A DNA stretch of 64,000 nucleotides from Thermodesulfovibrio yellowstonii DSM 11347. Lineage in GTDB: Bacteria; Nitrospirota; Thermodesulfovibrionia; Thermodesulfovibrionales; Thermodesulfovibrionaceae. Below the pieces are notes generated by a model. That model was not told where the DNA came from. It searched no databases and saw nothing but the letters and a program-made list of their open reading frames with translations. Each line of letters begins with the position of its first letter. Positions within the stretch are counted from its first letter, which is position 1. Location of the stretch: NCBI RefSeq assembly GCF_000020985.1, contig NC_011296.1:1726001-1790000 (forward strand), written 5' to 3'. Shown here piece by piece: positions 1-64,000 of this stretch. A program made the position numbers and the translations under genes.

Positions 1-485
1 TCATAGGTTAAATTATTAATATTCAATTTTTCTAAAAATAGTTTAAGCATATAAATTAATTCAGCATCTATCCAAGAAGAACTTACTCCAAAGCACTCTA
101 CACCAATCTGATGAAACTGTCTGAATCTCCCTTTTTGGGGTCTCTCATATCTGAACATTGGTCCGATATAGTAGAATTTTTGAGGAGGCGGATTATTAAA
201 AAAATTGTGTTGAATATAAGCTCTTACTACAGAAGCAGTTCCTTCAGGTCTTAAAGCAACCTTTCTTCCTTTTTTATCCTGAAAAACATACATCTCTTTT
301 TCAACTATATCGGTATCCTCACCAATACTTCTTAAAAATAATTCAGCATTTTCTACAATAGGTGTACGAATTTCTTGAAAGTTGTAATTCTCAAGTATCT
401 TTCGGGCATGTTCTTCAATGTGTTGCCACAGATATATCTGTTCAGAAAAGATATCCTGCATCCCTCTTAGTAAACTATACTTCAC
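1..485 (-). CDS. hisS: Histidyl-tRNA synthetase, N-terminal part (cut by window edge)
   Basis: Class II aminoacyl-tRNA synthetase charging tRNA-His in the cytoplasm. The visible ~161 codons read MKYSLLRGMQDIFSE at the start, then the motif-1 region and a motif-2 stretch (FYYIGPMFRYERPQKGRFRQ) typical of HisRS. The reading frame runs off the left edge, so only the N-terminal third is present. The start is a GTG at 483-485 that overlaps the end of the DivIVA-like gene by 11 bp and is preceded by a purine-rich AAGGGGAAG. The overlap suggests translational coupling in a minus-strand operon with divIVA, yggT, proC and yggS. Confidence is high for the family, moderate for the exact start. Confidence 0.9.
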   Translation of the reverse strand, partial: MKYSLLRGMQDIFSEQIYLWQHIEEHARKILENYNFQEIRTPIVENAELFLRSIGEDTDIVEKEMYVFQDKKGRKVALRPEGTASVVRAYIQHNFFNNPPPQKFYYIGPMFRYERPQKGRFRQFHQIGVECFGVSSSWIDAELIYMLKLFLEKLNINNLTY

Positions 486-945
486 CTTCTTCCCCTTCTC
501 TTTCTTTATCAAATTCAAGCATTCTCATATGTCCTTCTATAAGTCTCCTTATTTCTTCTTTAAAATGTCTCCTAATACCCTTTAAATCAACGATATCTTC
601 ATGAATTTTTACAACTTTTTCCTGTGCTTCCTTGATGATATTTTCTGCTTTTAATTCTGCTTCTTTTATTATTAGTTCAGCTTCTTTTCTGGCATTTGTT
701 TGATAATCTTCAACAAGTTTCTGTGCAGTCATTAATGTATCTCTAATTGATTGCTCAATTTTTCTATATTCCTCTAATTGATTCTCAAGAATTGCAACCT
801 TTTCTTTTAACATAGAATTTTCCTTTAAAAGTTCCTCCAACTCTTCCCTTACAAGTTCAAGGAAAGAGTATACTTCCTCCATGTCAAAACCTCTTAATTT
901 AACTTTGAACTGCTTTTGCTGAATATCCAGTGGTGTAATTCTCAT
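475..945 (-). CDS. DivIVA-domain coiled-coil protein
   Basis: 156-aa protein beginning MRITPLDIQQKQFKVKLRGF, the DivIVA/GpsB N-terminal lipid-binding signature, followed by a long coiled coil (about residues 30-125) and an acidic C-terminus. DivIVA proteins sense membrane curvature and organise poles or division sites; the role in a Gram-negative-type bacterium is less clear. It overlaps yggT by 4 bp upstream and hisS by 11 bp downstream, so it is part of the proC-yggT-divIVA operon. The order yggS-proC-yggT-divIVA is common in Gram-positive and some deep-branching bacteria, which supports the assignment. Confidence 0.88.
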   Translation of the reverse strand: MRITPLDIQQKQFKVKLRGFDMEEVYSFLELVREELEELLKENSMLKEKVAILENQLEEYRKIEQSIRDTLMTAQKLVEDYQTNARKEAELIIKEAELKAENIIKEAQEKVVKIHEDIVDLKGIRRHFKEEIRRLIEGHMRMLEFDKEREGEEGEV

Positions 946-1250
946 AGTATTCCTCCTTTAATTCTATAGCCAAGCTCAACGAGGCTTGTAATCAAAAATT
1001 TCTGTAAAAAATATATTATAAGTAAAAGGATTAATGGTGAAATATCTACGGGCAATCTGAAAGGCAATAATTTTCTTATTGGACGAAGCAGGGGTTCTGT
1101 AACTCTATATAAAAATCTAACAATCGGATTGTAGGGGTCAGGATTTACCCAGCTAATTACTGCTGCGATAATCACAATAAAGGAGTAAATTGTTAAGATT
1201 ATATCCAAAATATTTGCTATCGCAATTAAAAAATTCCCAATTATAAACAT
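942..1250 (-). CDS. YggT family integral membrane protein
   Basis: 102-aa protein with two hydrophobic segments (about residues 5-35 and 68-92) separated by the YggT signature region around residues 34-66 (VNPDPYNPIVRFLYRVTEPL, then LRPIRKLLPF). YggT proteins are small inner-membrane proteins linked to cell shape, division or osmotic tolerance; no biochemical activity is established. Its stop overlaps the start of the DivIVA-like gene by 4 bp, and it lies directly downstream of proC. The genetic neighbourhood (yggS, proC, divIVA) is the classic one for this family. Confidence 0.9.
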   Translation of the reverse strand: MFIIGNFLIAIANILDIILTIYSFIVIIAAVISWVNPDPYNPIVRFLYRVTEPLLRPIRKLLPFRLPVDISPLILLLIIYFLQKFLITSLVELGYRIKGGIL

Positions 1251-1279
1251 TTAGCCTCCTAATTTATTAGATTTCAACA

Positions 1280-2065
1280 TTACACAACACTAAGTTGTTG
1301 AGCTCTTTTAGTTGCTTCTTGTAGTGTTTTAAAAAATATTCCCCTCAGAGCACCATCTGATAAAACCTTAAGACCTGCTTCTGTTGTACCTCCCGGTGAT
1401 GTTACTTTTTGCCTAATTTTATCAGGAGGCAGTCCGCTATCAAGAAGCTTTGCTGTCCCAATAAATGTTTGGACTATGAGTTCCTTTGCTATATCTTCAG
1501 CAAAACCAAGCTCTGTTGCCACATCTATAAGCTGTTCAACTATATAACATAAAAATCCTGGTCCACTGCCTGATAGAGCAGTAACAAGATTCATATAATG
1601 TTCTGGAAGAGTTATTACCTTCCCAACGCTCATAAATATATCTCTAACTGGAGCTATAATTTTCATCTCAAGACATTCACACAAAGCTAAAACAGTCATT
1701 GCCTCTCCTACTATAGCTGCAAGATTAGGCATTGCCCTGATTAATTTATCTGTTTTAAGATATTTTTGAATAAATTCAAGAGGAATTCCAGCAGCTATGG
1801 AAACCACTGTATGTCTTTCAGAAACAGCATCTTTAATTTCTTCAAGAACCTCTTTTATATTTTGAGGCTTTACTGCCAATACAATAATTTCGGATAAATT
1901 AACCACGTCAGTGTTTGAAGGTGTTGTTTTTACTCCATAACAGTTCTCAAGATATCTTCTTCTTTCATCAATTGGCTCGGATACAATAATATTCTTTTTC
2001 CCCTCTTTGACAAGCCCCCTGATAAGGGCTTCCGCCATATTACCTCCTCCAATAAAACCTATCAT
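1280..2065 (-). CDS. proC: Pyrroline-5-carboxylate reductase
   Basis: Last step of proline synthesis: NAD(P)H-dependent reduction of 1-pyrroline-5-carboxylate to L-proline. The protein opens with MIGFIGGGNMAEALIRGL, the Rossmann dinucleotide-binding motif with the ProC-specific GNMA. Further hallmarks are AVKPQNI, the SIAAGIP stretch, RAMPNLAAIVGEA and the C-terminal SGSGPGFL and VTSPGGTTEAGL signatures. An ATG 33 bp upstream is in frame, but the start at 2063-2065 has an AGGAGG 8 bases before it and places the glycine-rich loop at the N-terminus as usual, giving 261 aa. It abuts yggS by one base. Confidence 0.96.
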   Translation of the reverse strand: MIGFIGGGNMAEALIRGLVKEGKKNIIVSEPIDERRRYLENCYGVKTTPSNTDVVNLSEIIVLAVKPQNIKEVLEEIKDAVSERHTVVSIAAGIPLEFIQKYLKTDKLIRAMPNLAAIVGEAMTVLALCECLEMKIIAPVRDIFMSVGKVITLPEHYMNLVTALSGSGPGFLCYIVEQLIDVATELGFAEDIAKELIVQTFIGTAKLLDSGLPPDKIRQKVTSPGGTTEAGLKVLSDGALRGIFFKTLQEATKRAQQLSVV

Positions 2066-2066
2066 T

Positions 2067-2777
2067 TTATATCCTCCTGTCAATTGGTCTCTGCCCAAAA
2101 AGGGCAGTACCTATTCTTACCATTGTTGCACCTTCTTCAATTGCTACTTCAAAATCATTTGACATTCCCATTGATAGTTCTTTGAGACAGTAGCCTTTTT
2201 GAGATAAAATCTCTTTTATTTGTCTGAGGTTTTTAAAATATGGTCTTGAATCTTCAGGATTTTCAAAATACGGTGGAATAGTCATAAGTCCTTCTACTTT
2301 AAGATTTGGAAGATTTGTGCAAAATTCCATCAATTCTTCTATCTTATCAATGTTCACTCCATATTTAGACTCTTCTTGTGAAAGTTTTACTTGAATTAAA
2401 ACTCTTTGAATTTTACCAACTTTTTCTGCTTCTTTATTTATTAGTATCGCAAGTTTTTCTGAATCCATTGAATGAATTATTTCAAAAAGTCTAACAGCCT
2501 CCTTTACCTTATTACTTTGTAAATGCCCTATCATATGCCATTCAATGCTCATCTTCCACTGAGCTATAAACTCCTTTAAAGCCTCTATTTTAATTTTTGC
2601 TTCCTGAACTCTATTTTCTCCAAAAATCCTTAAACCAAGCTGAGATGCCTCTTTTATTTTATCAATGGGTTGAGATTTTGTTACAGCAATGAGTTTAATC
2701 TCCTCTGGATTCCTTCCTGTTCTTAAAGCAGCATAAGTTATTTTTTTAACAACAGATGATATTCTTTCTGAAAGCAT
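2067..2777 (-). CDS. YggS family pyridoxal-phosphate homeostasis protein
   Basis: About 236 aa, the usual size for PLPBP/YggS, a cytosolic PLP-binding TIM-barrel protein that controls vitamin B6 and amino-acid homeostasis and has no known catalytic activity. Landmarks are LIAVTKSQP (the PLP-lysine region), FGENRVQEA, WHMIGHLQSNKVK, the SMGMSNDFEVAIEEGATMVRIG block and the GTALFGQR end. Two in-frame ATGs exist (2787-2789 and 2775-2777). A TATAAT-like box covers 2788-2793 on this strand, which favours the second start and a very short leader. It is divergent to the histidine kinase and heads the proC operon. Confidence 0.92.
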   Translation of the reverse strand: MLSERISSVVKKITYAALRTGRNPEEIKLIAVTKSQPIDKIKEASQLGLRIFGENRVQEAKIKIEALKEFIAQWKMSIEWHMIGHLQSNKVKEAVRLFEIIHSMDSEKLAILINKEAEKVGKIQRVLIQVKLSQEESKYGVNIDKIEELMEFCTNLPNLKVEGLMTIPPYFENPEDSRPYFKNLRQIKEILSQKGYCLKELSMGMSNDFEVAIEEGATMVRIGTALFGQRPIDRRI

Positions 2778-2794
2778 ACTATAATACATTATAC

Positions 2795-4207
2795 ATGATT
2801 ATGAATATCCTTGATAGGCTCTCTCTGAAGTGGAAGCTGATAGTGCTTTTGCTTTTGCTTAATTTTACTTTAATGTCCACACTTTATGCATTTTATACTC
2901 AGACTGAAAAAAAACTATTAAAAGAAATAGAAAGTCAAACCGCAGACCTTACAAAAGCTATTCAAATAGGAGTTGAAGAGGTCACTCGTGGAGGGGCAAA
3001 TAAACTTACAGATTACTTAAAAAAGCTTAATACAAAGGGAATAAAAGAAGTTTCTATAATTAGCAATACACAGGAAATTATTGCAAGCACTAATCCCCAA
3101 AACATAGGTAAACCAATAACACACAGAAAAAAAGAATTAATCATCAAGGCAGAACTCGGTGAACCGGTATTTGAAGAGGAAAATGTTTACAATGTAATAG
3201 TTCCTGTAATAGCAGGTAATGTGCAATATGGATATATTCACCTCAGAATTAATAAAGATGATTTTTCAAAAATTTTAAAAACCAATGCACTTAAAAGAAT
3301 GCTAACAACCTTAATTATATTTTCCATAGGCATAATCGTAACTTATCTTATTTCTTTAAGATATACTAAGCCAATTGATACTTTAACTGAAGCTGCAATA
3401 AAGGTTGCTCAGGGAGATTTTCATCATAGACTAAATATCAATAGAAAAGATGAAATAGGTAAAATAGCAGAAAGTTTTAACTTCATGATTCAGAAACTTC
3501 AGGAAAATCAGATTCTGCAGGAAAGGCTTAGAGAAGCAGAACATCTTTCCGCAATCGGCCAACTTAGCAGAACAATTGCACATGAAATCAGAAATCCACT
3601 TAATTTTATAAATTTAAGCATTGATCACCTTATAGAAAAACTAAAGAAAGAAGAACAGAATGCTAACAATTATACAAAACTACTTGAAAGCATGAAACAG
3701 GAAATTTACAGGGTAAATAATCTTATTACAGAATATCTTGAATATACCAGACCGCTAAAACTTAATAGAAGATTTGCAAGTATTATAGAAATAATAGATG
3801 ATGTTGTTTCAATCATTGAAGCCACAGCAGAAAAACAAGGAGTTAATATTTACAAAGATTACACAATTGATTTTACTCTTAATCTTGATGTAGATTTGAT
3901 AAAAAGTTGTTTTCTAAATATAATTACTAATGCTTTACATGCAATGAAGGATTCTGAGACAAAAAATCTTTTTATCAAAACAGAACTCATAGAAGATAAT
4001 CTCTTAATACAAATAGCTGATACAGGTTCTGGAGTGCCCGAAGAATTTATAGATAAGATTTTTGAACCATTCTTTTCTACAAAAAAAGAGGGACTGGGAC
4101 TGGGGCTTTCTTTAGCAAAGAAAGTTATAGAAGAACATGGTGGAAAAATAGAATTTTTAAGCAAAACAGGGCATGGCAGCGAAGTAAAAATCTATATACC
4201 GGTTTAA
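2795..4207 (+). CDS. Membrane sensor histidine kinase (NtrB/ZraS-like)
   Basis: About 470 aa. An N-terminal transmembrane helix (LIVLLLLLNFTLMSTLYAF) is followed by a ~130-residue periplasmic sensor region, a second helix (TLIIFSIGIIVTYLISL), a HAMP linker, a HisKA dimerisation domain with the phospho-acceptor in AHEIRNPLNFI, and an HATPase domain with the N box (NIITNALHAM), DTGSGVPEEF and GLGLGLSLAKK. No PAS domain is evident. Candidate starts are ATG 2795 or ATG 2801; neither has a strong Shine-Dalgarno. It lies 3 bp before the NtrC-type regulator and is almost certainly its partner. The signal sensed cannot be read from sequence. Confidence 0.93.
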   Translation: MIMNILDRLSLKWKLIVLLLLLNFTLMSTLYAFYTQTEKKLLKEIESQTADLTKAIQIGVEEVTRGGANKLTDYLKKLNTKGIKEVSIISNTQEIIASTNPQNIGKPITHRKKELIIKAELGEPVFEEENVYNVIVPVIAGNVQYGYIHLRINKDDFSKILKTNALKRMLTTLIIFSIGIIVTYLISLRYTKPIDTLTEAAIKVAQGDFHHRLNINRKDEIGKIAESFNFMIQKLQENQILQERLREAEHLSAIGQLSRTIAHEIRNPLNFINLSIDHLIEKLKKEEQNANNYTKLLESMKQEIYRVNNLITEYLEYTRPLKLNRRFASIIEIIDDVVSIIEATAEKQGVNIYKDYTIDFTLNLDVDLIKSCFLNIITNALHAMKDSETKNLFIKTELIEDNLLIQIADTGSGVPEEFIDKIFEPFFSTKKEGLGLGLSLAKKVIEEHGGKIEFLSKTGHGSEVKIYIPV

Positions 4208-4210
4208 TAT

Positions 4211-5605
4211 GTGCCAATGACAACATTACTAATAATAGATGATGAACCATTACAAAGAGAAATTCTCTTAACTATCCTTTCAGAGGAAGGTTATAATGTT
4301 TACACTGCTTCTTCTTTAGAGGAGGCGTCAAAGATAATTAATGAGATTTTGCCAGAAATAATTCTTACTGACTTAAAATTAGGAAATCAAAATGGGATTG
4401 AAATTCTTAATAGTCTACCTGAAGAGCCCTTCAGACCTGCTGTAATTGTTATTACTGCTTTTGGAACTATATCTTCTGCAGTTAATGCTATTAAACAAGG
4501 AGCATTTGATTATCTAACAAAACCTCTTGATAAAGAAGTTCTTCTTGTTACTATTAGAAAAGCAGAAGAAAGAATGAATCTTATTAAAGAAAATTTGATG
4601 TTAAGAAAGGAACTATATGAAAAATTTAAAATGGATGGCATCATTGGAAAATCCAGAAAGATGCTTCAGGTCCTTGATATAGTTAAAAAAGCAACCCCAA
4701 CAAACGCAACCGTGCTTATATACGGAGAAAGCGGAACAGGAAAAGAACTTATAGCAAGAGCAATTCATTATAATTCACCAAGAAAAGATAAACCATTCAT
4801 AGCTATAAATTGCGCAGCCATACCAGATACTTTAATTGAAAGTGAACTTTTTGGATATGAACCTGGAGCATTCACAGGAGCGAATACAAGGAAAATAGGA
4901 CTTATAGAATCTGCAGACAAAGGAACTCTTTTCCTTGATGAAATTGCTGAAATTCCCTTATCAACACAGTCTAAACTGCTCAGAGTGCTTCAGGACAAAG
5001 AAGTTAGAAAAATCGGCAGCAAAGATACAAATAAAGTTGATGTAAGAATTATCGCTGCAACAAACAAAAATCTCTCCGAACAAGTAGAAAAAAACAAATT
5101 TAGAGAAGACCTTTATTATAGGCTAAAGGTTATAACAGTTGAAATTCCTCCATTAAGAGAAAGGAAAGAAGATATTCCAGATCTCGTACATTTTTTTATA
5201 GAGAAATACTCTAAGGAATTTGGTAAAAGAGTTAATGGAATTGAAGAAAAGGCATTGGAAGCTCTTTTAAACTATTCCTGGCCAGGAAACATAAGAGAAC
5301 TTGAAAGCGTTATTGAAAGAGCAATAATAATATGTGAAAAAGACAAAATAACATTCAATGACATTCAGGATGAATTAAGAGTAATAACACCAAAAAATCT
5401 ATTTGATATAGATATTCCTGACGAAGGCATAAACTATGAAGAACTTGAAAAGGAACTAATTAAAAAGGCTTTAATTAAATCAAATTTTGTCATTGCAAAA
5501 GCTGCTCGTTTACTTGGCATGAGTTATGATACATTTTGGTACAGACTTAAAAAATTTGGACTTTCTGATAACATTCGTGAAATGACGAAAAATTTCGTGA
5601 AATGA
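4211..5605 (+). CDS. Sigma-54-dependent response regulator (NtrC family)
   Basis: 464 aa: receiver domain (acidic pair D10/D11, phospho-acceptor D54 in LTDLKLG, K104-type lysine in YLTKPLDKE), central AAA+ domain with Walker A GESGTGKE, the sigma-54-contacting GAFTGA loop, Walker B TLFLDEIAE and the arginine-finger region, and a C-terminal Fis-type helix-turn-helix (AAARLLGMSYDTFWYRLKKFG). It activates RNA polymerase-sigma54 by ATP hydrolysis. A GTG start at 4211 is used here; ATG 4217 is an alternative. The gene's last codons are part of a tandem palindromic site, and a sigma-54 promoter follows directly, so its first target is probably the next gene. Confidence 0.95.
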   Translation: MPMTTLLIIDDEPLQREILLTILSEEGYNVYTASSLEEASKIINEILPEIILTDLKLGNQNGIEILNSLPEEPFRPAVIVITAFGTISSAVNAIKQGAFDYLTKPLDKEVLLVTIRKAEERMNLIKENLMLRKELYEKFKMDGIIGKSRKMLQVLDIVKKATPTNATVLIYGESGTGKELIARAIHYNSPRKDKPFIAINCAAIPDTLIESELFGYEPGAFTGANTRKIGLIESADKGTLFLDEIAEIPLSTQSKLLRVLQDKEVRKIGSKDTNKVDVRIIAATNKNLSEQVEKNKFREDLYYRLKVITVEIPPLRERKEDIPDLVHFFIEKYSKEFGKRVNGIEEKALEALLNYSWPGNIRELESVIERAIIICEKDKITFNDIQDELRVITPKNLFDIDIPDEGINYEELEKELIKKALIKSNFVIAKAARLLGMSYDTFWYRLKKFGLSDNIREMTKNFVK

Positions 5606-5613
5606 CGAAAAAT
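5574..5613. promoter_or_regulatory. Tandem palindromic sites, likely enhancer (UAS) for the NtrC-type regulator
   Basis: A 20-bp unit occurs twice in tandem (5574-5593 and 5594-5613), identical in both copies. Each contains an inverted repeat TTCGT-N6-ACGAA (5574-5589 and 5594-5609). The 20-bp phase puts both sites on the same helix face. Their centres are about 106 and 86 bp upstream of the predicted start site of the sigma-54 promoter, the usual range for enhancer-binding proteins. The sites overlap the last codons of the regulator gene. The sequence is observed; binding by the neighbouring regulator is inferred. Confidence 0.75.
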
Positions 5614-5661
5614 CTTGAGCTTACATTTTAAAGTAACATTGAAAATACAATCTTTTTACAA

Positions 5662-5677
5662 TGGCATGTAATTTGCT
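5662..5677 (+). promoter_or_regulatory. Sigma-54 (-24/-12) promoter
   Basis: TGGCATG-TAAT-TTGCT matches the sigma-54 consensus TGGCACG-N4-TTGCW with one change. The invariant GG (5663-5664) and GC (5675-5676) are correctly 12 bp apart, and transcription should begin near 5688. It lies between the NtrC-type gene and the secreted Lys/Ala/Pro-rich protein gene, downstream of two palindromic sites. Confidence 0.85.
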
Positions 5678-5745
5678 TCTTTATTTAGAGCTAAAAACTG
5701 AAATCCCTTGTAAAAAACATAAGAGAAAGGAGGTGAACAAAAAGG

Positions 5746-6192
5746 ATGAAGAAAATTTTAGCAATAGTAATGGCTTTGGTATTTGCTCTCACAGTAACAG
5801 CAGCATTTGCTCAGCAGCCTGCTGCAAAACCAGCTGAACCTGCAAAGAAGGCTGAGCCAGCAAAACCAGCCGAGCCAGCAAAGAAAGCTGAGAAACCTGC
5901 TAAGAAAGAAAAAGTAAAACAGATTACTGGTGAGGTTACAGCTGTTGACACAGTTGGCAAAACCATCACAGTAAAAAGCAAAAAGCAGGAACTCACAGTT
6001 GCAGTAACAGATGAGCAGATTAAGGATGTAAAGGCTGGAGATAAGGTTGTAGTAAAATACACCGAGAAAGATGGCAAAGCAACAGCAAAGAGCGTAAAGA
6101 AAGTTGCAGCTAAAGCTGAGAAAAAGGAAGTAAAGAAAGAAGAAAAGAAAGCTGAAAAGAAAGAAGCAAAACCAGCTGAAAAGAAACAGTAA
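5746..6192 (+). CDS. Secreted Lys/Ala/Pro-rich protein with DUF5666-like beta domain
   Basis: 148 aa with a clear signal peptide (MKKILAIVMALVFALTVTAA, cleavage after AFA). A low-complexity linker of KPAEPAKKAE-type repeats (about residues 26-55) follows, then a compact beta-rich segment (about 58-118, ITGEVTAVDTVGKTITVKSK ... GDKVVVKY) resembling DUF5666/small OB-like domains, and a Lys/Glu-rich tail. A strong AAAGGAGGTG precedes the ATG. It is exported to the periplasm or surface and transcribed from the sigma-54 promoter at 5662-5677. The function is unknown; a role as an envelope-stress or metal-binding accessory to the kinase/regulator pair is only inference. Confidence 0.85.
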   Translation: MKKILAIVMALVFALTVTAAFAQQPAAKPAEPAKKAEPAKPAEPAKKAEKPAKKEKVKQITGEVTAVDTVGKTITVKSKKQELTVAVTDEQIKDVKAGDKVVVKYTEKDGKATAKSVKKVAAKAEKKEVKKEEKKAEKKEAKPAEKKQ

Positions 6193-6208
6193 TCTTCTTT
6201 CATTTTAT

Positions 6209-6239
6209 AAGGTGGGGGAACATTCCTCCACCTTTTTTA
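6209..6239 (+). terminator. Rho-independent terminator
   Basis: A 12-bp stem (6209-6220 with 6223-6234, one G-U pair) is followed directly by a run of T. It ends the transcript of the secreted Lys/Ala/Pro-rich protein. Confidence 0.9.
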
Positions 6240-6241
6240 TT

Positions 6242-6625
6242 TTATACCTCTATTCCTCTTTTTCTTAGTTCTTCTAATTTTTTCTCTCTACAGGTTTTAC
6301 ATCTAAACTGTGGTTCTGGGTCATGAAGTCTATCATAGTTTTTGGTTTTAACAACTCTATATCCCTCACAAACAGTTCCGCAATCAGCGCATCTAACATT
6401 TTCCCTTATCTCCCAAAGGGGATAAAAAGCAGGAATCTTGAAGTGTGACTTAAATATTGCTTTGTCTACAAACCAGAATACATTGGCAAGTAAAAACTGA
6501 TTAAGTAAAAATGCGGGTATGGTGTGAATTTTTAAGTAATCGCTCAGCACAAACTGAAGCAGTGCACCGGCAATTCCAGAAAGAACAATCCACCGGCCAA
6601 AAACATATACAAACCATGTTTTCAT
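6242..6625 (-). CDS. Small membrane protein with C-terminal zinc ribbon
   Basis: 127 aa, no family recognised with confidence. Two hydrophobic stretches occupy roughly residues 8-26 and 36-54 (GRWIVLSGIAGALLQFVL and FLLNQFLLANVFWFVDKAIF). A cytosolic-type zinc ribbon follows with CADCGTVCEGYRVVK near residue 80 and CKTCREKK near residue 108. The arrangement recalls GtrA-like small membrane proteins fused to a metal-binding tail. It is the last gene of a minus-strand group with a ChrB-N protein and an MFS transporter, so a link to transport or metal stress is possible but unproven. Confidence 0.7.
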   Translation of the reverse strand: MKTWFVYVFGRWIVLSGIAGALLQFVLSDYLKIHTIPAFLLNQFLLANVFWFVDKAIFKSHFKIPAFYPLWEIRENVRCADCGTVCEGYRVVKTKNYDRLHDPEPQFRCKTCREKKLEELRKRGIEV

Positions 6626-6646
6626 ATTTAATCCTCCATAATTTCT

Positions 6647-7174
6647 TTATTCTTTCTGTGCTTCTTTATATACTCTCTTTGAAAATTCCTCAAAAACTCT
6701 TGTACATTTCTTAATTTTCTCAATAGCTTCCTTTTTAAGGGGGGCATTTACAAAATCTCTTTTTTCTACTTTTTTTAACCAAGCTTTAAGTTTTTCAAGC
6801 TCCTCTTCGTTTTCTTCAACTTCTGCAAATATAAAATTCTGCCGTTCTATCTCAAAGGATATCTCTTTAAAAAAATCCTCGCATTTTTCAATTACTTCCT
6901 GATACTCTTTATTTCTTGCTTCAACAAAGGCATTGAGAATTTTTTCTTCATCTTCCTTGTTCAATACCTTACCCTCTGCTAAAAGAACCTGCCCACCATA
7001 GTTTTCTATAGTTTTTTCAAGATTTTGAACCTTCTCTATGATTTCCTTTGAATATGGCAAAACCCAGACAGTCTGATAGTTTATTGCACCAAGTTTTTTC
7101 AATTCTCTCCATATAAAAACCCTTGCTCGTGAAGGATTTGAGGGCACAGTGTATGATATAAAAAGCCATTTCAT
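6647..7174 (-). CDS. ChrB N-terminal-domain protein (chromate resistance related)
   Basis: 175 aa. The opening MKWLFISYTVPSNPSRARVF, then WRELKKLGA, matches the N-terminal domain of ChrB-type chromate-resistance regulators (LP/SxPSxxRVxxWRxLKxLGA). The rest is charged and helical (about residues 65-170, coiled-coil-like). The C-terminal rhodanese-like/ChrB domain of full-length ChrB is absent, so this is a stand-alone ChrB-N protein. It lies 7 bp downstream of an MFS transporter rather than a ChrA transporter. Function is therefore uncertain; a regulatory or stress role is inferred from the family only. Confidence 0.75.
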   Translation of the reverse strand: MKWLFISYTVPSNPSRARVFIWRELKKLGAINYQTVWVLPYSKEIIEKVQNLEKTIENYGGQVLLAEGKVLNKEDEEKILNAFVEARNKEYQEVIEKCEDFFKEISFEIERQNFIFAEVEENEEELEKLKAWLKKVEKRDFVNAPLKKEAIEKIKKCTRVFEEFSKRVYKEAQKE

Positions 7175-7181
7175 TTAATTT

Positions 7182-8330
7182 TTAGTGTAACATTTTTCTT
7201 ACTCTCAGTAGAAAGGGTATTGCTGCAAGCTGTAAAATCACTGAGAAAACTATCAAAGCTGAGATTGAAAAATCATACAATACTCCCAAGATAACACTAC
7301 CTAAAAACCAGAATAAACCATATCCTGTATTGAAAACTCCATATCCAATACCTCTTTTTTCTCTTGGAACTAAGAGAGCAACCGCTGCTCTCATTATAGA
7401 CTCCTGAGCACCCATGCCTATTCCCCAAAGAGTCATCCCTATCAAAGCAGAGTAAAATCCTCCGAGAAAACAAAGAGGTGCGAATCCCGCTGAAAGAGCT
7501 ACAGAAATAATAAGAACTGATAGCCCTTTTCTGTCAAAAAGATAGCCAAAAAGCAGAGCTGCCAATGCATCAACTCCCATAGCCACTGCATAAAAAACTG
7601 GTATCCACTGTTCAGAAACCGTCGCCACCTTTTTAAAATGATATGCAATAAGGGGAAAATCAGCGTATCCAGCTCCATTTAAGGCAACAGCGATGAGATA
7701 AATCCAGTAAACTTTGCTTAATCCTTTTGTTTCAATATGAAGCTTGCTTATCTCTAAATCTCTTGGTGAGGGATAGAGAATCCGGGCAAAAAGAAGAATT
7801 AAAATAGCAATAGCTGCAGGAATGAGTAGCACACCGAAAGCTTCTCGGTATCCTCCATGAAAATAAAAAACTCCTGCAACTATCAATGGTCCAATCATAG
7901 CACCAATCTGGTCCATTGCCTCATGAAGTCCAAATCCCCATCCCCGACCAATCTCTACTGTTGCGTGGCTTAGCATGGCATCCCTGGAAGGATTTCGTAT
8001 TGCCTTACCAATTCTTTCAGCCATAATTAGAAGTGCTGCAAGTTGCCATTGTCCTACCAGAGCCAATGCAGGAACGCTTAAAAGATTTATGATATAGCCG
8101 ATGATTGTTATGCTCCAGTATTTACCTGTCTTGTCAGCAATCCAGCCTGAGATGAGTCTCAAAGCATATCCTAAAAACTCTCCAAGACCTGCGATTAGAC
8201 CTACTAAGGCAGCAGAAGCACCCAAGACTTCAAGATATGGACCTGTGATACTTCTTGCAGCCTCATAGGTCATATCAGAAAAAAGGCTTACAAAACCAAG
8301 TAAAACAATAAATATGGTAGCTGGTTTCAA
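7182..8330 (-). CDS. Major facilitator superfamily transporter
   Basis: 382 aa with about 11-12 hydrophobic helices. The cytoplasmic loop-2 motif region is recognisable (LRLISGWIADKTGKYWSITI) and its second-half counterpart appears at LLFGYLFDRKGLSVLII. The fold is an MFS antiporter/exporter; the substrate cannot be read. It starts with ATG at 8330, with AGGAGGAAAG a few bases upstream. It precedes the ChrB-N gene by 7 bp, so the pair is likely co-transcribed. Export of a metal oxyanion or other toxic compound would fit the neighbour but is speculation. Confidence 0.9.
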   Translation of the reverse strand: MKPATIFIVLLGFVSLFSDMTYEAARSITGPYLEVLGASAALVGLIAGLGEFLGYALRLISGWIADKTGKYWSITIIGYIINLLSVPALALVGQWQLAALLIMAERIGKAIRNPSRDAMLSHATVEIGRGWGFGLHEAMDQIGAMIGPLIVAGVFYFHGGYREAFGVLLIPAAIAILILLFARILYPSPRDLEISKLHIETKGLSKVYWIYLIAVALNGAGYADFPLIAYHFKKVATVSEQWIPVFYAVAMGVDALAALLFGYLFDRKGLSVLIISVALSAGFAPLCFLGGFYSALIGMTLWGIGMGAQESIMRAAVALLVPREKRGIGYGVFNTGYGLFWFLGSVILGVLYDFSISALIVFSVILQLAAIPFLLRVRKMLH

Positions 8331-8352
8331 TTCTTTCCTCCTATATCAATTA

Positions 8353-8482
8353 TAGACTCTGGCAAAAAATTGTAATTTATTGAGAATCAATAAACTACAA
8401 GTTCTGATATTTTCCAATTACCTCCATCTGTCATTCCTTTTCTTGTCATTCCGAGGAGCTTTAGCGACGAGGAATCTCATTC
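8353..8482. repeat. Truncated MITE-like repeat copy
   Basis: This stretch aligns by eye to the left half of the elements at 59435 and 63742: a degenerate end (TAGACTCTGGCAAAAA), the ATTGTAA...TTACAAG-type stem, the CAATTACCTCCATCTGTCAT block and a CATTCCGAGG...GAGGAATCTC core. No right inverted terminus is visible; the repeat stops at the 3' end of the tandem Usp gene. It looks like an old, decayed copy. Confidence 0.65.
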
Positions 8483-9331
8483 CTATTTTACAATGAGCAC
8501 AGAACGATCACTGTATTCCAGAACCCTCTGGGAAACACTACCTATAAGAATCCCTTTTATAAATCCCTTGCCATGACAGCCCATCAAAATAAGAGAAGCA
8601 TCTTCTTGAGAGGCAAGATTAATAATTTCTTTGTATGGTTTGCCCTGAATTAAATTAGAGTTCACCTTAAATCCAGTTTTCTCAATCTCTTGCTTTAAAG
8701 CATTTAATTTTTTCTTATTTTCTTCCTTGCTTCCATCTTCCATCACATGAACAATTACTGCTTCCCTTGCTCCTGCATTATATAAAAGGGGTATGTATTT
8801 TTTTGCACGTTCTGAATGCTCTGACCAGTCAGTGGTATAGAGGATTTTTCTGAAAAGATTTGGGCAGAATTGCTCTGTGAGCTTACCTTCAATCATCCTA
8901 ATTGTATGATATTTTACCACTAAAACAGGCAAAGAAGACTTCTTAACAACTCCATCTGTGGTGGAGCCAATAAATAACTCATCAATCATATGTCTTTTAT
9001 GTCTTCCTGTTACGATAAGGGAAACATTTTCAAGGGCTGCTTCGTTGACAATCTCGTTTACAACCTTACCTGAAGTTATTTTTGTCTTTACTGACAATTC
9101 GTTTGATTTAAGATAATCTAAATATTCTTTCATTTTTTCATTTGCAGACTGTTTAATCTGCTCAATATCAACAGGCAATCCTGATTCCTTTGCATAATAA
9201 ATAGCCTCTTCATCTATAACATAAAGCAATACAATCTCTTTCAATCCTGCTGATTTTAAACATGTGAGGCTTTTTAAAATTGGAAAAGAAAGCTCATCAA
9301 ACTTTGTAGGATAAAGAATCTTTGAAAACAT
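8483..9331 (-). CDS. Tandem universal stress protein (two UspA domains)
   Basis: 282 aa made of two UspA domains (about residues 1-140 and 150-282). Each carries the ATP-binding type signature near its end: IVTGRHKRHMIDELFIGSTT followed by PVLVVK, and ILMGCHGKGFIKGILIGSVS followed by VLIVK. Usp proteins bind ATP and help cells tolerate stress or regulate transporters. It is 17 bp downstream of the PiT-family transporter gene, probably in one operon, with a regulatory role on that transporter possible. The same pairing of transporter and Usp recurs at 11.3-12.9 kb. Confidence 0.93.
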   Translation of the reverse strand: MFSKILYPTKFDELSFPILKSLTCLKSAGLKEIVLLYVIDEEAIYYAKESGLPVDIEQIKQSANEKMKEYLDYLKSNELSVKTKITSGKVVNEIVNEAALENVSLIVTGRHKRHMIDELFIGSTTDGVVKKSSLPVLVVKYHTIRMIEGKLTEQFCPNLFRKILYTTDWSEHSERAKKYIPLLYNAGAREAVIVHVMEDGSKEENKKKLNALKQEIEKTGFKVNSNLIQGKPYKEIINLASQEDASLILMGCHGKGFIKGILIGSVSQRVLEYSDRSVLIVK

Positions 9332-9347
9332 TTTAATCCCTCCTATT

Positions 9348-10304
9348 TTATTTGGCTCCTAATAGCCATGAAAAAATTTTGTATAGAAAATATGCAGTGA
9401 ATCCTGAAACAATCAGAGAGACAAACCAGTTTATTACAATCTCCTTTACAACTTTAAGCTGAATGTATTTTACTCCTCTTGCAAGCCCTGCACCACCAAT
9501 TGCTCCCACAATTGCCTGATTCATTGATGTAGGATAACCAAGTAGCGCTGCAATATAAGCTGTTGTTGCCTGTCCAAACTGTGCTCCTATGGCACTGTTT
9601 ATCTCAAGCTGAACAATATGAAGCCCTACTTTTTCAAGTAAGGGTCTACCCCAAGTTAAAGCACCTATTGCAACAACAACTCCTCCTATGAAACCAGCTA
9701 ATAAAAGAGATTTCACAGTTCCGCTTCCATAAAGGACACTTACAGCCAATCCGCTGTTGTTAGCTCCCAATGTAAAAGAGGCATAACAGCAAGCAAGTAT
9801 AAGAACAGCTCTTTTTATTTTTTCTGCTTTCTTAACTGCTCCCACTGTTTTAGTAAAAATAAAACCTAAGAGACATCCAACCAGTGGAGTTCCAACCCAT
9901 GTAATAGCAAGAGGAAGCATTGTTTTTTCCCATGCGACTGGAGCATCTATTGCAAGACCAACTCCAACAATTGAAAAACAGGCTAATTGAGCTGTTGATA
10001 TAGGCAGCTTAAGCCATGTGTTAACAGCAGTAACGAGCGCTGCATTAAGCATCATGATCATTGCTCTGAAAGGCGTAAGATACTCAATAGGAATAATTCC
10101 TGCACCAACAGTTTTAATAACCTCATGGCTCTGAAGCGTGGCGCCCAACAAAGCACATACTGCCATTATTAGTGTGGCAGTTCTGATATCAAATATTTTT
10201 GCTCCATAAGCTGTTCCCATCACTGCACCAGTATAATGGGAACCAATGGTCCATCCAAAAAACAATCCAGCAATAATCATCCCTACAATGTAAAAAGTCT
10301 CCAT
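9348..10304 (-). CDS. PiT-family anion transporter (phosphate or sulfate)
   Basis: 318 aa, about ten membrane segments, inorganic phosphate transporter (PiT/PHO4) family. The second family signature is present (FTLGANNSGLAVSVLYGSG), but in the first repeat the usual GAND box is replaced by IGSHYTGAVMGTAYGAK. Members include phosphate importers and the sulfate permease CysP, so in a sulfate reducer either substrate is possible. The start at 10302-10304 is chosen over an ATG 15 bp upstream because GGGAGGTG lies just before it. It is followed by a tandem Usp gene and preceded by two GTAAC/GTTAC inverted repeats. Confidence 0.85.
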   Translation of the reverse strand: METFYIVGMIIAGLFFGWTIGSHYTGAVMGTAYGAKIFDIRTATLIMAVCALLGATLQSHEVIKTVGAGIIPIEYLTPFRAMIMMLNAALVTAVNTWLKLPISTAQLACFSIVGVGLAIDAPVAWEKTMLPLAITWVGTPLVGCLLGFIFTKTVGAVKKAEKIKRAVLILACCYASFTLGANNSGLAVSVLYGSGTVKSLLLAGFIGGVVVAIGALTWGRPLLEKVGLHIVQLEINSAIGAQFGQATTAYIAALLGYPTSMNQAIVGAIGGAGLARGVKYIQLKVVKEIVINWFVSLIVSGFTAYFLYKIFSWLLGAK

Positions 10305-10325
10305 ATATTCACCTCCCATTTTAAT

Positions 10326-10385
10326 GTAACTATTGTTACATATTATAAATAAAATGTCAAGTAAAATTTTAGTGACTATTGTTAC
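10326..10385. promoter_or_regulatory. Paired operator-like inverted repeats between PiT and MNT genes
   Basis: A palindrome GTAAC-TATT-GTTAC lies at 10326-10339, and a near copy GTGAC-TATT-GTTAC lies at 10372-10385, 46 bp apart. ACTATTGTTACAT is identical in both. They sit in the divergent intergenic region, 22-82 bp upstream of the PiT start, as expected for a repressor or activator. The regulator is not identifiable here. Confidence 0.6.
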
Positions 10386-10435
10386 ATCAAAATATATTTG
10401 AAAATTTACATTTTTCTTTTATGCTATAATTTGAT

Positions 10436-10792
10436 ATGAAGGTGCTAAAAAGAAATAACAAACTTAGACATTTACACTATTTTGAAGAAAGGTTTTTAAA
10501 TGAACTTATTGAAAAAATAAGGGTATCATATCCCCTAATAAAAAAAATCATTCTTTACGGTTCAAAGGCAAGAGGTGATTTTACTGAAGAATCAGACATT
10601 GACCTTCTTTTCATCACAAAAAAACCCCTTAATAAGCAAGAAAAATATGAAATTTTTGATTTCATTTCTGAACTTGAGCTTAAGTATAATGTTTTAGCAT
10701 CTGCTTTATTTATAAATGAGAAAGAACTTAAAGAGAGAAGTTTATTCAGAGAAATAAAAAAAGACGGGATTACACTATGGTTGAGAGAATAA
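10436..10792 (+). CDS. MNT-domain nucleotidyltransferase (antitoxin-type)
   Basis: 118 aa minimal nucleotidyltransferase of the polymerase-beta fold. The catalytic motif GSKARGDFTEESDIDLLF (about residues 41-58) has the GS and the DxD-like pair, so it may be active. A TATAAT-like box ends just upstream and the leader is very short. Its end overlaps the HEPN gene by 16 bp. Such MNT-HEPN pairs are toxin-antitoxin modules in which MNT can modify (for example AMPylate) the HEPN partner. Function here is inferred from family and pairing. Confidence 0.88.
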   Translation: MKVLKRNNKLRHLHYFEERFLNELIEKIRVSYPLIKKIILYGSKARGDFTEESDIDLLFITKKPLNKQEKYEIFDFISELELKYNVLASALFINEKELKERSLFREIKKDGITLWLRE

Positions 10793-11181
10793 GTAAGAAA
10801 GAGGCTTTAATAAGAGCTAAGGATGAGTTCAAAAGAGCTGAAGAAGAATTAAAAGCAGCTAATATTTTACAAGAAAAAGAGTTTTACTATAAGAGTATTG
10901 TGTCAGCTTACTATACAGTTTATCATGCCGCAAAAGCACTTCTACTTATTAAATGTGTTGATCCAAAGACCCATGAAGGGGTTGAAAGAATGTTTGGATT
11001 ATACTATATAAAAACTGGTGATTTTGACACAAAAATAGGGAAAGTAATTGGAAGACTTAGAAAAATGAGAGAGGAGGCTGATTACTATCCAGAAATTCCT
11101 TTTGATCGCGAAGATTCAAAAGAAGCAATAGTTTTAGCCAGAGAATTCTTAGAAAAAGCTAAGAATATCATAAAAATTTAA
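10777..11181 (+). CDS. HEPN-domain protein (UPF0332-like), partner of MNT
   Basis: 134-aa all-alpha protein. The stretch KSIVSAYYTVYHAAKALLLI and the later ADYYPEIPFDREDSKEAIVLA pattern are typical of HEPN/UPF0332 proteins found next to MNT nucleotidyltransferases. The RNase motif R-x4-6-H of active HEPN toxins is not seen; the nearest candidate, RMFGLYY, has no histidine. The active site may therefore be lost, or this subfamily may not act as an RNase. It overlaps the MNT gene by 16 bp and is surely co-translated with it. Confidence 0.85.
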   Translation: MVERISKKEALIRAKDEFKRAEEELKAANILQEKEFYYKSIVSAYYTVYHAAKALLLIKCVDPKTHEGVERMFGLYYIKTGDFDTKIGKVIGRLRKMREEADYYPEIPFDREDSKEAIVLAREFLEKAKNIIKI

Positions 11182-11220
11182 TTATCATTGACAGATTAAC
11201 TCAAAATTTTTTATTTTAAA

Positions 11221-11310
11221 AAAGGCGATGGAGTTCGCCTGTAAGTGCCTCTGATTTTCAGGGGCTGATAACTCCTACCTTAAAGGTAGAGTTATACCCT
11301 GAAAAGGAGG
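11221..11310 (+). ncRNA. Fluoride riboswitch (crcB motif) with expression platform
   Basis: GGCGATGGAGTTCGCC (11224-11239) and GCTGATAACTCCTACC (11264-11279) are the conserved halves of the crcB/fluoride aptamer. A long downstream hairpin can form between ATAACTCCTACCTT (about 11268-11281) and AAGGTAGAGTTAT (11283-11295), extended by TTTTCAGGG (11255-11263) pairing with CCCTGAAAA (11297-11305). This hairpin uses the 3' aptamer half and partly covers the AAGGAGG ribosome site (11304-11310), a plausible translational switch. It precedes the cation:proton antiporter by 6 nt. Motif recognised by eye, not by a covariance model. Confidence 0.88.
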
Positions 11311-11316
11311 CGTATT

Positions 11317-12477
11317 ATGTTGGAGATCCTTCTTCAAGCATCTTTTTGGTTTTTACTTGCTTTGATTTCTACAATCATTGCAACAAAGCTCCGTTTAGCC
11401 ACAGCTTTAACTGAAATAGCAGTTGGAGCAATTGCAAGTCTTGCTATTACTGGAACAGGAATATCAATTGGAGAAAATGACCTCTGGATTAAATTTATTG
11501 CCTCTGTTGGAGCTATAATGCTTACATTTTTAGCTGGAGCAGAGCTTGAGCCCGATGTATTAAAGTCTCGCTGGAAAGAGACAATGGGAATTGGTTTAAT
11601 CGCCTTTATTGCTCCTTTTCTTGGATGCACAGCAGTTGCTCACTATATTCTTGGCTGGAGTGCAAAAGCAAGCTGGCTTACAGGAGTTGCTCTTTCTACA
11701 ACTTCTGTAGCAGTAGTTTATGCAGTTATGCTTGAACTTGGACTTAATAAAACAGAATTTGGAAAAGTCATTCTTGCAGCTTGTTTTGTCAATGATCTTG
11801 GAACAGTAATAGCGCTGGGACTAATTTTCTCTCCATTTACCACTAATTCTCTTATTTTTATGGTTGTGATGATAGTAGTTGCTATTTTAGTTCCCTTTAT
11901 TACTCCAAAAATATTTAAAAAATTCGGAAATAAACCTTCAGAGTTTGAAACAAAGTACCTACTATTTATTCTCTTTGGTATCGGTGCTCTTGCACTGTGG
12001 TCTGGTAGTGAAGCAGTGCTTCCAGCCTATATTATCGGTATGGTTTTAGCTGGAACTGTTGGTAAGGATAGCCAACTTATAAGAAGGCTTAGAACTCTTA
12101 CAATAGGTTTTTTAACTCCAATTTATTTCTTAAGGGCTGGATATTTTGTTTCAATTCCTTCAATTATTGCTGCACCTATAGCTCTTTTGGTATTATTAAG
12201 TGGAAAAATGATTACTAAAATTGCTGGAGTTTATCCTGTGACTAAACTATTTGAATTCAGACATAAAGAAGGAATGTATACAACTCTTCTTATGTCAACA
12301 GGTCTTACCTTTGGCTCAATCTCAGCACTCTTTGGCTTAACCCACGGAATAATTGACCAGAATCAGTATTCACTTTTAATTGCAGCAGTAATTGGTAGTG
12401 CTGTTATTCCAACAATCATAGCAAATGCCTTTTATCTACCAAAATATCTCTTACCTAAGACAAAAAAGGAGGGCTAA
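11317..12477 (+). CDS. Cation:proton antiporter, CPA2 family
   Basis: 386 aa with about 12 membrane helices, Na+(K+)/H+ exchanger fold. Typical features are the N-terminal LRLATALTEIAVG, the FLAGAELEPD segment, and the catalytic-region CFVNDLGTVIALG with Asn-Asp (ND pair) in the unwound helix. It follows a fluoride riboswitch and a strong AAGGAGG, so expression should rise with fluoride; antiporters are known members of fluoride-resistance regulons besides CrcB/Fluc and CLC-F. A fluoride/HF-stress role is inferred from the riboswitch. Usp follows after 2 bp. Confidence 0.92.
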   Translation: MLEILLQASFWFLLALISTIIATKLRLATALTEIAVGAIASLAITGTGISIGENDLWIKFIASVGAIMLTFLAGAELEPDVLKSRWKETMGIGLIAFIAPFLGCTAVAHYILGWSAKASWLTGVALSTTSVAVVYAVMLELGLNKTEFGKVILAACFVNDLGTVIALGLIFSPFTTNSLIFMVVMIVVAILVPFITPKIFKKFGNKPSEFETKYLLFILFGIGALALWSGSEAVLPAYIIGMVLAGTVGKDSQLIRRLRTLTIGFLTPIYFLRAGYFVSIPSIIAAPIALLVLLSGKMITKIAGVYPVTKLFEFRHKEGMYTTLLMSTGLTFGSISALFGLTHGIIDQNQYSLLIAAVIGSAVIPTIIANAFYLPKYLLPKTKKEG

Positions 12478-12479
12478 AT

Positions 12480-12905
12480 ATGCTTAAAAAAATTTTAGTT
12501 GCCTTTGACGGCTCTGAGGAATCTGTGAAAGCTTTTAATTTTGCTTTAAGCCTCGTAGATGAGTTTGCTTCAAAGGATAAAGAAATCCTTCTTCTTTCTG
12601 TAGCACAGCCGCCAGAACATGGCGAGATAGTAGAAACTAAAGCAGTTATTGATAGCGCCACTGAATACTACAAAAGAGAGTTTGAAAAAATATTGCCAAT
12701 AGCAAAAGCACATTCAGTAGAAGTAAAAACTGATATTGCAGTAGGACATCCAGCTGACCAGATTGTAAGATACGCCTCAGAAAATGGCTTTGATATGATA
12801 ATAATGGGGCAAAGAGGTATGTCAAAGATTGAAAGATGGTTGCTTGGTTCAGTATCCCGTAGAGTTGCTACATACGCTACATGTCCTGTGGTGATTGTGA
12901 AATAG
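12480..12905 (+). CDS. Universal stress protein, single domain
   Basis: 141-aa UspA domain. It starts MLKKILVAFDGSEESVKAF and ends with the nucleotide-binding signature GQRGMSKIERWLLGSVSRRV followed by CPVVIVK. It lies 2 bp after the antiporter gene and shares its riboswitch-controlled message. Usp domains often regulate CPA-type antiporters, so this may be its ATP-sensing partner; that is inference from context. Confidence 0.93.
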   Translation: MLKKILVAFDGSEESVKAFNFALSLVDEFASKDKEILLLSVAQPPEHGEIVETKAVIDSATEYYKREFEKILPIAKAHSVEVKTDIAVGHPADQIVRYASENGFDMIIMGQRGMSKIERWLLGSVSRRVATYATCPVVIVK

Positions 12906-12979
12906 CACAGTATTTTTAATTTTTAAGTTCAATATCAAAAAATATTGAAAACTTAAATATTAGTGTTGTATATTGTTAA

Positions 12980-12995
12980 TTAGATTTAAATCTAA
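12980..12995. promoter_or_regulatory. 16-bp perfect palindrome upstream of tatA
   Basis: TTAGATTTAAATCTAA is a perfect palindrome ending just before the AAGGGGGC ribosome site of tatA. It could be an operator or the leftover of AT-rich chance symmetry. An AT-rich imperfect hairpin also lies at about 12920-12958 after the Usp gene and may end that transcript. Confidence 0.35.
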
Positions 12996-13007
12996 AGGGG
13001 GCATAAG

Positions 13008-13202
13008 ATGCTTAGTTATCAAGATTTATTTCTTTTTTCAATAATTATAATTGTTCTTTTTGGTTCATCAAAGCTACCTGAAATTGGTAAAGGACTGGGA
13101 GAAGCTATAAGAGGATTCAAAAAAGCAGTATCAGACTCAGAGTCAAATTCAAATAAAGATATGGACGAAACTTTAAAAATTGAACATAAGAAACAAAGTT
13201 AA
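13008..13202 (+). CDS. tatA: Sec-independent translocase subunit TatA/E
   Basis: 64 aa with the standard TatA plan: a single N-terminal membrane helix (LFLFSIIIIVLFGSSKLPE), the FGxxKLPE hinge, an amphipathic helix (IGKGLGEAIRGFKKAV) and a short charged tail. It forms the pore component for export of folded proteins with twin-arginine signals. No tatC is in the window. GGGGGC precedes the ATG. Its stop overlaps the end of the convergent PAP2 gene by 4 bp. Confidence 0.94.
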   Translation: MLSYQDLFLFSIIIIVLFGSSKLPEIGKGLGEAIRGFKKAVSDSESNSNKDMDETLKIEHKKQS

Positions 13203-13801
13203 ACATTACCTTGCTTTTGCTTTGAATAAAATTTAAGTAATACCAGCTTACCTATAATTATTCCTAAAACAGTTCCTGCTATCACATCAGAGGGGAAATG
13301 AGCAAAGTCCTCAACTCTTTCAAATCCAACCCAACCTGCAAGAATATAGAAAAGAATACTATATCTCGGATAGTAATTTGATAAGACCGTTGCGACCATA
13401 AATGCAAAAGTAGTATGCCCTGAAGGAAAGGAAGAATAAGTATAGCCAAAAGAAGGTCCATTAAAGAAACAACCATCAACTGAAGCTGAAGGTCTTGCCC
13501 TGCCAAAGATATGCTTAATCTGGACAAATATACCTGTAAGAACCATCCCTACTGCAAGAGATTTACCAAAATCCTTTTTAGTAATTAAACCATAAATTGT
13601 AAAAATCACTGTAACCACAAATATGCCATAATAGAAGAATTTCATTCCTGCATCTAAAATCTCAAAGAAAGAATGAATAGCTGGGTAAGTTGATTGAAAA
13701 TCTTTTATAAAAAACATAATTTTTTTATCAAAGAATAAGATAAACAATAAGATTAAAAAAATAACAAAAAAAATCTTTTTATAGTTTTTCAAGAACTGCA
13801 T
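13199..13801 (-). CDS. PAP2-superfamily membrane phosphatase
   Basis: 200 aa with about five to six membrane segments and the three PAP2 motifs: KHIFGRARPS (motif 1, KxxxxxxRP), FPSGHTTFAF (motif 2, PSGH) and ERVEDFAHFPSDVIAG (motif 3, with R, H and D). It dephosphorylates a lipid phosphate such as undecaprenyl diphosphate or phosphatidic/lipid A phosphate at the membrane. It overlaps the 3' end of the upstream glycosyltransferase gene by 23 bp, suggesting joint action in lipid A or cell-envelope modification. Confidence 0.92.
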   Translation of the reverse strand: MQFLKNYKKIFFVIFLILLFILFFDKKIMFFIKDFQSTYPAIHSFFEILDAGMKFFYYGIFVVTVIFTIYGLITKKDFGKSLAVGMVLTGIFVQIKHIFGRARPSASVDGCFFNGPSFGYTYSSFPSGHTTFAFMVATVLSNYYPRYSILFYILAGWVGFERVEDFAHFPSDVIAGTVLGIIIGKLVLLKFYSKQKQGNV

Positions 13802-15296
13802 ACCCTTCTCCCTCCCACAAAATCTTTAAGCCTCTGTCTTTTAAAAAACTTAAATCTTTAACAGAGGTAATAATCATTATTTTATCATTTTTTTGAATCC
13901 TATTAAGTAACTCTTCTTCGCTATCAATCTTGGGAATTTTTCTATCTGAATAGAAAACAATGCTTGGTTTGTTGATTTTATATGTAAAAACTATTCTATC
14001 TTTTAAATTTTCTTTTACATAAAGGCTGCATCTGTAAAGACTTTCTTGTAGTGTTTTATTTACATAGGGGATTATTTTTAAAGAGATTATCATAAGAAAT
14101 ACAAATGTCAAACAAGCCATAGATAAAAATATGTTTTTTCTTTTTAAAATGCCATAAAAGCTAACCACTGCAAATAAAAGCATTACAATAGTAATTACAT
14201 ACAACCATGTAATATCAAAATCGGGTAGATATAGTCTTATCTTATTGACTCCGATTAAAAATGCAGCAGCAAACAAAATAGATAAAAATCCGATGATAAT
14301 CAACGGAACAGATGAGGGTTTTTCTCTAAACTCAGCCATTCCATGAGAGATTATAATTGAGACTGCCGGGATAGCAGGTAAAATATAGTTTGGAAGCTTT
14401 GTTGTTGAAAAAGAGAAAAATATGAGGATAAATGAAAACCAGATTAATGAAAAAAACCTCAAATTATCCTTTCTAATATTTCTCAATCCCTGAGATAAAA
14501 AGGATATCCAAGGGAAAAGTCCTATTATCAAAACAGGGATAAAATAATAAAATGGTCCTTTATGCCCTGAAATAACTCCTGTATATCTCATAAAATGATG
14601 TTTTATAAAAAACTGCTGAATAAAATCCTGTCCATTTATTGCTATTTGGGTAACATACCACGGAAGGGAGATTAAAAGAAAAACTATAAAAGCCTTAAAA
14701 TTAAAAATTCGCTTTATACCATTTATTCCTTCCATAAAAATAATGTAAATTCCAGCAATTGAAAAAGGAAAAACTATTCCAATTAATCCCTTGGTTAGGA
14801 AAGCAAGAGCAGAAAAAATATAAAAGCCGTAGATATATTTCTGGTTCTTGTATATTGCCAAATAAAAAGAAAAAAGAGATAAACTAATAAACAATGCAAG
14901 AGCCATATCTGTAACTGCTGCATGAGTGTAAACTAAATAATAAAGTGAAAAGGCAAAACATAAAACTACATAGATGGCTTCACGCTTTCGGTTTAAAATA
15001 TTTAAGAATATAAAAATGCTTAAACAAAGAATAAATCCAGCCAAAGCAGAGGGAAATCTGGCTGAAAATTCGTTTATTCCAAAGATTTTATAAGAGAGCG
15101 ACATTAACCAGTAAAAAAGTATTGGCTTATCATATCGTGGTTCATCATTATAAGTTGGCGTTATCCAATTACCACTTTGTAACATCTCCTTAGTTGCTTC
15201 TGCAAATACTGCTTCATCAACATCAAAAAGTGTTACAGAGCCAAGTCTAAAGAGAGCTATAAATAGAGCTATAAGAATAATAAGATTTCTTATCAT
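13779..15296 (-). CDS. ArnT/PMT-like membrane glycosyltransferase
   Basis: 505 aa, GT-C fold. The first periplasmic loop has the conserved acidic segment LFDVDEAVFAEATKEML and then the YDEPRYDKPILFYWL block typical of ArnT/PMT-2 dolichyl- or undecaprenyl-phosphate sugar transferases. About 11-12 membrane helices follow and a ~100-residue C-terminal periplasmic domain. It likely moves a sugar from a lipid carrier onto lipid A or a protein. It overlaps the PAP2 phosphatase gene. The exact sugar and acceptor are unknown. Confidence 0.9.
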   Translation of the reverse strand: MIRNLIILIALFIALFRLGSVTLFDVDEAVFAEATKEMLQSGNWITPTYNDEPRYDKPILFYWLMSLSYKIFGINEFSARFPSALAGFILCLSIFIFLNILNRKREAIYVVLCFAFSLYYLVYTHAAVTDMALALFISLSLFSFYLAIYKNQKYIYGFYIFSALAFLTKGLIGIVFPFSIAGIYIIFMEGINGIKRIFNFKAFIVFLLISLPWYVTQIAINGQDFIQQFFIKHHFMRYTGVISGHKGPFYYFIPVLIIGLFPWISFLSQGLRNIRKDNLRFFSLIWFSFILIFFSFSTTKLPNYILPAIPAVSIIISHGMAEFREKPSSVPLIIIGFLSILFAAAFLIGVNKIRLYLPDFDITWLYVITIVMLLFAVVSFYGILKRKNIFLSMACLTFVFLMIISLKIIPYVNKTLQESLYRCSLYVKENLKDRIVFTYKINKPSIVFYSDRKIPKIDSEEELLNRIQKNDKIMIITSVKDLSFLKDRGLKILWEGEGYAVLEKL

Positions 15297-15355
15297 ATTT
15301 TCAAGTATAAAACTTCATATCGCCTTACTTCAATTTGTTCATTTTGCATACATTT

Positions 15356-17146
15356 CTACATTTCAACTCTTGTTAAAACTCCATGAAGCTTTCGTGAAGG
15401 GAGTCTAAAAAAGCTTATAAATGTAGGAGTTACTCTCTTTAAAAAAGCAAAAATCTTCCAATGACCTCTTGCAATAATCTCTTCAAGCCCATAAAATATC
15501 GCTCTCTCATCTATCCCGTTTTCTCTCAATATCTCTTCAATATTTACAACTTCCATATATCCCATCTGAATCTCAAAAACTCTAACGCCTTTACAGAGAT
15601 TTTCTTTAAAGTATCCTGTTACTCCGAAAGGATCGGGTCTTATTACAATTGATAAAAATATATTATCTTCATAAATTATTCCATGATAAAACATTGTTTC
15701 AACTATATAGGGAGAGATTTTATTTTTATCTCTGATGAAAAAAATCGCTGTGCCTGGTATCTTTGGATTTGTTTCATAAACTCTCTCAAACTTAAGAATA
15801 AAATCATCTAAAGGCATAAACATCATAAATCTGTAAAGTCTTTTCTGCCCTCGCATATAAATAAACATCGTTAAAAAAGGAAATAATGCAAGAATAATTG
15901 ACCAGTATCCACCATGTGGAATTTTATATAAACAGGAACTGAAATAAACAAAGTCAACAAAAATTATGAAAATACTTGCCAGCATAGCATAATAATTTCT
16001 TTTTAGAAAAAAGATTGAAACCAGAAGCAATCCTGTTATGCACATATTTCCTGTAACCGCGAGTCCGTAAGCTGCTGCAAGATTTGAAGAGCTACCAAAA
16101 TCAATCATTATTAAAATAACCGCTAAAAGTAAAAACCAGTTGACACTTCCAATATATATCTGGGACTTAAGCTCCTTTGAAGTGTAGTCAATTTTTAACA
16201 TTGGCATTATTCTTGTTGTTATAGCCTGATAGACAACTGAAAACATTCCACTTATCATTGCTTGGGACGCGATAACTGTAGCTAAGAGACTTAAAATTAA
16301 AAATGGCACATAAAGAAAAGATGAAAAATTAAAAGCCATCTCAAAGAGTATATTTTTAACCTGCGGATTTTTTAAAAGAAAAGCACCCTGCCCAAAATAG
16401 TTTATAAAAAGAGCAAAAAATACCATTGCCCATGCCTTTCTTATTGGTTTTGCACCGAGATGTCCCATATCAGCGTACATTGCCTCAGCGCCTGTTGCAC
16501 AGAGAATAATCTCTCCAAGCACAAGATAGCCTTTCCATCCGTTGTGCATGAGAAACTCTACTGCATAATAGGGGTTTATTGCCTTTAAAACCTGAGGATT
16601 TAAAAAGACTGAATGAATTCCTATGACTAAAATAGATAAAAACCAGATACACATAATTGGACCAAAAGCTGAAGAGACCTTTTCCGTCCCTTTTTTCTGA
16701 AAGAGAAATAAAGTAAAGGCAATTATAATTGCAATGAACACCATGGAAGCCTGCGAAATTCCTTCAAGTCCTGGAATAAAAGCAGTTCCTTCAACAGCAC
16801 TTAAGATGCTTATCGCAGGTGTTATAACCCCATCGCCTATTAAAAAAGAAACTCCAATAAGAGCTAAAAAGGTAACAAAGGCTTTTGTTTTATTTGATTT
16901 TGAAAGAGATTTAAATATCTCAGAGAGAACTATTGTGCCACCCTCACCCCTTATACTTAGATTCATGGCAAGGAAGTTATATTGTATTGTAGGAAGTATG
17001 ATAAGGGTCCAAAATATGAGAGATAGAACGCCTAAAACATTTTCATAAGTTGGCTCAAGTATTAAGAAAGCAACTGTTAGAGTATAAATAGGGCTTGTAC
17101 CAATGTCTCCGAAAACAAGTCCGAGTGCTTTAATCACTCCACTCAT
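15356..17146 (-). CDS. kup: KUP/Trk-D type potassium uptake protein
   Basis: 596 aa with 12 membrane segments. The N-terminal GLVFGDIGTSPIYTL and the following IRGEGGTIVLSEI are diagnostic of KUP/HAK/KT K+:H+ symporters, as is GDGVITPAISILSAVEG. A hydrophilic C-terminal domain (about 440-596) ends the protein. It imports K+ at the inner membrane. It stands alone, divergent to hisD and 60 bp upstream of the ArnT-like gene. Slightly shorter than the E. coli protein but all core motifs are present. Confidence 0.95.
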   Translation of the reverse strand: MSGVIKALGLVFGDIGTSPIYTLTVAFLILEPTYENVLGVLSLIFWTLIILPTIQYNFLAMNLSIRGEGGTIVLSEIFKSLSKSNKTKAFVTFLALIGVSFLIGDGVITPAISILSAVEGTAFIPGLEGISQASMVFIAIIIAFTLFLFQKKGTEKVSSAFGPIMCIWFLSILVIGIHSVFLNPQVLKAINPYYAVEFLMHNGWKGYLVLGEIILCATGAEAMYADMGHLGAKPIRKAWAMVFFALFINYFGQGAFLLKNPQVKNILFEMAFNFSSFLYVPFLILSLLATVIASQAMISGMFSVVYQAITTRIMPMLKIDYTSKELKSQIYIGSVNWFLLLAVILIMIDFGSSSNLAAAYGLAVTGNMCITGLLLVSIFFLKRNYYAMLASIFIIFVDFVYFSSCLYKIPHGGYWSIILALFPFLTMFIYMRGQKRLYRFMMFMPLDDFILKFERVYETNPKIPGTAIFFIRDKNKISPYIVETMFYHGIIYEDNIFLSIVIRPDPFGVTGYFKENLCKGVRVFEIQMGYMEVVNIEEILRENGIDERAIFYGLEEIIARGHWKIFAFLKRVTPTFISFFRLPSRKLHGVLTRVEM

Positions 17147-17201
17147 GAAGGTTTATTATATATCAGTAGTAATTTTTTAGCAAATCCTTGTATAATCTCT
17201 T

Positions 17202-18473
17202 ATGCAAATTATAAAAGACAAAAAAATATTTGAAAAATTTGTCAAAAAATTGCAAAAAAGGTCATTTTCTGAACCTAAAATTGAAGATAGTGTAAGAAAA
17301 ATTTTAAATGACATAAAAAAAAGTGGAGATAAAGCATTAGCCAGATATACAAAACTATTTGATAAGCATAGCCTTCCTCTTAAGATCGGTAAAAAAGAGA
17401 TAGAAAAAAAAGCTAAAGATATATCAAAAGACGTCTTTAATGCTCTCATTTTTGCAGAGGAAAGAATCCGTAAATTTCATGAAAAACAGCTTGAAAAATC
17501 ATGGCAGTATCAGGAAGGAGATATTATTCTTGGACAAATAATAAGACCATTAGAGAGAGTTGGGGCTTATGTTCCTGGAGGAAAGGCATCCTACCCTTCA
17601 ACAGTGCTTATGAACATTATTCCTGCTCAAGTCGCAGGAGTAAAAGAAATAGCAGTATGCGTTCCAACTCCAAATGGAGAACTTAATCCAATAGTCTGCG
17701 CTGCTTTAAGTATTCTTGGAATAAAAGAGGTTTACAGAATAGGTGGTGCTCAAGCAATCGCAGCTATGGCTTATGGAACAGAAACAATAAAAAAAGTTGA
17801 TAAAATTGTAGGACCTGGTAATATCTATGTGGCAACAGCAAAAAAGCTTGTCTTTGGAGAAGTTGATATAGATATGATAGCAGGTCCGAGTGAAATTCTC
17901 ATTATCGCTGATAATTCAGCAAATCCTGCTTTCGTTGCTGCTGACATGCTTAGTCAGGCTGAGCATGATGAAATGGCATGTAGCATTCTTGTAACAAATT
18001 CTGAACAATTAGTTAACTCAGTAAAAAAAGAGATTACAAGACAACTTAAAAAACTTCCTAAAGCATCCATAGCAAAAGAATCACTCAAAAATTTCGGCGC
18101 GATAATTATTGTAAAATCCTTACAAGAAGCCTGCAATATTGCAAATACAATAGCACCAGAACATCTTGAAGTTATGACTGAAAATCCTGAAAAGCTTCTG
18201 CCGCTTCTTAAAAATGCAGGAGCAATATTTTTAGGGCAATTTACACCAGAGCCAATAGGAGACTATGTAGCTGGTCCAAATCACACACTACCTACTTCAG
18301 GAACTGCAAGATTTTTCTCACCTCTTGGTGTTTATGATTTTGTAAAGAAAAGTTCTTTAATTAAAGTGGGAGAAAACGGGTTCAATAAGCTTGCTCCTTA
18401 TGTTGAAGTGCTTGCAACCCTTGAAGGGCTGCACGCACATGCTAATACAGTAAAAGTAAGAAAAACTACTTAA
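17202..18473 (+). CDS. hisD: Histidinol dehydrogenase
   Basis: 423 aa, Zn-dependent NAD enzyme catalysing the last two steps of histidine synthesis (histidinol to histidine). Typical blocks are RVGAYVPGGKASYPSTVLMN, GGAQAIAAMAYGTE, VGPGNIYVATAKKLVFG, the signature MIAGPSEILIIAD, the zinc/active-site SQAEHDEMACSIL, and the C-terminal APEHLEVM and GPNHTLPTSGTARFFSPL. A TATAAT box lies just upstream and the leader is short. No other his genes are adjacent, so the pathway is dispersed. Its stop overlaps the convergent 60-aa gene by 8 bp. Confidence 0.97.
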   Translation: MQIIKDKKIFEKFVKKLQKRSFSEPKIEDSVRKILNDIKKSGDKALARYTKLFDKHSLPLKIGKKEIEKKAKDISKDVFNALIFAEERIRKFHEKQLEKSWQYQEGDIILGQIIRPLERVGAYVPGGKASYPSTVLMNIIPAQVAGVKEIAVCVPTPNGELNPIVCAALSILGIKEVYRIGGAQAIAAMAYGTETIKKVDKIVGPGNIYVATAKKLVFGEVDIDMIAGPSEILIIADNSANPAFVAADMLSQAEHDEMACSILVTNSEQLVNSVKKEITRQLKKLPKASIAKESLKNFGAIIIVKSLQEACNIANTIAPEHLEVMTENPEKLLPLLKNAGAIFLGQFTPEPIGDYVAGPNHTLPTSGTARFFSPLGVYDFVKKSSLIKVGENGFNKLAPYVEVLATLEGLHAHANTVKVRKTT

Positions 18474-18648
18474 CAGATGCGATAAATTCTTCAATTTTTA
18501 CAGATGGAGCAATTTTTGACACTTTTTCAAAAATTTGTTTCTTTTCTTCCTCATTCTTTGCAACTTTGAATTTTTCTCTGAGCTTTCTTAATTTTTCTCT
18601 GCGAAGTCTTCTTTTTCTTAGTTCTCTGTCAACAAGTCTTCTTGACAT
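18466..18648 (-). CDS. Small basic helical protein (DUF6800-like)
   Basis: 60 aa, extremely rich in Arg and Lys in the first half (MSRRLVDRELRKRRLRREKL...) with a predicted single long helix and a short C-terminal segment (VSKIAPSVKIEEFI). It resembles the small DUF6800-type proteins, but the match is by eye. A GGAGGTTGTT lies just before the ATG. It probably forms an operon-like minus-strand group with the cysteine-rich protein and cutA. Binding to nucleic acid is plausible from the charge; the function is unknown. Confidence 0.65.
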   Translation of the reverse strand: MSRRLVDRELRKRRLRREKLRKLREKFKVAKNEEEKKQIFEKVSKIAPSVKIEEFIASVK

Positions 18649-18663
18649 AACAACCTCCTGCGT

Positions 18664-18969
18664 TTAGATATTTAGATAATCAAATAGTCTGCTGATTATT
18701 AAATATCCTCCACACGGAACCTCGCTTTTATTTATAAAAAAATCACATCCATCTTCTCTAAAATCGCATTTATCACATATAAAGGACAAACCGTGGTTTG
18801 CCAATTTTTCATTATTTAAATGAAATATTTTAATTATTCCATATAACTCACGAGATGTTATATATTTTCGGAGATAAAAATATCCTCCGCACAACTCTGT
18901 TTCTTTATTGGGCTTATAGTAATTACAGAATTTTTTGCAAATTAAAGAAGTGTAAGCCTCTTCTTTCAT
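18664..18969 (-). CDS. Cysteine-rich protein with internal duplication, unknown function
   Basis: 101 aa, not assigned to a named family. It contains two similar halves, each with a Cys pair followed by a CGGY turn and an aliphatic/basic helix: LICKKFC...ELCGGYFYLRKYI (about residues 9-37) and FICDKCDFREDGC...VPCGGYLIISRLF (about 62-97). Nine cysteines suggest zinc or an Fe-S cluster. Its ATG overlaps the cutA stop by 4 bp, so it is translationally coupled to cutA. A metal-related role would fit that neighbour but is inference. Confidence 0.7.
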   Translation of the reverse strand: MKEEAYTSLICKKFCNYYKPNKETELCGGYFYLRKYITSRELYGIIKIFHLNNEKLANHGLSFICDKCDFREDGCDFFINKSEVPCGGYLIISRLFDYLNI

Positions 18970-19280
18970 TTTGTAACTTCGCTAATCCAATTTAAATAGC
19001 TTTCAGAACCTTTTTTTATTTTTATTCCGATAATTTCTGGCACAGTATATGAATGAAGTGATTTTACCTTTTTTTCAAGTTCTTCAAAAAGCTCTGACTT
19101 TGTTTTTACAATCATCAACACTTCTTGTTCATCTTCAATTTTACCTTGCCAAAAATAAATTGAACGAATATCTTTTAGAATATTTACACAAGCTGCAAGT
19201 TTTTCTTCAACAAGAATTTTTGATATTTTTACTGCCTCATCTTCATTAGGTGCGGTTATCAATACTACTATGTAATCCAT
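18966..19280 (-). CDS. cutA: Divalent-cation tolerance protein CutA
   Basis: 104-aa trimeric PII-like fold protein. The signature VLITAPNEDEAVKISKILVE, then EKLAACVNIL, followed by SIYFWQGKIEDEQEVLMIVKT and HSYTVPEIIGI is characteristic of CutA1. It binds Cu2+ and was linked to copper tolerance, though its in vivo role is still debated. It is the first gene of a three-gene minus-strand unit with the cysteine-rich protein and the small basic protein. Confidence 0.95.
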   Translation of the reverse strand: MDYIVVLITAPNEDEAVKISKILVEEKLAACVNILKDIRSIYFWQGKIEDEQEVLMIVKTKSELFEELEKKVKSLHSYTVPEIIGIKIKKGSESYLNWISEVTK

Positions 19281-19343
19281 AATTTAATTATAAAAAATTT
19301 ACAAAAAAATTGGTATAATTGAAAAAACTACAGGAGGTGTTGT

Positions 19344-19631
19344 ATGCCTTACTATGTTATTTTAAGTACACTTACAGATGAAGGGAGAGAAACATTAAAA
19401 GAAAAGCCTGAAAGAATTCTTGAAGTCAACAAAGAAATTGAAAAAATGGGAGTTAAAATTATTCAACAATACGCTGTTCTTGGTCCATATGATTTTGTAA
19501 ATATCGTAGAGGCTCCAGATAATATTACAGTGATGAAAATGTCTGTACAACTCGGTTCAAGAGGCACTGTTCAACTAATGACAATGCCTGCAATTGAGGT
19601 GGAGGAATTGATTAAAAATTTAAAACAATAA
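19344..19631 (+). CDS. GYD domain-containing protein
   Basis: 95-aa alpha/beta dimeric ferredoxin-like protein of the GYD family (YYVILSTLTDEGRETLKEKP at the start, LGPYDFVNIVEAPDN at the signature, GTVQLMTMPAIEVEEL near the end). The family has no established function. An ACAGGAGGTGT ribosome site precedes the ATG and a TATAAT box lies ~30 bp upstream, so it has its own promoter. It stands alone between convergent and divergent neighbours. Confidence 0.9.
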   Translation: MPYYVILSTLTDEGRETLKEKPERILEVNKEIEKMGVKIIQQYAVLGPYDFVNIVEAPDNITVMKMSVQLGSRGTVQLMTMPAIEVEELIKNLKQ

Positions 19632-19666
19632 AAATTTTATAAATCAGAACCAATTGAGCGTTTTAT

Positions 19667-20833
19667 TTATAAAGAAATAAAAGACACAATTTCAGGACAA
19701 TAAAGAATTTTGACTAAGCCAGAAATAGGAATACGAACTTTTTTTTCTGAAAGAGTAATAAAATTATCAAAAGAAAAATAACAGCCTTTTTTAATTTTGA
19801 GCCATTTATCTTCTTCAATATAATCTCTTTTTAGTTTTTCAATATCAATAAGTTTTCCATCCCAACATCCCCACAGTCTGCTTTTGCCTTTTTCTTTAAG
19901 AAGGTGAGAAGTGTTTTTTATAACTATATCATCCTCAGGAAAAGTATCTTTTATATTCAATCCATCCTTTCTTAATATCACATAACTGAACTTAAGATAA
20001 TTGATTTGTAATCCTATTGCACTTAAAAAAGATAGATATTCAGGTGGAATCCATTTTCTTTCTTCGTAGCACCAATTGTTAGCCTTAAGTGCTGGACATG
20101 GAAAGTTATTAATACAGGGACTGTATGGATAAAGGTGTAGTTCTCTAATCAAACTATCTCTTAGCCCGTGAAGCCTTGAGGCTGATTTTTTTGTTCCTGG
20201 CTCTATAATAATTAAACTAAATCTTTCGTTATGATAAGTAAAATATTTTATAAATTTTATAAAATCTTCCTGTCTAAGTCCTTTGTTATCAAATATTTCT
20301 CCCAAAGAATTTGAAAAAATCATTATGTCAGGTCTTAATTCTTTCAATTCAATATATGTTTTTACATCTGCTGCATCAGCTTTTAAAAATTCGTAATTAA
20401 TAGACAAATTTTTAGGTTTAAATCTTTCAATAATTTCTCTTCCAAACTGTATAGCCCTTTCTTCTAATTCAACTCCTATATATCTAACATAGCTTAAGGA
20501 AATTATTCCTTCTTCAAAGAGCTTAAAAACTGGCAAAATTGCAGGAGAAGGACCACAGCCTATATCAACTATTTTGAGGTCTTTATTTGAGGAAATTAAG
20601 GGATGTCTGAAAAGCTCCTTTAAAAGGCTATATATTTTTGCCAAATTAACAGGCACAAAATATGCGAGATAACCTCTGAGAAAATCTTGATTTTTCATAT
20701 AATCTTCAGGTCTTTTAGAATCTAAAAAAGTAAAAAGATCAGAAGCCTTTAAAATTAGATTTTTTAATTGTTGTTTTGTGGGAGTTTTGTCCTTAAAAAT
20801 CAGTTTTAAAAGAAATTCAGGTAAATCTTGCAC
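19667..20833 (-). CDS. Rsm22-like SAM-dependent methyltransferase
   Basis: 388 aa. An N-terminal helical region precedes a Rossmann methyltransferase core (VDIGCGPSPAILPVFKLF is the SAM motif I; NSLGEIFDN is motif IV-like). Downstream come the Rsm22 hallmarks: EPGTKKSASRLHGLRDSLI, then the Cys cluster PCINNFPCPALKANNWCYEE that in mitochondrial Rsm22/METTL17 binds Fe-S, and a C-terminal beta-rich tail. It probably methylates or assists assembly of the small ribosomal subunit. It stands on the minus strand, downstream of a terminator that ends the HU gene. Confidence 0.85.
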   Translation of the reverse strand: MQDLPEFLLKLIFKDKTPTKQQLKNLILKASDLFTFLDSKRPEDYMKNQDFLRGYLAYFVPVNLAKIYSLLKELFRHPLISSNKDLKIVDIGCGPSPAILPVFKLFEEGIISLSYVRYIGVELEERAIQFGREIIERFKPKNLSINYEFLKADAADVKTYIELKELRPDIMIFSNSLGEIFDNKGLRQEDFIKFIKYFTYHNERFSLIIIEPGTKKSASRLHGLRDSLIRELHLYPYSPCINNFPCPALKANNWCYEERKWIPPEYLSFLSAIGLQINYLKFSYVILRKDGLNIKDTFPEDDIVIKNTSHLLKEKGKSRLWGCWDGKLIDIEKLKRDYIEEDKWLKIKKGCYFSFDNFITLSEKKVRIPISGLVKILYCPEIVSFISL

Positions 20834-20844
20834 TTTTAAAAATA

Positions 20845-20870
20845 TTTAGGGGGAGAAAACTCCCCCTAAA
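20845..20870 (-). terminator. Rho-independent terminator after HU
   Basis: An 11-bp perfect stem (20845-20855 with 20860-20870, loop of four) containing six G-C pairs, followed on the minus strand by ATATTTTT. It lies 16 bp beyond the HU stop and ends that transcript just before the Rsm22-like gene. Confidence 0.9.
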
Positions 20871-20885
20871 ATAAATTTTCAAAAA

Positions 20886-21158
20886 TTACTTTACTGCTTC
20901 TTTTAAAGATTTTCCTGCTGTAAACTTGGGAACTTTTGTTGCAGGGATTTTAATTTCCTGTCCAGTTCTTGGATTTCTTCCCTTTCTCGCCTTTCTCTTT
21001 GAAACATAAAAACTCCCAAACCCTACAAGCGTAACCTTGTCACCTTTCTTGAGAGCTTCCTTAACAGCTTCAATTGTGGCATCCAGTGCCTTTGCTGCCT
21101 CTGCCTTTGTAAGCTCTGCTTTGCTTGCAATCTTGCTTACCAATTCTGCCTTTGTCAT
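20886..21158 (-). CDS. hup: HU-family DNA-binding protein
   Basis: 90 aa, standard HU length. It begins MTKAELVSKIASKAELTKAEA and has the arm signature VTLVGFGSFYVSKRKARKGRNPRTG followed by IKIPATKVPKFTAGKSLKEAV. It bends and compacts DNA as a dimer. AAAGGAGGTATTAGGT precedes the ATG. It is monocistronic, followed by a strong terminator, and divergent to the SbcD-like gene. Confidence 0.97.
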   Translation of the reverse strand: MTKAELVSKIASKAELTKAEAAKALDATIEAVKEALKKGDKVTLVGFGSFYVSKRKARKGRNPRTGQEIKIPATKVPKFTAGKSLKEAVK

Positions 21159-21254
21159 ACCTAATACCTCCTTTTTTTATTGATAAATTAAGGATTTGAT
21201 GTAAACAATACCAAATTTTTCGTATAATGTCAAGTATTTTTTTATAATAAAATA

Positions 21255-22394
21255 ATGAAATTTAAATTTTTACATATCTCAGACCTTCATTTAGGTTTAA
21301 AAATCAAAGGTATAGATAGGCTTAAATACTGCAAAAAAGCACTATTAAAGACAATTAATATTATTAGAGACAACAATCTTGATGCTATGATAATTGCAGG
21401 AGATTTTTTTGAAAATGATAAAATTTACAGGGAAGACATAGAGTTCTTAAATGAGATTTTTGAATTAATTTATCCAAGACCTGTAATTATTTCACCTGGA
21501 AATCATGATTTTTTAGGTTTTAACTGTGCTTATGATGAAAGATTTCTTAACATACTAAAACTTAAAGCATGGAAAGAAAATGTAAAAATTTTTAAAAAAC
21601 CAGAATTCTCTCTTTTTTCATTTGGCGATGTAAAAATTTATGGCAAACCATGTTTAAATAGAGAAACCCAGGCTTTTGATAAAATTCTCAATATTAATCC
21701 ATTTAAAATTAATATAGCAGTTATTCATGCATCAAGAATTAAATTTTCTCCTCAAGGCAAAGAAATCTGGCATCCCTTTGAAGATAATGACATCCTAAAA
21801 TCTAATTTTGATTATGTTGCTCTTGGACATTATCATAATTATTCAGAAATTTCTGATGGTTCAATAATAAAATCAGCCTACCCAGGCAGTATGGTACCAG
21901 CTTCAATATCTGAATATGGTAAAAGAGGTGGGTTGATTGTTGAAGTTTCAAAAAAGGACAGCAAAGCGACTATTGAAATAGAATTCGTTGAATTAAGTGA
22001 TTTTTCTATAAAAAAAATTGAGATTTCAACATCTCAAGGTATTGAAAAAATTAAAAACATAATATCTTCGGAAATCTCTGAGAGCAGTAATCCTGACGAT
22101 ACACTTTTTATTTTAAAGCTCAAAGGTATGGGTGATTTGAGCATAATTCATTTAAAAGAGCTTTTTTCTGAATATAAGATTCTGTTTGATACTTCTGAGT
22201 TTACAAAATTTGATATTGAAAAATTAAAAGAAACTTCACCAGAAACAACCGTTGGGGCATTTATTAATGAAATGCTCAAACTTATTGAGAATGCAGACAA
22301 TAGAGAAAAACAAATTCTTGAAGATGCTTTAATTTATGGGCTTGATGCTTTTGCTGGTAAACAGATAATACCAAGATTTTATGATGAAAATTAA
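21255..22394 (+). CDS. DNA repair exonuclease, SbcD/Mre11/YhaO-like
   Basis: 379-aa calcineurin-like phosphoesterase. The metal-binding motifs are in order: HISDLHLGLK (D-x-H), IAGDFFENDK (GD), SPGNHDF (GNHD), VIHAS and LGHYHNYSEI (GHxH). The C-terminal ~100 residues are a capping region as in YhaO. As an Mn2+-dependent nuclease it acts with an SMC-like ATPase at DNA ends. It overlaps the next gene by 14 bp. The partner is YhaN-type rather than classical SbcC, so YhaO is the closer analogue. Confidence 0.9.
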   Translation: MKFKFLHISDLHLGLKIKGIDRLKYCKKALLKTINIIRDNNLDAMIIAGDFFENDKIYREDIEFLNEIFELIYPRPVIISPGNHDFLGFNCAYDERFLNILKLKAWKENVKIFKKPEFSLFSFGDVKIYGKPCLNRETQAFDKILNINPFKINIAVIHASRIKFSPQGKEIWHPFEDNDILKSNFDYVALGHYHNYSEISDGSIIKSAYPGSMVPASISEYGKRGGLIVEVSKKDSKATIEIEFVELSDFSIKKIEISTSQGIEKIKNIISSEISESSNPDDTLFILKLKGMGDLSIIHLKELFSEYKILFDTSEFTKFDIEKLKETSPETTVGAFINEMLKLIENADNREKQILEDALIYGLDAFAGKQIIPRFYDEN

Positions 22395-24411
22395 AAGAAT
22401 ATTAATAGAAAATATAGGACCTTATAAAAACAAAGAATTCATTTTTGAACATTCTTGCAGTCTGATAATTGACAAAAATGAGGCTGGTAAATCCGTTCTC
22501 GCAAAATCTATACTGGAAGCTCTTTATCCATCAAAACAGCCTTTAATACCTTTAAACAATGGAAAAATTACATTGGAAATTGAATCAGACAATGAATTTT
22601 TTCAGATTACAAGAAATTATAGGGGATACCAGATATTTAAAAATGGGAATCCTATAAAACATGAAACTAAAACTAAAGGAAGAATAATCAAAAAATTACC
22701 TGGAGAAATTATTTTTAACATTCCAAAAGAAATTTTTATTAACAGTTCTTATTTAGCTCAAAAAGCAGGAATAAATACCAAAGAACTCTATTCGGTCACT
22801 TCTTTTTTAGAACAGGCTATTGATACAGGTTTTCAGGATACATCAGCATCTTCAGCTTTAACGAAAATAAAAGAAGCACTTTATGATAACATTCACAGCG
22901 GTGCGATATTTCCTTTTAATACAAAAGGGAAGTTGGATACAGCAATAAAAATATGGAAAGAAAAACTTACTGAATATGAAGAGAAAAAAGCATATCTACA
23001 AAATTTAGTAGAGGAACAAACTGAAATTATTAAAAATTATATTGAATCACTTTCCGAATTTGAAAATATAAATCATGAAATTATAAAACTTGACAGTGAT
23101 TATGCTACATGGAAAATTCAACAAAATAATTTTTACTTGAGAGAAATCCAAATTCTTGAAAAAAGAAATGATGAATTAAAAGAATTTGAAGGCATGGTTG
23201 AGTTTTACAAAAATTTTGAAAATCTAAAGCCTGAGGAACAACGATTTATAATTCTTTATGAAAATGAAATACAGTCCTTACAGGAAGATTTAATGTTAAA
23301 AGAAGAGAAAAAAAAGAAAATAAAAAAATTATTGAAAAAACTATCTTTGATAAATATTCTGACAGTTATTTCCAGTATTCTGGGAGGAATTTTTATAGAT
23401 AACATATTCTATATTGGAGTTATTTTTTGCCTTTTTGCCTTTTTTTATCAACTTAAACTTAATAGTGAAAATAAAAAATTAAACCATGATATAAAAACTT
23501 TAAACTTAAAACATGACGAGATTTCTAAAAAAATAGACTACATAATTTCTAATTTTACTGCTCCTATAAATAGCAAAAATGAATTCTTCAGTCTTTTTAA
23601 AAAAGTGAGTACACATAAAAATGAAATTAAAGAATTTATTGAAAATTCCAGAAAAATTGAAGAGCTAAAAAAACTTCTCCTTTCAGAAAAGGAAATAGAT
23701 TTCTATGAATCAAAAATTATTTCCAGAAATAAAGAATTTAATAATTTAAATATTGAAGACTATGAACAAAAAAAAGAAAAACTTCTCAACCTTAAAGAAC
23801 AAATAAACGATAAAATCCATAAATTACAAGCAGATTATGACAAAATTATACAGCATAGAAAAGAAATAGAAAAAATAACTGACCATATACAAGTTGCTGT
23901 AAAAAACTTGGAAATTCTGGAAAAATTTAAAGAAGCTTTGCAAAAGTCTTTTGAAGTACTGGAAAACATTACAAAAAAACATCATGAACTTTGGTCTCAA
24001 AAATTAAATGAAAAAGCTTCAAAACTTTTAAGTAATATAACAGACAAAACAGTACATATCTCTTTTGGCAAAGACCTCTCTTTTAATATAAAAGTTCCAG
24101 AAATTGAATATCCCTTACCTGAAAAAGAAATTGAAAACAAGCTCAGCGGCGGTATAACAGAACAAATATACCTTACTGTAAGACTAATTCTTGCTGACAT
24201 CCTGAGCAAAGGCATGAAAATTCCTTTTATACTGGATGAACCATTTGCACATTCAGATGATGAAAGATTTTTTAAAGGCATGAAATATTTAATACAGGAG
24301 ATTGCAAATTCAAATCAGGTTATTATTCTAAGTTGTCATCAAAATAGATTAAAACTCATTGAAGAATTGAAAGGCTTTTTCTGCCTAATTTCAGTCAGTA
24401 ATGAGGCTTAA
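22381..24411 (+). CDS. YhaN-like SMC-type AAA ATPase with membrane hairpin
   Basis: 676 aa. The N-terminal ATP-binding lobe has a Walker A-like IIDKNEAGKSVLAKS (GKS), a long coiled coil runs through about residues 180-570, and the C-terminal lobe has the ABC signature LSGGITEQ and Walker B PFILDEPFAHSDDER. In place of the Rad50 zinc hook (CxxC) there is a hydrophobic pair of helices (about residues 325-360, LSLINILTVISSILGGIFI...IFYIGVIFCLFAFFYQL), as in Bacillus YhaN. The protein is therefore probably membrane-anchored and acts with the upstream nuclease in DNA repair. Confidence 0.85.
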   Translation: MMKIKRILIENIGPYKNKEFIFEHSCSLIIDKNEAGKSVLAKSILEALYPSKQPLIPLNNGKITLEIESDNEFFQITRNYRGYQIFKNGNPIKHETKTKGRIIKKLPGEIIFNIPKEIFINSSYLAQKAGINTKELYSVTSFLEQAIDTGFQDTSASSALTKIKEALYDNIHSGAIFPFNTKGKLDTAIKIWKEKLTEYEEKKAYLQNLVEEQTEIIKNYIESLSEFENINHEIIKLDSDYATWKIQQNNFYLREIQILEKRNDELKEFEGMVEFYKNFENLKPEEQRFIILYENEIQSLQEDLMLKEEKKKKIKKLLKKLSLINILTVISSILGGIFIDNIFYIGVIFCLFAFFYQLKLNSENKKLNHDIKTLNLKHDEISKKIDYIISNFTAPINSKNEFFSLFKKVSTHKNEIKEFIENSRKIEELKKLLLSEKEIDFYESKIISRNKEFNNLNIEDYEQKKEKLLNLKEQINDKIHKLQADYDKIIQHRKEIEKITDHIQVAVKNLEILEKFKEALQKSFEVLENITKKHHELWSQKLNEKASKLLSNITDKTVHISFGKDLSFNIKVPEIEYPLPEKEIENKLSGGITEQIYLTVRLILADILSKGMKIPFILDEPFAHSDDERFFKGMKYLIQEIANSNQVIILSCHQNRLKLIEELKGFFCLISVSNEA

Positions 24412-24480
24412 AACTTTACTAAATTCTTAATTTTATGTTAATTTTTAAAATCAATCCTGTTAAGAAAGGTGGTGAAAATA

Positions 24481-24750
24481 ATGGGAATATCTCCTGAAAG
24501 AAAAAAAGAGATTATTGAAAGTTTTAAAATGCATTCTTCTGATACAGGCTCTCCTGAAGTACAGATTGCTTTGATGACTGAAAGAATTAATTATTTAACC
24601 GAACATTTTAAAACTCACAAAAAAGATCATCATTCAAGAAGAGGACTCATTAAATTAGTCGCTCAAAGAAGAAAGCTTTTAAATTATCTTAAAAAAATTG
24701 ATAAGGAACGATATGGTAAACTCATTGAAAGACTTAGTATCAGAAAATAA
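24481..24750 (+). CDS. rpsO: 30S ribosomal protein S15
   Basis: 89 aa, the canonical length. It starts [15 protein letters not shown] and contains the S15 signature [20 protein letters not shown] followed by [21 protein letters not shown]15 binds 16S rRNA helices 20-22 early in 30S assembly. A GTG 12 bp upstream is in frame, but AAAGGTGGTG positions the ribosome at the ATG. The order rpsO-pnp is conserved in bacteria. Confidence 0.98.
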
Positions 24751-24770
24751 ATCTGGAAAAGAGGTAGAAT

Positions 24771-26903
24771 GTGGAAGTAGAACTTGAAATTAAAGGGAAA
24801 AAACTTGTTTTACAAACAGGCATTTTTGCAAAGCAAACAAATGGCTCTGTTTTAGCAAAATATGGAGACACATATGTATTATGCACCGTGGTTGCAGAAA
24901 AAACACCTAAAGAAGGATTAGATTTTGTTCCGCTGACAATTGATTATCAGGAAAAAGCTTACTCAGCAGGTAAAATACCTGGAGGTTTTTTTAAAAGAGA
25001 GGGTAAACCAACTGATAGAGAGATTCTGGTTTCCCGTTTAATTGACAGACCTGTAAGACCTCTTTTCCCTGACGGATTCAACTATGAAACTCAAGGAATA
25101 GCATCTGTTCTTTCCTACGGAGATGAAAATATTGCTGATATTTTAAGTATAATCGGGATTTCATCTGCTTTAACCATATCTGATATTCCATTTAATGGAC
25201 CTGTTGCAGCTGTAAGAGTTGGAATGGTTGAAGAAGAATTCATTTTAAATCCTGACAATGACGAAGCTGAAAAAAGCATCCTTAATTTAGTAGTTGCAGG
25301 TACAGAAGAAGCAGTAACCATGGTTGAAGGAGGAGCTGCAGAATGCTCTGAAGAGACTCTTGTAGAAGCCTTGAAATTTGCTCATACTCATATAAAAAAA
25401 ATAATAGCCCTGCAAAAAAAACTTCAACAATTATCAGGCAAACCAAAAAGAGAAATTATTTCACTTAATGGAGATGAAGAGATTCAAAAAGCAATCTTAA
25501 ATATCATTGGAGGAAAAATTGAAAATGCCTTGTTTCTTCCCAAAAAAGTTGAAAGGCAACAAGCCCTTGATGAACTCCTTAATGAATGTCTGCAGAACTT
25601 AAATACAGAAGAGTTTCGGCAGAAATTATATGGTAATTTTGACAAAGATATATCATTAGAAATCACTAATGCTTTTGATAAAGTAATCAAAAAATTTATG
25701 CGTGAGTCAATTGTAAAAAAAGGGATAAGAGCGGACGGCAGAAAGTCCGATGAAATAAGACCTATTACATGCATGATTGGAATCTTGCCAAGAGTTCATG
25801 GTTCTGCTTTATTCACAAGAGGAGAAACTCAAGCTCTTGTTGCAACTACTCTTGGTACATCAGAAGATGAACAAAAAGTTGATTCTCTTGAAGGAGAAAT
25901 ATTTAAAACCTTTATGCTACATTACAACTTTTTACCTTTCAGTGTTGGAGAAGTTAAACCTTTACGGGCACCAGGAAGAAGAGAAATTGGGCATGGTTAT
26001 CTTGCAGAAAGAGCATTGAGCTATGTAATTCCTTCTAAGGATGAATTCCCGTATACAATAAGAGTTGTATCAGATATTCTTGAATCAAATGGTTCATCAT
26101 CAATGGCAACTGTATGCGGAGCAACTCTTTCTCTCATGGACGCTGGAGTTCCTATAAAAGCACCTGTTGCAGGAGTTGCGATGGGGCTTATCAAAGAGGG
26201 AGACAAAACTGTTGTGCTTACTGATATTCTCGGAATGGAAGACCATTATGGTGACATGGATTTCAAAGTAGCAGGAACTGAAAAAGGTATAACAGCCTTC
26301 CAGATGGATGTAAAAATCTCTGGAATCAGTTATGAAATATTTAAAAAAGCTCTTAAACAAGCAAAACAGGCAAGATTATTCATACTTAAAAAAATGGCTG
26401 AAACTATTTCTGAACCTAAAAAAGAGCTTTCTTTATATGCTCCAAGAATATACAAAATACAGGTTAAACCTGAAAAAATTAGAGATATTATTGGGACAGG
26501 TGGTAAGGTAATTAAAGGAATTATAGAAGAAACAGGAGTTAAAATAGATATTGAAGACAAAGAAGGAATTGTTAAAATAGCTTCTTCTAATGAATCTGCT
26601 GCACAAAAAGCAATTGAAATTATCAAAGGAATCACTCAAGAAGCTGAACTCGGAAGAATCTATATGGGTAAGGTAACAAGAATAGTAGACTTCGGGGCAT
26701 TTGTTGAAATCATGCCAGGAGTTGAAGGATTACTACATATATCCCAAATTGCTGATAAAAGGATTCAAAAAGTATCAGAGGTATTAAAAACAGGAGAACA
26801 AATTCCTGTTAAAGTAATTGAAATTGATGAACTCGGAAGAGTTCGTCTCAGTAGAAAAGAAGCACTCCGAGAAATAGAAAACAGAACTGCCACAAAAACA
26901 TAA
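24771..26903 (+). CDS. pnp: Polynucleotide phosphorylase
   Basis: 710 aa. Two RNase PH domains: the first includes KTPKEGLDFVPLTIDYQEKAYSAGKIPGGF with RPVRPLFPDGF, the second GIRADGRKSDEIRPITC, RGETQALVATTLGT and SNGSSSMATVCGATLSLMDAG with DILGMEDHYGDMDFKVAGT. A KH domain (IRDIIGTGGKVIKGIIEETG) and an S1 domain (GKVTRIVDFGAFVEIMPGVEGLLHIS) follow. It degrades RNA 3'-5' with phosphate. The start is GTG, 21 bp after rpsO, a known co-transcribed pair. Confidence 0.98.
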   Translation: MEVELEIKGKKLVLQTGIFAKQTNGSVLAKYGDTYVLCTVVAEKTPKEGLDFVPLTIDYQEKAYSAGKIPGGFFKREGKPTDREILVSRLIDRPVRPLFPDGFNYETQGIASVLSYGDENIADILSIIGISSALTISDIPFNGPVAAVRVGMVEEEFILNPDNDEAEKSILNLVVAGTEEAVTMVEGGAAECSEETLVEALKFAHTHIKKIIALQKKLQQLSGKPKREIISLNGDEEIQKAILNIIGGKIENALFLPKKVERQQALDELLNECLQNLNTEEFRQKLYGNFDKDISLEITNAFDKVIKKFMRESIVKKGIRADGRKSDEIRPITCMIGILPRVHGSALFTRGETQALVATTLGTSEDEQKVDSLEGEIFKTFMLHYNFLPFSVGEVKPLRAPGRREIGHGYLAERALSYVIPSKDEFPYTIRVVSDILESNGSSSMATVCGATLSLMDAGVPIKAPVAGVAMGLIKEGDKTVVLTDILGMEDHYGDMDFKVAGTEKGITAFQMDVKISGISYEIFKKALKQAKQARLFILKKMAETISEPKKELSLYAPRIYKIQVKPEKIRDIIGTGGKVIKGIIEETGVKIDIEDKEGIVKIASSNESAAQKAIEIIKGITQEAELGRIYMGKVTRIVDFGAFVEIMPGVEGLLHISQIADKRIQKVSEVLKTGEQIPVKVIEIDELGRVRLSRKEALREIENRTATKT

Positions 26904-26908
26904 TTCTG

Positions 26909-28144
26909 ATGATAAAAAAAACTTATCTTTCCTCAAACCTCCCTGTAATAATGAATAAAATGAATTATTACAGGTCTTTTGTTCTTGGTATATGGATAAA
27001 GCATGGAGCCAGGCATGAAAGTTCTTCAAAAAATGGATTATCACATTTTATAGAACATCTCTTCTTTCAGGGAACTTCAAAGAGAAATGCTCGGGACATA
27101 TCTTTTGAAATTGACAGCATGGGTGGAGATATAAATGCTTTTACATCAAGAGAATTTACAGCGCTATATATAAAAGTCCTTGATTCATCTATATGCAAAG
27201 CTATAGAACTAATTGGAGACATTTATTCAAACCCTCTATTTCCTGAACAGGAAATAGAAAAAGAACGTTCAGTTATACTTGATGAAATCAGAACAATAAA
27301 TGATACTCCTGATGAATTGATTCATGATCTTTTTATGGAAAACTCATTTCCTGATGGCTTAGGACAACCAATTCTTGGTAAAGAGTCCACAGTATCAGAA
27401 ATAACCAGAAAAGATATCATTGACTGTTATAACAATTTCTATGGAATAAACAACTGTATAATAAGCTGTGCTGGAAATTTTGAAGAAAAAAAATTAATTG
27501 AATGTCTTGAAAAAAATATTACAGCTAAAACTTCTAATAAATCTCCAGTAATTAATAATGCAAATTTCTCTTCTTGTCTTAAGGTACATGAGAAGGATTT
27601 AAATGAAATCCATCTGTGCATAGGATTTGATACTTTCCCCTTTAAAAGTCCTTACAGGCATGCTTTAACCCTACTTAACTGCATTATTGGCGGAAGTGTT
27701 AGTTCAAGACTATTTCAGGAAATAAGAGAAAAACAAGGGTGGGTCTACAATATTTATTCTTTTACTTCATTCTATTATGATGCAGGTGTATTTGGTATTT
27801 ATACAGCTTGTGACCGTAAGAAAATAAATAAAATAATTGAAACAATCTTTAAAATACTAAAACAGATTCCTGAAAACTTAAAAAAAGAAGAAATGGATAG
27901 AGCAAAAACTCAAGTTATATCTCAAATTCTTTTTTCTTCTGAATCACCAAGCTCTATTATGCATAATTTAGCATATCAGGAATTGTATCTTGAAGAGTCT
28001 TACAGCATTGAACAGCAAATAAAACAAATTGAAACAGTCTCATTTAAAGAACTGAAAAATATAGCTTCCATTTTAAAGGAGAAAAATTTCTCAATAACAA
28101 TTCTTGGTCCTATAAGTGAAAAAGAAATTTACATTGAAAAATAA
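26909..28144 (+). CDS. M16-family zinc peptidase (YmxG/processing-peptidase-like)
   Basis: 411 aa. The inverted zinc motif HFIEHLFFQGTSKRNA (HxxEH) is at about residues 47-62, with the third ligand in EKERSVILDEIRTI about 75 residues later. The C-terminal half has the R/Y pair region (KQGWVYNIYSFTSFYYDAG) typical of M16B enzymes. It follows pnp by 5 bp, the same order as pnp-ymxG in Bacillus. The physiological substrate is not known. Confidence 0.93.
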   Translation: MIKKTYLSSNLPVIMNKMNYYRSFVLGIWIKHGARHESSSKNGLSHFIEHLFFQGTSKRNARDISFEIDSMGGDINAFTSREFTALYIKVLDSSICKAIELIGDIYSNPLFPEQEIEKERSVILDEIRTINDTPDELIHDLFMENSFPDGLGQPILGKESTVSEITRKDIIDCYNNFYGINNCIISCAGNFEEKKLIECLEKNITAKTSNKSPVINNANFSSCLKVHEKDLNEIHLCIGFDTFPFKSPYRHALTLLNCIIGGSVSSRLFQEIREKQGWVYNIYSFTSFYYDAGVFGIYTACDRKKINKIIETIFKILKQIPENLKKEEMDRAKTQVISQILFSSESPSSIMHNLAYQELYLEESYSIEQQIKQIETVSFKELKNIASILKEKNFSITILGPISEKEIYIEK

Positions 28145-28145
28145 A

Positions 28146-28166
28146 AAGGGCGGATAACCCCGCCCC
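28146..28166 (-). terminator. Terminator between M16 peptidase and qmoC
   Basis: GGGCGG (28148-28153) and CCGCCC (28160-28165) pair across a 6-nt loop. On the minus strand the stem is followed by CTTTTTATTTTT, so it ends the qmo transcript. It may also slow plus-strand transcription, where the T tract is weaker. Confidence 0.8.
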
Positions 28167-28179
28167 TACTTTAAATCAA

Positions 28180-29328
28180 TTAAGCAGCTTCTTCTTGTTT
28201 AATAGCTTCTTCTCTTAAAGAAGCCTTTGCAAAAACCATTGCTGTAGCTCTGTAAACCATATGAGCCATCTTTGAATGAGGAGCATATGCAAAGAGAGCA
28301 AATACAAATACAAGATGAGCAATGTAGGATGCATATCCAAGAGTTTCCGCTTCAGCAAGTCTCAAAATTTCTGCAAGAAATCCTGTAACTCCTACTCCTG
28401 CAATTATAGTAATCAATAACCAGTCAAAATAGCTTCCCATACCCTGTTTTACAGCATTTTTACTTCTGTTGACGATAACCAGAAACATTCCAATAATAAG
28501 AGCTATTCCGCTAATATTGCCTATAATTTTTACAATATTTGTTTGTGGATATGGAGACTCCCATCTCAGAACCCATTCATAGAAAGCAGCTATACCTGTT
28601 GTTATCGCCAGTCCGATAAAAGCATAAAGAACAAGAATGTGAGCTGTATATCTACCTTTATTTACACCGCAGAGTTGAAATTTTTTGTGCAACAATACGT
28701 CTTTTATAGTTTCATATATACAGCCATATATATCCTTACGTTTAACCTCTGCTACAGATGCAAGATCAAGCCAGTATCGTTTAACTCCATTGTAGAAACA
28801 GATTATTGCAAATGCTGCTAATGCCATAAATGGAACATCTATCCATGGAACAGCAGGCAAAAATGCTACGTAAGAAATCTCACCATTCTCACCCCTGGGA
28901 ATCTCAGTTCCACTAAAGTATCCAAGAATAGCCATCTCTCCAAGAAAAAGTAAAAGCGGAATCAGAAATATAAGAAGTAGATATTTTGGGTCTGATACCC
29001 ATTTAGCAAGAAAGCTCGGTGGCGAATAGTTTTGTATCATCAATTTTCTAACAGCACCTAAAACTTCACCAGGTTTTGCTCCTCTGGGACAGTATGCAGT
29101 ACAGTCTCCACAGTGGTGGCATAGCCATATATCAGGATTCTGGAAAAGCTTCTCTTTAATTCCCCATTGGGCATAAAGCATCTCTTTTCTGGGAAAAGGT
29201 GCTTTGTCAGGTGAAAGCGGGCATACGACAGTGCAAGTAGAGCATTGATAACATTTTTTCAATGACTCTCCGCCTGCTTTTATAATCTCTTTTGCAAAAT
29301 TCAAATCTGGTTTTACTGGTTTGTCCAT
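28180..29328 (-). CDS. qmoC: QmoC, membrane subunit of the quinone-interacting oxidoreductase
   Basis: 382 aa. An HdrC-like N-terminus holds two [4Fe-4S] motifs (CYQCSTCTVVCPLSPDK near residue 22 and CHHCGDCTAYCPRGAKPGEV near 70). About six membrane helices of cytochrome b/NarI type follow (from residue ~112 to ~355). QmoC moves electrons between menaquinone and QmoAB, which pass them to APS reductase. GGAGGGAAGAC precedes the ATG. It is last in the sat-apr-qmo block and is followed by a terminator. The gene set fits dissimilatory sulfate reduction. Confidence 0.95.
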   Translation of the reverse strand: MDKPVKPDLNFAKEIIKAGGESLKKCYQCSTCTVVCPLSPDKAPFPRKEMLYAQWGIKEKLFQNPDIWLCHHCGDCTAYCPRGAKPGEVLGAVRKLMIQNYSPPSFLAKWVSDPKYLLLIFLIPLLLFLGEMAILGYFSGTEIPRGENGEISYVAFLPAVPWIDVPFMALAAFAIICFYNGVKRYWLDLASVAEVKRKDIYGCIYETIKDVLLHKKFQLCGVNKGRYTAHILVLYAFIGLAITTGIAAFYEWVLRWESPYPQTNIVKIIGNISGIALIIGMFLVIVNRSKNAVKQGMGSYFDWLLITIIAGVGVTGFLAEILRLAEAETLGYASYIAHLVFVFALFAYAPHSKMAHMVYRATAMVFAKASLREEAIKQEEAA

Positions 29329-29339
29329 GTCTTCCCTCC

Positions 29340-31574
29340 TTAGAAGCCCTTAAATGGATTTGGACCGATTTGTCTGATTTTCTCCATAAACTCATCTATT
29401 ATTGATGGAATTCTCCAGTACTCATCAATTGCCACTTCATACATCTGCACTCTGTCTGATTCAAGCTGAAGCCTATCAAGAGTTTCCTGAACCTTACCAA
29501 GTCTGTATTTTGCAAGCTCGCTTCCTTTAGCAAAATGACATTGATAATTTTCACCGAACTTACATCCAAGAAGGAGCATTCCATCAACTCCTTTTGATAA
29601 AGCGTCTGCGATCCAGACAAGATTCATAGAACCAAGACATCTAAGCTGGATAAATCTTAATGCAGGATCAAGCTTAAGTCTATGAAGCGCTGCTGTCTCT
29701 GTTGCTGGGAATGCGTCATTTTCGCAACAAAGCACTATAATACGAGGTCTATCATCCTCGCTTGGAACTGAAACATTCTTTAGCATTGTTCCAATCATGT
29801 CAACACTATAGTCTTTAAAGGAAACGATTCTCTCTGGGCATGCACCCATACATGTTCCGCATCTACGGCATCTATTAGGCTTGTAAAATGGAACACCTTT
29901 TTCATCCTCATCAATTGCACCAAATGGGCACTCTTCTGTACAACGCTTACAGGCTGTGCACTTTGTAAGATTTGGCTCAGGGAATGAAGTATCCCACGCT
30001 CTTGGATGAACTGCTATTCCCTTTGCGACATGCTCCACACACTGAATTGCCTTCAATGCAGCACCCTTTGCATCTTCCTGTGCCTCAGTCATGTTCATAG
30101 GTTGACGAACTGGTCCAACTGCATATATACCTGTTCTGCGGGTTTCATATTGGAAACAGATAAAGTTGGAATCAACAAAGCCAAATCCTCCTTCCAAAAA
30201 AGGAAGTTCAGGACCTTGGCGATATCCCAAGTTAAGAATAAACTCTGGCTTTTTAGTTGTTTCAATGTATTTTGCCTTTGCTTCATCTCCTTTCGCAGCT
30301 GCCTCTGCAAGTCCTATGAGATAATCCTGTGGCTCTTTTGTTGTTGGAACCATTCCTGTTGCAAGAACAACCATCTCTGCTTCTATTTCTGCTTTATCTC
30401 CAAGAAGAGAATCCTCTACAGTAACCACTAATTTGTCGTATTCTTCTCTTATCCCTGTAACCTCTCCTTTTGCAAGCATGACTCCTGGGGTGTTCTGAGC
30501 TTCCTTATAGTAATATTCAAGTTTTCCAGGTGTTCTTATATCCTTGTAAATAACCATTGCTGTAGCATCTGAATTACCGTCTGTTACATATCTTGCCTGC
30601 TTAAGAGTTGTTGCGCAACACATTCCTGAACAGTAAGGAATATGCTCAGGATCCCTCTGCCCAGCACACTGAACAAATAAAACTGTTTTAACCACTCTTT
30701 CATCAGAGGGTCTCTTAATTACTCCTTTATTCTTCTTTGCAAGTTCTTCAAACTCAAAGTTTGTTACCACATCCTTGAATTTACCATATCCATATTTCTT
30801 TGTAAGTTTCTTAGCATCGTATGGCTTCCATCCAGTTGCCTGAATTATTGCACCTATTTTTATAGTTTCAGTGGAGCCATTTTTAGATATTGTTACATCA
30901 AAATCTCCTGGTTGCCCATCAATCTTTTCAATCTTTGAGGAGGTATAAACCTTAATTTTTGGATTTGATGTAACTTCATTTATAAGCGGCTCAAGATTGA
31001 CGTCACCAAGAACTCCTTTTGTATAATCATCAGTTGGCACTCTTTTGTAAAGTTTTCTTGCAAATCCGCCAAGTTCAGACTCCTTCTCAACAAGAACAAC
31101 ATCATATCCTGCTTTTGCTGCCTCTGTAGCAGCTGTCATCCCAGAAATTCCGCCGCCAACAACGAGTATTGATTTAACAGTCTCAATAATATAAGGCTCT
31201 GGAATTTCTCCTTTTTGAGCTTTAATAACTCCCATTTTGATATAATCTTCAGCGGCAAGCTGTTTTTCTTCTGGAGCTTCAATTGTCCATACAGCAAGCT
31301 CTCTTAATGGAACTCTCTCAACAAAACAACCGGGGAAACTAAACTCATAAGTTTTAACTCTTGGAGAACAGCCAGCAATTACTATGGAGTTTACACCCTG
31401 CTCAGCAATATCTTTTTTTATTAAATCAATACCTTCACGGCTACAAAAAACATCATGTACCTGTACAACAGGAACTCTCAAAGCATTTTTACCTATGTTT
31501 TGAATTTTTTCAACATCAACTGCTTCTCCTATACCACAGCCTTTGCAGATATATAGACCTATTTTCTTTTCCAT
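29340..31574 (-). CDS. qmoB: QmoB, HdrA-like flavoprotein with MvhD domain
   Basis: 744 aa. An N-terminal CxxC region (GLYICKGCGIGEAVD), the FAD Rossmann motif VVGGGISGMTAATEAAKAGYD, two ferredoxin clusters (CTACKRCTEECPFGAI and CRRCGTCMGACPERI near residues 560-600) and a C-terminal MvhD/FlpD-like domain (LCCENDAFPATETAALH...LLGCKFGENYQCHF) are visible. It is the HdrA-MvhD fusion typical of QmoB. The start at 31572-31574 follows GGAGGTAATT; an in-frame ATG 93 bp upstream lies inside qmoA's end and is rejected. Confidence 0.95.
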   Translation of the reverse strand: MEKKIGLYICKGCGIGEAVDVEKIQNIGKNALRVPVVQVHDVFCSREGIDLIKKDIAEQGVNSIVIAGCSPRVKTYEFSFPGCFVERVPLRELAVWTIEAPEEKQLAAEDYIKMGVIKAQKGEIPEPYIIETVKSILVVGGGISGMTAATEAAKAGYDVVLVEKESELGGFARKLYKRVPTDDYTKGVLGDVNLEPLINEVTSNPKIKVYTSSKIEKIDGQPGDFDVTISKNGSTETIKIGAIIQATGWKPYDAKKLTKKYGYGKFKDVVTNFEFEELAKKNKGVIKRPSDERVVKTVLFVQCAGQRDPEHIPYCSGMCCATTLKQARYVTDGNSDATAMVIYKDIRTPGKLEYYYKEAQNTPGVMLAKGEVTGIREEYDKLVVTVEDSLLGDKAEIEAEMVVLATGMVPTTKEPQDYLIGLAEAAAKGDEAKAKYIETTKKPEFILNLGYRQGPELPFLEGGFGFVDSNFICFQYETRRTGIYAVGPVRQPMNMTEAQEDAKGAALKAIQCVEHVAKGIAVHPRAWDTSFPEPNLTKCTACKRCTEECPFGAIDEDEKGVPFYKPNRCRRCGTCMGACPERIVSFKDYSVDMIGTMLKNVSVPSEDDRPRIIVLCCENDAFPATETAALHRLKLDPALRFIQLRCLGSMNLVWIADALSKGVDGMLLLGCKFGENYQCHFAKGSELAKYRLGKVQETLDRLQLESDRVQMYEVAIDEYWRIPSIIDEFMEKIRQIGPNPFKGF

Positions 31575-31576
31575 AA

Positions 31577-32824
31577 TTACCTCCTTACTCCAGTCTGAAT
31601 TGCCTTGAGGGCAGCAGATGTTGCATCCTTTCCACAACCTGCCACATCCATTGGAGCTTTTGCACAACCTGCAGAGTATATACCTTCAGCATCAACCACA
31701 AAGCCATCTATTGCATATTTAAGCCCCGGAACTTTTATTTCAATGCCCTCTGGCTGCATCCCTGTGGCAAGAACTACCATATCTACTTTCTTTCTTATCT
31801 TTTCTCCATTCAGCATATCTTCTGCAGTTACAATAACATCATCTGAATCCTTATCCTGTTCAACTGCAGCCACCTTACCTTTAATAAGATTAACCCCAGA
31901 TTGTTCTTTAACCTGATTGAAAAATTTCTCATATCTACCAGGTGTTCTTATGTCAATATAAAAGATATTCACCTCTGCGTCAGGATTCTGCTCTTTAATA
32001 TAAAGAGTATGTTTTAAAGAGGCAAGACAACAGATATAGGAACAGAAAGGCAGATGATTTTCATCTCTACTACCAGCACACTGAACAAAGGCTATTTTTT
32101 CAACAGGTTTTCCATCAGAAGGTCTTAAAATTTGTCCTCCAGTAGGTCCATTTTTAGATGCAAGTCTTTCAAGCATCATATTTGTTATTACATTTTTAAC
32201 CTTTCCAAAATTAAGATTATCTATCTTTGTAGCATCATAGGGTTTCCAGCCTGTAGCAACAACAATAGAATCAACCTTAACTTCTATTGTTTCAGGTTGC
32301 ATATTTAAATCAATAGCATTATATTTGCAGGCTTCAACACATGGAGCAGGACAATCTTTTGGACAAGCTGTTCTATCAACAACATATCTTAAAGGAAATG
32401 ATTGTTCAAAAGGAAGATAGATAGCCTTTGTTTTGTTTAAACCAAAATTAAAATCACTATCTTTTTCAACAGGACAGACTTCTGCACATGCATTACATGC
32501 TGTACAGTTTTCATTCACATATCTTGGATTAAGTTTAATTTTTACAGTATAGTCACCAGGGTTACCAGAAATAGATTCTACTTCAGCCATTGTATAAAAT
32601 GTAACTGAAGGATTTACTTTGATACGACGGAAATTAATCTCAAGTCCGCATAATGGTGGGCATATTTTCGGGAAATATTTATTTAACTGGGCAACTCTTC
32701 CGCCGAGATAAGGATTTTTTTCAACTATAATAACTTCAGCACCTGTCTCGGCAGCCTCTATGCCAGCAGTTAAACCACTGAACCCGCCACCAATTACCAA
32801 GATGCGATTTGTTTCAGCACTCAT
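31577..32824 (-). CDS. qmoA: QmoA, HdrA-like flavoprotein
   Basis: 415 aa. FAD-binding motif VIGGGFSGLTAGIEAAETGAE at the N-terminus, a NENCTACNACAEVCPVEKD ferredoxin-like cluster near residue 110 and further cysteines (CPKDCPAPCVEACKYNAI), then CAGSRDENHLPFCSYICC, as in HdrA proteins. It forms the soluble QmoAB module that hands electrons to AprAB. GGAGGCTGAGT precedes the start. qmoB follows after 2 bp. Two hairpins separate it from aprA. Confidence 0.95.
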   Translation of the reverse strand: MSAETNRILVIGGGFSGLTAGIEAAETGAEVIIVEKNPYLGGRVAQLNKYFPKICPPLCGLEINFRRIKVNPSVTFYTMAEVESISGNPGDYTVKIKLNPRYVNENCTACNACAEVCPVEKDSDFNFGLNKTKAIYLPFEQSFPLRYVVDRTACPKDCPAPCVEACKYNAIDLNMQPETIEVKVDSIVVATGWKPYDATKIDNLNFGKVKNVITNMMLERLASKNGPTGGQILRPSDGKPVEKIAFVQCAGSRDENHLPFCSYICCLASLKHTLYIKEQNPDAEVNIFYIDIRTPGRYEKFFNQVKEQSGVNLIKGKVAAVEQDKDSDDVIVTAEDMLNGEKIRKKVDMVVLATGMQPEGIEIKVPGLKYAIDGFVVDAEGIYSAGCAKAPMDVAGCGKDATSAALKAIQTGVRR

Positions 32825-32855
32825 ACTCAGCCTCCTTTATTTGATTCTTAAACAT

Positions 32856-32895
32856 AAAAATTCGTAATACAGTTTTAACTGCATTACGAATTTTT
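32856..32895. terminator. Long symmetric hairpin between aprA and qmoA
   Basis: A 19-bp stem (32856-32874 with 32877-32895, one A-C mismatch) with A and T runs on its flanks, so it looks like a bidirectional terminator. It is the second hairpin after the aprA stop, only 32 bp upstream of the qmoA start. It may cut or attenuate read-through from apr into qmo. Confidence 0.75.
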
Positions 32896-32927
32896 ATTAT
32901 CATGTGTTTTCAATTGTTTAAAATTAA

Positions 32928-32950
32928 AGGGAGGGGAAATCCCCCTCCCT
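32928..32950 (-). terminator. Terminator downstream of aprA
   Basis: A 9-bp GC-rich stem (AGGGAGGGG at 32928-32936 with CCCCTCCCT at 32942-32950) followed on the minus strand by TTTAATTTT. It lies 12 bp beyond the aprA stop. Confidence 0.85.
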
Positions 32951-32962
32951 AACTCAACTGTA

Positions 32963-34951
32963 TTAGTCTGGGAATATCTGAACGTATGGAACTTTCTTAA
33001 GAGTAAATGTATCTGTTGCTGGATCATAAACTGAATTGACAAATGCACGCCAGTTATTGTCATCAACAAAATCAAAATCACCTCTGTAGTAGTAGCCAGG
33101 ATAACGGGATTCTTCTCTAAAGAGAATGTGTCTTGCATGAGCCTCAAGTGAGAGTGTTCTGTGAACATTCTCCCAACAACGGAGAAGTTCATGGAGATTT
33201 GCTGCTGCAAGTCTTGAAGCATCTTCTTTGAGAAGTTGCAGCTTATTAAGACCTTCCTCTATCATTGTTTTTGAGGTCATATACCATGTTCCACATCCAC
33301 CGAAGTATTCGTCAGCAATTTTCTGAAGTCTTGCCTGATACATGTCAGGTTTGATGTAGTATGGATTGACCTTTGGATCAGTGGAATAGGTCTTGTATTT
33401 TTCATAAAGCTCAAATGGCAGATAAAGTTCTGCTGCAAGAGCATTAATATCTTCTGCTATTGTTGGTGTATATCCTGAGTTATCAAGAATAAATGCAATT
33501 GCTGCTTTTGCAGCAATTCTACCCTCTGCATGTGAACCAGAGGAGAATTTGTGTCCTGATGCTCCAACAATATCACCAGACATGAACAAGCCTTTTACTG
33601 TGCTCATTCTGTTGTAGCCCCAGAACCACTCAGCTGGTGTTCCAGGAATGTCTCCAGGTCCGCTTACCCAGAAGCCTGCGCAACCAGCATGTGAACCAAG
33701 AAGATAAGGCTCTGTTGGCATAATCTCAGATGGTACTTTATCAGGTTCTACATTTTGAGCTGCCCACAGGCCTGCCTGACCAATACACATATCAAGGAAG
33801 TCTTCCCATGCTTCTGCTTCAAGGTGTTTGAGTCTCTTGGCATCCATCTGTTTTGCAAGTTCCTGCATTGCAGTATGGGTATTCATAAGGATTGGTCCTT
33901 TACCCTGTTTCATGCTCTGCATCATAAGATGGTTTCTGATAGCTGTTCCAAGAGCCTCTGCCCATTTACCATACTTCTGGACTGCTTCTTTAAATTCAGG
34001 GATATCTTTTGCACAATAATCCTCTCCAAGAGCATTTGTTGCTTTTGCTTTAAAGAAGAGGAACCATGCACCAACAGGACCGTATCCATCCTTAAATCTT
34101 GCAGGAACAAATCTGTTCTCCATCATTGTCATCTCAGCACCAACGGTCATTCCGAGATAGTATCCAGAACCAGAGTTCCATACTGGATACCATGCTCTAC
34201 CCTGACCTTCTCTGCTTGATCTTGGTCTGAATACATTAACTGCGCCTCCGCAGCCTGCAAGAATTGCTTTTGCCTTGAAGAGATATATTTTATTTTCTCT
34301 TACGCTAAAGCCAATAGCACCTGCTACTCTATTTGGCTCTTTTGCGTCTTTGAGAAGTTTTACTATAAATACTCTCTCATAAATATTCTGAGCCTGTCCT
34401 GTTGCCTTTCTGTTGAATTCAAGGGCAGCTTTTGCAGCCTCAGCAACTATTACTTTATAGGATTCACCATTAATCATTATCTGCCATTTTCCAGAACGGC
34501 ATGGCACTCCACCATCTTTGAGTGCTGGTTTTCCAGCATCTCTTGCCTGGAATCCATCAAGAGAAAATCCATCATCTCCCTTTTTCCAAATTGGGAGACC
34601 CCATTCCTCAAAAAGATGAACAGAATTGTCAACATGTCTTCCAAGGTCATAAACAAGGTCTTCACGAATAATTCCCATTAAGTCTGCACGGACATATTTT
34701 ACATAGTCAACAACTTTGTTCTCACCAATATAGGTGTTAATAGCACTAAGACCCATTGCAACTGCACCAGAACGGTCCATTGCTGCTTTGTCAACAAGTG
34801 TTACCTTAATTCCTTTTGGTGTTGCCCATCTTGCAGCTTCATATGCAGCACCGCAAGCAGACATTCCACCACCGATGATTAGAAAATCAGTTTCGACCTC
34901 AACAACATCAGGTCTCTGACAGTATGAAAATGTGCAAGTCTCTTTTTCCAT
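32963..34951 (-). CDS. aprA: Adenylylsulfate (APS) reductase alpha subunit
   Basis: 662 aa, FAD enzyme reducing APS to sulfite and AMP. The FAD fold begins at DFLIIGGGMSACGAAYEAARW. Characteristic AprA stretches include DKAAMDRSGAVAMGLSAINT, the NVFRPRSSREGQGRAWYPVW segment with substrate-binding Arg, and SGDIVGASGHKFSSGSHAEG near the end. AAGGAGGGATAAC precedes the ATG. It follows aprB by 24 bp. The enzyme is cytosolic and exchanges electrons through AprB with QmoABC. Confidence 0.98.
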   Translation of the reverse strand: MEKETCTFSYCQRPDVVEVETDFLIIGGGMSACGAAYEAARWATPKGIKVTLVDKAAMDRSGAVAMGLSAINTYIGENKVVDYVKYVRADLMGIIREDLVYDLGRHVDNSVHLFEEWGLPIWKKGDDGFSLDGFQARDAGKPALKDGGVPCRSGKWQIMINGESYKVIVAEAAKAALEFNRKATGQAQNIYERVFIVKLLKDAKEPNRVAGAIGFSVRENKIYLFKAKAILAGCGGAVNVFRPRSSREGQGRAWYPVWNSGSGYYLGMTVGAEMTMMENRFVPARFKDGYGPVGAWFLFFKAKATNALGEDYCAKDIPEFKEAVQKYGKWAEALGTAIRNHLMMQSMKQGKGPILMNTHTAMQELAKQMDAKRLKHLEAEAWEDFLDMCIGQAGLWAAQNVEPDKVPSEIMPTEPYLLGSHAGCAGFWVSGPGDIPGTPAEWFWGYNRMSTVKGLFMSGDIVGASGHKFSSGSHAEGRIAAKAAIAFILDNSGYTPTIAEDINALAAELYLPFELYEKYKTYSTDPKVNPYYIKPDMYQARLQKIADEYFGGCGTWYMTSKTMIEEGLNKLQLLKEDASRLAAANLHELLRCWENVHRTLSLEAHARHILFREESRYPGYYYRGDFDFVDDNNWRAFVNSVYDPATDTFTLKKVPYVQIFPD

Positions 34952-34975
34952 GTTATCCCTCCTTATACTTTATTT

Positions 34976-35404
34976 TTACTCTTTTCTGGCTTCATAGTTA
35001 AAGTAGCCAGGTCCTTTAATCTTTCCATAATCAGGATCAGGAAGTCCTGCATAGATATTGTCTGCATTCCAATAACCTTCTGGGGTAAGTCTGATTGGGA
35101 ATTTGAATCTCTTGATAGAGCCATTTCTGAATTTAATTGTCCACATGATTGCATCCTGACCTCTCATAGGAATAACGCTTGCACCGAGAGGGCAGAAATC
35201 TGCATAACCTCTTACCTCAATTGCCTGCTGGGGGCAAATTTTTACACAGTTATAGCACTCCCAGCACTGGTCTGGCTCCTGGTTGAAAGCCTTCATCTTT
35301 TCCCTGTCTAAGGTCATAAGGTCATTGGGACAGATGTACTGACATGCAGTCTTGTCCTGTGCTTTGCAGCCGTCACACTTTTCTTGAATTACAAAACTTG
35401 GCAT
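34976..35404 (-). CDS. aprB: APS reductase beta subunit (ferredoxin-type)
   Basis: 142 aa with two [4Fe-4S] clusters: CDGCKAQDKTACQYICP near the N-terminus (with the family's loop insertion) and CWECYNCVKICPQQAI near residue 47. The C-terminal ~70 residues form the tail that wraps around AprA. It carries electrons from Qmo to the AprA FAD. It precedes aprA on the minus strand, the usual aprBA order, and follows the 133-aa protein. Confidence 0.98.
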   Translation of the reverse strand: MPSFVIQEKCDGCKAQDKTACQYICPNDLMTLDREKMKAFNQEPDQCWECYNCVKICPQQAIEVRGYADFCPLGASVIPMRGQDAIMWTIKFRNGSIKRFKFPIRLTPEGYWNADNIYAGLPDPDYGKIKGPGYFNYEARKE

Positions 35405-35430
35405 AGCTTAACCTCCTTTTTTTGTTTTTA

Positions 35431-35832
35431 TTATGCTGGTTTTTGCACTGGATTTTTTTGTAATTCCAGCACATCACTTATGTCAATATCAGGAACTGGA
35501 AGCTCTTTGTCTTCCTTTGCAACATCATCCTTAATTGATGGAATCTCTGCAACAGCTTTTTCCATAACTTCAGGTCCTAAAGACTTCAACTCAACTATTT
35601 TCTTAAAAACTAATCTTTTGAATGCTGCAGGTGTTTCTTCAATGAATCCTCTTGCATCAAATCTTGCTTTACCAAACTGCTCAATTACTTTCTGTCCAAG
35701 TTCATCAGGAACTTCAATAACCAAACGCTTTAATGCTCCACCAAAAATTGGTTCAACTTTTTCTTCAAGGGGGGTTCCCTTTATAGCTGCTAATCTTTTC
35801 TCATCAATTATTACGCCAAAAAATTTAGCCAT
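35431..35832 (-). CDS. Protein of unknown function between sat and aprB
   Basis: 133 aa, no cysteines, no signal peptide, no membrane helix. It begins MAKFFGVIIDEKRLAAIKGT and has an alpha/beta first half (about 1-90: GGALKRLVIEVPDELGQKVIEQ, FDARGFIEETPAAFKRLVFK) and a Pro/acidic, probably disordered tail. I do not recognise a characterised family. It lies 12 bp after sat and 26 bp before aprB with its own GGAGGTGAATA site, so it must be co-expressed with the sulfate-activation enzymes. A chaperone or adaptor role for Sat or AprAB is only a hypothesis. Confidence 0.85.
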   Translation of the reverse strand: MAKFFGVIIDEKRLAAIKGTPLEEKVEPIFGGALKRLVIEVPDELGQKVIEQFGKARFDARGFIEETPAAFKRLVFKKIVELKSLGPEVMEKAVAEIPSIKDDVAKEDKELPVPDIDISDVLELQKNPVQKPA

Positions 35833-35844
35833 TATTCACCTCCT

Positions 35845-37230
35845 TTATTTTTTTAAGTGAGCTGGAAGTTCCATATGAGGGAGATCAACTTCTAATCTCT
35901 CCTCTCTCTCTTTAAGATACTTCTCATTATTAAATGGATATCCAAACTTCTGCCACCATTTTACAACAACTTTATAAACCTCAGGTCTGTAAATCTGTGG
36001 TGGTGGTGTTACTCCTTCATTTATAAGTCCTCTGATGAAGCTTCCTGAATATCTTGAGTAAATACCTTTATGATTACAATTTGCAGAGTATGCGAATTCA
36101 AGGCACTTTGGACAATACCAGAATTCAGCAATATTCTGTGGTCTTAGATAGAATCCACCTTCAACTGCATAAGGTGGAGCATCAAATCCAAAGCTTGGAA
36201 TGCCCTTAGACCAGAGAATTTGAGTTGCATAAATATCATAATACTCACCCAATGCTGCATGGTCTCTTCCAAACATATGGAAGGAAATTCCCATGTTCTG
36301 TCTGATTACTGCATGAATGAGAGACTCTATTGGATTACCATATCTCATATCCCAGAGTGTGAAGGTTACAAGATGACGCTCTGGCTTAATGTAGCCAGCA
36401 AGATGAACCATTTCATGACCTTCTACAATTGCTTCATCTGGAAAATCACCAATTCTTTTCGCACCGACTATTGCATTAACAACAATACCATGAGAAGGCT
36501 CTATATCACCTATGTATGCAGCATTTTTCATTAATGCTTCATGCCCTGTATGAGGCACATTTCTTGTCTGGTGAGCAATAACTGTTGTCCATCCTCTTTT
36601 CTCAAACTCTTCTCTTGATCTCTTTGGTGGATACCAGAACCTATCAAATGGTGGTCTTATTTTAGGCTCATTAATTATCGTATATTTTCCAGCAAGAATA
36701 ATTGGATTCAATGAGCAATAAATGTTATATCCTGTATGTTTCTGATCAAATGGAACTTTAACAACCTCAGGATTATGCTCAGGAGTTCCAAAAGTTCTGA
36801 CTGCTACTTCACCAGGAGCAATCTCATAAACCTCTTCAATTTCAAGGATTGCAAAGGGTTCACCCTTAAGTCTGAGCAAGAGCCAGTCACCTGCTCCAAC
36901 CCCAAGTTTTTTAAAGTCTTCCTCTGAAATGTCAAAAAGAATTGGATAGGGGAATACCCATCCACTTGTGAGTCTTCTTTTTTCAAGAACACTCTCCAAA
37001 TCAGCTTTTGTCATGGAACCTTCAACAGGACTGAAGAAACCATAACATACTGACATAATTTCCCTGTAAACATTTCTTACAGGATTGCCCTTAAAAAGAG
37101 TAGGCTTGATGTCGTAAACTGCAGAACATTTTTGCATTAACTTCCTTGCCATTTCAGGGTCACGGACAACCCTCTCAACAAGCTTCCCACCATGTGGCGG
37201 TGGCAGTGTTTTAATTCTTACATCTGGCAT
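35845..37230 (-). CDS. sat: Sulfate adenylyltransferase (ATP sulfurylase)
   Basis: 461 aa, homo-oligomeric Sat/MET3 type. ATP-binding and catalytic motifs: AHQTRNVPHTGHEALMKNA (QxRN..HxGH), GAKRIGDFPDEAI and MFGRDHAALGEYYDIYATQI (GRDHAG-like). A zinc-binding WYCPKCLEFAYSANCNH occurs near residue 375. It activates sulfate with ATP to APS and PPi in the cytoplasm. AGGAGGGAAAGGT precedes the ATG. It follows adk by 18 bp and leads the apr-qmo block. Confidence 0.98.
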   Translation of the reverse strand: MPDVRIKTLPPPHGGKLVERVVRDPEMARKLMQKCSAVYDIKPTLFKGNPVRNVYREIMSVCYGFFSPVEGSMTKADLESVLEKRRLTSGWVFPYPILFDISEEDFKKLGVGAGDWLLLRLKGEPFAILEIEEVYEIAPGEVAVRTFGTPEHNPEVVKVPFDQKHTGYNIYCSLNPIILAGKYTIINEPKIRPPFDRFWYPPKRSREEFEKRGWTTVIAHQTRNVPHTGHEALMKNAAYIGDIEPSHGIVVNAIVGAKRIGDFPDEAIVEGHEMVHLAGYIKPERHLVTFTLWDMRYGNPIESLIHAVIRQNMGISFHMFGRDHAALGEYYDIYATQILWSKGIPSFGFDAPPYAVEGGFYLRPQNIAEFWYCPKCLEFAYSANCNHKGIYSRYSGSFIRGLINEGVTPPPQIYRPEVYKVVVKWWQKFGYPFNNEKYLKEREERLEVDLPHMELPAHLKK

Positions 37231-37248
37231 ACCTTTCCCTCCTTTAAT

Positions 37249-37896
37249 TTACTTTTTTTCTAAGATTGCACAGATACTGTTAAATATCTCATCTATACTA
37301 CCTGTGCCCGAAACACTTTTAAGAATTCCTTTTTTTGAATAATAATCAATTAAAGGCTCTGTCTGAGCTCTGTAGACTTCAAGTCTTTTTCTAATTGTTT
37401 CTTCTTTATCATCATCTCTCTGGAAAAGTTCTCCACCACATTTATCACATTTACCCTCTACCTTGGAAGGCGAATAATATACATTATACATCTGTCCGCA
37501 GGACTTACAGGTTCTTCTTCCTGTAAGCCTCTTCATAAGATCATCAAAAGGAACATCCAGATTCAATGCTAAATCCAAAGGCATATTCATTTCAGAAAGC
37601 ATTTTATCAAGAGCTTCTGCCTGTGCAACATTTCTTGGAAAACCATCAAGAATAAAACCTTTTTTGCAGTCATTCTGAGAAAGTCTCTCTTTAACCATTC
37701 CAAGAACAACTTTGTCAGGAACAAGTTCTCCTCTATCCATATAAGCTTTCGCTTCTTTACCAAGCGGAGTTCCTGCTGCAACTGCTGCCCTGAGAAGATC
37801 TCCTGTAGAAATCTGAGGTATACCATATTTTTCCACTAATCTTTTTGCCTGAGTACCTTTGCCTGCTCCTGGAGCACCCAAGAATACTAATCTCAT
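37249..37896 (-). CDS. adk: Adenylate kinase
   Basis: 215 aa with the long LID form. P-loop [17 protein letters not shown]-binding [24 protein letters not shown], and a LID with four cysteines ([10 protein letters not shown] and CDKCGGELF) that likely bind zinc, a thermostability feature. It interconverts ATP, AMP and ADP. Its place directly before sat fits recycling of the AMP produced by APS reductase. AAGGAGGCTTCA precedes the ATG. Confidence 0.98.
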
Positions 37897-37982
37897 TGAA
37901 GCCTCCTTTTTGGGTTAGAATTAAACTTTTGGTTTATAATTTAACCTATTATGAGTTAAAAAGCAACTTAATTTTTATAATT

Positions 37983-38597
37983 TTATAATAAGTTTTGCTT
38001 ATAAATTGGGGCAAATTTTATCAAAAAATCTCTTAATTTGTCAAGTGCTTCTTTACGATGACTTATCTTATCTTTTTCATGGGGGGACATTTCAGCAAAT
38101 GTTTTTTTAAATCCTTCGGGTATAAATACAGGATCATATCCAAAACCCTGAGTTCCTCTTGGAATCTCTGAGATTTTACCTCTAACATATCCCCAGAAGA
38201 TATACTCTTTCCCGTCCGGAAAAACCAGCGCAATGCAACACACAAATTGCGCAGTTCTCTTTTCTGAAGGAACTCCTGCTAATTCTTCAAGAAGTTTTTT
38301 GATGTTATCATCATCACTTGCCTCATCTCCTGCATATCTTGCTGATCTGACACCTGGTCTGCCTCCTAATGCCTCAACTTCCAAACCTGAATCATCAGAA
38401 AGAGCAGGCAATCCAGTTTGTTGACAAACATATCTTGCTTTTTTTAAAGCATTTTCATCAAAAGTTAATCCATCTTCCTTAACTTCTTCAAGTTCAGGAA
38501 AATCATTAACAGAAAGAATAGTAATTTCAAGTCCTTGCAAAATTCTTTTTAACTCTTCTATTTTTTTTCTGTTTCTTGAAGCAATAACTATTTTCAT
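37983..38597 (-). CDS. rdgB: Non-canonical purine NTP pyrophosphatase (RdgB/HAM1)
   Basis: 204 aa. The family starts with [18 protein letters not shown] and shows [28 protein letters not shown], the [15 protein letters not shown] block and ending [14 protein letters not shown]. It hydrolyses ITP, dITP and XTP to prevent their incorporation into nucleic acids. It lies just downstream of the adk promoter region on the same strand and 46 bp from the initiator tRNA on the other. Confidence 0.97.
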
Positions 38598-38642
38598 ATA
38601 GATTTGACAATTCTCCGAAATTTGAGTTATATTAAAATTGTT

Positions 38643-38716
<74 letters not shown>

Positions 38717-38719
38717 TTT

Positions 38720-39625
38720 TCAATCAAACAAAGCTTCTACAAATTCTTGTGGAATAAATTCTTTTAAATCATCAATTCCTTCGCCTATTCCGATTAACTT
38801 AATAGGAATTCCTATCTCTTTTTTTATGGCAAAAATAACCCCACCTTTTGCTGTTCCATCAAGCTTTGTAACAACAACACCAGTTAGTCCTATAGCTTCA
38901 TTAAACAAAGAGGCTTGTCTTATAGCATTCTGCCCTGTTGTAGCATCTACAATAAGTAAAGTCTCATGAGGTGCTTCAGGAATTGATTTTTTCAGTACCC
39001 TGTTAATTTTTCTCAGTTCTTCCATAAGAGGGGATTTTGTATGTAGTCTTCCTGCTGTATCTATAATCACTATGTCTTTGTTTTGTGCTTTAGCATGTTC
39101 CAATGCATCAAAAGCAATAGCTGCTGGATCAGCACCACTTTTATGCTTAATAATATCCGCTCCTACTTTTTTTGCCCAAATTTCAAGCTGCTCTATAGCC
39201 GCAGCCCTAAATGTGTCCGCGGCTGCAAAAACAACACTTTTACCTTCATTAACAAATTTATAACCCAGTTTTCCTATTGTTGTTGTTTTTCCAACTCCAT
39301 TTACACCTACAACAAGAATAATTGAAGGAGTATTTTTCAAATTTAAAGAAGTATTGTTTTTAAGCAAATTTATAAGCTCTTCCTTAAGAACTATTTTGAC
39401 ATCTGAAGCGTCTTTAATGCCGCCTTCTTTGATTTTTCTTCTTAGTATACCTGTTATTTCTTCTGTTGCTTTAACTCCTACATCTGAAGAAATAAGAATT
39501 TCTTCAATCTCTTCTATGGTTGATTCATCTATTTTCCCTCCTATAGGGATTACTGCTTCTATTTTTTCAACAATATGTTGTTTTGTCTTGCTTAATTTTT
39601 CTTTGAGTTTATCAAGAAAACCCAT
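38720..39625 (-). CDS. ftsY: Signal recognition particle receptor FtsY
   Basis: 301 aa. An N-terminal four-helix N domain is followed by the SRP GTPase: GVNGVGKTTTIGKL (P-loop), AADTFRAAAIEQLEIWAKKVG, DTAGRLHTKSPLMEEL, TKLDGTAKGG and GIGEGIDDLKEF. It lacks the long acidic A domain, common outside the Enterobacteria. It docks ribosome-SRP complexes at the membrane. Its ATG overlaps the stop of the upstream exported protein (TAATG), so the two are translationally coupled. Confidence 0.97.
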   Translation of the reverse strand: MGFLDKLKEKLSKTKQHIVEKIEAVIPIGGKIDESTIEEIEEILISSDVGVKATEEITGILRRKIKEGGIKDASDVKIVLKEELINLLKNNTSLNLKNTPSIILVVGVNGVGKTTTIGKLGYKFVNEGKSVVFAAADTFRAAAIEQLEIWAKKVGADIIKHKSGADPAAIAFDALEHAKAQNKDIVIIDTAGRLHTKSPLMEELRKINRVLKKSIPEAPHETLLIVDATTGQNAIRQASLFNEAIGLTGVVVTKLDGTAKGGVIFAIKKEIGIPIKLIGIGEGIDDLKEFIPQEFVEALFD

Positions 39626-41373
39626 TAACCTCTCCTGAACTCTACGATGAGTTCATCCTTCTTCTTTAAAAGACGATATTTGAGAGGTTTTTTGAGAGCT
39701 ATATTTAATAAAATTTTATTTTGGTCCTCAGATACAGAGACCTCTTTTATAAACTCTGAGTCAATCTTTACAGGTGTTTCTAATTTATTTCTCACTGGAT
39801 ATACTTCCAGTATAACTGACATAGTACTGCCTACTTTTTTTGTCCTGGGATAATAGCCTCCTTGTTTCTCTATATTTGGAATAAATAAAGTCAATACACA
39901 ACCATTCTTTGTTTCAACAAGGGAGATATTTTTAAGCTCTAAAACTTGACCTTTTAATGCAACAATCTTTTTTTTACCTTTGCTATCTTTTGTTTCCTTC
40001 TTTTTAACTACTTTTTTCTTCGGTTTTTCAACTTTTTTCTCTTCGCTAATTTTGATTTCTTTAGAAGGAATTTCCTTCTCTTCTAATGTTGCAAAGATTT
40101 CAAATTTTTCTGCTTTATCATACATTACCTCTACTGTTGCAACTCCATTTACAAATTCTGATGGCGGAACTTTGTTTGGAGTAAGTGTTCCTGAGCCTGA
40201 TGATTTTAAAATAACTGTATTGCCATATAAATTATAGTTTGACATAACCTTATCAAGATGATTATAGGCTACAATTTTTATTTTAAATTTCTGCCCTGCA
40301 ATAATTGTATTAGGAGAAATTACTTCAAATCTTTTTACTTTCGGCGGCACGATTTTTACAATATTGCTTTCTCCTCTAATTGAGTTATCATTGGCAACCT
40401 TAGCTACTATTTTTATGTCTTCAGGTCTATCATAACGAAGGCTCAATTTTGCTTTTCCATCTGAAAAAGCATAAGATGTTAATTCAGAGGGGAAAATATA
40501 TCCCTTACCCTGTGCTTCTATAATTATTTTTTCTCTTTGAGCCGCAAAATCTTTAACAAAATTATTAAACTGGTCAATTGCTAATATTGTTATATCAAAA
40601 GGCTCATCCACCACAGCTTCTTCAGGTGCATTAATAATAAAAGCTCTTACTGTGCCATTTAAAATTTCTACTTTATCACTTTTACCTGTAACTTTTTTAT
40701 TTAATAAATCTGCTTCAATATGAAAAATTCCAATTTTCTCTGAAAAAAGTTTAACCCTAACATAGCAACTATCAGGAAAGTACTGAATGTCTTTTATCTG
40801 TGGAGAAACATCGCCTTTAAGAAATAGATTCAACTCTTTTGGATTAAATTCTTTGCAAACAATATTACCAAATCTATCATTACCTGAAATCAATGCTTCA
40901 AAATCATTGCCGACTCTTACTGAAGGTGGAACTTTTATATTAAGTATGGATATTTCTGCTGGCAAAATCTTTATTCTTTTCTCAATTATAGGGAAAGGAC
41001 TATTAACCTCATAAAGTGATATTACTGCCTCTTCTGCTTTCTCATCTTTAAATTTAATTACAAAACCTGTTTGAGTTATTTCATTTGATTTAACCTGAGA
41101 AGGAGATATTACTGCCGAACCTTTTATGGTTAGCTTATATTCTTTAATGCTATCCGAAGGCATGCTAACAGGATTACCAAAGGCATCAAGTGCATAAATA
41201 AGTATTTTATATTCATTACCAGCTATTAATACATCTGGAGCATCAATCTGGAAATGATCAAAAGTTCCTGGTTTAGCAACAATTTCTCCGTGAGCCAATG
41301 TTATACAGTAAAAAAACAATAAAAAAATACTACAGCACAGCCAGCAACTTCCCCTTAAAATTTTATTGCCCAT
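39625..41373 (-). CDS. Exported Ig-like-repeat protein with C-terminal beta domain
   Basis: 582 aa with a signal peptide (about residues 1-29, CSIFLLFFYCITLAHG). At least four Ig/Big-like segments of ~95 residues repeat the pattern xxAGxxYxIxIxAxDxFGNxV (residues ~35-130, 140-225, 235-330, 335-430). A Lys/Glu-rich linker (about 430-470) follows. The last ~110 residues (LELKNISLVETKNGCVLTLF ... ELIVEFRRG) are beta-rich and resemble an AMIN-type cell-wall-binding domain, though this is only by eye. Translational coupling to ftsY is odd for a surface protein. Likely an envelope adhesin or peptidoglycan-associated protein. Confidence 0.75.
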   Translation of the reverse strand: MGNKILRGSCWLCCSIFLLFFYCITLAHGEIVAKPGTFDHFQIDAPDVLIAGNEYKILIYALDAFGNPVSMPSDSIKEYKLTIKGSAVISPSQVKSNEITQTGFVIKFKDEKAEEAVISLYEVNSPFPIIEKRIKILPAEISILNIKVPPSVRVGNDFEALISGNDRFGNIVCKEFNPKELNLFLKGDVSPQIKDIQYFPDSCYVRVKLFSEKIGIFHIEADLLNKKVTGKSDKVEILNGTVRAFIINAPEEAVVDEPFDITILAIDQFNNFVKDFAAQREKIIIEAQGKGYIFPSELTSYAFSDGKAKLSLRYDRPEDIKIVAKVANDNSIRGESNIVKIVPPKVKRFEVISPNTIIAGQKFKIKIVAYNHLDKVMSNYNLYGNTVILKSSGSGTLTPNKVPPSEFVNGVATVEVMYDKAEKFEIFATLEEKEIPSKEIKISEEKKVEKPKKKVVKKKETKDSKGKKKIVALKGQVLELKNISLVETKNGCVLTLFIPNIEKQGGYYPRTKKVGSTMSVILEVYPVRNKLETPVKIDSEFIKEVSVSEDQNKILLNIALKKPLKYRLLKKKDELIVEFRRG

Positions 41374-41512
41374 TTTACCCTCCTCTGTAATTTCTATTCA
41401 TGCTTTTGCTTTATCAATAAATTTTATTGTATCCTATCATAATTGTTTATACAAAAAAGAGGCAAGTGCTAATATATTATAGAATATTTAAAATAATAAT
41501 AGAATAATAAAA

Positions 41513-41920
41513 ATGGTTAATAATCAGCCCAAAAATAGTATTATTTTTTTTAGAGGGATTGCCAAATTAATTGATTTAATTATTGTTATCGTCCTTTGGA
41601 AAACCTTTCGTGAAGCAGGAATATTTTTAGGAATTTTCTATTTATTGATAAGTGATGGTTTATTTAAAGGCTGTAGTGTTGGGAAAAAATTTCTACGCTT
41701 ACGGGTTATTAATATTGAAAGACAGCGTAATGCTGATTTCAGAGATTCTATCGTCAGAAATTTAGTAATAGCTTTTTCGTTATTTTTCTTACTTATACCT
41801 ATCATTGGTTGGTTAATTTGTATCATAATTTTCGCTTTTGAATTTATTATCATTATAGGTGACTCTGAAAATAAAAGATTGGGTGATTATCTGGCAAAGA
41901 CTTCAGTAATAGAAGAATAA
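41513..41920 (+). CDS. RDD family membrane protein
   Basis: 135 aa with about three membrane helices. The RDD family features are the N-terminal FRGIAKLIDLIIVIVLWK (R and D in the first helix), GLFKGCSVGKKFLRLRVIN, and the C-terminal NKRLGDYLAKTSVIEE. The family may function in ion exchange or membrane protein quality, but no general role is established. It is 48 bp before mreB and divergent to the Ig-like protein gene. Confidence 0.88.
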   Translation: MVNNQPKNSIIFFRGIAKLIDLIIVIVLWKTFREAGIFLGIFYLLISDGLFKGCSVGKKFLRLRVINIERQRNADFRDSIVRNLVIAFSLFFLLIPIIGWLICIIIFAFEFIIIIGDSENKRLGDYLAKTSVIEE

Positions 41921-41941
41921 CTCTAAAATATTTTAAAATAA

Positions 41942-42999
<1,058 letters not shown>

Positions 43000-43000
<1 letters not shown>

Positions 43001-43764
43001 TGACAAAAAAAACAACTATTTTGATTATAGCTGTCATATGTTTAGCATCTTTTTTTCTTATAAGCTACCAAGCTAAAGGACTTATAAGTTTTGCTAAAAT
43101 TGATTTTTCAAACTTAATATCCCCTTTTCAATATTTAAAAAATTTTTTCTCTGAAGTATTAGATTTAAAAGAAGAAAATAAAAAATTAAAAGAACAATTA
43201 TATCAGATGATTCTTCAACAAAAATCTTATTATGAACTTATTGAAGAAAATAAAAGATTAAAGGGACTGCTAAATCTAAAAGAAAAGAAAAAGGAAGTAA
43301 TAACTATAGCAAAGGTAACAAGAACAGGTTCAAATAAATTCCTTAAAACTTTCTGGATAGATAAAGGATATGATCAGGGAATAAAAGCAGGTATGCCTGT
43401 AATAACTTTAAATGGATTAGCAGGAAAAATCATATTTACATCATCAAATTTCTCTGAAGTGCTTTCATTAACTGATCCTAATTTTTCTGTGTCCGTAAGA
43501 GTTGAAAGAACCAGAGTAGAAGGTGTAGTAAGTGGAACTGGAACAAATCTTTGTGTTCTCAAATATATCCCGTTAGAAGAAGACATAGTAGTTGGAGATA
43601 TATTAATCACTTCAGGCACAGATGGCATCTTTCCAGAAGGCATTAAAGTTGGTGTAATAAGAAAAGTTGAAAGGAAAAAAGGATTTTTTCAAAATATAGA
43701 AGTTATCCCATATCAATCAGACTCAAAAATTGAAGACGTTGCAATAATTAAAAGCTTGATATGA
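43000..43764 (+). CDS. mreC: Rod-shape-determining protein MreC
   Basis: 254 aa: an N-terminal membrane helix (ILIIAVICLASFFLISYQA), a coiled coil (residues ~50-90) and a two-lobed beta domain with the family signatures KTFWIDKGYDQGIKAGMPVI and LITSGTDGIFPEGIKVG. It is a periplasmic scaffold linking MreB to PBP2. It overlaps both mreB (1 bp) and mreD (4 bp). Confidence 0.97.
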
Positions 43765-44249
43765 AATCTATACTTAAATGGAGCATATTCATATTTTTTA
43801 CTTTTTTTGTTGAACAAATTTTTATAATTGATGGTATAAACTTTAATTTTTCATTTTTATTAATCTATCTTTTTGTTATACACTATTTTTTCCCTGATAT
43901 AGAACAAAAAAAAATAGCCCCTTCAGAATTTTTACCTATCTTATTCTTTATTACAATTGGATTAATAGAAGATTTATTTCAAGGAGTAATCGGTCCAGCA
44001 ATTATATCCAAAACTCTTACAGGTTATTTATTAATCTTATTGATTAAACAACTTTTTTTTCACTGGACAGAACTATTCAAAGCTATTATTATTTGCATTT
44101 TTACTATAATAGATGAAATCATCTACAGTTTTATCATGATATATTTTTTCAATATTAACATCGGATATTTTATGCTTTTAAAAGTATCTTTCATAAAAGG
44201 ACTCCTAAATATCCCCTTTGGTTTGATTTTAAGCTGGAGAAAACCATGA
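43761..44249 (+). CDS. mreD: Rod-shape-determining protein MreD
   Basis: 162-aa membrane protein with about five helices and little else conserved, as usual for MreD. The segment LIEDLFQGVIGPAIISKTLTG, typical of MreD, and the last helix support the call, together with the position between mreC and the PBP2 gene (4-bp overlaps on both sides). It is part of the elongation complex. Confidence 0.92.
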   Translation: MKSILKWSIFIFFTFFVEQIFIIDGINFNFSFLLIYLFVIHYFFPDIEQKKIAPSEFLPILFFITIGLIEDLFQGVIGPAIISKTLTGYLLILLIKQLFFHWTELFKAIIICIFTIIDEIIYSFIMIYFFNINIGYFMLLKVSFIKGLLNIPFGLILSWRKP

Positions 44250-45997
44250 AAATTAAAAATCGGATATTCATAGGCATAATTTTTCTAATATTTATCATTA
44301 TTTTGTTAAGACTCTGGCAACTTCAGATACTTAATACAGAAAAATATAAAAAACTTGCTGAACAAAATAGAATTAGAATAATAAAAATTCCTGCTCCACG
44401 TGGAATTATTTATGACAGAAATGGTATACCATTAGTTGAAAATATTCCTTCCTTCGCTGCTTTAATTTCTCCTGAATATATAGATAAGGTGGATGTAAAT
44501 CTTTTAGCCAAAATTCTAAATATATCCACAGAAGATTTACAAAAAAAATTTAAAAAGAAGTCTGAAAGCATTTACATGCCAATCCGAATAAAAGAAGACC
44601 TGACATTTAAAGAAATCGCCATGCTTGAAGCAAGGCGTTCAGAAATACCTGGATTAATAATAGAGACAGAAATAAAGAGATATTACCCCTTTGGTCCAGC
44701 AACAGCTCACTTATTAGGATATCTCGGCAAGATTACAGAACAACAAATAAAAAATAATCCTCAATATCAAAACTTACCTTCTTATTTCTTAGTTGGACAA
44801 ACTGGATTAGAAAAAATATTTGATGACAAACTGATAGGCATACCTGGAGAAAAAATTATAGAAGTTGATGCTCTTGGCAGAGAACTAAGGCTTATAAAGG
44901 AAGCACCTCCTGTAAAAGGTGAAGACATTTACTTAACAATTGATGCACTTTTACAGGAAGCAGCTTATAAAGCTTTTGAAGGTCATGCTGGAGCTTTTGT
45001 TGCATTGAAACCTGATACAGGAGAAATATTATCATTATTAAGTTCTCCATCTTTTGATCCGAACATATTTGTTGAAGGGGTTTCAGGAACTTATTGGAAT
45101 GAGTTGATAAATAATTCACAGAATCCTTTGCTTAATAGAGCAATTCAGGGATTGTATGCACCAGGGTCAACATTCAAAATAATTACCGCAATTGCAGGGC
45201 TTGAAGAAGGAGTCGTAACACCTGATAGAATTCTTGCTAACTGCACTGGAGGCATAAGCTTTGGGACTTGGACTTTCGGATGCTGGAAAAAAGAAGGACA
45301 TGGTCCAGTAAATTTAATAAGAGCACTTATAGAATCTTGTGATGTTTATTTTTATGAACTTGGCAGAATTCTTGGCATAGGGAAAATATATAAATATGCT
45401 ACTTTATTAGGGTTAGGTAATTCTACAGGTTTTAGTTCTGAAGAAAAGTCAGGACTTGTTCCTGATGAAGAATGGAAAAAAAAGATAAAAAAAACTTCAT
45501 GGTTCCTAGGCGATACATTTAATACAGCCATAGGACAGGGATTTCTTAAAGTTACTCCATTACAGATGGCTAATGTTATGGCTACAATGGTAAATGGAGG
45601 AACAAAAATTACTCCCTATATAATTAGAGGCACAGAACCTTATAAAGAGAATCTGAATCTGAATCCTAAAAACCTTGAAATAATCAAAGATGCATTGTCA
45701 GGAGTTGTAAATGAGCCAAACGGAACAGCATCAAGTGCTCGCTCTTATATGATAAAATTTGGTGGGAAAACAGGAACAGTTCAAGTAGTTAGCAAAAAAT
45801 TGAAAGAAAAGGTATCATATAAAAATATTGAACATCATGCTTGGTTTATTGGTTTTGCTCCTGTAGAAAAACCTGAGATAGCTTTCTCTGTTATTGTTGA
45901 ACATGGAGGAAGCGGAGGAGCAGTTGCTGCACCGGTGGCAAAGAATATTCTTGAAGGATACATTCTTAAAAAAAGGCAATTAAATGTTAAAAATTGA
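44246..45997 (+). CDS. mrdA: Penicillin-binding protein 2 (transpeptidase)
   Basis: 583 aa, class B PBP. One N-terminal membrane helix, the pedestal region (RGIIYDRNGIPLVENIPSFA) and the transpeptidase with the active-site serine in APGSTFKIITA (SxxK), the SCDVYFYELG motif (SxD/N type) and GGKTGTVQ (KTG). It crosslinks peptidoglycan during elongation with RodA. It overlaps mreD by 4 bp and rodA by 14 bp. Confidence 0.97.
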   Translation: MKIKNRIFIGIIFLIFIIILLRLWQLQILNTEKYKKLAEQNRIRIIKIPAPRGIIYDRNGIPLVENIPSFAALISPEYIDKVDVNLLAKILNISTEDLQKKFKKKSESIYMPIRIKEDLTFKEIAMLEARRSEIPGLIIETEIKRYYPFGPATAHLLGYLGKITEQQIKNNPQYQNLPSYFLVGQTGLEKIFDDKLIGIPGEKIIEVDALGRELRLIKEAPPVKGEDIYLTIDALLQEAAYKAFEGHAGAFVALKPDTGEILSLLSSPSFDPNIFVEGVSGTYWNELINNSQNPLLNRAIQGLYAPGSTFKIITAIAGLEEGVVTPDRILANCTGGISFGTWTFGCWKKEGHGPVNLIRALIESCDVYFYELGRILGIGKIYKYATLLGLGNSTGFSSEEKSGLVPDEEWKKKIKKTSWFLGDTFNTAIGQGFLKVTPLQMANVMATMVNGGTKITPYIIRGTEPYKENLNLNPKNLEIIKDALSGVVNEPNGTASSARSYMIKFGGKTGTVQVVSKKLKEKVSYKNIEHHAWFIGFAPVEKPEIAFSVIVEHGGSGGAVAAPVAKNILEGYILKKRQLNVKN

Positions 45998-47111
45998 CAG
46001 AAGGCTGATTAGCTCTTTTGATTGGGTTACCTTAGGAGTAGTTCTTTTTATATGCATTATTGGCATACTCACAATTTATAGTGCTACAAGACCACCTCTT
46101 GATGAGGGGGAACAACCTCCTTTTTATGTAAAACAGTTAATATGGCTGATAATAGCTATAATAGCGTTATGTGTTTTTATAACATTTGATTATATAAAAC
46201 TTAAGGATTTCTGGTTAATATTTTACATTACTGGAATTTTGCTTCTTATTATTGTTCTTTTTACAGGTAAAACAGCAATGGGAGCAAAAAGATGGATAAA
46301 TCTTGGATTTTTTTCATTCCAGCCATCAGAGATATTTAAAATAATTTTTATAATTAGTATTTCAGCATTTCTTGAAGATAAACAATCTCCTTTATCAATA
46401 AAAGATACCCTAAAAACATTACTCATTTTTGGCATAATACCTTTTTTACTTATTGTTAAACAGCCTGATCTCGGAACTGCAATCTTAATCCTTACAATTA
46501 CATTTATAATGATAATTTACAAAGGATTACGCACAAGATTGATGATACTAATTCTCGCTATATTGATTATTTCAGTATTTTTCTTATGGGAAATTCTATG
46601 GGAGGGGTTAAAGGAATACCAGAAAAATAGATTAATTGCTTTTATTGACCCTAATATAGACCCAAAAGGAATTGGTTATAATATTATGCAATCTGTAATT
46701 ACTGTAGGCTCTGGCGGACTGTTTGGCAAAGGATTCCTTGAAGGCACACAGGGACCTTTAAAATTTCTTCCAGAGAGACATACGGATTTTATTTTTCCAA
46801 TTTTTGCAGAAGAATGGGGATTTATAGGTTGTCTTATACTTTTATCACTTTATTTTACCTTTTTTATAAGATGCTTTCAGACATCTATAATTGCTAAAAA
46901 TAACTTCGGCAAACTCCTTGCATTAGGTTTTACTTCAATTTTTATTTTATACTTTTTTATAAATATTGGAATGACTCTTGGAATTATGCCTGTAGTAGGA
47001 ATTCCTTTACCATTTATGAGTTATGGTGGCACAACTCTTCTTGCTAACTTTATAGGAATTGCTCTTGTAATAAATGTTAGAATGAGAAGATTTGAATTAT
47101 TTTATCCATAG
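45984..47111 (+). CDS. rodA: Rod-shape-determining glycosyltransferase RodA
   Basis: 375 aa, SEDS family with about ten membrane helices. Typical motifs are [55 protein letters not shown] (catalytic-loop region with the [12 protein letters not shown]), and [20 protein letters not shown] at the end. It polymerises glycan strands from lipid II with PBP2. Confidence 0.97.
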
Positions 47112-47124
47112 GAGGAGGAAAAAC

Positions 47125-47589
47125 ATGAAAATTATTGAAGGAAAACTTGAAGCTCAAGGTTTAAAGTTCGGAATTATTGTAAGTAGATTTAATGAATTTA
47201 TTACTTCACGTCTTCTTGAAGGTGCTATTGATGCTTTGATAAGACACGGAGCTATAGAAAAGGATATTGAAATTGTAAGAGTTCCGGGTTCATTTGAAAT
47301 TCCTTTGATTGCGAAAAAATTAGCTCAATCTGGTAGATTCCATGCAATTATCTGTCTTGGCACCTTAATTAGAGGCGCAACTCCTCATTTTGACTACATA
47401 GCAGCTGAAGTATCAAAAGGAATAGCCCTTGTCAGCTTAGAAACCAGTATTCCTGTTTCTTTTGGAATAATTACAGCTGACACAATTGAACAAGCAATAG
47501 AAAGAGCAGGTTCAAAATCAGGTAATAAAGGCTGGGACGCAGCATTGGTAGCCATTGAAATGGCAAAGGTTATGGGACAATTAAAATAG
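47125..47589 (+). CDS. ribH: 6,7-dimethyl-8-ribityllumazine synthase
   Basis: 154 aa, penultimate step of riboflavin synthesis. The signature [22 protein letters not shown], then [39 protein letters not shown] and [23 protein letters not shown] are all present. An in-frame ATG lies 33 bp upstream inside rodA, but GGAGGAGG ends 6 bases before the ATG at 47125, so the shorter start is used. nusB follows, a common ribH-nusB pair. Confidence 0.97.
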
Positions 47590-47619
47590 TCGTAAAAATA
47601 TAACGGTAATAAATAACCA

Positions 47620-48075
47620 ATGAAAAGAAGAAAAGCAAGAGAATATGTTTTACAATTTTTATATGCTTGTGAAATGAATGAAAATACCCAAAAAATATGT
47701 AATTATAATTTTTTACAAGAAGAAATTGAAAAATTCTGGGAAAGAAATTATGAAGAACAAAACTCTGATATAAAATCATTTGCAAATCAGTTGATAGAAG
47801 GGACAATTGAGCATATTGATATTATTGATAAAATTATTCAAAAGTATGCTGATAAATGGAATATAGAAAGGATGATAACAATTGACAAAAATATTCTAAG
47901 ATTTTCAATTTATGAAATACTATATCGTCAAGATATTCCTTATCAGGTAACAATAAATGAAGCAGTAGAAATAGCGAAAAAATACTCCACAAAAGAAAGT
48001 GCTGCCTTTATTAATGGGATTCTTGACAGAATTGCAAAAGAAGAAATTTGCCATAATAAGTCTGCTGAAAAATAG
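47620..48075 (+). CDS. nusB: Transcription antitermination factor NusB
   Basis: 151-aa all-helical RNA-binding protein. It begins MKRRKAREYVLQFLYACEMN and contains the DKIIQKYADKWNIERMITIDKNILRFSIYEIL core and the VTINEAVEIAKKYSTKESAAFINGILD ending typical of NusB. With NusE (S10) it binds boxA and promotes rRNA antitermination. It ends the cell-shape operon on the plus strand; no terminator with a T tract is evident. Confidence 0.97.
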   Translation: MKRRKAREYVLQFLYACEMNENTQKICNYNFLQEEIEKFWERNYEEQNSDIKSFANQLIEGTIEHIDIIDKIIQKYADKWNIERMITIDKNILRFSIYEILYRQDIPYQVTINEAVEIAKKYSTKESAAFINGILDRIAKEEICHNKSAEK

Positions 48076-48169
48076 CAGAAGTTCTTAAAAGCTTATATTT
48101 TAAATATAGTTTGCCTTACTACAGTCATAAAACTCATCTTTTGTATTTCAAACAGTTGTGAATATTTCA

Positions 48170-48370
48170 TGCTTTGCTTAATTTGTTTTACTTTCTCATT
48201 CCGAACGAAGTGAGGAATCTTCTCCTTTCTATAGTCACCCTTTAAGTCCAGAGATTCCTCTCACCCATTGAGGGTGATCGGAATGACAAAGGAAAAAGAT
48301 GCCCCTTCGGGTCAGATTCCTCTGGGTCATTGAAACTCCTATGGATGGACTTTACCTATTAAACAGCCTC
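48170..48370. repeat. Decayed MITE-like repeat copy in the nusB/KaiC-like intergenic region
   Basis: The 364-bp gap from 48076 to 48439 has no gene. It holds the core of the hairpin repeat family (CATTCCGAACGAAGTGAGG, then GAGATTCCTCTCACCCATTG and GGTGATCGGAATGAC) and a right terminus TTAAACAGCCTC at 48359-48370 that resembles TTGAACAGCCTC of the 63.7-kb copy. The left terminus is not recognisable. The last 70 bases of the gap hold the promoter and operator of the next gene. Confidence 0.6.
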
Positions 48371-48384
48371 AATAAAACGAAAAC

Positions 48385-48413
48385 TTGACAAAAAAATTTA
48401 GTATTACTAAAAT
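48385..48413 (+). promoter_or_regulatory. Promoter with TTTAGTA-T-TACTAAA operator
   Basis: TTGACA (48385-48390), 17-bp spacer, TAAAAT (48408-48413). A perfect 15-bp palindrome TTTAGTATTACTAAA (48397-48411) overlaps the spacer and -10. Near copies lie at 49766-49778 and, degraded, at 49795-49809 before the glutamate synthase gene. The likely binder is the encoded XRE domain. Confidence 0.75.
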
Positions 48414-48439
48414 TTAATTCTAAGAGGCAACCGTTTACC

Positions 48440-49699
48440 GTGGAAAAACTATCTTCTGGCATAAGTGGATTAGATAATCTTATTGATTATATCTATTCTG
48501 GTGATAATGTTGTATGGGAAGTTGATGCAGGAACTTCCTATGAAATCTTTATTAAGAAGTTTATTGAAGCTGCTTGTGCGGAATCAAACGATATTGTATA
48601 TATTAGTTTTAACAAATCAGTTCCCACTCTTTTAAAAGAATTTGGCAACTGTATAAATGAAAAATTCCATATAATAGACAGTTTTACCTCAGGAAAAGGG
48701 AAAAATGATGCTACTTTTTTAAGAAATTATGAAGAACTAAGCAAGAAAATTCATATTGTTAAACTTTCAAATCCATCCAATCTTGATGAGCTTACAAATG
48801 CAATAACTATGGTTGAAAGCAAGATATCCTCTCCTACAGCTTATATTTTTGATAGTCTTACAGGAATGCAGAATCTTATTAAAGATGAAAGTCTAACCTA
48901 TAGCTTTTTTACATATATGTGTCCAAGACTTTTTGATCTTGATAGCGTAGCTTATTGGATCGTAGAAAGAGATGCCCACAGTCAGAAATTTAAAGCAAAT
49001 ATCAGGCATATAACTCAAGTAGTTCTGGAACTATATAGACGTAAGGACAGTCTTTTCCTTAAAGCATTGAAACTATCAAGAAGAAAAAATCGTGAAGCCT
49101 TCAAACCTCATATGTATGAAGTAACTGACAACGACGAAATACATATTAAAGCAACTGAACAAACACTTGTCTTAGATATTGGTAACAAGTTAAGAGAAAT
49201 AAGAATTTCAAGGAACATAAGTCAGAAGGAACTCGCAGAAAAAGTTAATCTCACGCCAGGATTCATCTCCCAGATGGAAAATAACCAAATTGCTCCATCT
49301 ATTGTATCTTTCATGCAGATTTGTGATGCCCTTGGAGTAAAAGCAAGTGAGATATTAAATGAAACTAAAACTGAGGAGAAGTTTCTCATTAAGAAAAAAG
49401 ATATATTGGCAAAACTTCCACAGAAGATATCCTCTGCAGATATTTATAGAGTTTTATCTGATGAAAATTTTCAAGCCTATCTTATTATGATACCTCCAAA
49501 TTCTTCTATAAAAGGACACTTTTTAACAAAAAAAGAACCTGAGATTGTATTTTTAATAAAGGGAGAAGTCTCTGTGAGAATAAATAATTCTATTCACAGT
49601 CTCCAAGAAGGAGACTTTTTTTATATTAAAAAATCCATGCCAGAACAATGGCAGAATAAAGGAGGTGATAAGGCAGAACTTTTAGTTATAAGTAGATAA
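48440..49699 (+). CDS. KaiC-like / XRE helix-turn-helix / cupin fusion regulator
   Basis: 419 aa. Residues ~1-235 have a KaiC/RadA-like RecA fold (LSSGISGLDNLIDYIYSGDNVV, YIFDSLTGMQNLI as Walker B-like) but the P-loop lysine is missing (EVDAGTSYEIFI instead of GxxGxGKT), so ATP hydrolysis is doubtful. Residues ~245-305 are an XRE HTH (LREIRISRNISQKELAEKVN and the following turn). Residues ~330-419 are a cupin (IVFLIKGEVSVRINNSIHSL, EGDFFYIKKSMPEQW). The start is GTG. It precedes a glutamate synthase and both have the same palindrome, so it probably controls both. Confidence 0.85.
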   Translation: MEKLSSGISGLDNLIDYIYSGDNVVWEVDAGTSYEIFIKKFIEAACAESNDIVYISFNKSVPTLLKEFGNCINEKFHIIDSFTSGKGKNDATFLRNYEELSKKIHIVKLSNPSNLDELTNAITMVESKISSPTAYIFDSLTGMQNLIKDESLTYSFFTYMCPRLFDLDSVAYWIVERDAHSQKFKANIRHITQVVLELYRRKDSLFLKALKLSRRKNREAFKPHMYEVTDNDEIHIKATEQTLVLDIGNKLREIRISRNISQKELAEKVNLTPGFISQMENNQIAPSIVSFMQICDALGVKASEILNETKTEEKFLIKKKDILAKLPQKISSADIYRVLSDENFQAYLIMIPPNSSIKGHFLTKKEPEIVFLIKGEVSVRINNSIHSLQEGDFFYIKKSMPEQWQNKGGDKAELLVISR

Positions 49700-49765
49700 T
49701 TATTCGTTTTCAAAATTTTTTAAAATGGGCAAAAATTATCGTGGATATTTTTTTGCCCAAATGAG

Positions 49766-49809
49766 TTAGTAATACTAAACTAATCTCATCAAAATTTACT
49801 ATTACTTTA
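49766..49809 (+). promoter_or_regulatory. Operator copies upstream of the glutamate synthase gene
   Basis: TTAGTAATACTAA (49766-49778), flanked by G and AC, is a perfect 13-bp palindrome matching the site before the upstream regulator gene. A degraded copy TTTACTATTACTTTA lies at 49795-49809, immediately before the AGGAGG ribosome site. Their position fits control by the XRE domain encoded upstream. Confidence 0.65.
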
Positions 49810-49820
49810 GGAGGTTTATT

Positions 49821-51404
49821 ATGAGCGTAAATCCTGGTCAACCAAATGCAAGTTCTGCAACAGGAACTCGTAACAGGGTATCTGACCCTGCACCCTATTC
49901 AGGAATCTGTGCAGTATGTCTTGACGGATGTCCTGGCTTTTGTGAGATAGGAAAATCCTCTTTTAGAGGAAGAGAAGTAGTTTATCCCGGACCTTTTGGA
50001 AAAGTTACAGCAGGAGCAACCAAAAAGTATCCTGTTGATTATTCTCATCTCAATATTCAGGGAACATGTGTTGGTGCGGTTGGCGTTGAACCTAACCCTG
50101 ACAAAGCAACATTTCCAGCTGTTAACATTGAAAGAGAAATTGGCAAAAACTATAAAATTAAGATGCGAATACCGATATTTACAGGCGCTCTTGGTTCAAC
50201 AGATATTGCAAAAGACAATTGGGAAGGATTAGCAATAGGAGCTGCAATTTCAGGAATTATGGTTGTTATCGGTGAGAATGTTGTTGGAATGGATCCTAAA
50301 GCTGAATTTGACAAAAACGGTAAAGTAACAAAATCTCCTGAACTTGAAAGAAGAGTAAAATGCTTCAAAGAATGGTATGATGGTTATGGTGAAATAATTC
50401 TCCAGCAAAATGTTGAAGATACTCGTCTTGCCTCTGCTGAGTATGCTATTGACAAACTTGGCGTAACATGCATTGAGCTTAAATGGGGGCAGGGAGCAAA
50501 AGATATAGGCGGAGAAGTTAAACTTAAAAGCCTTGAAAGAGCTCTTGAACTTAAAAGAAGAGGCTATATAGTCTTGCCAGATCCTGAAGACCCAGTTGTG
50601 CAGAAAGCTTACAAAGCTGGTGAATTTAAAGAGTTTGAAAGACATTCAAGACTTGGCATGGTAGACTACGAAAGTTTTGAAAAATCAGTAAAACATTACA
50701 GAAAAGCTGGTGCAAAGTTTGTTTCTTTAAAAACAGGTGCATACAGAATCACAGACCTTGCAAGAGCTCTTAGATTCGCCTCTGATGCAGGAATTGACCT
50801 TGTTACAATTGATGGTGCTGGCGGTGGAACAGGCATGAGTCCATGGAGAATGATGAATGAGTGGGGCATTCCAACCATTTATCTTCAGGCAATTGCCTAC
50901 AATTTTGCAAAACAGCTTGCAGCAAAGAAAAAATATGTGCCAGACCTTGCAATTGCAGGTGGATTCTCTCTTGAAGACCACATTTTTAAAGCATTGGCAC
51001 TCGGCGCACCTTACTTTAAAGCTGTCTGTATGGGAAGAGCTTTAATGATTCCAGCCTTTGTTGGCAAGAACATCCATAAATGGTATGAAGACGGCAAACT
51101 TCCGGCTGATATAGCAAAATATGGAAACTCTGTAGAAGAAATATTTATTACCACGGAAGTACTTAAAAATAAGTATGGTAAAGCCTTCAAGAAGCTTCCA
51201 TGGGGTGCTATTGCAATGTATACATTCGTTGACAGACTCACTCTTGGACTCAAACAGCTTATGGCTGGTGCAAGAAAATTCTCCATTGAATATCTTGATA
51301 GAAATGATATTGTTGCACTTACAAAAGAAGCCTCTGAAGTAACAGGCATTCCTTATGTAATGGAAGCTGATATGGAAGAAGCCCAGAAAATTCTTTTAAG
51401 CTAA
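49821..51404 (+). CDS. FMN-binding glutamate synthase-type protein
   Basis: 527 aa, the isolated FMN/synthase domain of glutamate synthase large subunits (no glutaminase domain). A cysteine-rich N-terminus (GICAVCLDGCPGFCEIG) precedes the TIM barrel with KWGQGAKDIGGEVKL and TIDGAGGGTGMSPWRMM, the FMN and 2-oxoglutarate region. It would make glutamate from 2-oxoglutarate with ammonia or with nitrogen delivered by a separate subunit. A strong TTAGGAGG precedes the ATG. It is under the same operator as the KaiC-XRE-cupin regulator. The electron donor and amidotransferase partner are not in the window. Confidence 0.9.
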   Translation: MSVNPGQPNASSATGTRNRVSDPAPYSGICAVCLDGCPGFCEIGKSSFRGREVVYPGPFGKVTAGATKKYPVDYSHLNIQGTCVGAVGVEPNPDKATFPAVNIEREIGKNYKIKMRIPIFTGALGSTDIAKDNWEGLAIGAAISGIMVVIGENVVGMDPKAEFDKNGKVTKSPELERRVKCFKEWYDGYGEIILQQNVEDTRLASAEYAIDKLGVTCIELKWGQGAKDIGGEVKLKSLERALELKRRGYIVLPDPEDPVVQKAYKAGEFKEFERHSRLGMVDYESFEKSVKHYRKAGAKFVSLKTGAYRITDLARALRFASDAGIDLVTIDGAGGGTGMSPWRMMNEWGIPTIYLQAIAYNFAKQLAAKKKYVPDLAIAGGFSLEDHIFKALALGAPYFKAVCMGRALMIPAFVGKNIHKWYEDGKLPADIAKYGNSVEEIFITTEVLKNKYGKAFKKLPWGAIAMYTFVDRLTLGLKQLMAGARKFSIEYLDRNDIVALTKEASEVTGIPYVMEADMEEAQKILLS

Positions 51405-51411
51405 TCTTCTT

Positions 51412-51434
51412 AAGGAGAGGCTCTGCCTCTCCTT
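51412..51434 (+). terminator. Hairpin after the glutamate synthase gene
   Basis: AAGGAGAGGC (51412-51421) pairs perfectly with GCCTCTCCTT (51425-51434) across a 3-nt loop. The T tract is weak (CATTTC), so efficiency is uncertain. Confidence 0.75.
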
Positions 51435-51453
51435 CATTTCAAAATTAAAATTT

Positions 51454-51507
51454 TATACGGCAGTTTTTTGCCGTATATTGACAAAATATTTTTAAAAAAA
51501 GTATAAT
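51454..51507 (+). promoter_or_regulatory. Promoter of hydBGDA with adjacent inverted repeat
   Basis: TTGACA (51478-51483), 18-bp spacer, TATAAT (51502-51507), with the ATG 31 bp further. A 9-bp inverted repeat TATACGGCA-N6-TGCCGTATA (51454-51462 and 51469-51477) abuts the -35 box and looks like an operator for an activator or repressor. The regulator is not identifiable. Confidence 0.7.
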
Positions 51508-51538
51508 GCCATATCTTTATATTTTGAGACATTAATTT

Positions 51539-52606
51539 ATGAAAATTGAACAATATAAAGTAATTGAAAAAGCAGAAATCAACGATTTCATAAATAGTCT
51601 TATCTCAATATCTAAAGTAGTTGCTCCTGTTCACAAAGGTTTTAAAAATTACGTATTTCAAGAAATAAAATCTGCTAACAGTGTAAATCTTAAATATATA
51701 CCAACAATAATTCCACCTAAAAAATATTTTATGCCACAGAAAGAAACGATATTGAAGTTTGATATAAATAAAGATTTACAAATTGAACCTGTTGTAGATT
51801 ATGAAAACCTAATCCTTTTTGGTGTTCATACCTGTGATATAGCTGGAATAAAATGCCTTAATATGGTTCTTTCAGATAAACCCAAAGACACAGGCTATCT
51901 TATCAGAAAAAAACATATAACAATTATAGGAATTGAGTGTAATGATTACTGCGATGAATATGCAAGTTGTTCATTTGTAGGTGCTCACATACCTACCACA
52001 GGATATGATTTGATGTTCACAGAACTCAATGATTATTTTATAGTGCATATTCATTCCTCTAAAGGAATGGATGTTATTGAAAAAACAGGATTTTTTAAAC
52101 AAGCTACTGAAAAACAGATTGAAGAACTAAAAAATATGAGAAATACAAAGTTAAAAAAATTTAATAATGAAATTCCAACAGAAAGAAGATATCTTCCAGA
52201 CTTATTTGATCGTTCATTTAATGCATCAGTATGGAAAGAACTTGAACAGAAGTGTCTAAGTTGCGGCAACTGCACAGCTGTTTGTCCTACCTGTTACTGC
52301 TTTGATATTAAAGAAGATGTTGATTTAAGTTTAAAAGCAGGCGAAAGATACAGAATCTGGTTTTCCTGCCAACTTGACCCATTTGCAAAGGTTGCAGGTG
52401 GAATAGATTTTCGCAGAGAACGTTCAGCAAGACAGAGACATCGTTTTTATAGAAAATTCAGGTATCATATTGACCGCTATGGTATGGTTTTCTGCACAGG
52501 CTGTGGTAGATGTTCCCGCACATGCATGGCAAAAATTAATCTTAAAGAAGTTTTAACTTCACTAATCAGAGAATCAGAGGCAAAAATATGGCGCAAGTGG
52601 TTATAA
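51539..52606 (+). CDS. hydB: Hydrogenase/sulfhydrogenase beta subunit (4Fe-4S dicluster)
   Basis: 355 aa, related to HydB of Pyrococcus sulfhydrogenase and AsrA. Two C-terminal cysteine motifs bind Fe-S clusters: CLSCGNCTAVCPTCYCFD near residue 239 and CTGCGRCSRTCMAKINL near residue 321. It relays electrons between the flavin subunit and the NiFe module. No good Shine-Dalgarno is seen before the ATG. First gene of the hydBGDA operon; it overlaps the next gene by 19 bp. Confidence 0.9.
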   Translation: MKIEQYKVIEKAEINDFINSLISISKVVAPVHKGFKNYVFQEIKSANSVNLKYIPTIIPPKKYFMPQKETILKFDINKDLQIEPVVDYENLILFGVHTCDIAGIKCLNMVLSDKPKDTGYLIRKKHITIIGIECNDYCDEYASCSFVGAHIPTTGYDLMFTELNDYFIVHIHSSKGMDVIEKTGFFKQATEKQIEELKNMRNTKLKKFNNEIPTERRYLPDLFDRSFNASVWKELEQKCLSCGNCTAVCPTCYCFDIKEDVDLSLKAGERYRIWFSCQLDPFAKVAGGIDFRRERSARQRHRFYRKFRYHIDRYGMVFCTGCGRCSRTCMAKINLKEVLTSLIRESEAKIWRKWL

Positions 52607-53424
52607 AAGATTCCCCTTATAATCTAAAAAAAGCAAAGATTTTAGATATAAAACCTCTAACAGATAAAGAAAAGCTTTTCAAATTAGTCTTTGAAGACCA
52701 CACATGGCTTGATTTTGAGCCAGGACAGTTTATAATGGTTTCTTTGATGGGAATAGGAGAAATTCCTGTTTCTATTTGTTCTTCTCCTTTAAATAGACAT
52801 TATTTTGAAATATGTGTAAGAGCTGTAGGTAAAGTTACAAACTCACTACATAAATTAAATGTAGGAGACATTATTGGGGTTAGAGGACCTTATGGCAATG
52901 GATTCCCAATCAAAATTATAGAGGGGCATGATTTATTAATAATTGCTGGAGGATTAGGTCTTGCACCCTTGCGCTCATTAATACTTTATGCCATTGACAA
53001 TCGCAGAGATTTCGGAGAAATCCATATACTTTTTGGATGCAAAACTCCCGGAGAACTTCTTTTTGAAGATGAAATTGAAGAATGGGGTAAAAGACTTGAT
53101 ATACACTTTGCCTGCACAGTTGACAGAGCAGACCCAGACTGGAAAGGAAATGTAGGATTAATTACCTCTCTTATTCCTGGCGTTGATATTGACCCCTTAA
53201 GAACCTATGCAGCAGTAGTAGGACCTCCTGTAATGTATAAATTTGTCATAAAAGAGCTTTTAGCAAAGGGTTTACCGGTGGACCAGATTCTACTTTCCTT
53301 TGAAAGACATATGAAATGCGGTATGGGAAAATGCGGTAGATGTCAAATACAGAATCTTTATTGCTGCAAGGATGGTCCTGTATTTACCTTTAAAGAAATA
53401 ATGGATATGGCAGAGGCACTATAA
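52588..53424 (+). CDS. hydG: Hydrogenase gamma subunit (FAD/NAD(P)-binding)
   Basis: 278 aa, ferredoxin-NADP reductase fold. FAD-binding region (EIPVSICSSPLNRHYFEICVRAVGKVT), pyridine nucleotide site (IIAGGLGLAPLRSLI, FGCKTPGELLF) and a C-terminal [2Fe-2S] site CGMGKCGRCQIQNLYCC. It is the site where NAD(P)+ is reduced or NAD(P)H oxidised. It overlaps hydB and touches hydD by one base. Confidence 0.93.
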   Translation: MAQVVIKDSPYNLKKAKILDIKPLTDKEKLFKLVFEDHTWLDFEPGQFIMVSLMGIGEIPVSICSSPLNRHYFEICVRAVGKVTNSLHKLNVGDIIGVRGPYGNGFPIKIIEGHDLLIIAGGLGLAPLRSLILYAIDNRRDFGEIHILFGCKTPGELLFEDEIEEWGKRLDIHFACTVDRADPDWKGNVGLITSLIPGVDIDPLRTYAAVVGPPVMYKFVIKELLAKGLPVDQILLSFERHMKCGMGKCGRCQIQNLYCCKDGPVFTFKEIMDMAEAL

Positions 53425-54170
53425 TGAGTAAACCAAAGGTTGCTTTTTTTGATTTTGCCTGCTGTGAAGGATGCCAGCTTCAGGTCGCCAATATTGGTGA
53501 ACCTCTGCTTGATGTTCTTGATATTGTTCAGGTTGTTGAGTTCAGAGAAGTAATGTCAGAGAAGTGGGATGGGGAGTTTGATGTTGCTTTTATAGAAGGG
53601 AGCATCACGGATGAGCATGCTGTTGAGAGAGTGAAAAAAATTAGAGAGCGCAGCAAAATCCTTGTTGCCCTGGGTTCCTGTGCCACAATTGGCGGTGTTA
53701 ACGGCATGAAAAACTCCTTCCCCCTTGAAGAAGTCGGTAAATATGTCTACGGAGAGTCCTATAAATTCTTCCCAACACTGCAAACAAAAGCAGTTCATCA
53801 GGTTGTGCCCGTTGATTACTTTATAAATGGTTGTCCTATATATCAGCCAGAGTTTATTTCAGTGCTCAAATGCATTCTCCAGGGGATTCCTTATTATGTG
53901 CCTGAGTATCCCGTATGTGTTGAATGCAAACTAAATGAAAATGTATGCATGTATGATAGAGGCCTTACCTGTATGGGACCTGTTACAAAGGCAGGATGTA
54001 ACTCCTGGTGCATAAATAATGGAAATATCTGCTATGGTTGTAGAGGGCTTACGATAAATCCAAACACTGAAGGATTTAAAGAAGTATTAAAGAAATACAA
54101 TATCCCTGAAGATTTCTTAATGAAAAAAATAGAAATGTATAATAAGTGCAAGGAGTTAGATAAACAGTGA
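53424..54170 (+). CDS. hydD: [NiFe] hydrogenase small (delta) subunit
   Basis: 248 aa, cytosolic group 3 small subunit. Proximal-cluster ligands are in ACCEGCQLQVAN, GSCATIGGVNG and GCPIYQPEF; the C-terminal cysteine-rich region (CVECKLNENVCMYDRGLTC ... WCINNGNICYGCRGL) carries the further clusters. No twin-arginine signal is present, so the enzyme is cytosolic. It overlaps the large-subunit gene by 4 bp. Confidence 0.95.
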   Translation: MSKPKVAFFDFACCEGCQLQVANIGEPLLDVLDIVQVVEFREVMSEKWDGEFDVAFIEGSITDEHAVERVKKIRERSKILVALGSCATIGGVNGMKNSFPLEEVGKYVYGESYKFFPTLQTKAVHQVVPVDYFINGCPIYQPEFISVLKCILQGIPYYVPEYPVCVECKLNENVCMYDRGLTCMGPVTKAGCNSWCINNGNICYGCRGLTINPNTEGFKEVLKKYNIPEDFLMKKIEMYNKCKELDKQ

Positions 54171-55495
54171 GTCAAAACATTAGCATCAACGTTAACTATC
54201 TAACCAGAGTTGAAGGACACGGAAATATTGTAGTTGAAGTCAAAGATGGAAAGCTTGAGATTTGCAGACTTGAAATTGTTGAATCCCCCCGTTTTTTTGA
54301 GGCTTTCTTAAGAGGTCGTTCAATCTACGAAGCACCGCATATAACATGCAGAATTTGCGGAATATGCTCATGCGGACACACACTTGCATCAATTCAGGCA
54401 GCAGAGGATGCTTTAGGAATAAAACCTACTGAGCAAACAGTGCTTTTAAGAAAGCTCTTATTACATTATGAACAACTTGACAGCCACATTCTTCACATAT
54501 ATCTTCTTGTTGCACCAGATCTTGTCGGAGTTCCAAGCTTTGTGCCTCTTATAAAGTCTCATCCTGATGTTGTAATACGGGCTCTGCGAATGAAGAGGCT
54601 CTGTAATGAACTCTGTGATATACTTGTTGGTAGACATGTTCATCCAATCTCAGCAGTTATAGGTGGATTTACAAAGCTTCCTTCTGAGATAGACCTTGAA
54701 GAAATGCACAAAAAACTCTTAGCACTTCAGAAAGATATAGAAGTAACTATTGAGCTATTCAAAGATTTAAAGTTTCCAGAGTTTGAAAGAGATACAGAAT
54801 ATATCGCACTTGTAAATGATGAAGATGAATATCCACTTCTTTATGGTGATATTGGCTCAACAGACGGATACAGGGTAAGCAAGTATGAGTATAAGAATGT
54901 GACAAATGAATTCATAGTTCCCTATGCCTCAGCAAAAAGGACAAAGTGGCATAGAGAATCCTATGCAGTAGGTGCTCTTGCAAGATTTAATCTAAATTAT
55001 GAGAAACTTCATCCAAAAGCAAAAGAGGCTGCAGCAACTTTAGGACTTAAACCAAAATGCATAAATCCCTATCTAAACACCGTTGCCCAGATAGTTGAGT
55101 GTGTTCACTGTGTTGAAGATGCTATAAGAATTATTGAAACACTCTGGCAAAAAGGCATTAACTACGATGAAGTAGTTGTGCCAGATATCAATGAACATGG
55201 TCTTTTACCTCAAAGGGCTGGAGAAGGCGTTGGTGCAGTAGAAGTTCCAAGAGGATTGCTGATTCATCATTATGAGTGTGATGAAAGAGGTATATTCAGA
55301 AACGCAAACTGTATAATTCCAACAAATCAGAATACACACAACATAGAGCTTGACATGCTAAAACTTGTCCCTGAAATAATTAATCAGTCTCCTGAAGAAA
55401 TAAGGCTTTCCCTTGAAATGCTTGTTCGTGCCTATGACCCCTGCATTTCCTGTTCAGTGCACATGGTGGAAGTTAAATTAGGGGATAGAGATTAA
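54167..55495 (+). CDS. hydA: [NiFe] hydrogenase large (alpha) subunit, group 3b type
   Basis: 442 aa, holds the NiFe active site. L1 motif RICGICSCGHT (Cys64, Cys67) and L2 motif DPCISCSVH (Cys426, Cys429) are intact. Ten residues follow His432 and should be removed by a maturation protease after nickel insertion. It starts with a GTG. Together with HydBGD it forms a bidirectional NAD(P)-linked hydrogenase/sulfhydrogenase. No hyp or protease genes are near. Its 3' end overlaps the convergent antitoxin gene by 18 bp. Confidence 0.96.
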   Translation: MSQNISINVNYLTRVEGHGNIVVEVKDGKLEICRLEIVESPRFFEAFLRGRSIYEAPHITCRICGICSCGHTLASIQAAEDALGIKPTEQTVLLRKLLLHYEQLDSHILHIYLLVAPDLVGVPSFVPLIKSHPDVVIRALRMKRLCNELCDILVGRHVHPISAVIGGFTKLPSEIDLEEMHKKLLALQKDIEVTIELFKDLKFPEFERDTEYIALVNDEDEYPLLYGDIGSTDGYRVSKYEYKNVTNEFIVPYASAKRTKWHRESYAVGALARFNLNYEKLHPKAKEAAATLGLKPKCINPYLNTVAQIVECVHCVEDAIRIIETLWQKGINYDEVVVPDINEHGLLPQRAGEGVGAVEVPRGLLIHHYECDERGIFRNANCIIPTNQNTHNIELDMLKLVPEIINQSPEEIRLSLEMLVRAYDPCISCSVHMVEVKLGDRD

Positions 55496-55870
55496 GGATT
55501 TACCCCCTCTCTTCTTATTACTTTTGCGATTAATTTTCTGTTGAGTATTCCTGTCAGCTCTTTGAGAAAACTCTTCTTGCACCCTCTCGTTTTTCTCTCT
55601 CAGAGATACAACAAGCTCTAAATCTAAGACTTTTGCTATTTTTCTTAGGGTATTAAGGGAGTAATTATCATAAAAAGGGTCTTCAAGCCTTGCTATTGTA
55701 GACTGAGAAGTTCCAAGCATTTTGGCAAGTTGAACCTGAGTGATCCCCCTTTTTTCTCTATAATAGGCAATTTCAGTGGCAATCCTCGTCTTTTCAAGTC
55801 CTCTGTAAAAATCCTCTTTGAATTTTTTATCCTTAAATTGCTCTTTTAGAATATCCTTTAAATTTCTCAC
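55478..55870 (-). CDS. XRE-family antitoxin (HigA-like)
   Basis: 130 aa. Residues ~30-90 form an XRE helix-turn-helix (TEIAYYREKRGITQVQLAKM and STIARLEDP), with a basic C-terminal tail. It overlaps the upstream toxin gene by 4 bp in the toxin-first order typical of HigBA. It should neutralise the toxin and repress the shared promoter. Confidence 0.88.
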   Translation of the reverse strand: MRNLKDILKEQFKDKKFKEDFYRGLEKTRIATEIAYYREKRGITQVQLAKMLGTSQSTIARLEDPFYDNYSLNTLRKIAKVLDLELVVSLREKNERVQEEFSQRADRNTQQKINRKSNKKRGGKSLISIP

Positions 55871-56181
55871 CTTATTTCCTCCTTTTTCATTCTTTCCAGA
55901 GCCAGTTCAATTTCTCTCTTTGGAATTTTCATAGTTTTCTTAATAAATCCATGCCAGATTTTCATCGTGTTACCCTCAATTGAATAAAATAATCTACAAT
56001 TTCTTATCCTCAATTCCCAAAGATTCTCCGTTACTTTCTTTAACCATTCTGAAGAAACCTCTAAATTGCGTTCTCCTAATACACATAAAATCTGTAAAAT
56101 TTTATTTCTGTCTCTTTCCTGCAAATTTAATATAAACTCTTCTACTTTTTCATGTAGAACTATTTCTATTTTCTTTTTCAT
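55867..56181 (-). CDS. RelE/HigB-type toxin
   Basis: 104 aa, RelE/HigB superfamily (phage-derived Gp49-like). Typical features are LHEKVEEFILNLQERDRNKI at the N-terminus and the core LWELRIRNCRLFYSIEGNTM (WELR...RxFY) with GFIKKTMKIPKREIELA at the end. Members cut mRNA on the ribosome. It overlaps the antitoxin gene by 4 bp. The ATG lies almost at the -10 box, so the message may be leaderless or start irregularly. Confidence 0.9.
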   Translation of the reverse strand: MKKKIEIVLHEKVEEFILNLQERDRNKILQILCVLGERNLEVSSEWLKKVTENLWELRIRNCRLFYSIEGNTMKIWHGFIKKTMKIPKREIELALERMKKEEIR

Positions 56182-56182
56182 A

Positions 56183-56211
56183 ATTTTATCTCAATTTTGA
56201 GATATTGTCAA
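56183..56211 (-). promoter_or_regulatory. Toxin-antitoxin promoter with palindromic operator
   Basis: On the minus strand: TTGACA (56206-56211), 17-bp spacer, TAAAAT (56183-56188). ATCTCAATTTTGAGAT (56188-56203 as read on plus) is an almost perfect palindrome inside the promoter spacer, ideal for repression by the XRE antitoxin. Confidence 0.85.
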
Positions 56212-56348
56212 CAAAAAATTTCAATACTTACTGAAAAGGATTGAAATATAATAGCAAAATGGGAATTTGATTTCAATGAATTGGCAATTTTTAAATAAAT
56301 AGACCCTTTAAAGCATTCTTCGGTGTAGGGCAAAAATTTAAGAAAAAC

Positions 56349-57197
56349 TTAGGAAAAAATATTTTGTATCAAACTTTCTATTTCCTTAGATAATTTCCCC
56401 TGCGAAAACTCAAGAAATGGAAACCCTTTTTTTACGGAATAAAGAATCTCCTCTGAAAAAGGTATTCTGCCTGCTAACTCAATTTCAAATTTATTTAATT
56501 CTTCCTCTATGTTTTCACTCATCTGAGGATTGAGGTCAAACTTGTTTATTATGACTTTTAAAGGTATTTTAAAATGTTTTGCAAGTTCAATAACCCTGCC
56601 TAAGTCATGCATTCCTGAAAGGGTTGGCTCGGTAACTGCAACAACAAGGTCAACTCCTGTCATTGAAGCCATAACTGGACAGCCTACTCCAGGTGGTCCA
56701 TCAATTATTATGTATTGGCAACCCGTTATCTCAGCAGTCTCCTTAGCAATTTTTCTAAGCTTTGTAACAAGTTTTCCCGAGTTTTCCTGAGCAATCCCAA
56801 GCCTTGCGTGAATTAGTGTTCCATATTTTGTCTCTGAGATAAAATACTGCCCAGAAACTCTATCTCTAAGAATAATAGCCTCTTGAGGACATATATAACT
56901 ACATATGGTGCAACCTTCACAGGAAAGCTCATCAACCTGAAAATCCTCTCCTATTGCATTAAATTTACAGTTTTCTCTGCATAGTCCACACTCTATGCAT
57001 TTTGTTTTATCTATTTGAGCGAGCTTTCCACCTATGAATTCATAGGATTCTTTGATTTCCGGATGAAGCAGTAAATGAAGATTTGCAGCATCCACATCAC
57101 AGTCAACCAACACCTTGTTTTTAACTGCTACAGCAAGGCATCCTGTAAAAAATGTCTTTCCTGTTCCACCTTTCCCGCTCGCAACTGAAATTATCAT
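56349..57197 (-). CDS. MinD/ParA-type ATPase with inserted two-cluster ferredoxin domain
   Basis: 282 aa. Deviant Walker A GKGGTGKTFFTGC at residues ~8-20, an inserted ferredoxin-like region with CIECGLCRENCKFNAI and CEGCTICSYICPQEAI (about 62-105), then DGPPGVGCPVMASMTGVDLV (Walker B/switch). This is the Mrp/MinD-associated group seen with NifX and Orange-protein genes. It likely binds or transfers Fe-S clusters. Its ATG overlaps the upstream methyltransferase stop by 4 bp. Last gene of the iron-linked cluster. Confidence 0.92.
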   Translation of the reverse strand: MIISVASGKGGTGKTFFTGCLAVAVKNKVLVDCDVDAANLHLLLHPEIKESYEFIGGKLAQIDKTKCIECGLCRENCKFNAIGEDFQVDELSCEGCTICSYICPQEAIILRDRVSGQYFISETKYGTLIHARLGIAQENSGKLVTKLRKIAKETAEITGCQYIIIDGPPGVGCPVMASMTGVDLVVAVTEPTLSGMHDLGRVIELAKHFKIPLKVIINKFDLNPQMSENIEEELNKFEIELAGRIPFSEEILYSVKKGFPFLEFSQGKLSKEIESLIQNIFS

Positions 57198-57844
57198 TTT
57201 GTAAGTTCTACACAGACAAAGCCGTAAGAGCTTATGTCATCAGCTATTGCCTCAGACTCTTCAGGAGATGGCTCATCAAAGGGAGATTTTTTAAGAGTTC
57301 CAAAAACTCTTTTTATTTTTAATCCTACTAAACTAACAATTTTTTTGAAATTTTCAAAACTATAAAAGTTTGCAAGCTTGTAAAAGAGATGTCCTTCTTT
57401 CTTTTTTTGCGCATAAAGCTTTCCCCATTCTGAATCTAAAAATACATCTCCGATAATAACTTTACCCTCTTCTTTTAATACTCTTTTTGCCTCTTTCAAA
57501 GCAAGCAGAGGGTCTTTAACAAAACATAATGTTACAATAAGCATTACGCAGGAAAATACCTTGTCTCTGAATGGCAACTCTTCAGCCTTTGCCTTAATAA
57601 CTCTTATACCCCTTAATTTTGCTATCCTAAGAGGTGCTTCTGCCACATCAACTCCAAATGCCTCTTCAGCAAGCACAGCAAATCTACCAGTGCCAACTCC
57701 CACTTCAAGAACTTTACCATTGCAGTCGTTAATGAGTTTTTTAAGGCATTTCTTTTCATTTTCATAGAGTATCTTCCCTCTTTCAGAGTCATACCAAGCA
57801 TCATACTGGGTAGCATAACTCTCAAAAGGCTCATCAATACTCAC
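57194..57844 (-). CDS. Class I SAM-dependent methyltransferase
   Basis: 216 aa. The SAM-binding motif is VLEVGVGTGRFAVLAEE, with the acidic turn FGVDVAEAPLRIA and VIIGDVFLDS as motif IV/post. It is a Methyltransf_11-type enzyme; the substrate is not known. The GTG at 57842-57844 is chosen because GGAGGAAGT lies directly upstream and the long upstream extension would lie inside the metallo-beta-lactamase gene. It overlaps that gene by 11 bp and the MinD-like gene by 4 bp, so all are one transcript. Confidence 0.88.
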   Translation of the reverse strand: MSIDEPFESYATQYDAWYDSERGKILYENEKKCLKKLINDCNGKVLEVGVGTGRFAVLAEEAFGVDVAEAPLRIAKLRGIRVIKAKAEELPFRDKVFSCVMLIVTLCFVKDPLLALKEAKRVLKEEGKVIIGDVFLDSEWGKLYAQKKKEGHLFYKLANFYSFENFKKIVSLVGLKIKRVFGTLKKSPFDEPSPEESEAIADDISSYGFVCVELTK

Positions 57845-58565
57845 AACTTCCTCCGATGTAGATGCGACTGCCTGCTCCTGCTTCAATAAAACCTGAATGG
57901 AAAGACTTTTTAAAGAGCCTTCTTGCAAGGTCTCCTGTACAGTGGGATGGTGCTATGTATCTTACTCCTTCACTTTTTAGAAACTCTATTAACTCATGGA
58001 TTTCTTCTTCTTTTTTATCTTTTAGATGAAGCCCTCCTACCAGCGCAAAAATTTTATCATTAATTATCTCTTTAGCTTTTTTAAAAATTTCTTTTAATCC
58101 TGCATGAGCACAGCCTGTTATTACAACCAGTCCTCCACCTGTATCCATAAGGAGAGATATTTCTTTAATGTTTTCACCGAGTTCACCTGTAAGATAAACG
58201 CCATTCATTATTTCTACACACTCTGAATTTACAAAGGTAAGATTGACATTTTTTAGTTCTTCCCTATTTAAAAGGGTTTCTGCACAAGATTTACCTGCAT
58301 AAATGTTGAAATCTTTTTTAAGATTAACTATGCCTGTCAATCCTTGTGTATGATCTTTATGACAATGAGATAAAACCACTCTTGTAATCATCTGTGGCTT
58401 TATTTCTGCCTTATTGAGATTATGAATTAAAATCTCATTGTCAGCTCCTGTATCAAATAAAATGCCTCCATAACCCTTTTTTATAAAACAGCTATATCCA
58501 AACCCTGAACGAAAACCAGACTCACCTTCATAGTTATCAAAAAGTATTCTGATGTCAATAAGCAT
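57834..58565 (-). CDS. Metallo-beta-lactamase-fold hydrolase (COG1237-like)
   Basis: 243 aa. Metal ligands are visible in LSHCHKDHTQGL (HxHxDH) near residue 67, with further ligands in ITGCAHAGL and a C-terminal APSHCTG. The start (IRILFDNYEGESGFRSGFGY...ILFDTGADNEILIHNL) resembles the dihydropterin-related MBL group (COG1237). Activity is unknown. It follows Mrp by one base and overlaps the methyltransferase gene. Confidence 0.88.
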   Translation of the reverse strand: MLIDIRILFDNYEGESGFRSGFGYSCFIKKGYGGILFDTGADNEILIHNLNKAEIKPQMITRVVLSHCHKDHTQGLTGIVNLKKDFNIYAGKSCAETLLNREELKNVNLTFVNSECVEIMNGVYLTGELGENIKEISLLMDTGGGLVVITGCAHAGLKEIFKKAKEIINDKIFALVGGLHLKDKKEEEIHELIEFLKSEGVRYIAPSHCTGDLARRLFKKSFHSGFIEAGAGSRIYIGGSCEY

Positions 58566-58566
58566 A

Positions 58567-59409
58567 TTAAACCTTTAGCTTTTCAGTTATTTTTTCAACT
58601 ACTTGAGCAAATGCTTGAGCAGGTTTAGCTTCAGGGAAATAAATCATCATCGGTTTTCCCTCATCTCCTGCTTTGACTATCTGAGGGTCAACGGGAATTT
58701 TACCAAGAAATGGAACTTTATATTCTTCAGCCAGTTTTTCTGCACCACCTGTTTTGAATATTTCAACGGTATTGCCACAATGAGGACATACAAAACCACT
58801 CATATTCTCAACAATGCCAATTATGGGAATAGAGGCTTCCTTACAGAATTTTATACTCCTACGAACATCAGCCAGAGCTACCTCTTGAGGAGTTGCAACA
58901 ATAACTGCGCCATCAACATTGTCAAGCAACTGAACAATTGATATTATCTCATCTCCTGTTCCAGGAGGGGAGTCAACAACAAGATAGTCAAGTTCACCCC
59001 AGCGAACATCACTTAAAAACTGCTCAATCATTCTGTGTTTTAGGGGACCACGCCATACAACAGGTGTGTCTTTTTCTTCAAGGAAAAAGCCTATAGAAAT
59101 TACCTGCAAATTGTCAAAAACTTTTAAAGGGAAAAGCCCCATATCAGTTACTAAAGGAGAATGTCCTTGTAGACCAAGCATATTCGGAATATTAGGACCG
59201 TGAATATCAATATCAAGAAGTCCTACATGGTATCCTTTCTTTGCAAGTCCTGTAGCAAGATTTGTTGATACTGTGCTTTTGCCAACTCCACCCTTGCCTG
59301 AAAGGACAAGAATCTTCTTCTTAATTGCTGATACATTTGCTTTAAGTGTTAATTCTCTTCTTCTCTGTTCTTTTTCTGTTTCACAGGAACAGGATTTTTC
59401 TTCTGCCAT
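58567..59409 (-). CDS. Mrp/NBP35-family Fe-S cluster carrier ATPase
   Basis: 280 aa. Deviant Walker A LSGKGGVGKSTVSTNLA, DIDIHGPNIPNMLG, DSPPGTGDEIISIVQLL (Walker B) and the cluster-binding CPHCGNTVEIFKTGG (CxxC) near residue 213 are all typical of Mrp/ApbC. An N-terminal Cys pair (SCSCETE) is also present. It assembles and transfers [4Fe-4S] clusters. AAGGAGGAAGAC precedes the ATG. It is the first gene after the MITE-like insertion in the iron-linked cluster. Confidence 0.95.
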   Translation of the reverse strand: MAEEKSCSCETEKEQRRRELTLKANVSAIKKKILVLSGKGGVGKSTVSTNLATGLAKKGYHVGLLDIDIHGPNIPNMLGLQGHSPLVTDMGLFPLKVFDNLQVISIGFFLEEKDTPVVWRGPLKHRMIEQFLSDVRWGELDYLVVDSPPGTGDEIISIVQLLDNVDGAVIVATPQEVALADVRRSIKFCKEASIPIIGIVENMSGFVCPHCGNTVEIFKTGGAEKLAEEYKVPFLGKIPVDPQIVKAGDEGKPMMIYFPEAKPAQAFAQVVEKITEKLKV

Positions 59410-59434
59410 TACGTCTTCCTCCTTTTAAAAAATT

Positions 59435-59686
59435 GAGACTGTTCAAAAACTTGTAACCTATTGAAATTCAATAAATTACAAGCTCTAAAATTTTTCAATT
59501 ACCTCCATCTGTCATTCCGAGCCGAGCGAAGCGAGCCCTGAGCCGTCGGCGAAGGGTCTGCGAGGAATCTCCTCTTTCTGATTTAAGGAGACGACCCTTC
59601 GGCTTCGCTTCAGGATGACCCTCCAGGTCAGATTCCTCGCACCCATTGAGGGTGCTTGGAATGACCTTTAATAATTGAACAGTCTT
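59435..59686. mobile_element. MITE-like element with flanking duplication
   Basis: A 252-bp non-coding element. Ends are GAGACTGTTCAA (59435-59446) and TTGAACAGTCTT (59675-59686), inverted with 11 of 12 positions matching. TAAAAAATT lies on both sides (59426-59434 and 59687-59695), an apparent 9-bp target duplication. Inner arms CATTCCGAG.../...CTTGGAATGAC and GAGGAATC/GATTCCTC form a large hairpin. No ORF of a transposase is present. It sits between the NifX-like genes and mrp. Related copies are at 8.35, 48.2 and 63.7 kb. Confidence 0.8.
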
Positions 59687-59701
59687 TAAAAAATTATGGA
59701 T

Positions 59702-60004
59702 TCAATATTTTTTAATTATATCATCAACTTTACCGCTTGCTTCAACAATTTCAATGCCAGCTTTCCTCAAAACCATTTCGGCATTTGCTCCAACTCTTCC
59801 TGTAAAAACTTTTTTTACACCTTTCTGAATAACAAACTGGGCTGCCTGAATTCCTGCACCTCCGCTTGCCTCTTTCCAGGAGTTTTCTACCGCCTCATAT
59901 TGTTTTGTATCTGTATCGTAAAAAATAAAAAAATTGCAACGCCCAAATCTTGGGTCAATATCTGAATTCAAATTCTCACCCGAGGATGTAATACATATCT
60001 TCAT
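59702..60004 (-). CDS. NifX/NifB-C-domain family protein (short)
   Basis: 100 aa, the dinitrogenase-cofactor (NifX/NafY) fold. It begins MKICITSSGENLNSDIDPRF then GRCNFFIFYDTDTKQYEAVEN, with GAGIQAAQFVIQKGVKKVFTG and RVGANAEMVLRKAGIEI. The family binds metal-cluster precursors; no nif genes are in the window. It follows a second NifX-like gene by 23 bp, in an operon read from the Fur-box promoter. Confidence 0.93.
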   Translation of the reverse strand: MKICITSSGENLNSDIDPRFGRCNFFIFYDTDTKQYEAVENSWKEASGGAGIQAAQFVIQKGVKKVFTGRVGANAEMVLRKAGIEIVEASGKVDDIIKKY

Positions 60005-60027
60005 CTTAATTTTCTTCTCCTTTCAAT

Positions 60028-60396
60028 TTAGTGTTTGCAACCTTCATGCTCGTGTTGTCCATGCTCACAAAGGCTTTCACCACCTTTGAGAGAGCCGTTT
60101 AAAAATTGCTCAATTGTTTCATCAATGCTTCCAGTTATCCCTACAATAACTTTTATGCCTGAAGCCTGAAGGTTCATCACAGCATTTGGTCCCATTCCAC
60201 CAGCTATAACACAATCAACATTCTGATTCCTTAAAAACATAGGAACAGCACCAGGCTGGTGTGCTTTATATCCAGGATTTTCAATAAAATTTTTACTGTT
60301 AATCTTTCCATTCTCAATATCCACTACTGTAAAACCAGGGCATCTTCCAAAATGTTGAGCTACATGTCCATTTTCAGTTGCTATTGCTAATCTCAT
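60028..60396 (-). CDS. NifX/NifB-C-domain family protein with His-rich tail
   Basis: 122 aa. Starts MRLAIATENGHVAQHFGRCP, with ENPGYKAHQPGAVPMFLRNQ and VIAGGMGPNAVMNLQASGI as in NifX-like proteins. The C-terminus has CEHGQHEHEGCKH, a Cys/His-rich metal-binding tail. The start at 60394-60396 is chosen because AGGAGGG lies 6 bases upstream; an in-frame ATG 21 bp further up is rejected. It lies 10 bp after the CGGC gene. Confidence 0.92.
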   Translation of the reverse strand: MRLAIATENGHVAQHFGRCPGFTVVDIENGKINSKNFIENPGYKAHQPGAVPMFLRNQNVDCVIAGGMGPNAVMNLQASGIKVIVGITGSIDETIEQFLNGSLKGGESLCEHGQHEHEGCKH

Positions 60397-60406
60397 CTTT
60401 ACCCTC

Positions 60407-60784
60407 CTAATTACCAAAAATTGTTGGTGGTGCGTATTTATGCGTTCCTTCTATTATTTCTATTCCTGCTTTTTCCTTTACTGCTGCAATAATATCATCT
60501 TTCCTTGGACAGAACTTCATCATACATGTGCCAATATGAAGTACATCAATGTTCTCTTTTAGTGCTACAAGCTGGGTTTTAAAAAGAAGGAGACTACAAA
60601 TAGCCCTTGTTTTATTACCTTCACAGCCTCCACAATCCATAATACCAAGAATTGAAACATCATCATTTTTATACCGCTCAAACTCTCCTTCCTTACGCGA
60701 CAGAGCAACTAAACATTTTGCATCTGCAGGACACAAATTTTGCTCTCTAATCATCTTACATGCTAAAATTGCTATCTTTTTCAT
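60407..60784 (-). CDS. CGGC domain-containing protein
   Basis: 125 aa. It shows the CGGC motif (IMDCGGCEGNKTRAI) and further cysteines in LACKMIREQNLCPADAKCL and IGTCMMKFCPRKDDI that suggest metal or Fe-S binding. The family is of unknown function and is found in anaerobes next to NifX/Mrp-type genes. A GGGAGGGATGTG precedes the ATG. It is the second gene of the Fur-box operon. Confidence 0.9.
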   Translation of the reverse strand: MKKIAILACKMIREQNLCPADAKCLVALSRKEGEFERYKNDDVSILGIMDCGGCEGNKTRAICSLLLFKTQLVALKENIDVLHIGTCMMKFCPRKDDIIAAVKEKAGIEIIEGTHKYAPPTIFGN

Positions 60785-60807
60785 AACACATCCCTCCCTA
60801 AAATTAA

Positions 60808-60825
60808 CCGGAGGAAAGCCTCCGG
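60808..60825 (-). terminator. Hairpin between DUF5320 and CGGC genes
   Basis: CCGGAGG (60808-60814) pairs with CCTCCGG (60819-60825) across a 4-nt loop, just after the DUF5320 stop. The following T tract is weak (TTAATTTTA), so it may be a partial terminator or RNA-stabilising hairpin inside the operon. Confidence 0.6.
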
Positions 60826-60826
60826 C

Positions 60827-61135
60827 TTACTCTGCCTTTTCCTTTTCAATCTCACTTAAACGCCTCTGTACAGCCTCAAGTTCTCTTTTAAGAATTTCTG
60901 CCTCTTCCTTGAGCCACTCCACCTCCTCTCTGGAAGAGGCTCCTCCGAAAAAAGGCATTCTCCATAACCACCTAAATCTTCTTCTAAATCCACCTAAGCA
61001 TCTAAAGCCTCTGCCAAATCCGAACCTTCTACCTGATGCAGAATTCATATATCTTGATGCGCCACCACAATAGCCCATTCCTCTACCTGTCATTGGACCC
61101 TGCCCAAAAGGTCCTGTTCTGTCAAATCCTGGCAT
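60827..61135 (-). CDS. DUF5320 protein
   Basis: 102 aa. The start MPGFDRTGPFGQGPMTGRGM is diagnostic of DUF5320, a Gly/Arg-rich protein common in anaerobes beside Mrp, NifX and Fur-like genes. The rest has an Arg/Phe/Gly-rich middle and a coiled-coil tail (residues ~70-100). Function unknown. GGGGGTGATA precedes the ATG. It is the first gene of the operon under the Fur-box promoter. Confidence 0.93.
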   Translation of the reverse strand: MPGFDRTGPFGQGPMTGRGMGYCGGASRYMNSASGRRFGFGRGFRCLGGFRRRFRWLWRMPFFGGASSREEVEWLKEEAEILKRELEAVQRRLSEIEKEKAE

Positions 61136-61165
61136 TTTATCACCCCCTAAATTTATTCTGAATTT

Positions 61166-61195
61166 ATATTAATGAAAATCATTATCAATTGTCAA
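61166..61195 (-). promoter_or_regulatory. Promoter with Fur box upstream of the DUF5320 operon
   Basis: On the minus strand: TTGACA (61190-61195), 18-bp spacer, TAATAT (61166-61171). TGAAAATCATTATCA (61173-61187) in the spacer is a 7-1-7 inverted repeat with one mismatch, close to the Fur box TGATAATnATTATCA. It predicts iron-dependent repression of the DUF5320-CGGC-NifX-NifX unit. A Fur-family gene lies 0.7 kb away. Confidence 0.8.
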
Positions 61196-61447
61196 TTAAA
61201 TTTTTTCATTATTGTTATAAAATATCTCTTGACGAAGAGAGATATATTGTGGTATAAAATTACAATTTCGTGAGAGGTTAGAGGTTAAATTAGCTTTCGC
61301 TACAGTATCAACGATCTTTGACAAGTTTTAGACTTTAAAAAGTGGTAAAAATTTGAAAGTATTCACTTACATTTTAGCCCTCTCTGAGAGAGGTTACGGA
61401 AAAAGGCACTAAAAAGCCATAAAAATCAGTAAGTTACAAAGGCTACC

Positions 61448-61627
61448 GTTGGAAAACAAGACCTCATTTAAAAGGGATTGCGACAAACTTAAATTTTTCA
61501 TGTCTTTCTCCTTTGAAGTTAGTTGGAAAACAAGACCTCATTTAAAAGGGATTGCGACTTATAAGCAGCTGCCTGAGCTTTGGTCAGACCGAATCGTTGG
61601 AAAACAAGACCTCATTTAAAAGGGATT
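61448..61627 (+). CRISPR. Small CRISPR array, three repeats and two spacers
   Basis: A 37-bp repeat (GTTGGAAAACAAGACCTCAT, then TTAAAAGGGATTGCGAC) occurs at 61448-61484 and 61522-61558, both identical, and at 61596-61627 with its last five bases replaced. The two spacers (61485-61521, 61559-61595) are 37 bp each. The degraded last repeat suggests the leader is on the left, where an AT-rich non-coding stretch (about 61200-61447) lies. No cas gene is present in the window. The 709-bp gap 61136-61844 otherwise holds the Fur-box promoter on its left and the fur-family promoter on its right. Confidence 0.95.
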
Positions 61628-61707
61628 TCTAAAAAAGCAACACCAAGCCCAAGTATTTCTGAAACAAAGGAGAGCATCACAAGTCCTACAATAATATTCT
61701 CTTGTAT
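61612..61707 (-). pseudogene. Possible fragment of a TauE/SafE-like membrane protein next to the CRISPR array
   Basis: A short open stretch on the minus strand reads IIVGLVMLSFVSEILGLGVA then FLEIPFK before a stop that lies in the last CRISPR repeat. The hydrophobic pattern and the GLGVAFL-x-IP turn look like the first helix of a TSUP (TauE/SafE) permease. No continuation is seen on either side. It may be a remnant of a gene disrupted when the array arose, or chance. Low confidence. Confidence 0.25.
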
Positions 61708-61788
61708 AGAAAAAATTTTATAAACTTGACATATAACCTACCAATAATCTTGGGCTTTCTTGCTATCAAATATTCAAATTTTTATAGA

Positions 61789-61817
61789 TTGCCAAAAATT
61801 TCTTGTTACGTTATAAT
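61789..61817 (+). promoter_or_regulatory. Promoter of the Fur-family gene
   Basis: TTGCCA (61789-61794), 17-bp spacer, TATAAT (61812-61817), followed 27 bp later by the ATG with TTAGGAG as ribosome site. No Fur-type palindrome is visible in this promoter. Confidence 0.7.
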
Positions 61818-61844
61818 GAAAAAATAATTGTTTAGGAGTTTATT

Positions 61845-62318
61845 ATGCCTTTTGGACAAGGATGGGGATGCAGAGGAAGATTTAAAGAATGTGGATTAAA
61901 ATGGACACAAACAAGACAAGCTGTTATTGATATACTTTCATCAAAAGGCGGACATCTTAGCGCAGAAGAAATCTTTCTTGAAGTAAAAAAGCTTCTTCCA
62001 GGAATAGGACTTGCTACGGTTTATAGAACACTTGAACTTTTAACAGAGCTCGGAATAGTAAGGAAATTTGACTTTAAAGATGGAAGGTCTCGCTACGAAT
62101 TCGTTGCCGGCAAAGAAGGTATTGAACATTATCACCTCATTTGTAGAATCTGTGGAAAAATAATTGATTATGAAACAGAAGCTGATAAAGATGCAGACCC
62201 TCTTAAAGATTTTAAAAAATCTCTTTCAGAAAAATTCAAATTTTCAATTGAACGGTCAGATATTCAGTTTTTTGGTCTTTGTGAGAGATGTAAGGGTTTA
62301 ATGGAGAAAAAGGACTGA
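61845..62318 (+). CDS. Fur-family transcriptional regulator
   Basis: 157 aa. A winged-helix DNA-binding domain (WTQTRQAVIDILSSKGGHLS, ATVYRTLELLTELGIV) and a dimerisation domain with metal ligands: HYHLICRICGKIIDYE (His and CxxC) and CERCKG at the C-terminus, the second CxxC of the structural zinc site. The N-terminus MPFGQGWGCRGRFKECGLKW is an unusual extension that resembles the start of DUF5320 proteins. It may regulate the Fur-box operon on the other side of the CRISPR array. Fur versus PerR-type cannot be decided. Confidence 0.93.
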   Translation: MPFGQGWGCRGRFKECGLKWTQTRQAVIDILSSKGGHLSAEEIFLEVKKLLPGIGLATVYRTLELLTELGIVRKFDFKDGRSRYEFVAGKEGIEHYHLICRICGKIIDYETEADKDADPLKDFKKSLSEKFKFSIERSDIQFFGLCERCKGLMEKKD

Positions 62319-62336
62319 AAAAAACAAAAAGTTCCA

Positions 62337-63080
62337 TTACTTTATTAAATCCCATATCATTTTAGCAGCAATAATATAAAGCACTATACCAATAACCTTT
62401 TTTACCTGCGGCGCAGAAAGCTTTTTTCTCATAAGATAATTTCCCAATACAGCTCCTGCAACTGAAGCAATAGCACAAACTATTAAGAGATTGTGGTCAA
62501 TATTGCCAAGAGAAATATGTCCTAAGAAACCTGCAAAAGAAGAAAAAATAACAATAAAAGATGTTGTGGCAGAGGCTTTTTTAGGGTCAAATCCAAGCCA
62601 TACAAGTGCTGGAACAATTAGATTACCTCCACCTACCCCCAAAAGCCCACCAATAAAGCCTGCAAATCCACCAACTCCCGCACCATAACTGATTAATTTT
62701 TTAGAGTCTGAAATCTCTCTTTTTTTTGGTTTATACCATAACATCATTGAACCTGCAAAGAGAAGAAATCCAATAAAAAGCCATAAAAGAAATGTTCTTG
62801 AAAGATGCTCTGCTGTAATCGCACCAAGTGGTGAAAGCAAGGAAGCAATTATTAAAATTGGCAAGGCTGTTCTATAAACAATCAGCCCTGCCCGTGCATT
62901 ATAAAAGGATGCAACAGCCATAGCAAAGCTATTTAGCAATAAAGCTGTTGACATGGCTGTAAGAAGAGGAATTCCTAAGGCAACAAACACAGGAATAAGA
63001 ATAAAAGCAGCTCCAACCCCTGCTATTGTAAGAACAGTTGTAAAGAAAAAAGTAATAAGAGAAGCTAAAAGATAAGTCAT
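62337..63080 (-). CDS. TauE/SafE (TSUP) family membrane permease
   Basis: 247 aa with about seven to eight helices. Two internal repeats carry the family glycine-rich loops: LTIAGVGAAFILIPVFVALG near the N-terminus and GFIGGLLGVGGGNLIVPALVW in the middle. The family exports or imports sulfonates, sulfite, thiosulfate or related organic anions. It overlaps the FmdE-like gene by 4 bp upstream, so the two are co-translated. A sulfur-anion substrate is plausible in a sulfate reducer but unproven. Confidence 0.92.
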   Translation of the reverse strand: MTYLLASLITFFFTTVLTIAGVGAAFILIPVFVALGIPLLTAMSTALLLNSFAMAVASFYNARAGLIVYRTALPILIIASLLSPLGAITAEHLSRTFLLWLFIGFLLFAGSMMLWYKPKKREISDSKKLISYGAGVGGFAGFIGGLLGVGGGNLIVPALVWLGFDPKKASATTSFIVIFSSFAGFLGHISLGNIDHNLLIVCAIASVAGAVLGNYLMRKKLSAPQVKKVIGIVLYIIAAKMIWDLIK

Positions 63081-63718
63081 TTTTCAAAACCTTCCTCATA
63101 GCCTGAACAGTCAATGCAAACTTTTTTAAGTTCTACAACCTCACAAGCTTGTGCTTTTCCAATCAATCTTAGGTAAGGTCTTGCCACCATCTCTCCACAA
63201 ATATCACAAACTCCCATTCCCATAACTTCAGTAGGTGTTTCAAAATATGAATCTTCCACTTTTCCAACTAAAAGCACCTCTTCCATAGGAGACTCAAGCA
63301 GCAGATTTATTACTTCCATAACTTCTTCCTCAGAAATCTCAGTTGGAGGAACCCCTGCTGCTCTTTTTTTCATAAAAGTTGAATTTGCAATCTTTTCCCT
63401 TATTTTTGGGTTAAAACATAGCCTTATCTGTTTACCCTGCTTAGGGTCTATCAATGTAAACGCAAGTTTTCCTCTTGGTTTTTTAATAAGATTTCCTTTA
63501 CCAGCAGTGCAGCCTGTTGCAAATTGAACTCCATCTCCAAAACATCCTGCACCATGATTATATCCTGTCTCAAGAATTACAAAAAGTTCCTTCACATTTG
63601 CTCTCTTTACTCCCAGGTTTTCTAAAGCAATCTGTCCAGCCCTGAACCCTAATGCAGAAGCCCAGCATTTGTGACCATGAAACCCAAACAATTTGTCTAA
63701 AGTTTCTCTGTCAATCAT
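63077..63718 (-). CDS. FmdE family protein with C-terminal zinc ribbon
   Basis: 213 aa. N-terminal FmdE/FwdE domain (FGFHGHKCWASALGFRAGQI, then ETGYNHGAGCFGDGVQFATGCTAGKGN), with conserved Cys and His likely binding metal. The C-terminal ~45 residues form a zinc ribbon (GVCDICGEMVARPYL and KKVCIDCSGYEE). In methanogens FmdE is associated with formylmethanofuran dehydrogenase, but in bacteria it is found with molybdenum/tungsten or sulfur genes. It is coupled to the TauE/SafE gene. Function uncertain. Confidence 0.9.
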   Translation of the reverse strand: MIDRETLDKLFGFHGHKCWASALGFRAGQIALENLGVKRANVKELFVILETGYNHGAGCFGDGVQFATGCTAGKGNLIKKPRGKLAFTLIDPKQGKQIRLCFNPKIREKIANSTFMKKRAAGVPPTEISEEEVMEVINLLLESPMEEVLLVGKVEDSYFETPTEVMGMGVCDICGEMVARPYLRLIGKAQACEVVELKKVCIDCSGYEEGFEK

Positions 63719-63741
63719 TTGATGCCTCCTATTTTACTTTT

Positions 63742-63923
63742 GAGACTGTTCAAAACTTGTAACCTATTGAAATTCAATAAATTACAAGCCCTAAAATTTT
63801 TCAATTACCTCCATCTGTCATTCCGAGCCGCAGGCGAGGAATCTCCAGATTTTTCAATATCTTCAGAGATTCCTCGCACCCATTGAGGGTGCTCGGAATG
63901 ACCTTCAGTAATTGAACAGCCTC
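63742..63923. mobile_element. MITE-like element, short copy
   Basis: A 182-bp non-coding element with ends GAGACTGTTCAA (63742-63753) and TTGAACAGCCTC (63912-63923), 11 of 12 positions inverted. TACTTTT flanks both sides (63735-63741 and 63924-63930). Its centre folds by CATTCCGAGC/GCTCGGAATG and GAGGAATCTC/GAGATTCCTC arms. It lacks the ~70-bp middle insertion of the 59.4-kb copy. The remaining bases to 64000 show no gene. Confidence 0.8.
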
Positions 63924-64000
63924 TACTTTTTTACTTTGTTTCTTCCATTTTATAACATTAAGTCTTAAATTTGTCAAGAACAAATAAAAAAATTTTTTTA

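Follow-up and report, generated by a model that had tools for sequence, protein, structure and literature searches.

The locus analyzed here raises the question of how a bacterium copes with fluoride when its fluoride riboswitch precedes an antiporter gene instead of an exporter gene. Only Fluc and CLC-F are named as bacterial fluoride exporters, and they are usually mutually exclusive (PMC11139923). The locus lies in a 64,000-nucleotide stretch of the Thermodesulfovibrio yellowstonii DSM 11347 genome (hereafter the window, whose positions are used throughout). A first-pass annotation of the window had noted that the controlled genes are not crcB/fluc; this holds more strongly than was claimed, as PF02537 (Fluc/CrcB) and PF00654 (CLC) had no match in the whole genome, while the control genomes were positive.

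An Rfam cmscan placed the fluoride riboswitch RF01734 at 11215-11284 of the + strand, with 54.1 bits (gathering score 34; E = 3.1e-12) over the full-length model (1-64), and this was the single match in the genome (one sequence of 2,003,803 bases). Both aptamer halves reported in the first-pass annotation were thus recovered by the covariance model, and only its starting point, 11221, had to be moved, since it falls 6 nt inside the model start. On the same strand, the scan delimited P1 (GGCG/CGCC, 11224-11227/11236-11239), P3 (11247-11254/11258-11265) and the pseudoknot (GGAGTT/AACTCC, 11230-11235/11270-11275). A sigma-70-like promoter (TTGACA, 18 nt, TATTTT; 11188-11217, +) was recognized by a consensus scan alone, with 10 of 12 matches; RNA from this site would begin near 11224, where P1 has its first G. 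The Shine-Dalgarno sequence AGGAGG (11305-11310, +) stands 6 nt 5' of the ATG at 11317, which opens the gene for a 386-aa CPA2-type antiporter (11317-12477, +; PF00999, 129.6 bits), followed by that for a 141-aa single-domain universal stress protein, Usp (12480-12905, +; PF00582, 112 bits). These matches confirmed that the predicted fluoride riboswitch sits directly 5' of an antiporter-Usp operon, as first annotated. Directly 5' of the riboswitch there is a head-to-tail overlapping pair of MNT nucleotidyltransferase and HEPN genes (10436-11181), a typical toxin-antitoxin arrangement, and about 1 kb upstream a two-domain Usp lies beside a PHO4/CysP-like anion permease (8483-10319, - strand).

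The MFE fold of 11215-11330 reached -45.3 kcal/mol, compared with -27.0 +/- 3.6 for shuffled sequences (z = -5.1; 0/200 as low). Here GGTAGAGTT takes up the 3' pseudoknot strand by pairing with AACTCCTACC in an anti-aptamer hairpin (11270-11293, +; arms AACTC-C-TACC at 11270-11279 and 11285-11293). An OFF-state helix, which spans 11247-11311 (+) in the folds of the window and four congeners, takes up both P3 strands and is predicted to cover the Shine-Dalgarno: its outer part joins GCCTCT (11247-11252, the 5' P3 arm) to GGAGGC (11306-11311), and its inner part joins TTTTCAGGG (11255-11263, the 3' P3 arm) to CCCTGAAAA (11297-11305), all on the + strand. The competing hairpin that had been proposed from the 3' aptamer half next to the Shine-Dalgarno is therefore present in the MFE fold, and the GCCTCT/GGAGGC pairing that hides the Shine-Dalgarno is an addition to the expression platform as first described.

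The unpaired probability of the Shine-Dalgarno was at most 0.02 in free folds of the window and the four congeners, versus 0.18-0.40 when the aptamer was held, that is, with its helices fixed and the pseudoknot strands blocked. In the same sequences the OFF state was better than the pseudoknot-less aptamer state by 12-21 kcal/mol at 37 C, and in the window by about 12 kcal/mol at 65 C, in energies that leave out the contributions of the pseudoknot, Mg and fluoride; an advantage of 12-21 kcal/mol implies that switching must be kinetic, during transcription. Among six Thermodesulfovibrio-group sequences the OFF pairing was preserved in 95.8% of the cells, and at one pair the change was compensatory (U-A in L092 and G052 where the window has G-C). 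Covariation was rejected as proof of the OFF helix, since these six sequences contain a single compensatory pair and their covariation was not above that of shuffles. No intrinsic terminator was detected on the + strand of the window, and the absence of a U tract after the anti-aptamer hairpin ruled it out as a transcription terminator. By analogy with known fluoride riboswitches, and in line with the predicted folds, fluoride-free RNA would tie up the 3' pseudoknot strand together with both arms of P3 and hide the Shine-Dalgarno, whereas fluoride bound during transcription would hold the aptamer, leaving the Shine-Dalgarno free and the operon translated (an ON switch).

The equivalent place is taken by a classical terminator in most relatives at the order level (for example GGGTAGGAGTTTTTTT), and for this reason the window lineage seems to have switched from transcriptional to translational control. 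In genome G057 (locus L006) nothing before the ATG resembles a Shine-Dalgarno except the terminator arm AGGAG, which gives the locus the look of an intermediate between the two platforms; the passage from one to the other within close relatives would form a short evolutionary series. Locus L190 of a congener (genome G052; about 1130-1400, in reversed orientation) retains the riboswitch and the platform with most of the operon deleted; the deletion joins 11 antiporter codons to the Usp tail, and this genome has CLC. In another congener, what is left of the antiporter gene contains an in-frame TGA, and no riboswitch was matched there (G047:C1:535787-536323), indicating more than one loss of the operon within the genus.

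In Nitrospirota, every one of the 29 antiporter loci whose upstream sequence was intact had the riboswitch just upstream. Among 80 named antiporter loci from many phyla, 69 had enough upstream sequence, and in 55 of these the riboswitch lay at most 1.6 kb upstream on the same strand. From this comparative genomics we infer a CPA2 branch dedicated to fluoride, with the antiporter as one of its members. The antiporter was present in 39 of 198 genomes of the phylum (E up to 1e-40), 32 of which had neither Fluc nor CLC, as against 37 of the 159 genomes without it. Other genes were also observed under fluoride riboswitches. Another antiporter family, also of PF00999 and closest to the NCBIfam model PRK05326 (K+/H+ antiporter; KhaP-like CPA), lies directly under them in other Nitrospirota at L186-L189, L192-L194, L196 and L197, in some cases in genomes lacking both Fluc and CLC. 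At L179-L185, in several Nitrospiraceae genomes with no Fluc, CLC or antiporter match at the cutoffs used, the riboswitch precedes the gene for an ABC exporter-like protein of about 565 aa. Dynamin-like GTPases are directly under the riboswitch or adjoin the antiporter-Usp pair (L195 and L198; at about +1700 in L007, L012 and L030).

The relationship between the antiporter and Fluc was examined in group f23, which we read as the Nitrospiraceae. Among its 175 genomes, 43 carried the antiporter and 68 Fluc, with only one carrying both; Fluc was thus found in 1/43 antiporter genomes versus 67/132 of the others (Fisher p = 5e-10), and the exclusion also appeared within genera (g52, p = 7e-7; g77, p = 0.01). 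The two genes alternate repeatedly on an rpoB marker tree of 140 of the 175 genomes. In 25 independent pairs differing in the antiporter, Fluc differed in the opposite way in 8.4 on average and in the same way in 0 (median sign p = 0.008), a result that stood when the comparison was limited to genomes with a completeness of at least 90% (p = 0.016) or to the main antiporter type (p = 0.016). Incomplete genomes were rejected as the cause, since the exclusion persists at this completeness. CLC was likewise discarded as a hidden replacement, there being none in the Nitrospiraceae genomes of the phylum sample.

Sister genomes showed the two genes exchanged at the same chromosomal site. Fluc lies between a gene for a 454-aa protein and galE in G085, and the antiporter occupies this slot in G364, with flanks 88-91% identical; G360 and G344 show a Fluc/antiporter swap with a common upstream flank (96% identity); and in G314 the riboswitch and antiporter stand at the site of Fluc in G110, G117 and G333, with both flanks 70-78% identical. 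Two different slots, in two genera, imply at least two independent replacements. Such swaps between conserved flanking genes, together with the lack of a detectable riboswitch at the G364 copy, are what would be seen if the exclusion reflected incompatibility or the exchange of mobile cassettes at hot spots, with no function in common. We consider this quite improbable, because the swaps involve at least two distinct slots, spread over two genera, and the exclusion reaches far beyond the genomes in which a common slot was demonstrated. The exclusion, the alternation on the tree and the shared slot in sisters instead suggest that the antiporter probably does Fluc's job in Nitrospirota. An earlier report of antiporter-Fluc exclusion or replacement was not found in the literature searched, the coverage of which was incomplete; this comparative evidence is the new part, the riboswitch-antiporter link being already known.

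Beyond the phylum the pattern was different. In the wider locus set (80 named antiporter loci from many phyla), Fluc was also present in 36 of the 49 antiporter genomes that it reached outside the phylum sample, and for this reason a global exclusion was rejected; 10 of the 13 genomes without Fluc lacked CLC too. Fluc was close by on the same strand at 24 of 61 testable loci of this set. Coexistence outside the phylum indicates that the antiporter and Fluc are not simply equivalent everywhere, nor always redundant. Both the coexistence and the same-operon arrangement would suit an accessory of pH or ion homeostasis under fluoride stress, which would leave cytoplasmic fluoride unlowered and make the loss of Fluc unrelated. 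Among the classes linked to fluoride riboswitches, Na+/H+ antiporters come second in frequency to exporters (Baker et al. 2012, cited in PMC11139923), and they have been read in terms of pH homeostasis (PMC11139923), so that the accessory role is the published interpretation; the occurrence of another, unrelated CPA family under riboswitches of this type also agrees with it. However, this role predicts neither repeated exclusion of Fluc nor replacement in the same slot, and H+/cation antiporters normally import H+, which would not correct acidification. On balance we give it less than even odds.

The antiporter has no C-terminal regulatory domain, and its relatives are NapA and KefC. The AlphaFold model (pLDDT 83.8) was best matched in the PDB by NapA 5bz2 (Z 39, rmsd 4.1 over 371 residues), with KefC 8bxg at Z 27; profile and predicted fold thus assign the protein to CPA2. 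TIGR00932 scored 116.5, under its subfamily cutoff of 238.3. The features of a KefC-type K+ efflux system were lacking, with no KTN domain and NF002924 at 42.8 versus a cutoff of 752. In 101 homologues D160, K301 (aligned with a lysine of KefC), S130, T129, T331 and others were invariant; position 159 was N in 59 and T in 42 (N159-D160 in the window protein), and the adjacent aspartates (DD) that mark the ion site of the electrogenic NapA type were absent in all 101, replaced by [NT]D. K297 was present in 100/101, position 273 was R or K, and the family has polar STTS and STGLTFG stretches.

The proposal that we give about an even chance, taken as a whole, is that of a fluoride ON switch with the antiporter replacing Fluc and fluoride leaving as HF through cation/H+ exchange. 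According to comparative genomics, the antiporter would be the stand-in for Fluc in Nitrospirota. Its most likely mode would be proton-coupled exchange, H+ in and K+ or Na+ out, by which the cytoplasmic pH would fall towards that outside; trapped fluoride would then re-protonate and exit as HF, with a net loss of fluoride plus cation, and Usp would be an accessory stress factor. The conserved aspartate and lysine slightly favour this exchange, and the second, KhaP-like CPA family under the riboswitch counts for it. The first-pass annotation had likewise predicted a fluoride/HF response by cation-proton exchange, which fits a NapA/KefC relative with D160 and K301, although such a protein may instead transport fluoride directly. 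The size of the benefit tells against HF exit: pH-driven leakage could lower cytoplasmic fluoride a few-fold at most, far below what a membrane-potential-driven channel achieves.

The larger benefit favours a protein that carries fluoride itself, by F-/H+ exchange or HF export, as a third bacterial exporter family with the crossover-elevator (NapA) fold. This reading, a serious one that we hold with less than even confidence, is consistent with a site less acidic than that of NapA (N/T for the first Asp), the extra, near-invariant K297 and R273, the polar stretches, and the replacement of Fluc in the same slot with exclusion in Nitrospiraceae, an exclusion of the kind described for Fluc and CLC-F (PMC11139923). 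Against direct export stand the invariant residues D160 and K301 (the CPA2 lysine), which are those expected of cation/proton exchange, and the coexistence of Fluc in most antiporter genomes outside the phylum. Only tentatively, then, could the riboswitch-linked CPA2 subfamily as a whole be described as a third exporter family, carrying fluoride directly on a NapA-type elevator fold and repeatedly displacing Fluc in Nitrospirota. Under either HF exit or direct carriage, our results suggest the antiporter as a possible alternative way for cells to shed fluoride, which, if true, would explain how phylum members without Fluc or CLC cope with it. The recurrent replacement of Fluc at the same site offers a testable case of a cation/proton-antiporter fold alone giving fluoride relief.

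The second gene of the operon was suggested in the first-pass annotation to gate the exchange. In a stronger form, Usp would gate the antiporter in response to ATP, and the operon would encode a two-part regulated exchanger. Usp is directly downstream (3') of the antiporter in 59 of 76 loci of the wider set, and a motif scan found in it G-2x-G-9x-G(S/T), typical of ATP-binding Usps (GQRGMSKIERWLLGS). However, 11 Nitrospiraceae riboswitch-antiporter loci examined had no adjacent Usp, so that gating is not supported as a general mechanism despite the frequent adjacency, and Usp was rejected as an obligate partner in Nitrospiraceae. In Enterobacter cloacae FRM, moreover, a fluoride-induced operon comprises uspA, eno, ppaC and crcB (PMC5533749), its Usp going with crcB, enolase and pyrophosphatase and no antiporter. 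ATP-responsive gating therefore appears doubtful, with little likelihood of being correct.

Compared with known systems, the window riboswitch shares with the crcB motif (RF01734) the aptamer fold, the conserved core, the 3' pseudoknot strand within the platform and the ON-switch logic, but its platform would employ both P3 strands to conceal the Shine-Dalgarno, whereas order-level relatives use a terminator. The E. cloacae operon (PMC5533749) likewise combines a fluoride riboswitch with a Usp gene, its further genes being crcB, eno and ppaC in place of an antiporter. The antiporter has the NapA fold and its conserved ion-site aspartate, with the first aspartate of NapA changed to N or T, and the fold and TM10 lysine of KefC, whose KTN domain it lacks; from both it differs in the extra K297, R273 and the STGLTFG stretch in TM11. 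The riboswitch-linked Na+/H+ antiporters (Baker et al. 2012, as cited in PMC11139923) present the same association of cation/proton antiporter and riboswitch, but their published role is pH homeostasis, whereas the Nitrospirota antiporter excludes and replaces Fluc. With Fluc (CrcB) and CLC-F it has in common the control by fluoride riboswitches and the mutual exclusion, and with Fluc also the chromosomal slot, although these proteins are unrelated to the antiporter, whose fluoride transport is putative.

Follow-up and report, generated by a model that had tools for sequence, protein, structure and literature searches.

In the sulfate-activation operon of Thermodesulfovibrio yellowstonii DSM 11347, a gene for a 133-residue protein stands between sat and aprB, and its position raises the question of which enzyme, if any, the protein serves. 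The window (the whole stretch of DNA analysed) is 64,000 nt long, and NCBIfam searches with the neighbouring proteins gave the gene order adk – sat – DUF6955 ORF – aprB – aprA – qmoABC. The features, in window coordinates, are:

37249..37896, minus strand: adk, adenylate kinase, 5' of sat and on the same strand (NCBIfam)
35845..37230, minus strand: sat, clade II ATP sulfurylase with a QTRNVPHTGH motif and a Cys3His zinc site (NCBIfam, tree, motif)
35839..35844, minus strand: Shine-Dalgarno-like AGGAGG of the DUF6955 gene, abutting the sat stop codon (sequence)
35431..35832, minus strand: DUF6955 gene, type II, 133 aa, protein P0001 (Pfam PF22271, dN/dS, AlphaFold)
35434..35505, minus strand: tail of the DUF6955 protein, residues 110–133 (ELPVPDIDISDVLELQKNPVQKPA), kept across 28 type II proteins
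34976..35404, minus strand: aprB, APS reductase beta subunit (TIGR02060)
32963..34951, minus strand: aprA, APS reductase alpha subunit (TIGR02061)
28180..32824, minus strand: qmoA, qmoB and qmoC, 3' of aprA (QmoC by NF038018; qmoA and qmoB encode two HdrA-like proteins by NCBIfam and are named by position)

The ORF starts with ATG, comprises 133 codons and is separated by 12 nt from sat and by 26 nt from aprB, with the AGGAGG placed 6 nt 5' of the ATG. This agrees with an earlier note on this DNA, made from the sequence alone, which described a 133-aa ORF with short gaps and its own ribosome site; the statement that the protein lacks cysteines is likewise correct, and no membrane helix is evident in the sequence or the structural model, as had been claimed. 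The upstream enzyme is a homo-oligomeric ATP sulfurylase by its matches to sopT (411.5 bits, cut-off 322.95) and PRK04149 (465.4 bits, cut-off 387). A consensus scan of the minus strand found nothing like a sigma-70 promoter in the sat–aprB interval; the region upstream of adk has two such sites, a number not above that in shuffled sequences. A plus-strand ORF of 158 codons (35384–35860) spans the entire DUF6955 gene and is taken as an antisense shadow of its coding strand. The median dN/dS of the DUF6955 gene is 0.063 (28 pairs of eight equal-length genes at genus level), and that of sat is 0.030 (55 pairs, 11 genes). The minus-strand ORF is therefore a real gene under purifying selection.

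The earlier note regarded the protein as one of no known family. It matches Pfam DUF6955 (PF22271) with an E-value of 2.5e-28 and 98.6 bits (gathering score 27 bits), residues 6–93 aligning to positions 4–90 of the 91-position model, so that residues 94–133, tail included, lie outside the match. Pfam assigns no function to the family. DUF6955 was the only Pfam match at E-values up to 1, and searches of NCBIfam (E up to 0.1), PHROGs and, by sequence, the PDB (best E 0.37) returned nothing. The 134 distinct DUF6955 proteins collected comprise 92 of type I (96–112 aa, one fragment excepted), 28 of type II (118–134 aa), to which the window protein belongs, and 14 of type III (106–110 aa). Across 133 of them only M1, G32 and P68 are invariant, with L22, K35 and D59 nearly so. 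The C-terminal tail had been described as disordered, acidic and proline-rich. It is indeed acidic and rich in proline, but it is not mere filler, since it is conserved and partly folded in the AlphaFold model (residues 101–133 at pLDDT 60–88, with a short helix at 119–126). Within the genus the mean dN is 0.035 for the tail and 0.072 for the core (eight genes), showing that the tail is the more strongly conserved part. The motif LP.P[DEN][IV] is kept in all 28 type II proteins, and the long tail form recurs in three proteins of Desulfobacterota (L173, L179 and L181).

AlphaFold modelling of the window protein from the 133-protein alignment, in which types I and III served as rows, gave a compact alpha/beta structure of four strands and six helices with a less certain tail (pLDDT 91.9, pTM 0.79). 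No clear match was found among PDB chains (Foldseek best E 1.4; VIA best Z 3.2), a result too little to establish a new fold.

How closely the gene keeps to sat was assessed in several samples. Among the nearest relatives (61 genomes, own genome included), DUF6955 is present in 19, in every case directly 3' of sat. A wide scan covered one genome from each of 84,980 species; its query, an alignment of six relatives, gave 93 confirmed matches. Eighty of these loci, picked by DUF6955 alone, were examined; by record title they come from Thermodesulfobacteriota, Bacillota, Chloroflexota, Nitrospirota, Nitrospinota, SAR324, KSB1, Aerophobetes and others. In 77 of them a same-strand sat precedes DUF6955, the two matches being no more than 141 nt apart. 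By comparison, aprB is directly downstream in 33 of the 80 (three further contigs stop within 500 nt), and aprA or aprB occurs anywhere in the locus in 39. In the three other loci, the contig ends just past a sulfatase-like gene judged by eye (L069), a sulfatase gene and a PAPS-reductase-domain gene intervene in the same gene row as sat (L087), or 0.4 kb separates DUF6955 from a Sat belonging to the other clade (L094). In the 247 genomes of Desulfobacterota, 40 of 55 DUF6955 matches directly follow a Sat match; the other 15 are 12 type III genes, two cut by contig ends (one of which, L168, still has the end of sat upstream) and one match below the cut-off. In the phylum of Desulfofundulus (199 genomes), DUF6955 was found in the query genome only. 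As far as an excerpt on Desulfotomaculum reducens goes, its sat and aprB have consecutive locus tags, and it seems to carry no DUF6955 gene between them.

Divided by type, sat is directly upstream of 86 of the 92 type I genes (counting L094, where the Sat is of another clade) and 27 of the 28 type II genes. The seven misses are two contig ends (L021, L173), two loci with other neighbours (L069, L087) and three (L073, L085, L091) in which a sat match lies upstream and was left uncounted, apparently as the gene runs off the contig. Type III is different: none of its 14 genes is next to sat, and dsrAB is found in the same stretch in ten (L149, L150, L183–L187, L189, L192 and L193), within 2 kb in nine. 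In three of these (L184, L185 and L187) an unnamed protein of 113–133 aa and a TPR protein are encoded between the type III gene and dsrAB; the small protein of L185, the one locus whose proteins were searched, has no Pfam match. Because type III sits near dsrAB and not sat, a link to sat or apr is not universal in the family. Scattered homologs with no tie to sat or apr, which the earlier note named as the refuting outcome, were not what the searches showed: the sat link is kept widely, with type III as the departure.

The Sats that precede DUF6955 form a class of their own. In a quickly built tree of 136 Sat rows, 81 sequences of clade I and 27 of clade II, all with DUF6955, split from the rest with an SH-aLRT of 100; the sole exception is L094. 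Clade I and II rows were found via DUF6955 and the others came from Nitrospirota, so that a census of 148 Nitrospirota genomes is the fairer test. There, with Sats classed by the tree or by best match to its rows, 15 of 16 clade I or II Sats are followed by DUF6955 and for the sixteenth (G062) the contig stops 7 nt past the match, while none of the 96 Sats outside these clades is followed by it. For 51 of the latter stretches absence was taken from the genome search and not from the flanks, and 11 fragmentary Sat matches below the cut-off were left out of the census. In the sixteenth Nitrospirota genome with DUF6955 (G112), the gene is found at the end of a contig.

The linked Sats also differ at the active site, where they read QTRNVPHxGH in place of QxRNP(I/M)H elsewhere, so that HxxH becomes HxGH. 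In clade I, as in clade II, more than 85% of the Sats have the V, P and G of VPHxG, against fewer than 10% of 28 others. The solved Sat of Methanothermococcus thermolithotrophicus (8a8d) has QTRNVPHLGH and falls in the motif class of the linked enzymes. The Cys3His zinc motif, on the other hand, is found in all linked and all 28 unlinked Sats alike.

Pairing extends to the subtypes. No type I gene was found with a clade II Sat and no type II gene with a clade I Sat; two genomes (G181 and G492) carry both DUF6955–Sat pairs, each cognate, and G521 has two type II pairs. Sat and DUF6955 were also replaced together: between a locus from the window's genus (L009) and L007, AprB is 86% identical, Sat 45% and DUF6955 30%. 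In the genomes, the DUF6955 gene pairs near-constantly, subtype by subtype, with one Sat class. In the exceptional genome, G177 (L094/L155), a gap of about 0.4 kb separates the type I gene from the sat before it. That Sat, which is of the other clade, is the sole one found there, and sat has perhaps been replaced.

On these grounds, namely the pairing by Sat clade and subtype, the co-replacement, the purifying selection and the occurrence of DUF6955 without detected aprA (below), the DUF6955 protein is probably a cognate accessory subunit of the homo-oligomeric Sat class with QTRNVPHxGH. It would bind Sat. The alpha/beta core may provide the contact and, in type II, the conserved tail a second one. 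A tentative role would be the tuning of Sat through its oligomeric state, the closing of the active-site groove, or the release of APS or pyrophosphate; the protein would not be a carrier of APS to AprAB. Given the type III genes near dsrAB, Sat does not serve as partner throughout the family.

Several observations count against a Sat subunit, among them L094, the dsr-linked type III and the fact that most Sats work without DUF6955. Docking gave no help either. Sat and the DUF6955 gene are in frame in the window, and reading through the sat stop codon joins the two proteins by five residues. This single chain, with a monomeric Sat, was modelled from 110 alignment rows (36 of them Sat–DUF6955 pairs) at pLDDT 87.0 and pTM 0.74; judged by our own yardstick, used without a Sat-alone control, of about 0.73–0.75 for chains with no fixed placement and above 0.85 for those with one, the model lends no support to docking on the Sat monomer. 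A natural Sat–DUF6955 fusion was considered at L171, which has a long open frame, and was discarded since sat lies in another frame. Mirror-tree comparison was also rejected as a decider. Over 53 loci with AprB, DUF6955 distances correlated better with Sat (r 0.86) than with AprB (r 0.54), but this overall preference comes from the split between types I and II. Within types there is none for Sat: with types taken together the values were 0.73 for AprB and 0.57 for Sat, and within type I alone 0.59 and 0.54.

Among other readings, the protein might be an expression regulator, binding nucleic acid or sensing nucleotides, that travels with the operon, type III regulating dsrAB. Its small size would suit such a role, as would the location of ten of the 14 type III genes near dsrAB, by which one family would be attached to several sulfate-reduction operons. 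Against this, Pfam gives no match besides DUF6955 at E-values up to 1, no clear PDB fold was recovered, the gene has a mid-operon position, and a regulator would not be expected to pair with an enzyme clade; we consider a regulator unlikely.

That the protein makes no contact with Sat and, as a small enzyme or binder, removes or buffers APS or pyrophosphate is distinctly unlikely. Sat assays are limited by pyrophosphate removal, according to the part of the paper available (PMC10322725), and product affinity might be different in a special Sat class. However, the 133 aligned proteins contain no conserved set of residues that looks catalytic, and the handling of a free metabolite should need no version specific to a Sat subtype.

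The earlier note proposed that the protein helps Sat or AprAB, by assembly, channelling of APS or regulation. The link to the sulfate-activation operon stands, and the evidence favours the Sat side of this proposal; AprAB, or APS channelling to it, is unlikely as a general role. Such service to AprAB or AprAB–Qmo, whether in assembly or in passing APS on from Sat, would explain why the gene lies between sat and aprB in the window and 13 genus-level loci and why aprB directly follows in 33 of the 80 loci, and within types DUF6955 follows AprB no less closely than Sat. The presence and absence of the genes argue the other way. In the 148 Nitrospirota genomes, aprA is over the cut-off in 61, DUF6955 is present in 16 and both are in 15, leaving 46 of the 61 aprA-positive genomes without DUF6955. 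Two sats share one contig (C9 of G021; L002 and L119) at a distance of about 10 kb. The common-clade sat, adjacent to aprBA, lacks DUF6955, and the gene accompanies the other. Of 25 genomes tested for aprA, 19 were over the cut-off; one with a 55-residue aprA piece (G180) was left out, and the DUF6955 match of another (G590) was below its own cut-off. Four with DUF6955 (G175, G176, G178 and G179), all metagenome-assembled and possibly incomplete, had no aprA over the cut-off, and Sat was found in G175, G176 and G179. G175 carries an APS-kinase-like gene before sat; such a gene, recognised by eye from its sequence, precedes sat in L033 and L025. In G176 the row includes a gene with a PAPS-reductase domain. 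In Sulfolobus acidocaldarius, the control genome, DUF6955 and Sat both exceed their cut-offs and aprA matches only below its own, and adjacency to Sat was not seen there. With a Sat-clade link, 46 of 61 genomes lacking the gene and DUF6955 occurring beside sat without aprA over the cut-off, help to AprAB or APS channelling is unlikely to be general; AprAB as a general partner is rejected on presence and absence, and we rate any dedicated service to it as improbable.

Finally, that DUF6955 hitchhikes in the operon and has a minor or dispensable function, as its absence from many aprA-positive genomes might suggest, is very improbable in view of the purifying selection, its retention beside sat in Nitrospirota, Desulfobacterota, Bacillota, Chloroflexota and others, and the cognate pairing in two-Sat genomes.

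For an accessory subunit of Sat, the nearest working analogy is the small protein DsrD, which is said to activate DsrAB allosterically. DUF6955 is likewise a small protein encoded beside one core sulfate-reduction enzyme; there is no sign of a shared family, DUF6955 being its only Pfam match, and its proposed partner is Sat. We take the order in Archaeoglobus fulgidus (AF1667–AF1670) to be sat, a gene of unknown function, aprB and aprA; AF1668 was not mentioned in the literature among the matches listed. What we presume to be QmoD, the promoter-distal gene without named function in the qmoABC operon of Desulfovibrio vulgaris, is reportedly the subject of a study of its effect on sulfate reduction. 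Compared by title, it resembles DUF6955 as a functionally uncharacterised gene of the apr/qmo region, but QmoD lies at the distal end, after qmoABC. CysD, of the heterodimeric ATP sulfurylase CysDN, belongs to another enzyme family, and CysN is a much larger GTPase; DUF6955, unlike CysN, has no GTPase match in Pfam. The likeness to the role proposed here lies in CysN being an accessory component of an ATP sulfurylase, its regulatory GTPase subunit according to the available portion of one paper (PMC10322725). A literature search found no paper naming DUF6955 or PF22271, and the gene is not described in the accessible portions of PMC4148979, PMC4149029, PMC4759654, PMC3779200, PMC6338057, PMC10322725, PMC10591310 and PMC10504309.

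The chemistry and the pathway are already known; the novelty would lie in homo-oligomeric Sat having an accessory subunit. Sulfate enters the biological sulfur cycle through ATP sulfurylase, and the enzyme's kinetics and product release influence how much energy sulfate respiration costs. If the proposal is correct, activities measured on Sat alone, for enzymes of the QTRNVPHxGH class, may reflect an incomplete enzyme, and the DUF6955 gene would mark its Sat class in metagenomes; a family without a name gains a testable function. A bolder version, which we offer as conceivable more than as expected, is that the altered-motif Sat class of several bacterial phyla, and perhaps archaea, consists of two components, the small subunit being obligate and possibly of a new fold, and that a branch of DUF6955 serves DsrAB. 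In that version, sulfate reducers would carry a family of enzyme-specific small regulators at both ends of the pathway (Sat and DsrAB).

Two unusual gene rows and one plasmid match were also noted. In an Aerophobetes locus (L153), sat, a sulfatase gene, a PAPS-reductase-domain gene and DUF6955 stand in one row; a second (L154) has the same row without sat, at a contig end, plus adk and a HIT-like gene by eye. Neither genome has aprA, and the rows are perhaps a sulfate-assimilation or sulfation cluster. The sole match on a plasmid (NZ_CP061967.1:19001-19273, 68% identity) is in an unannotated 21.8-kb record of Klebsiella pneumoniae and may be assembly contamination.
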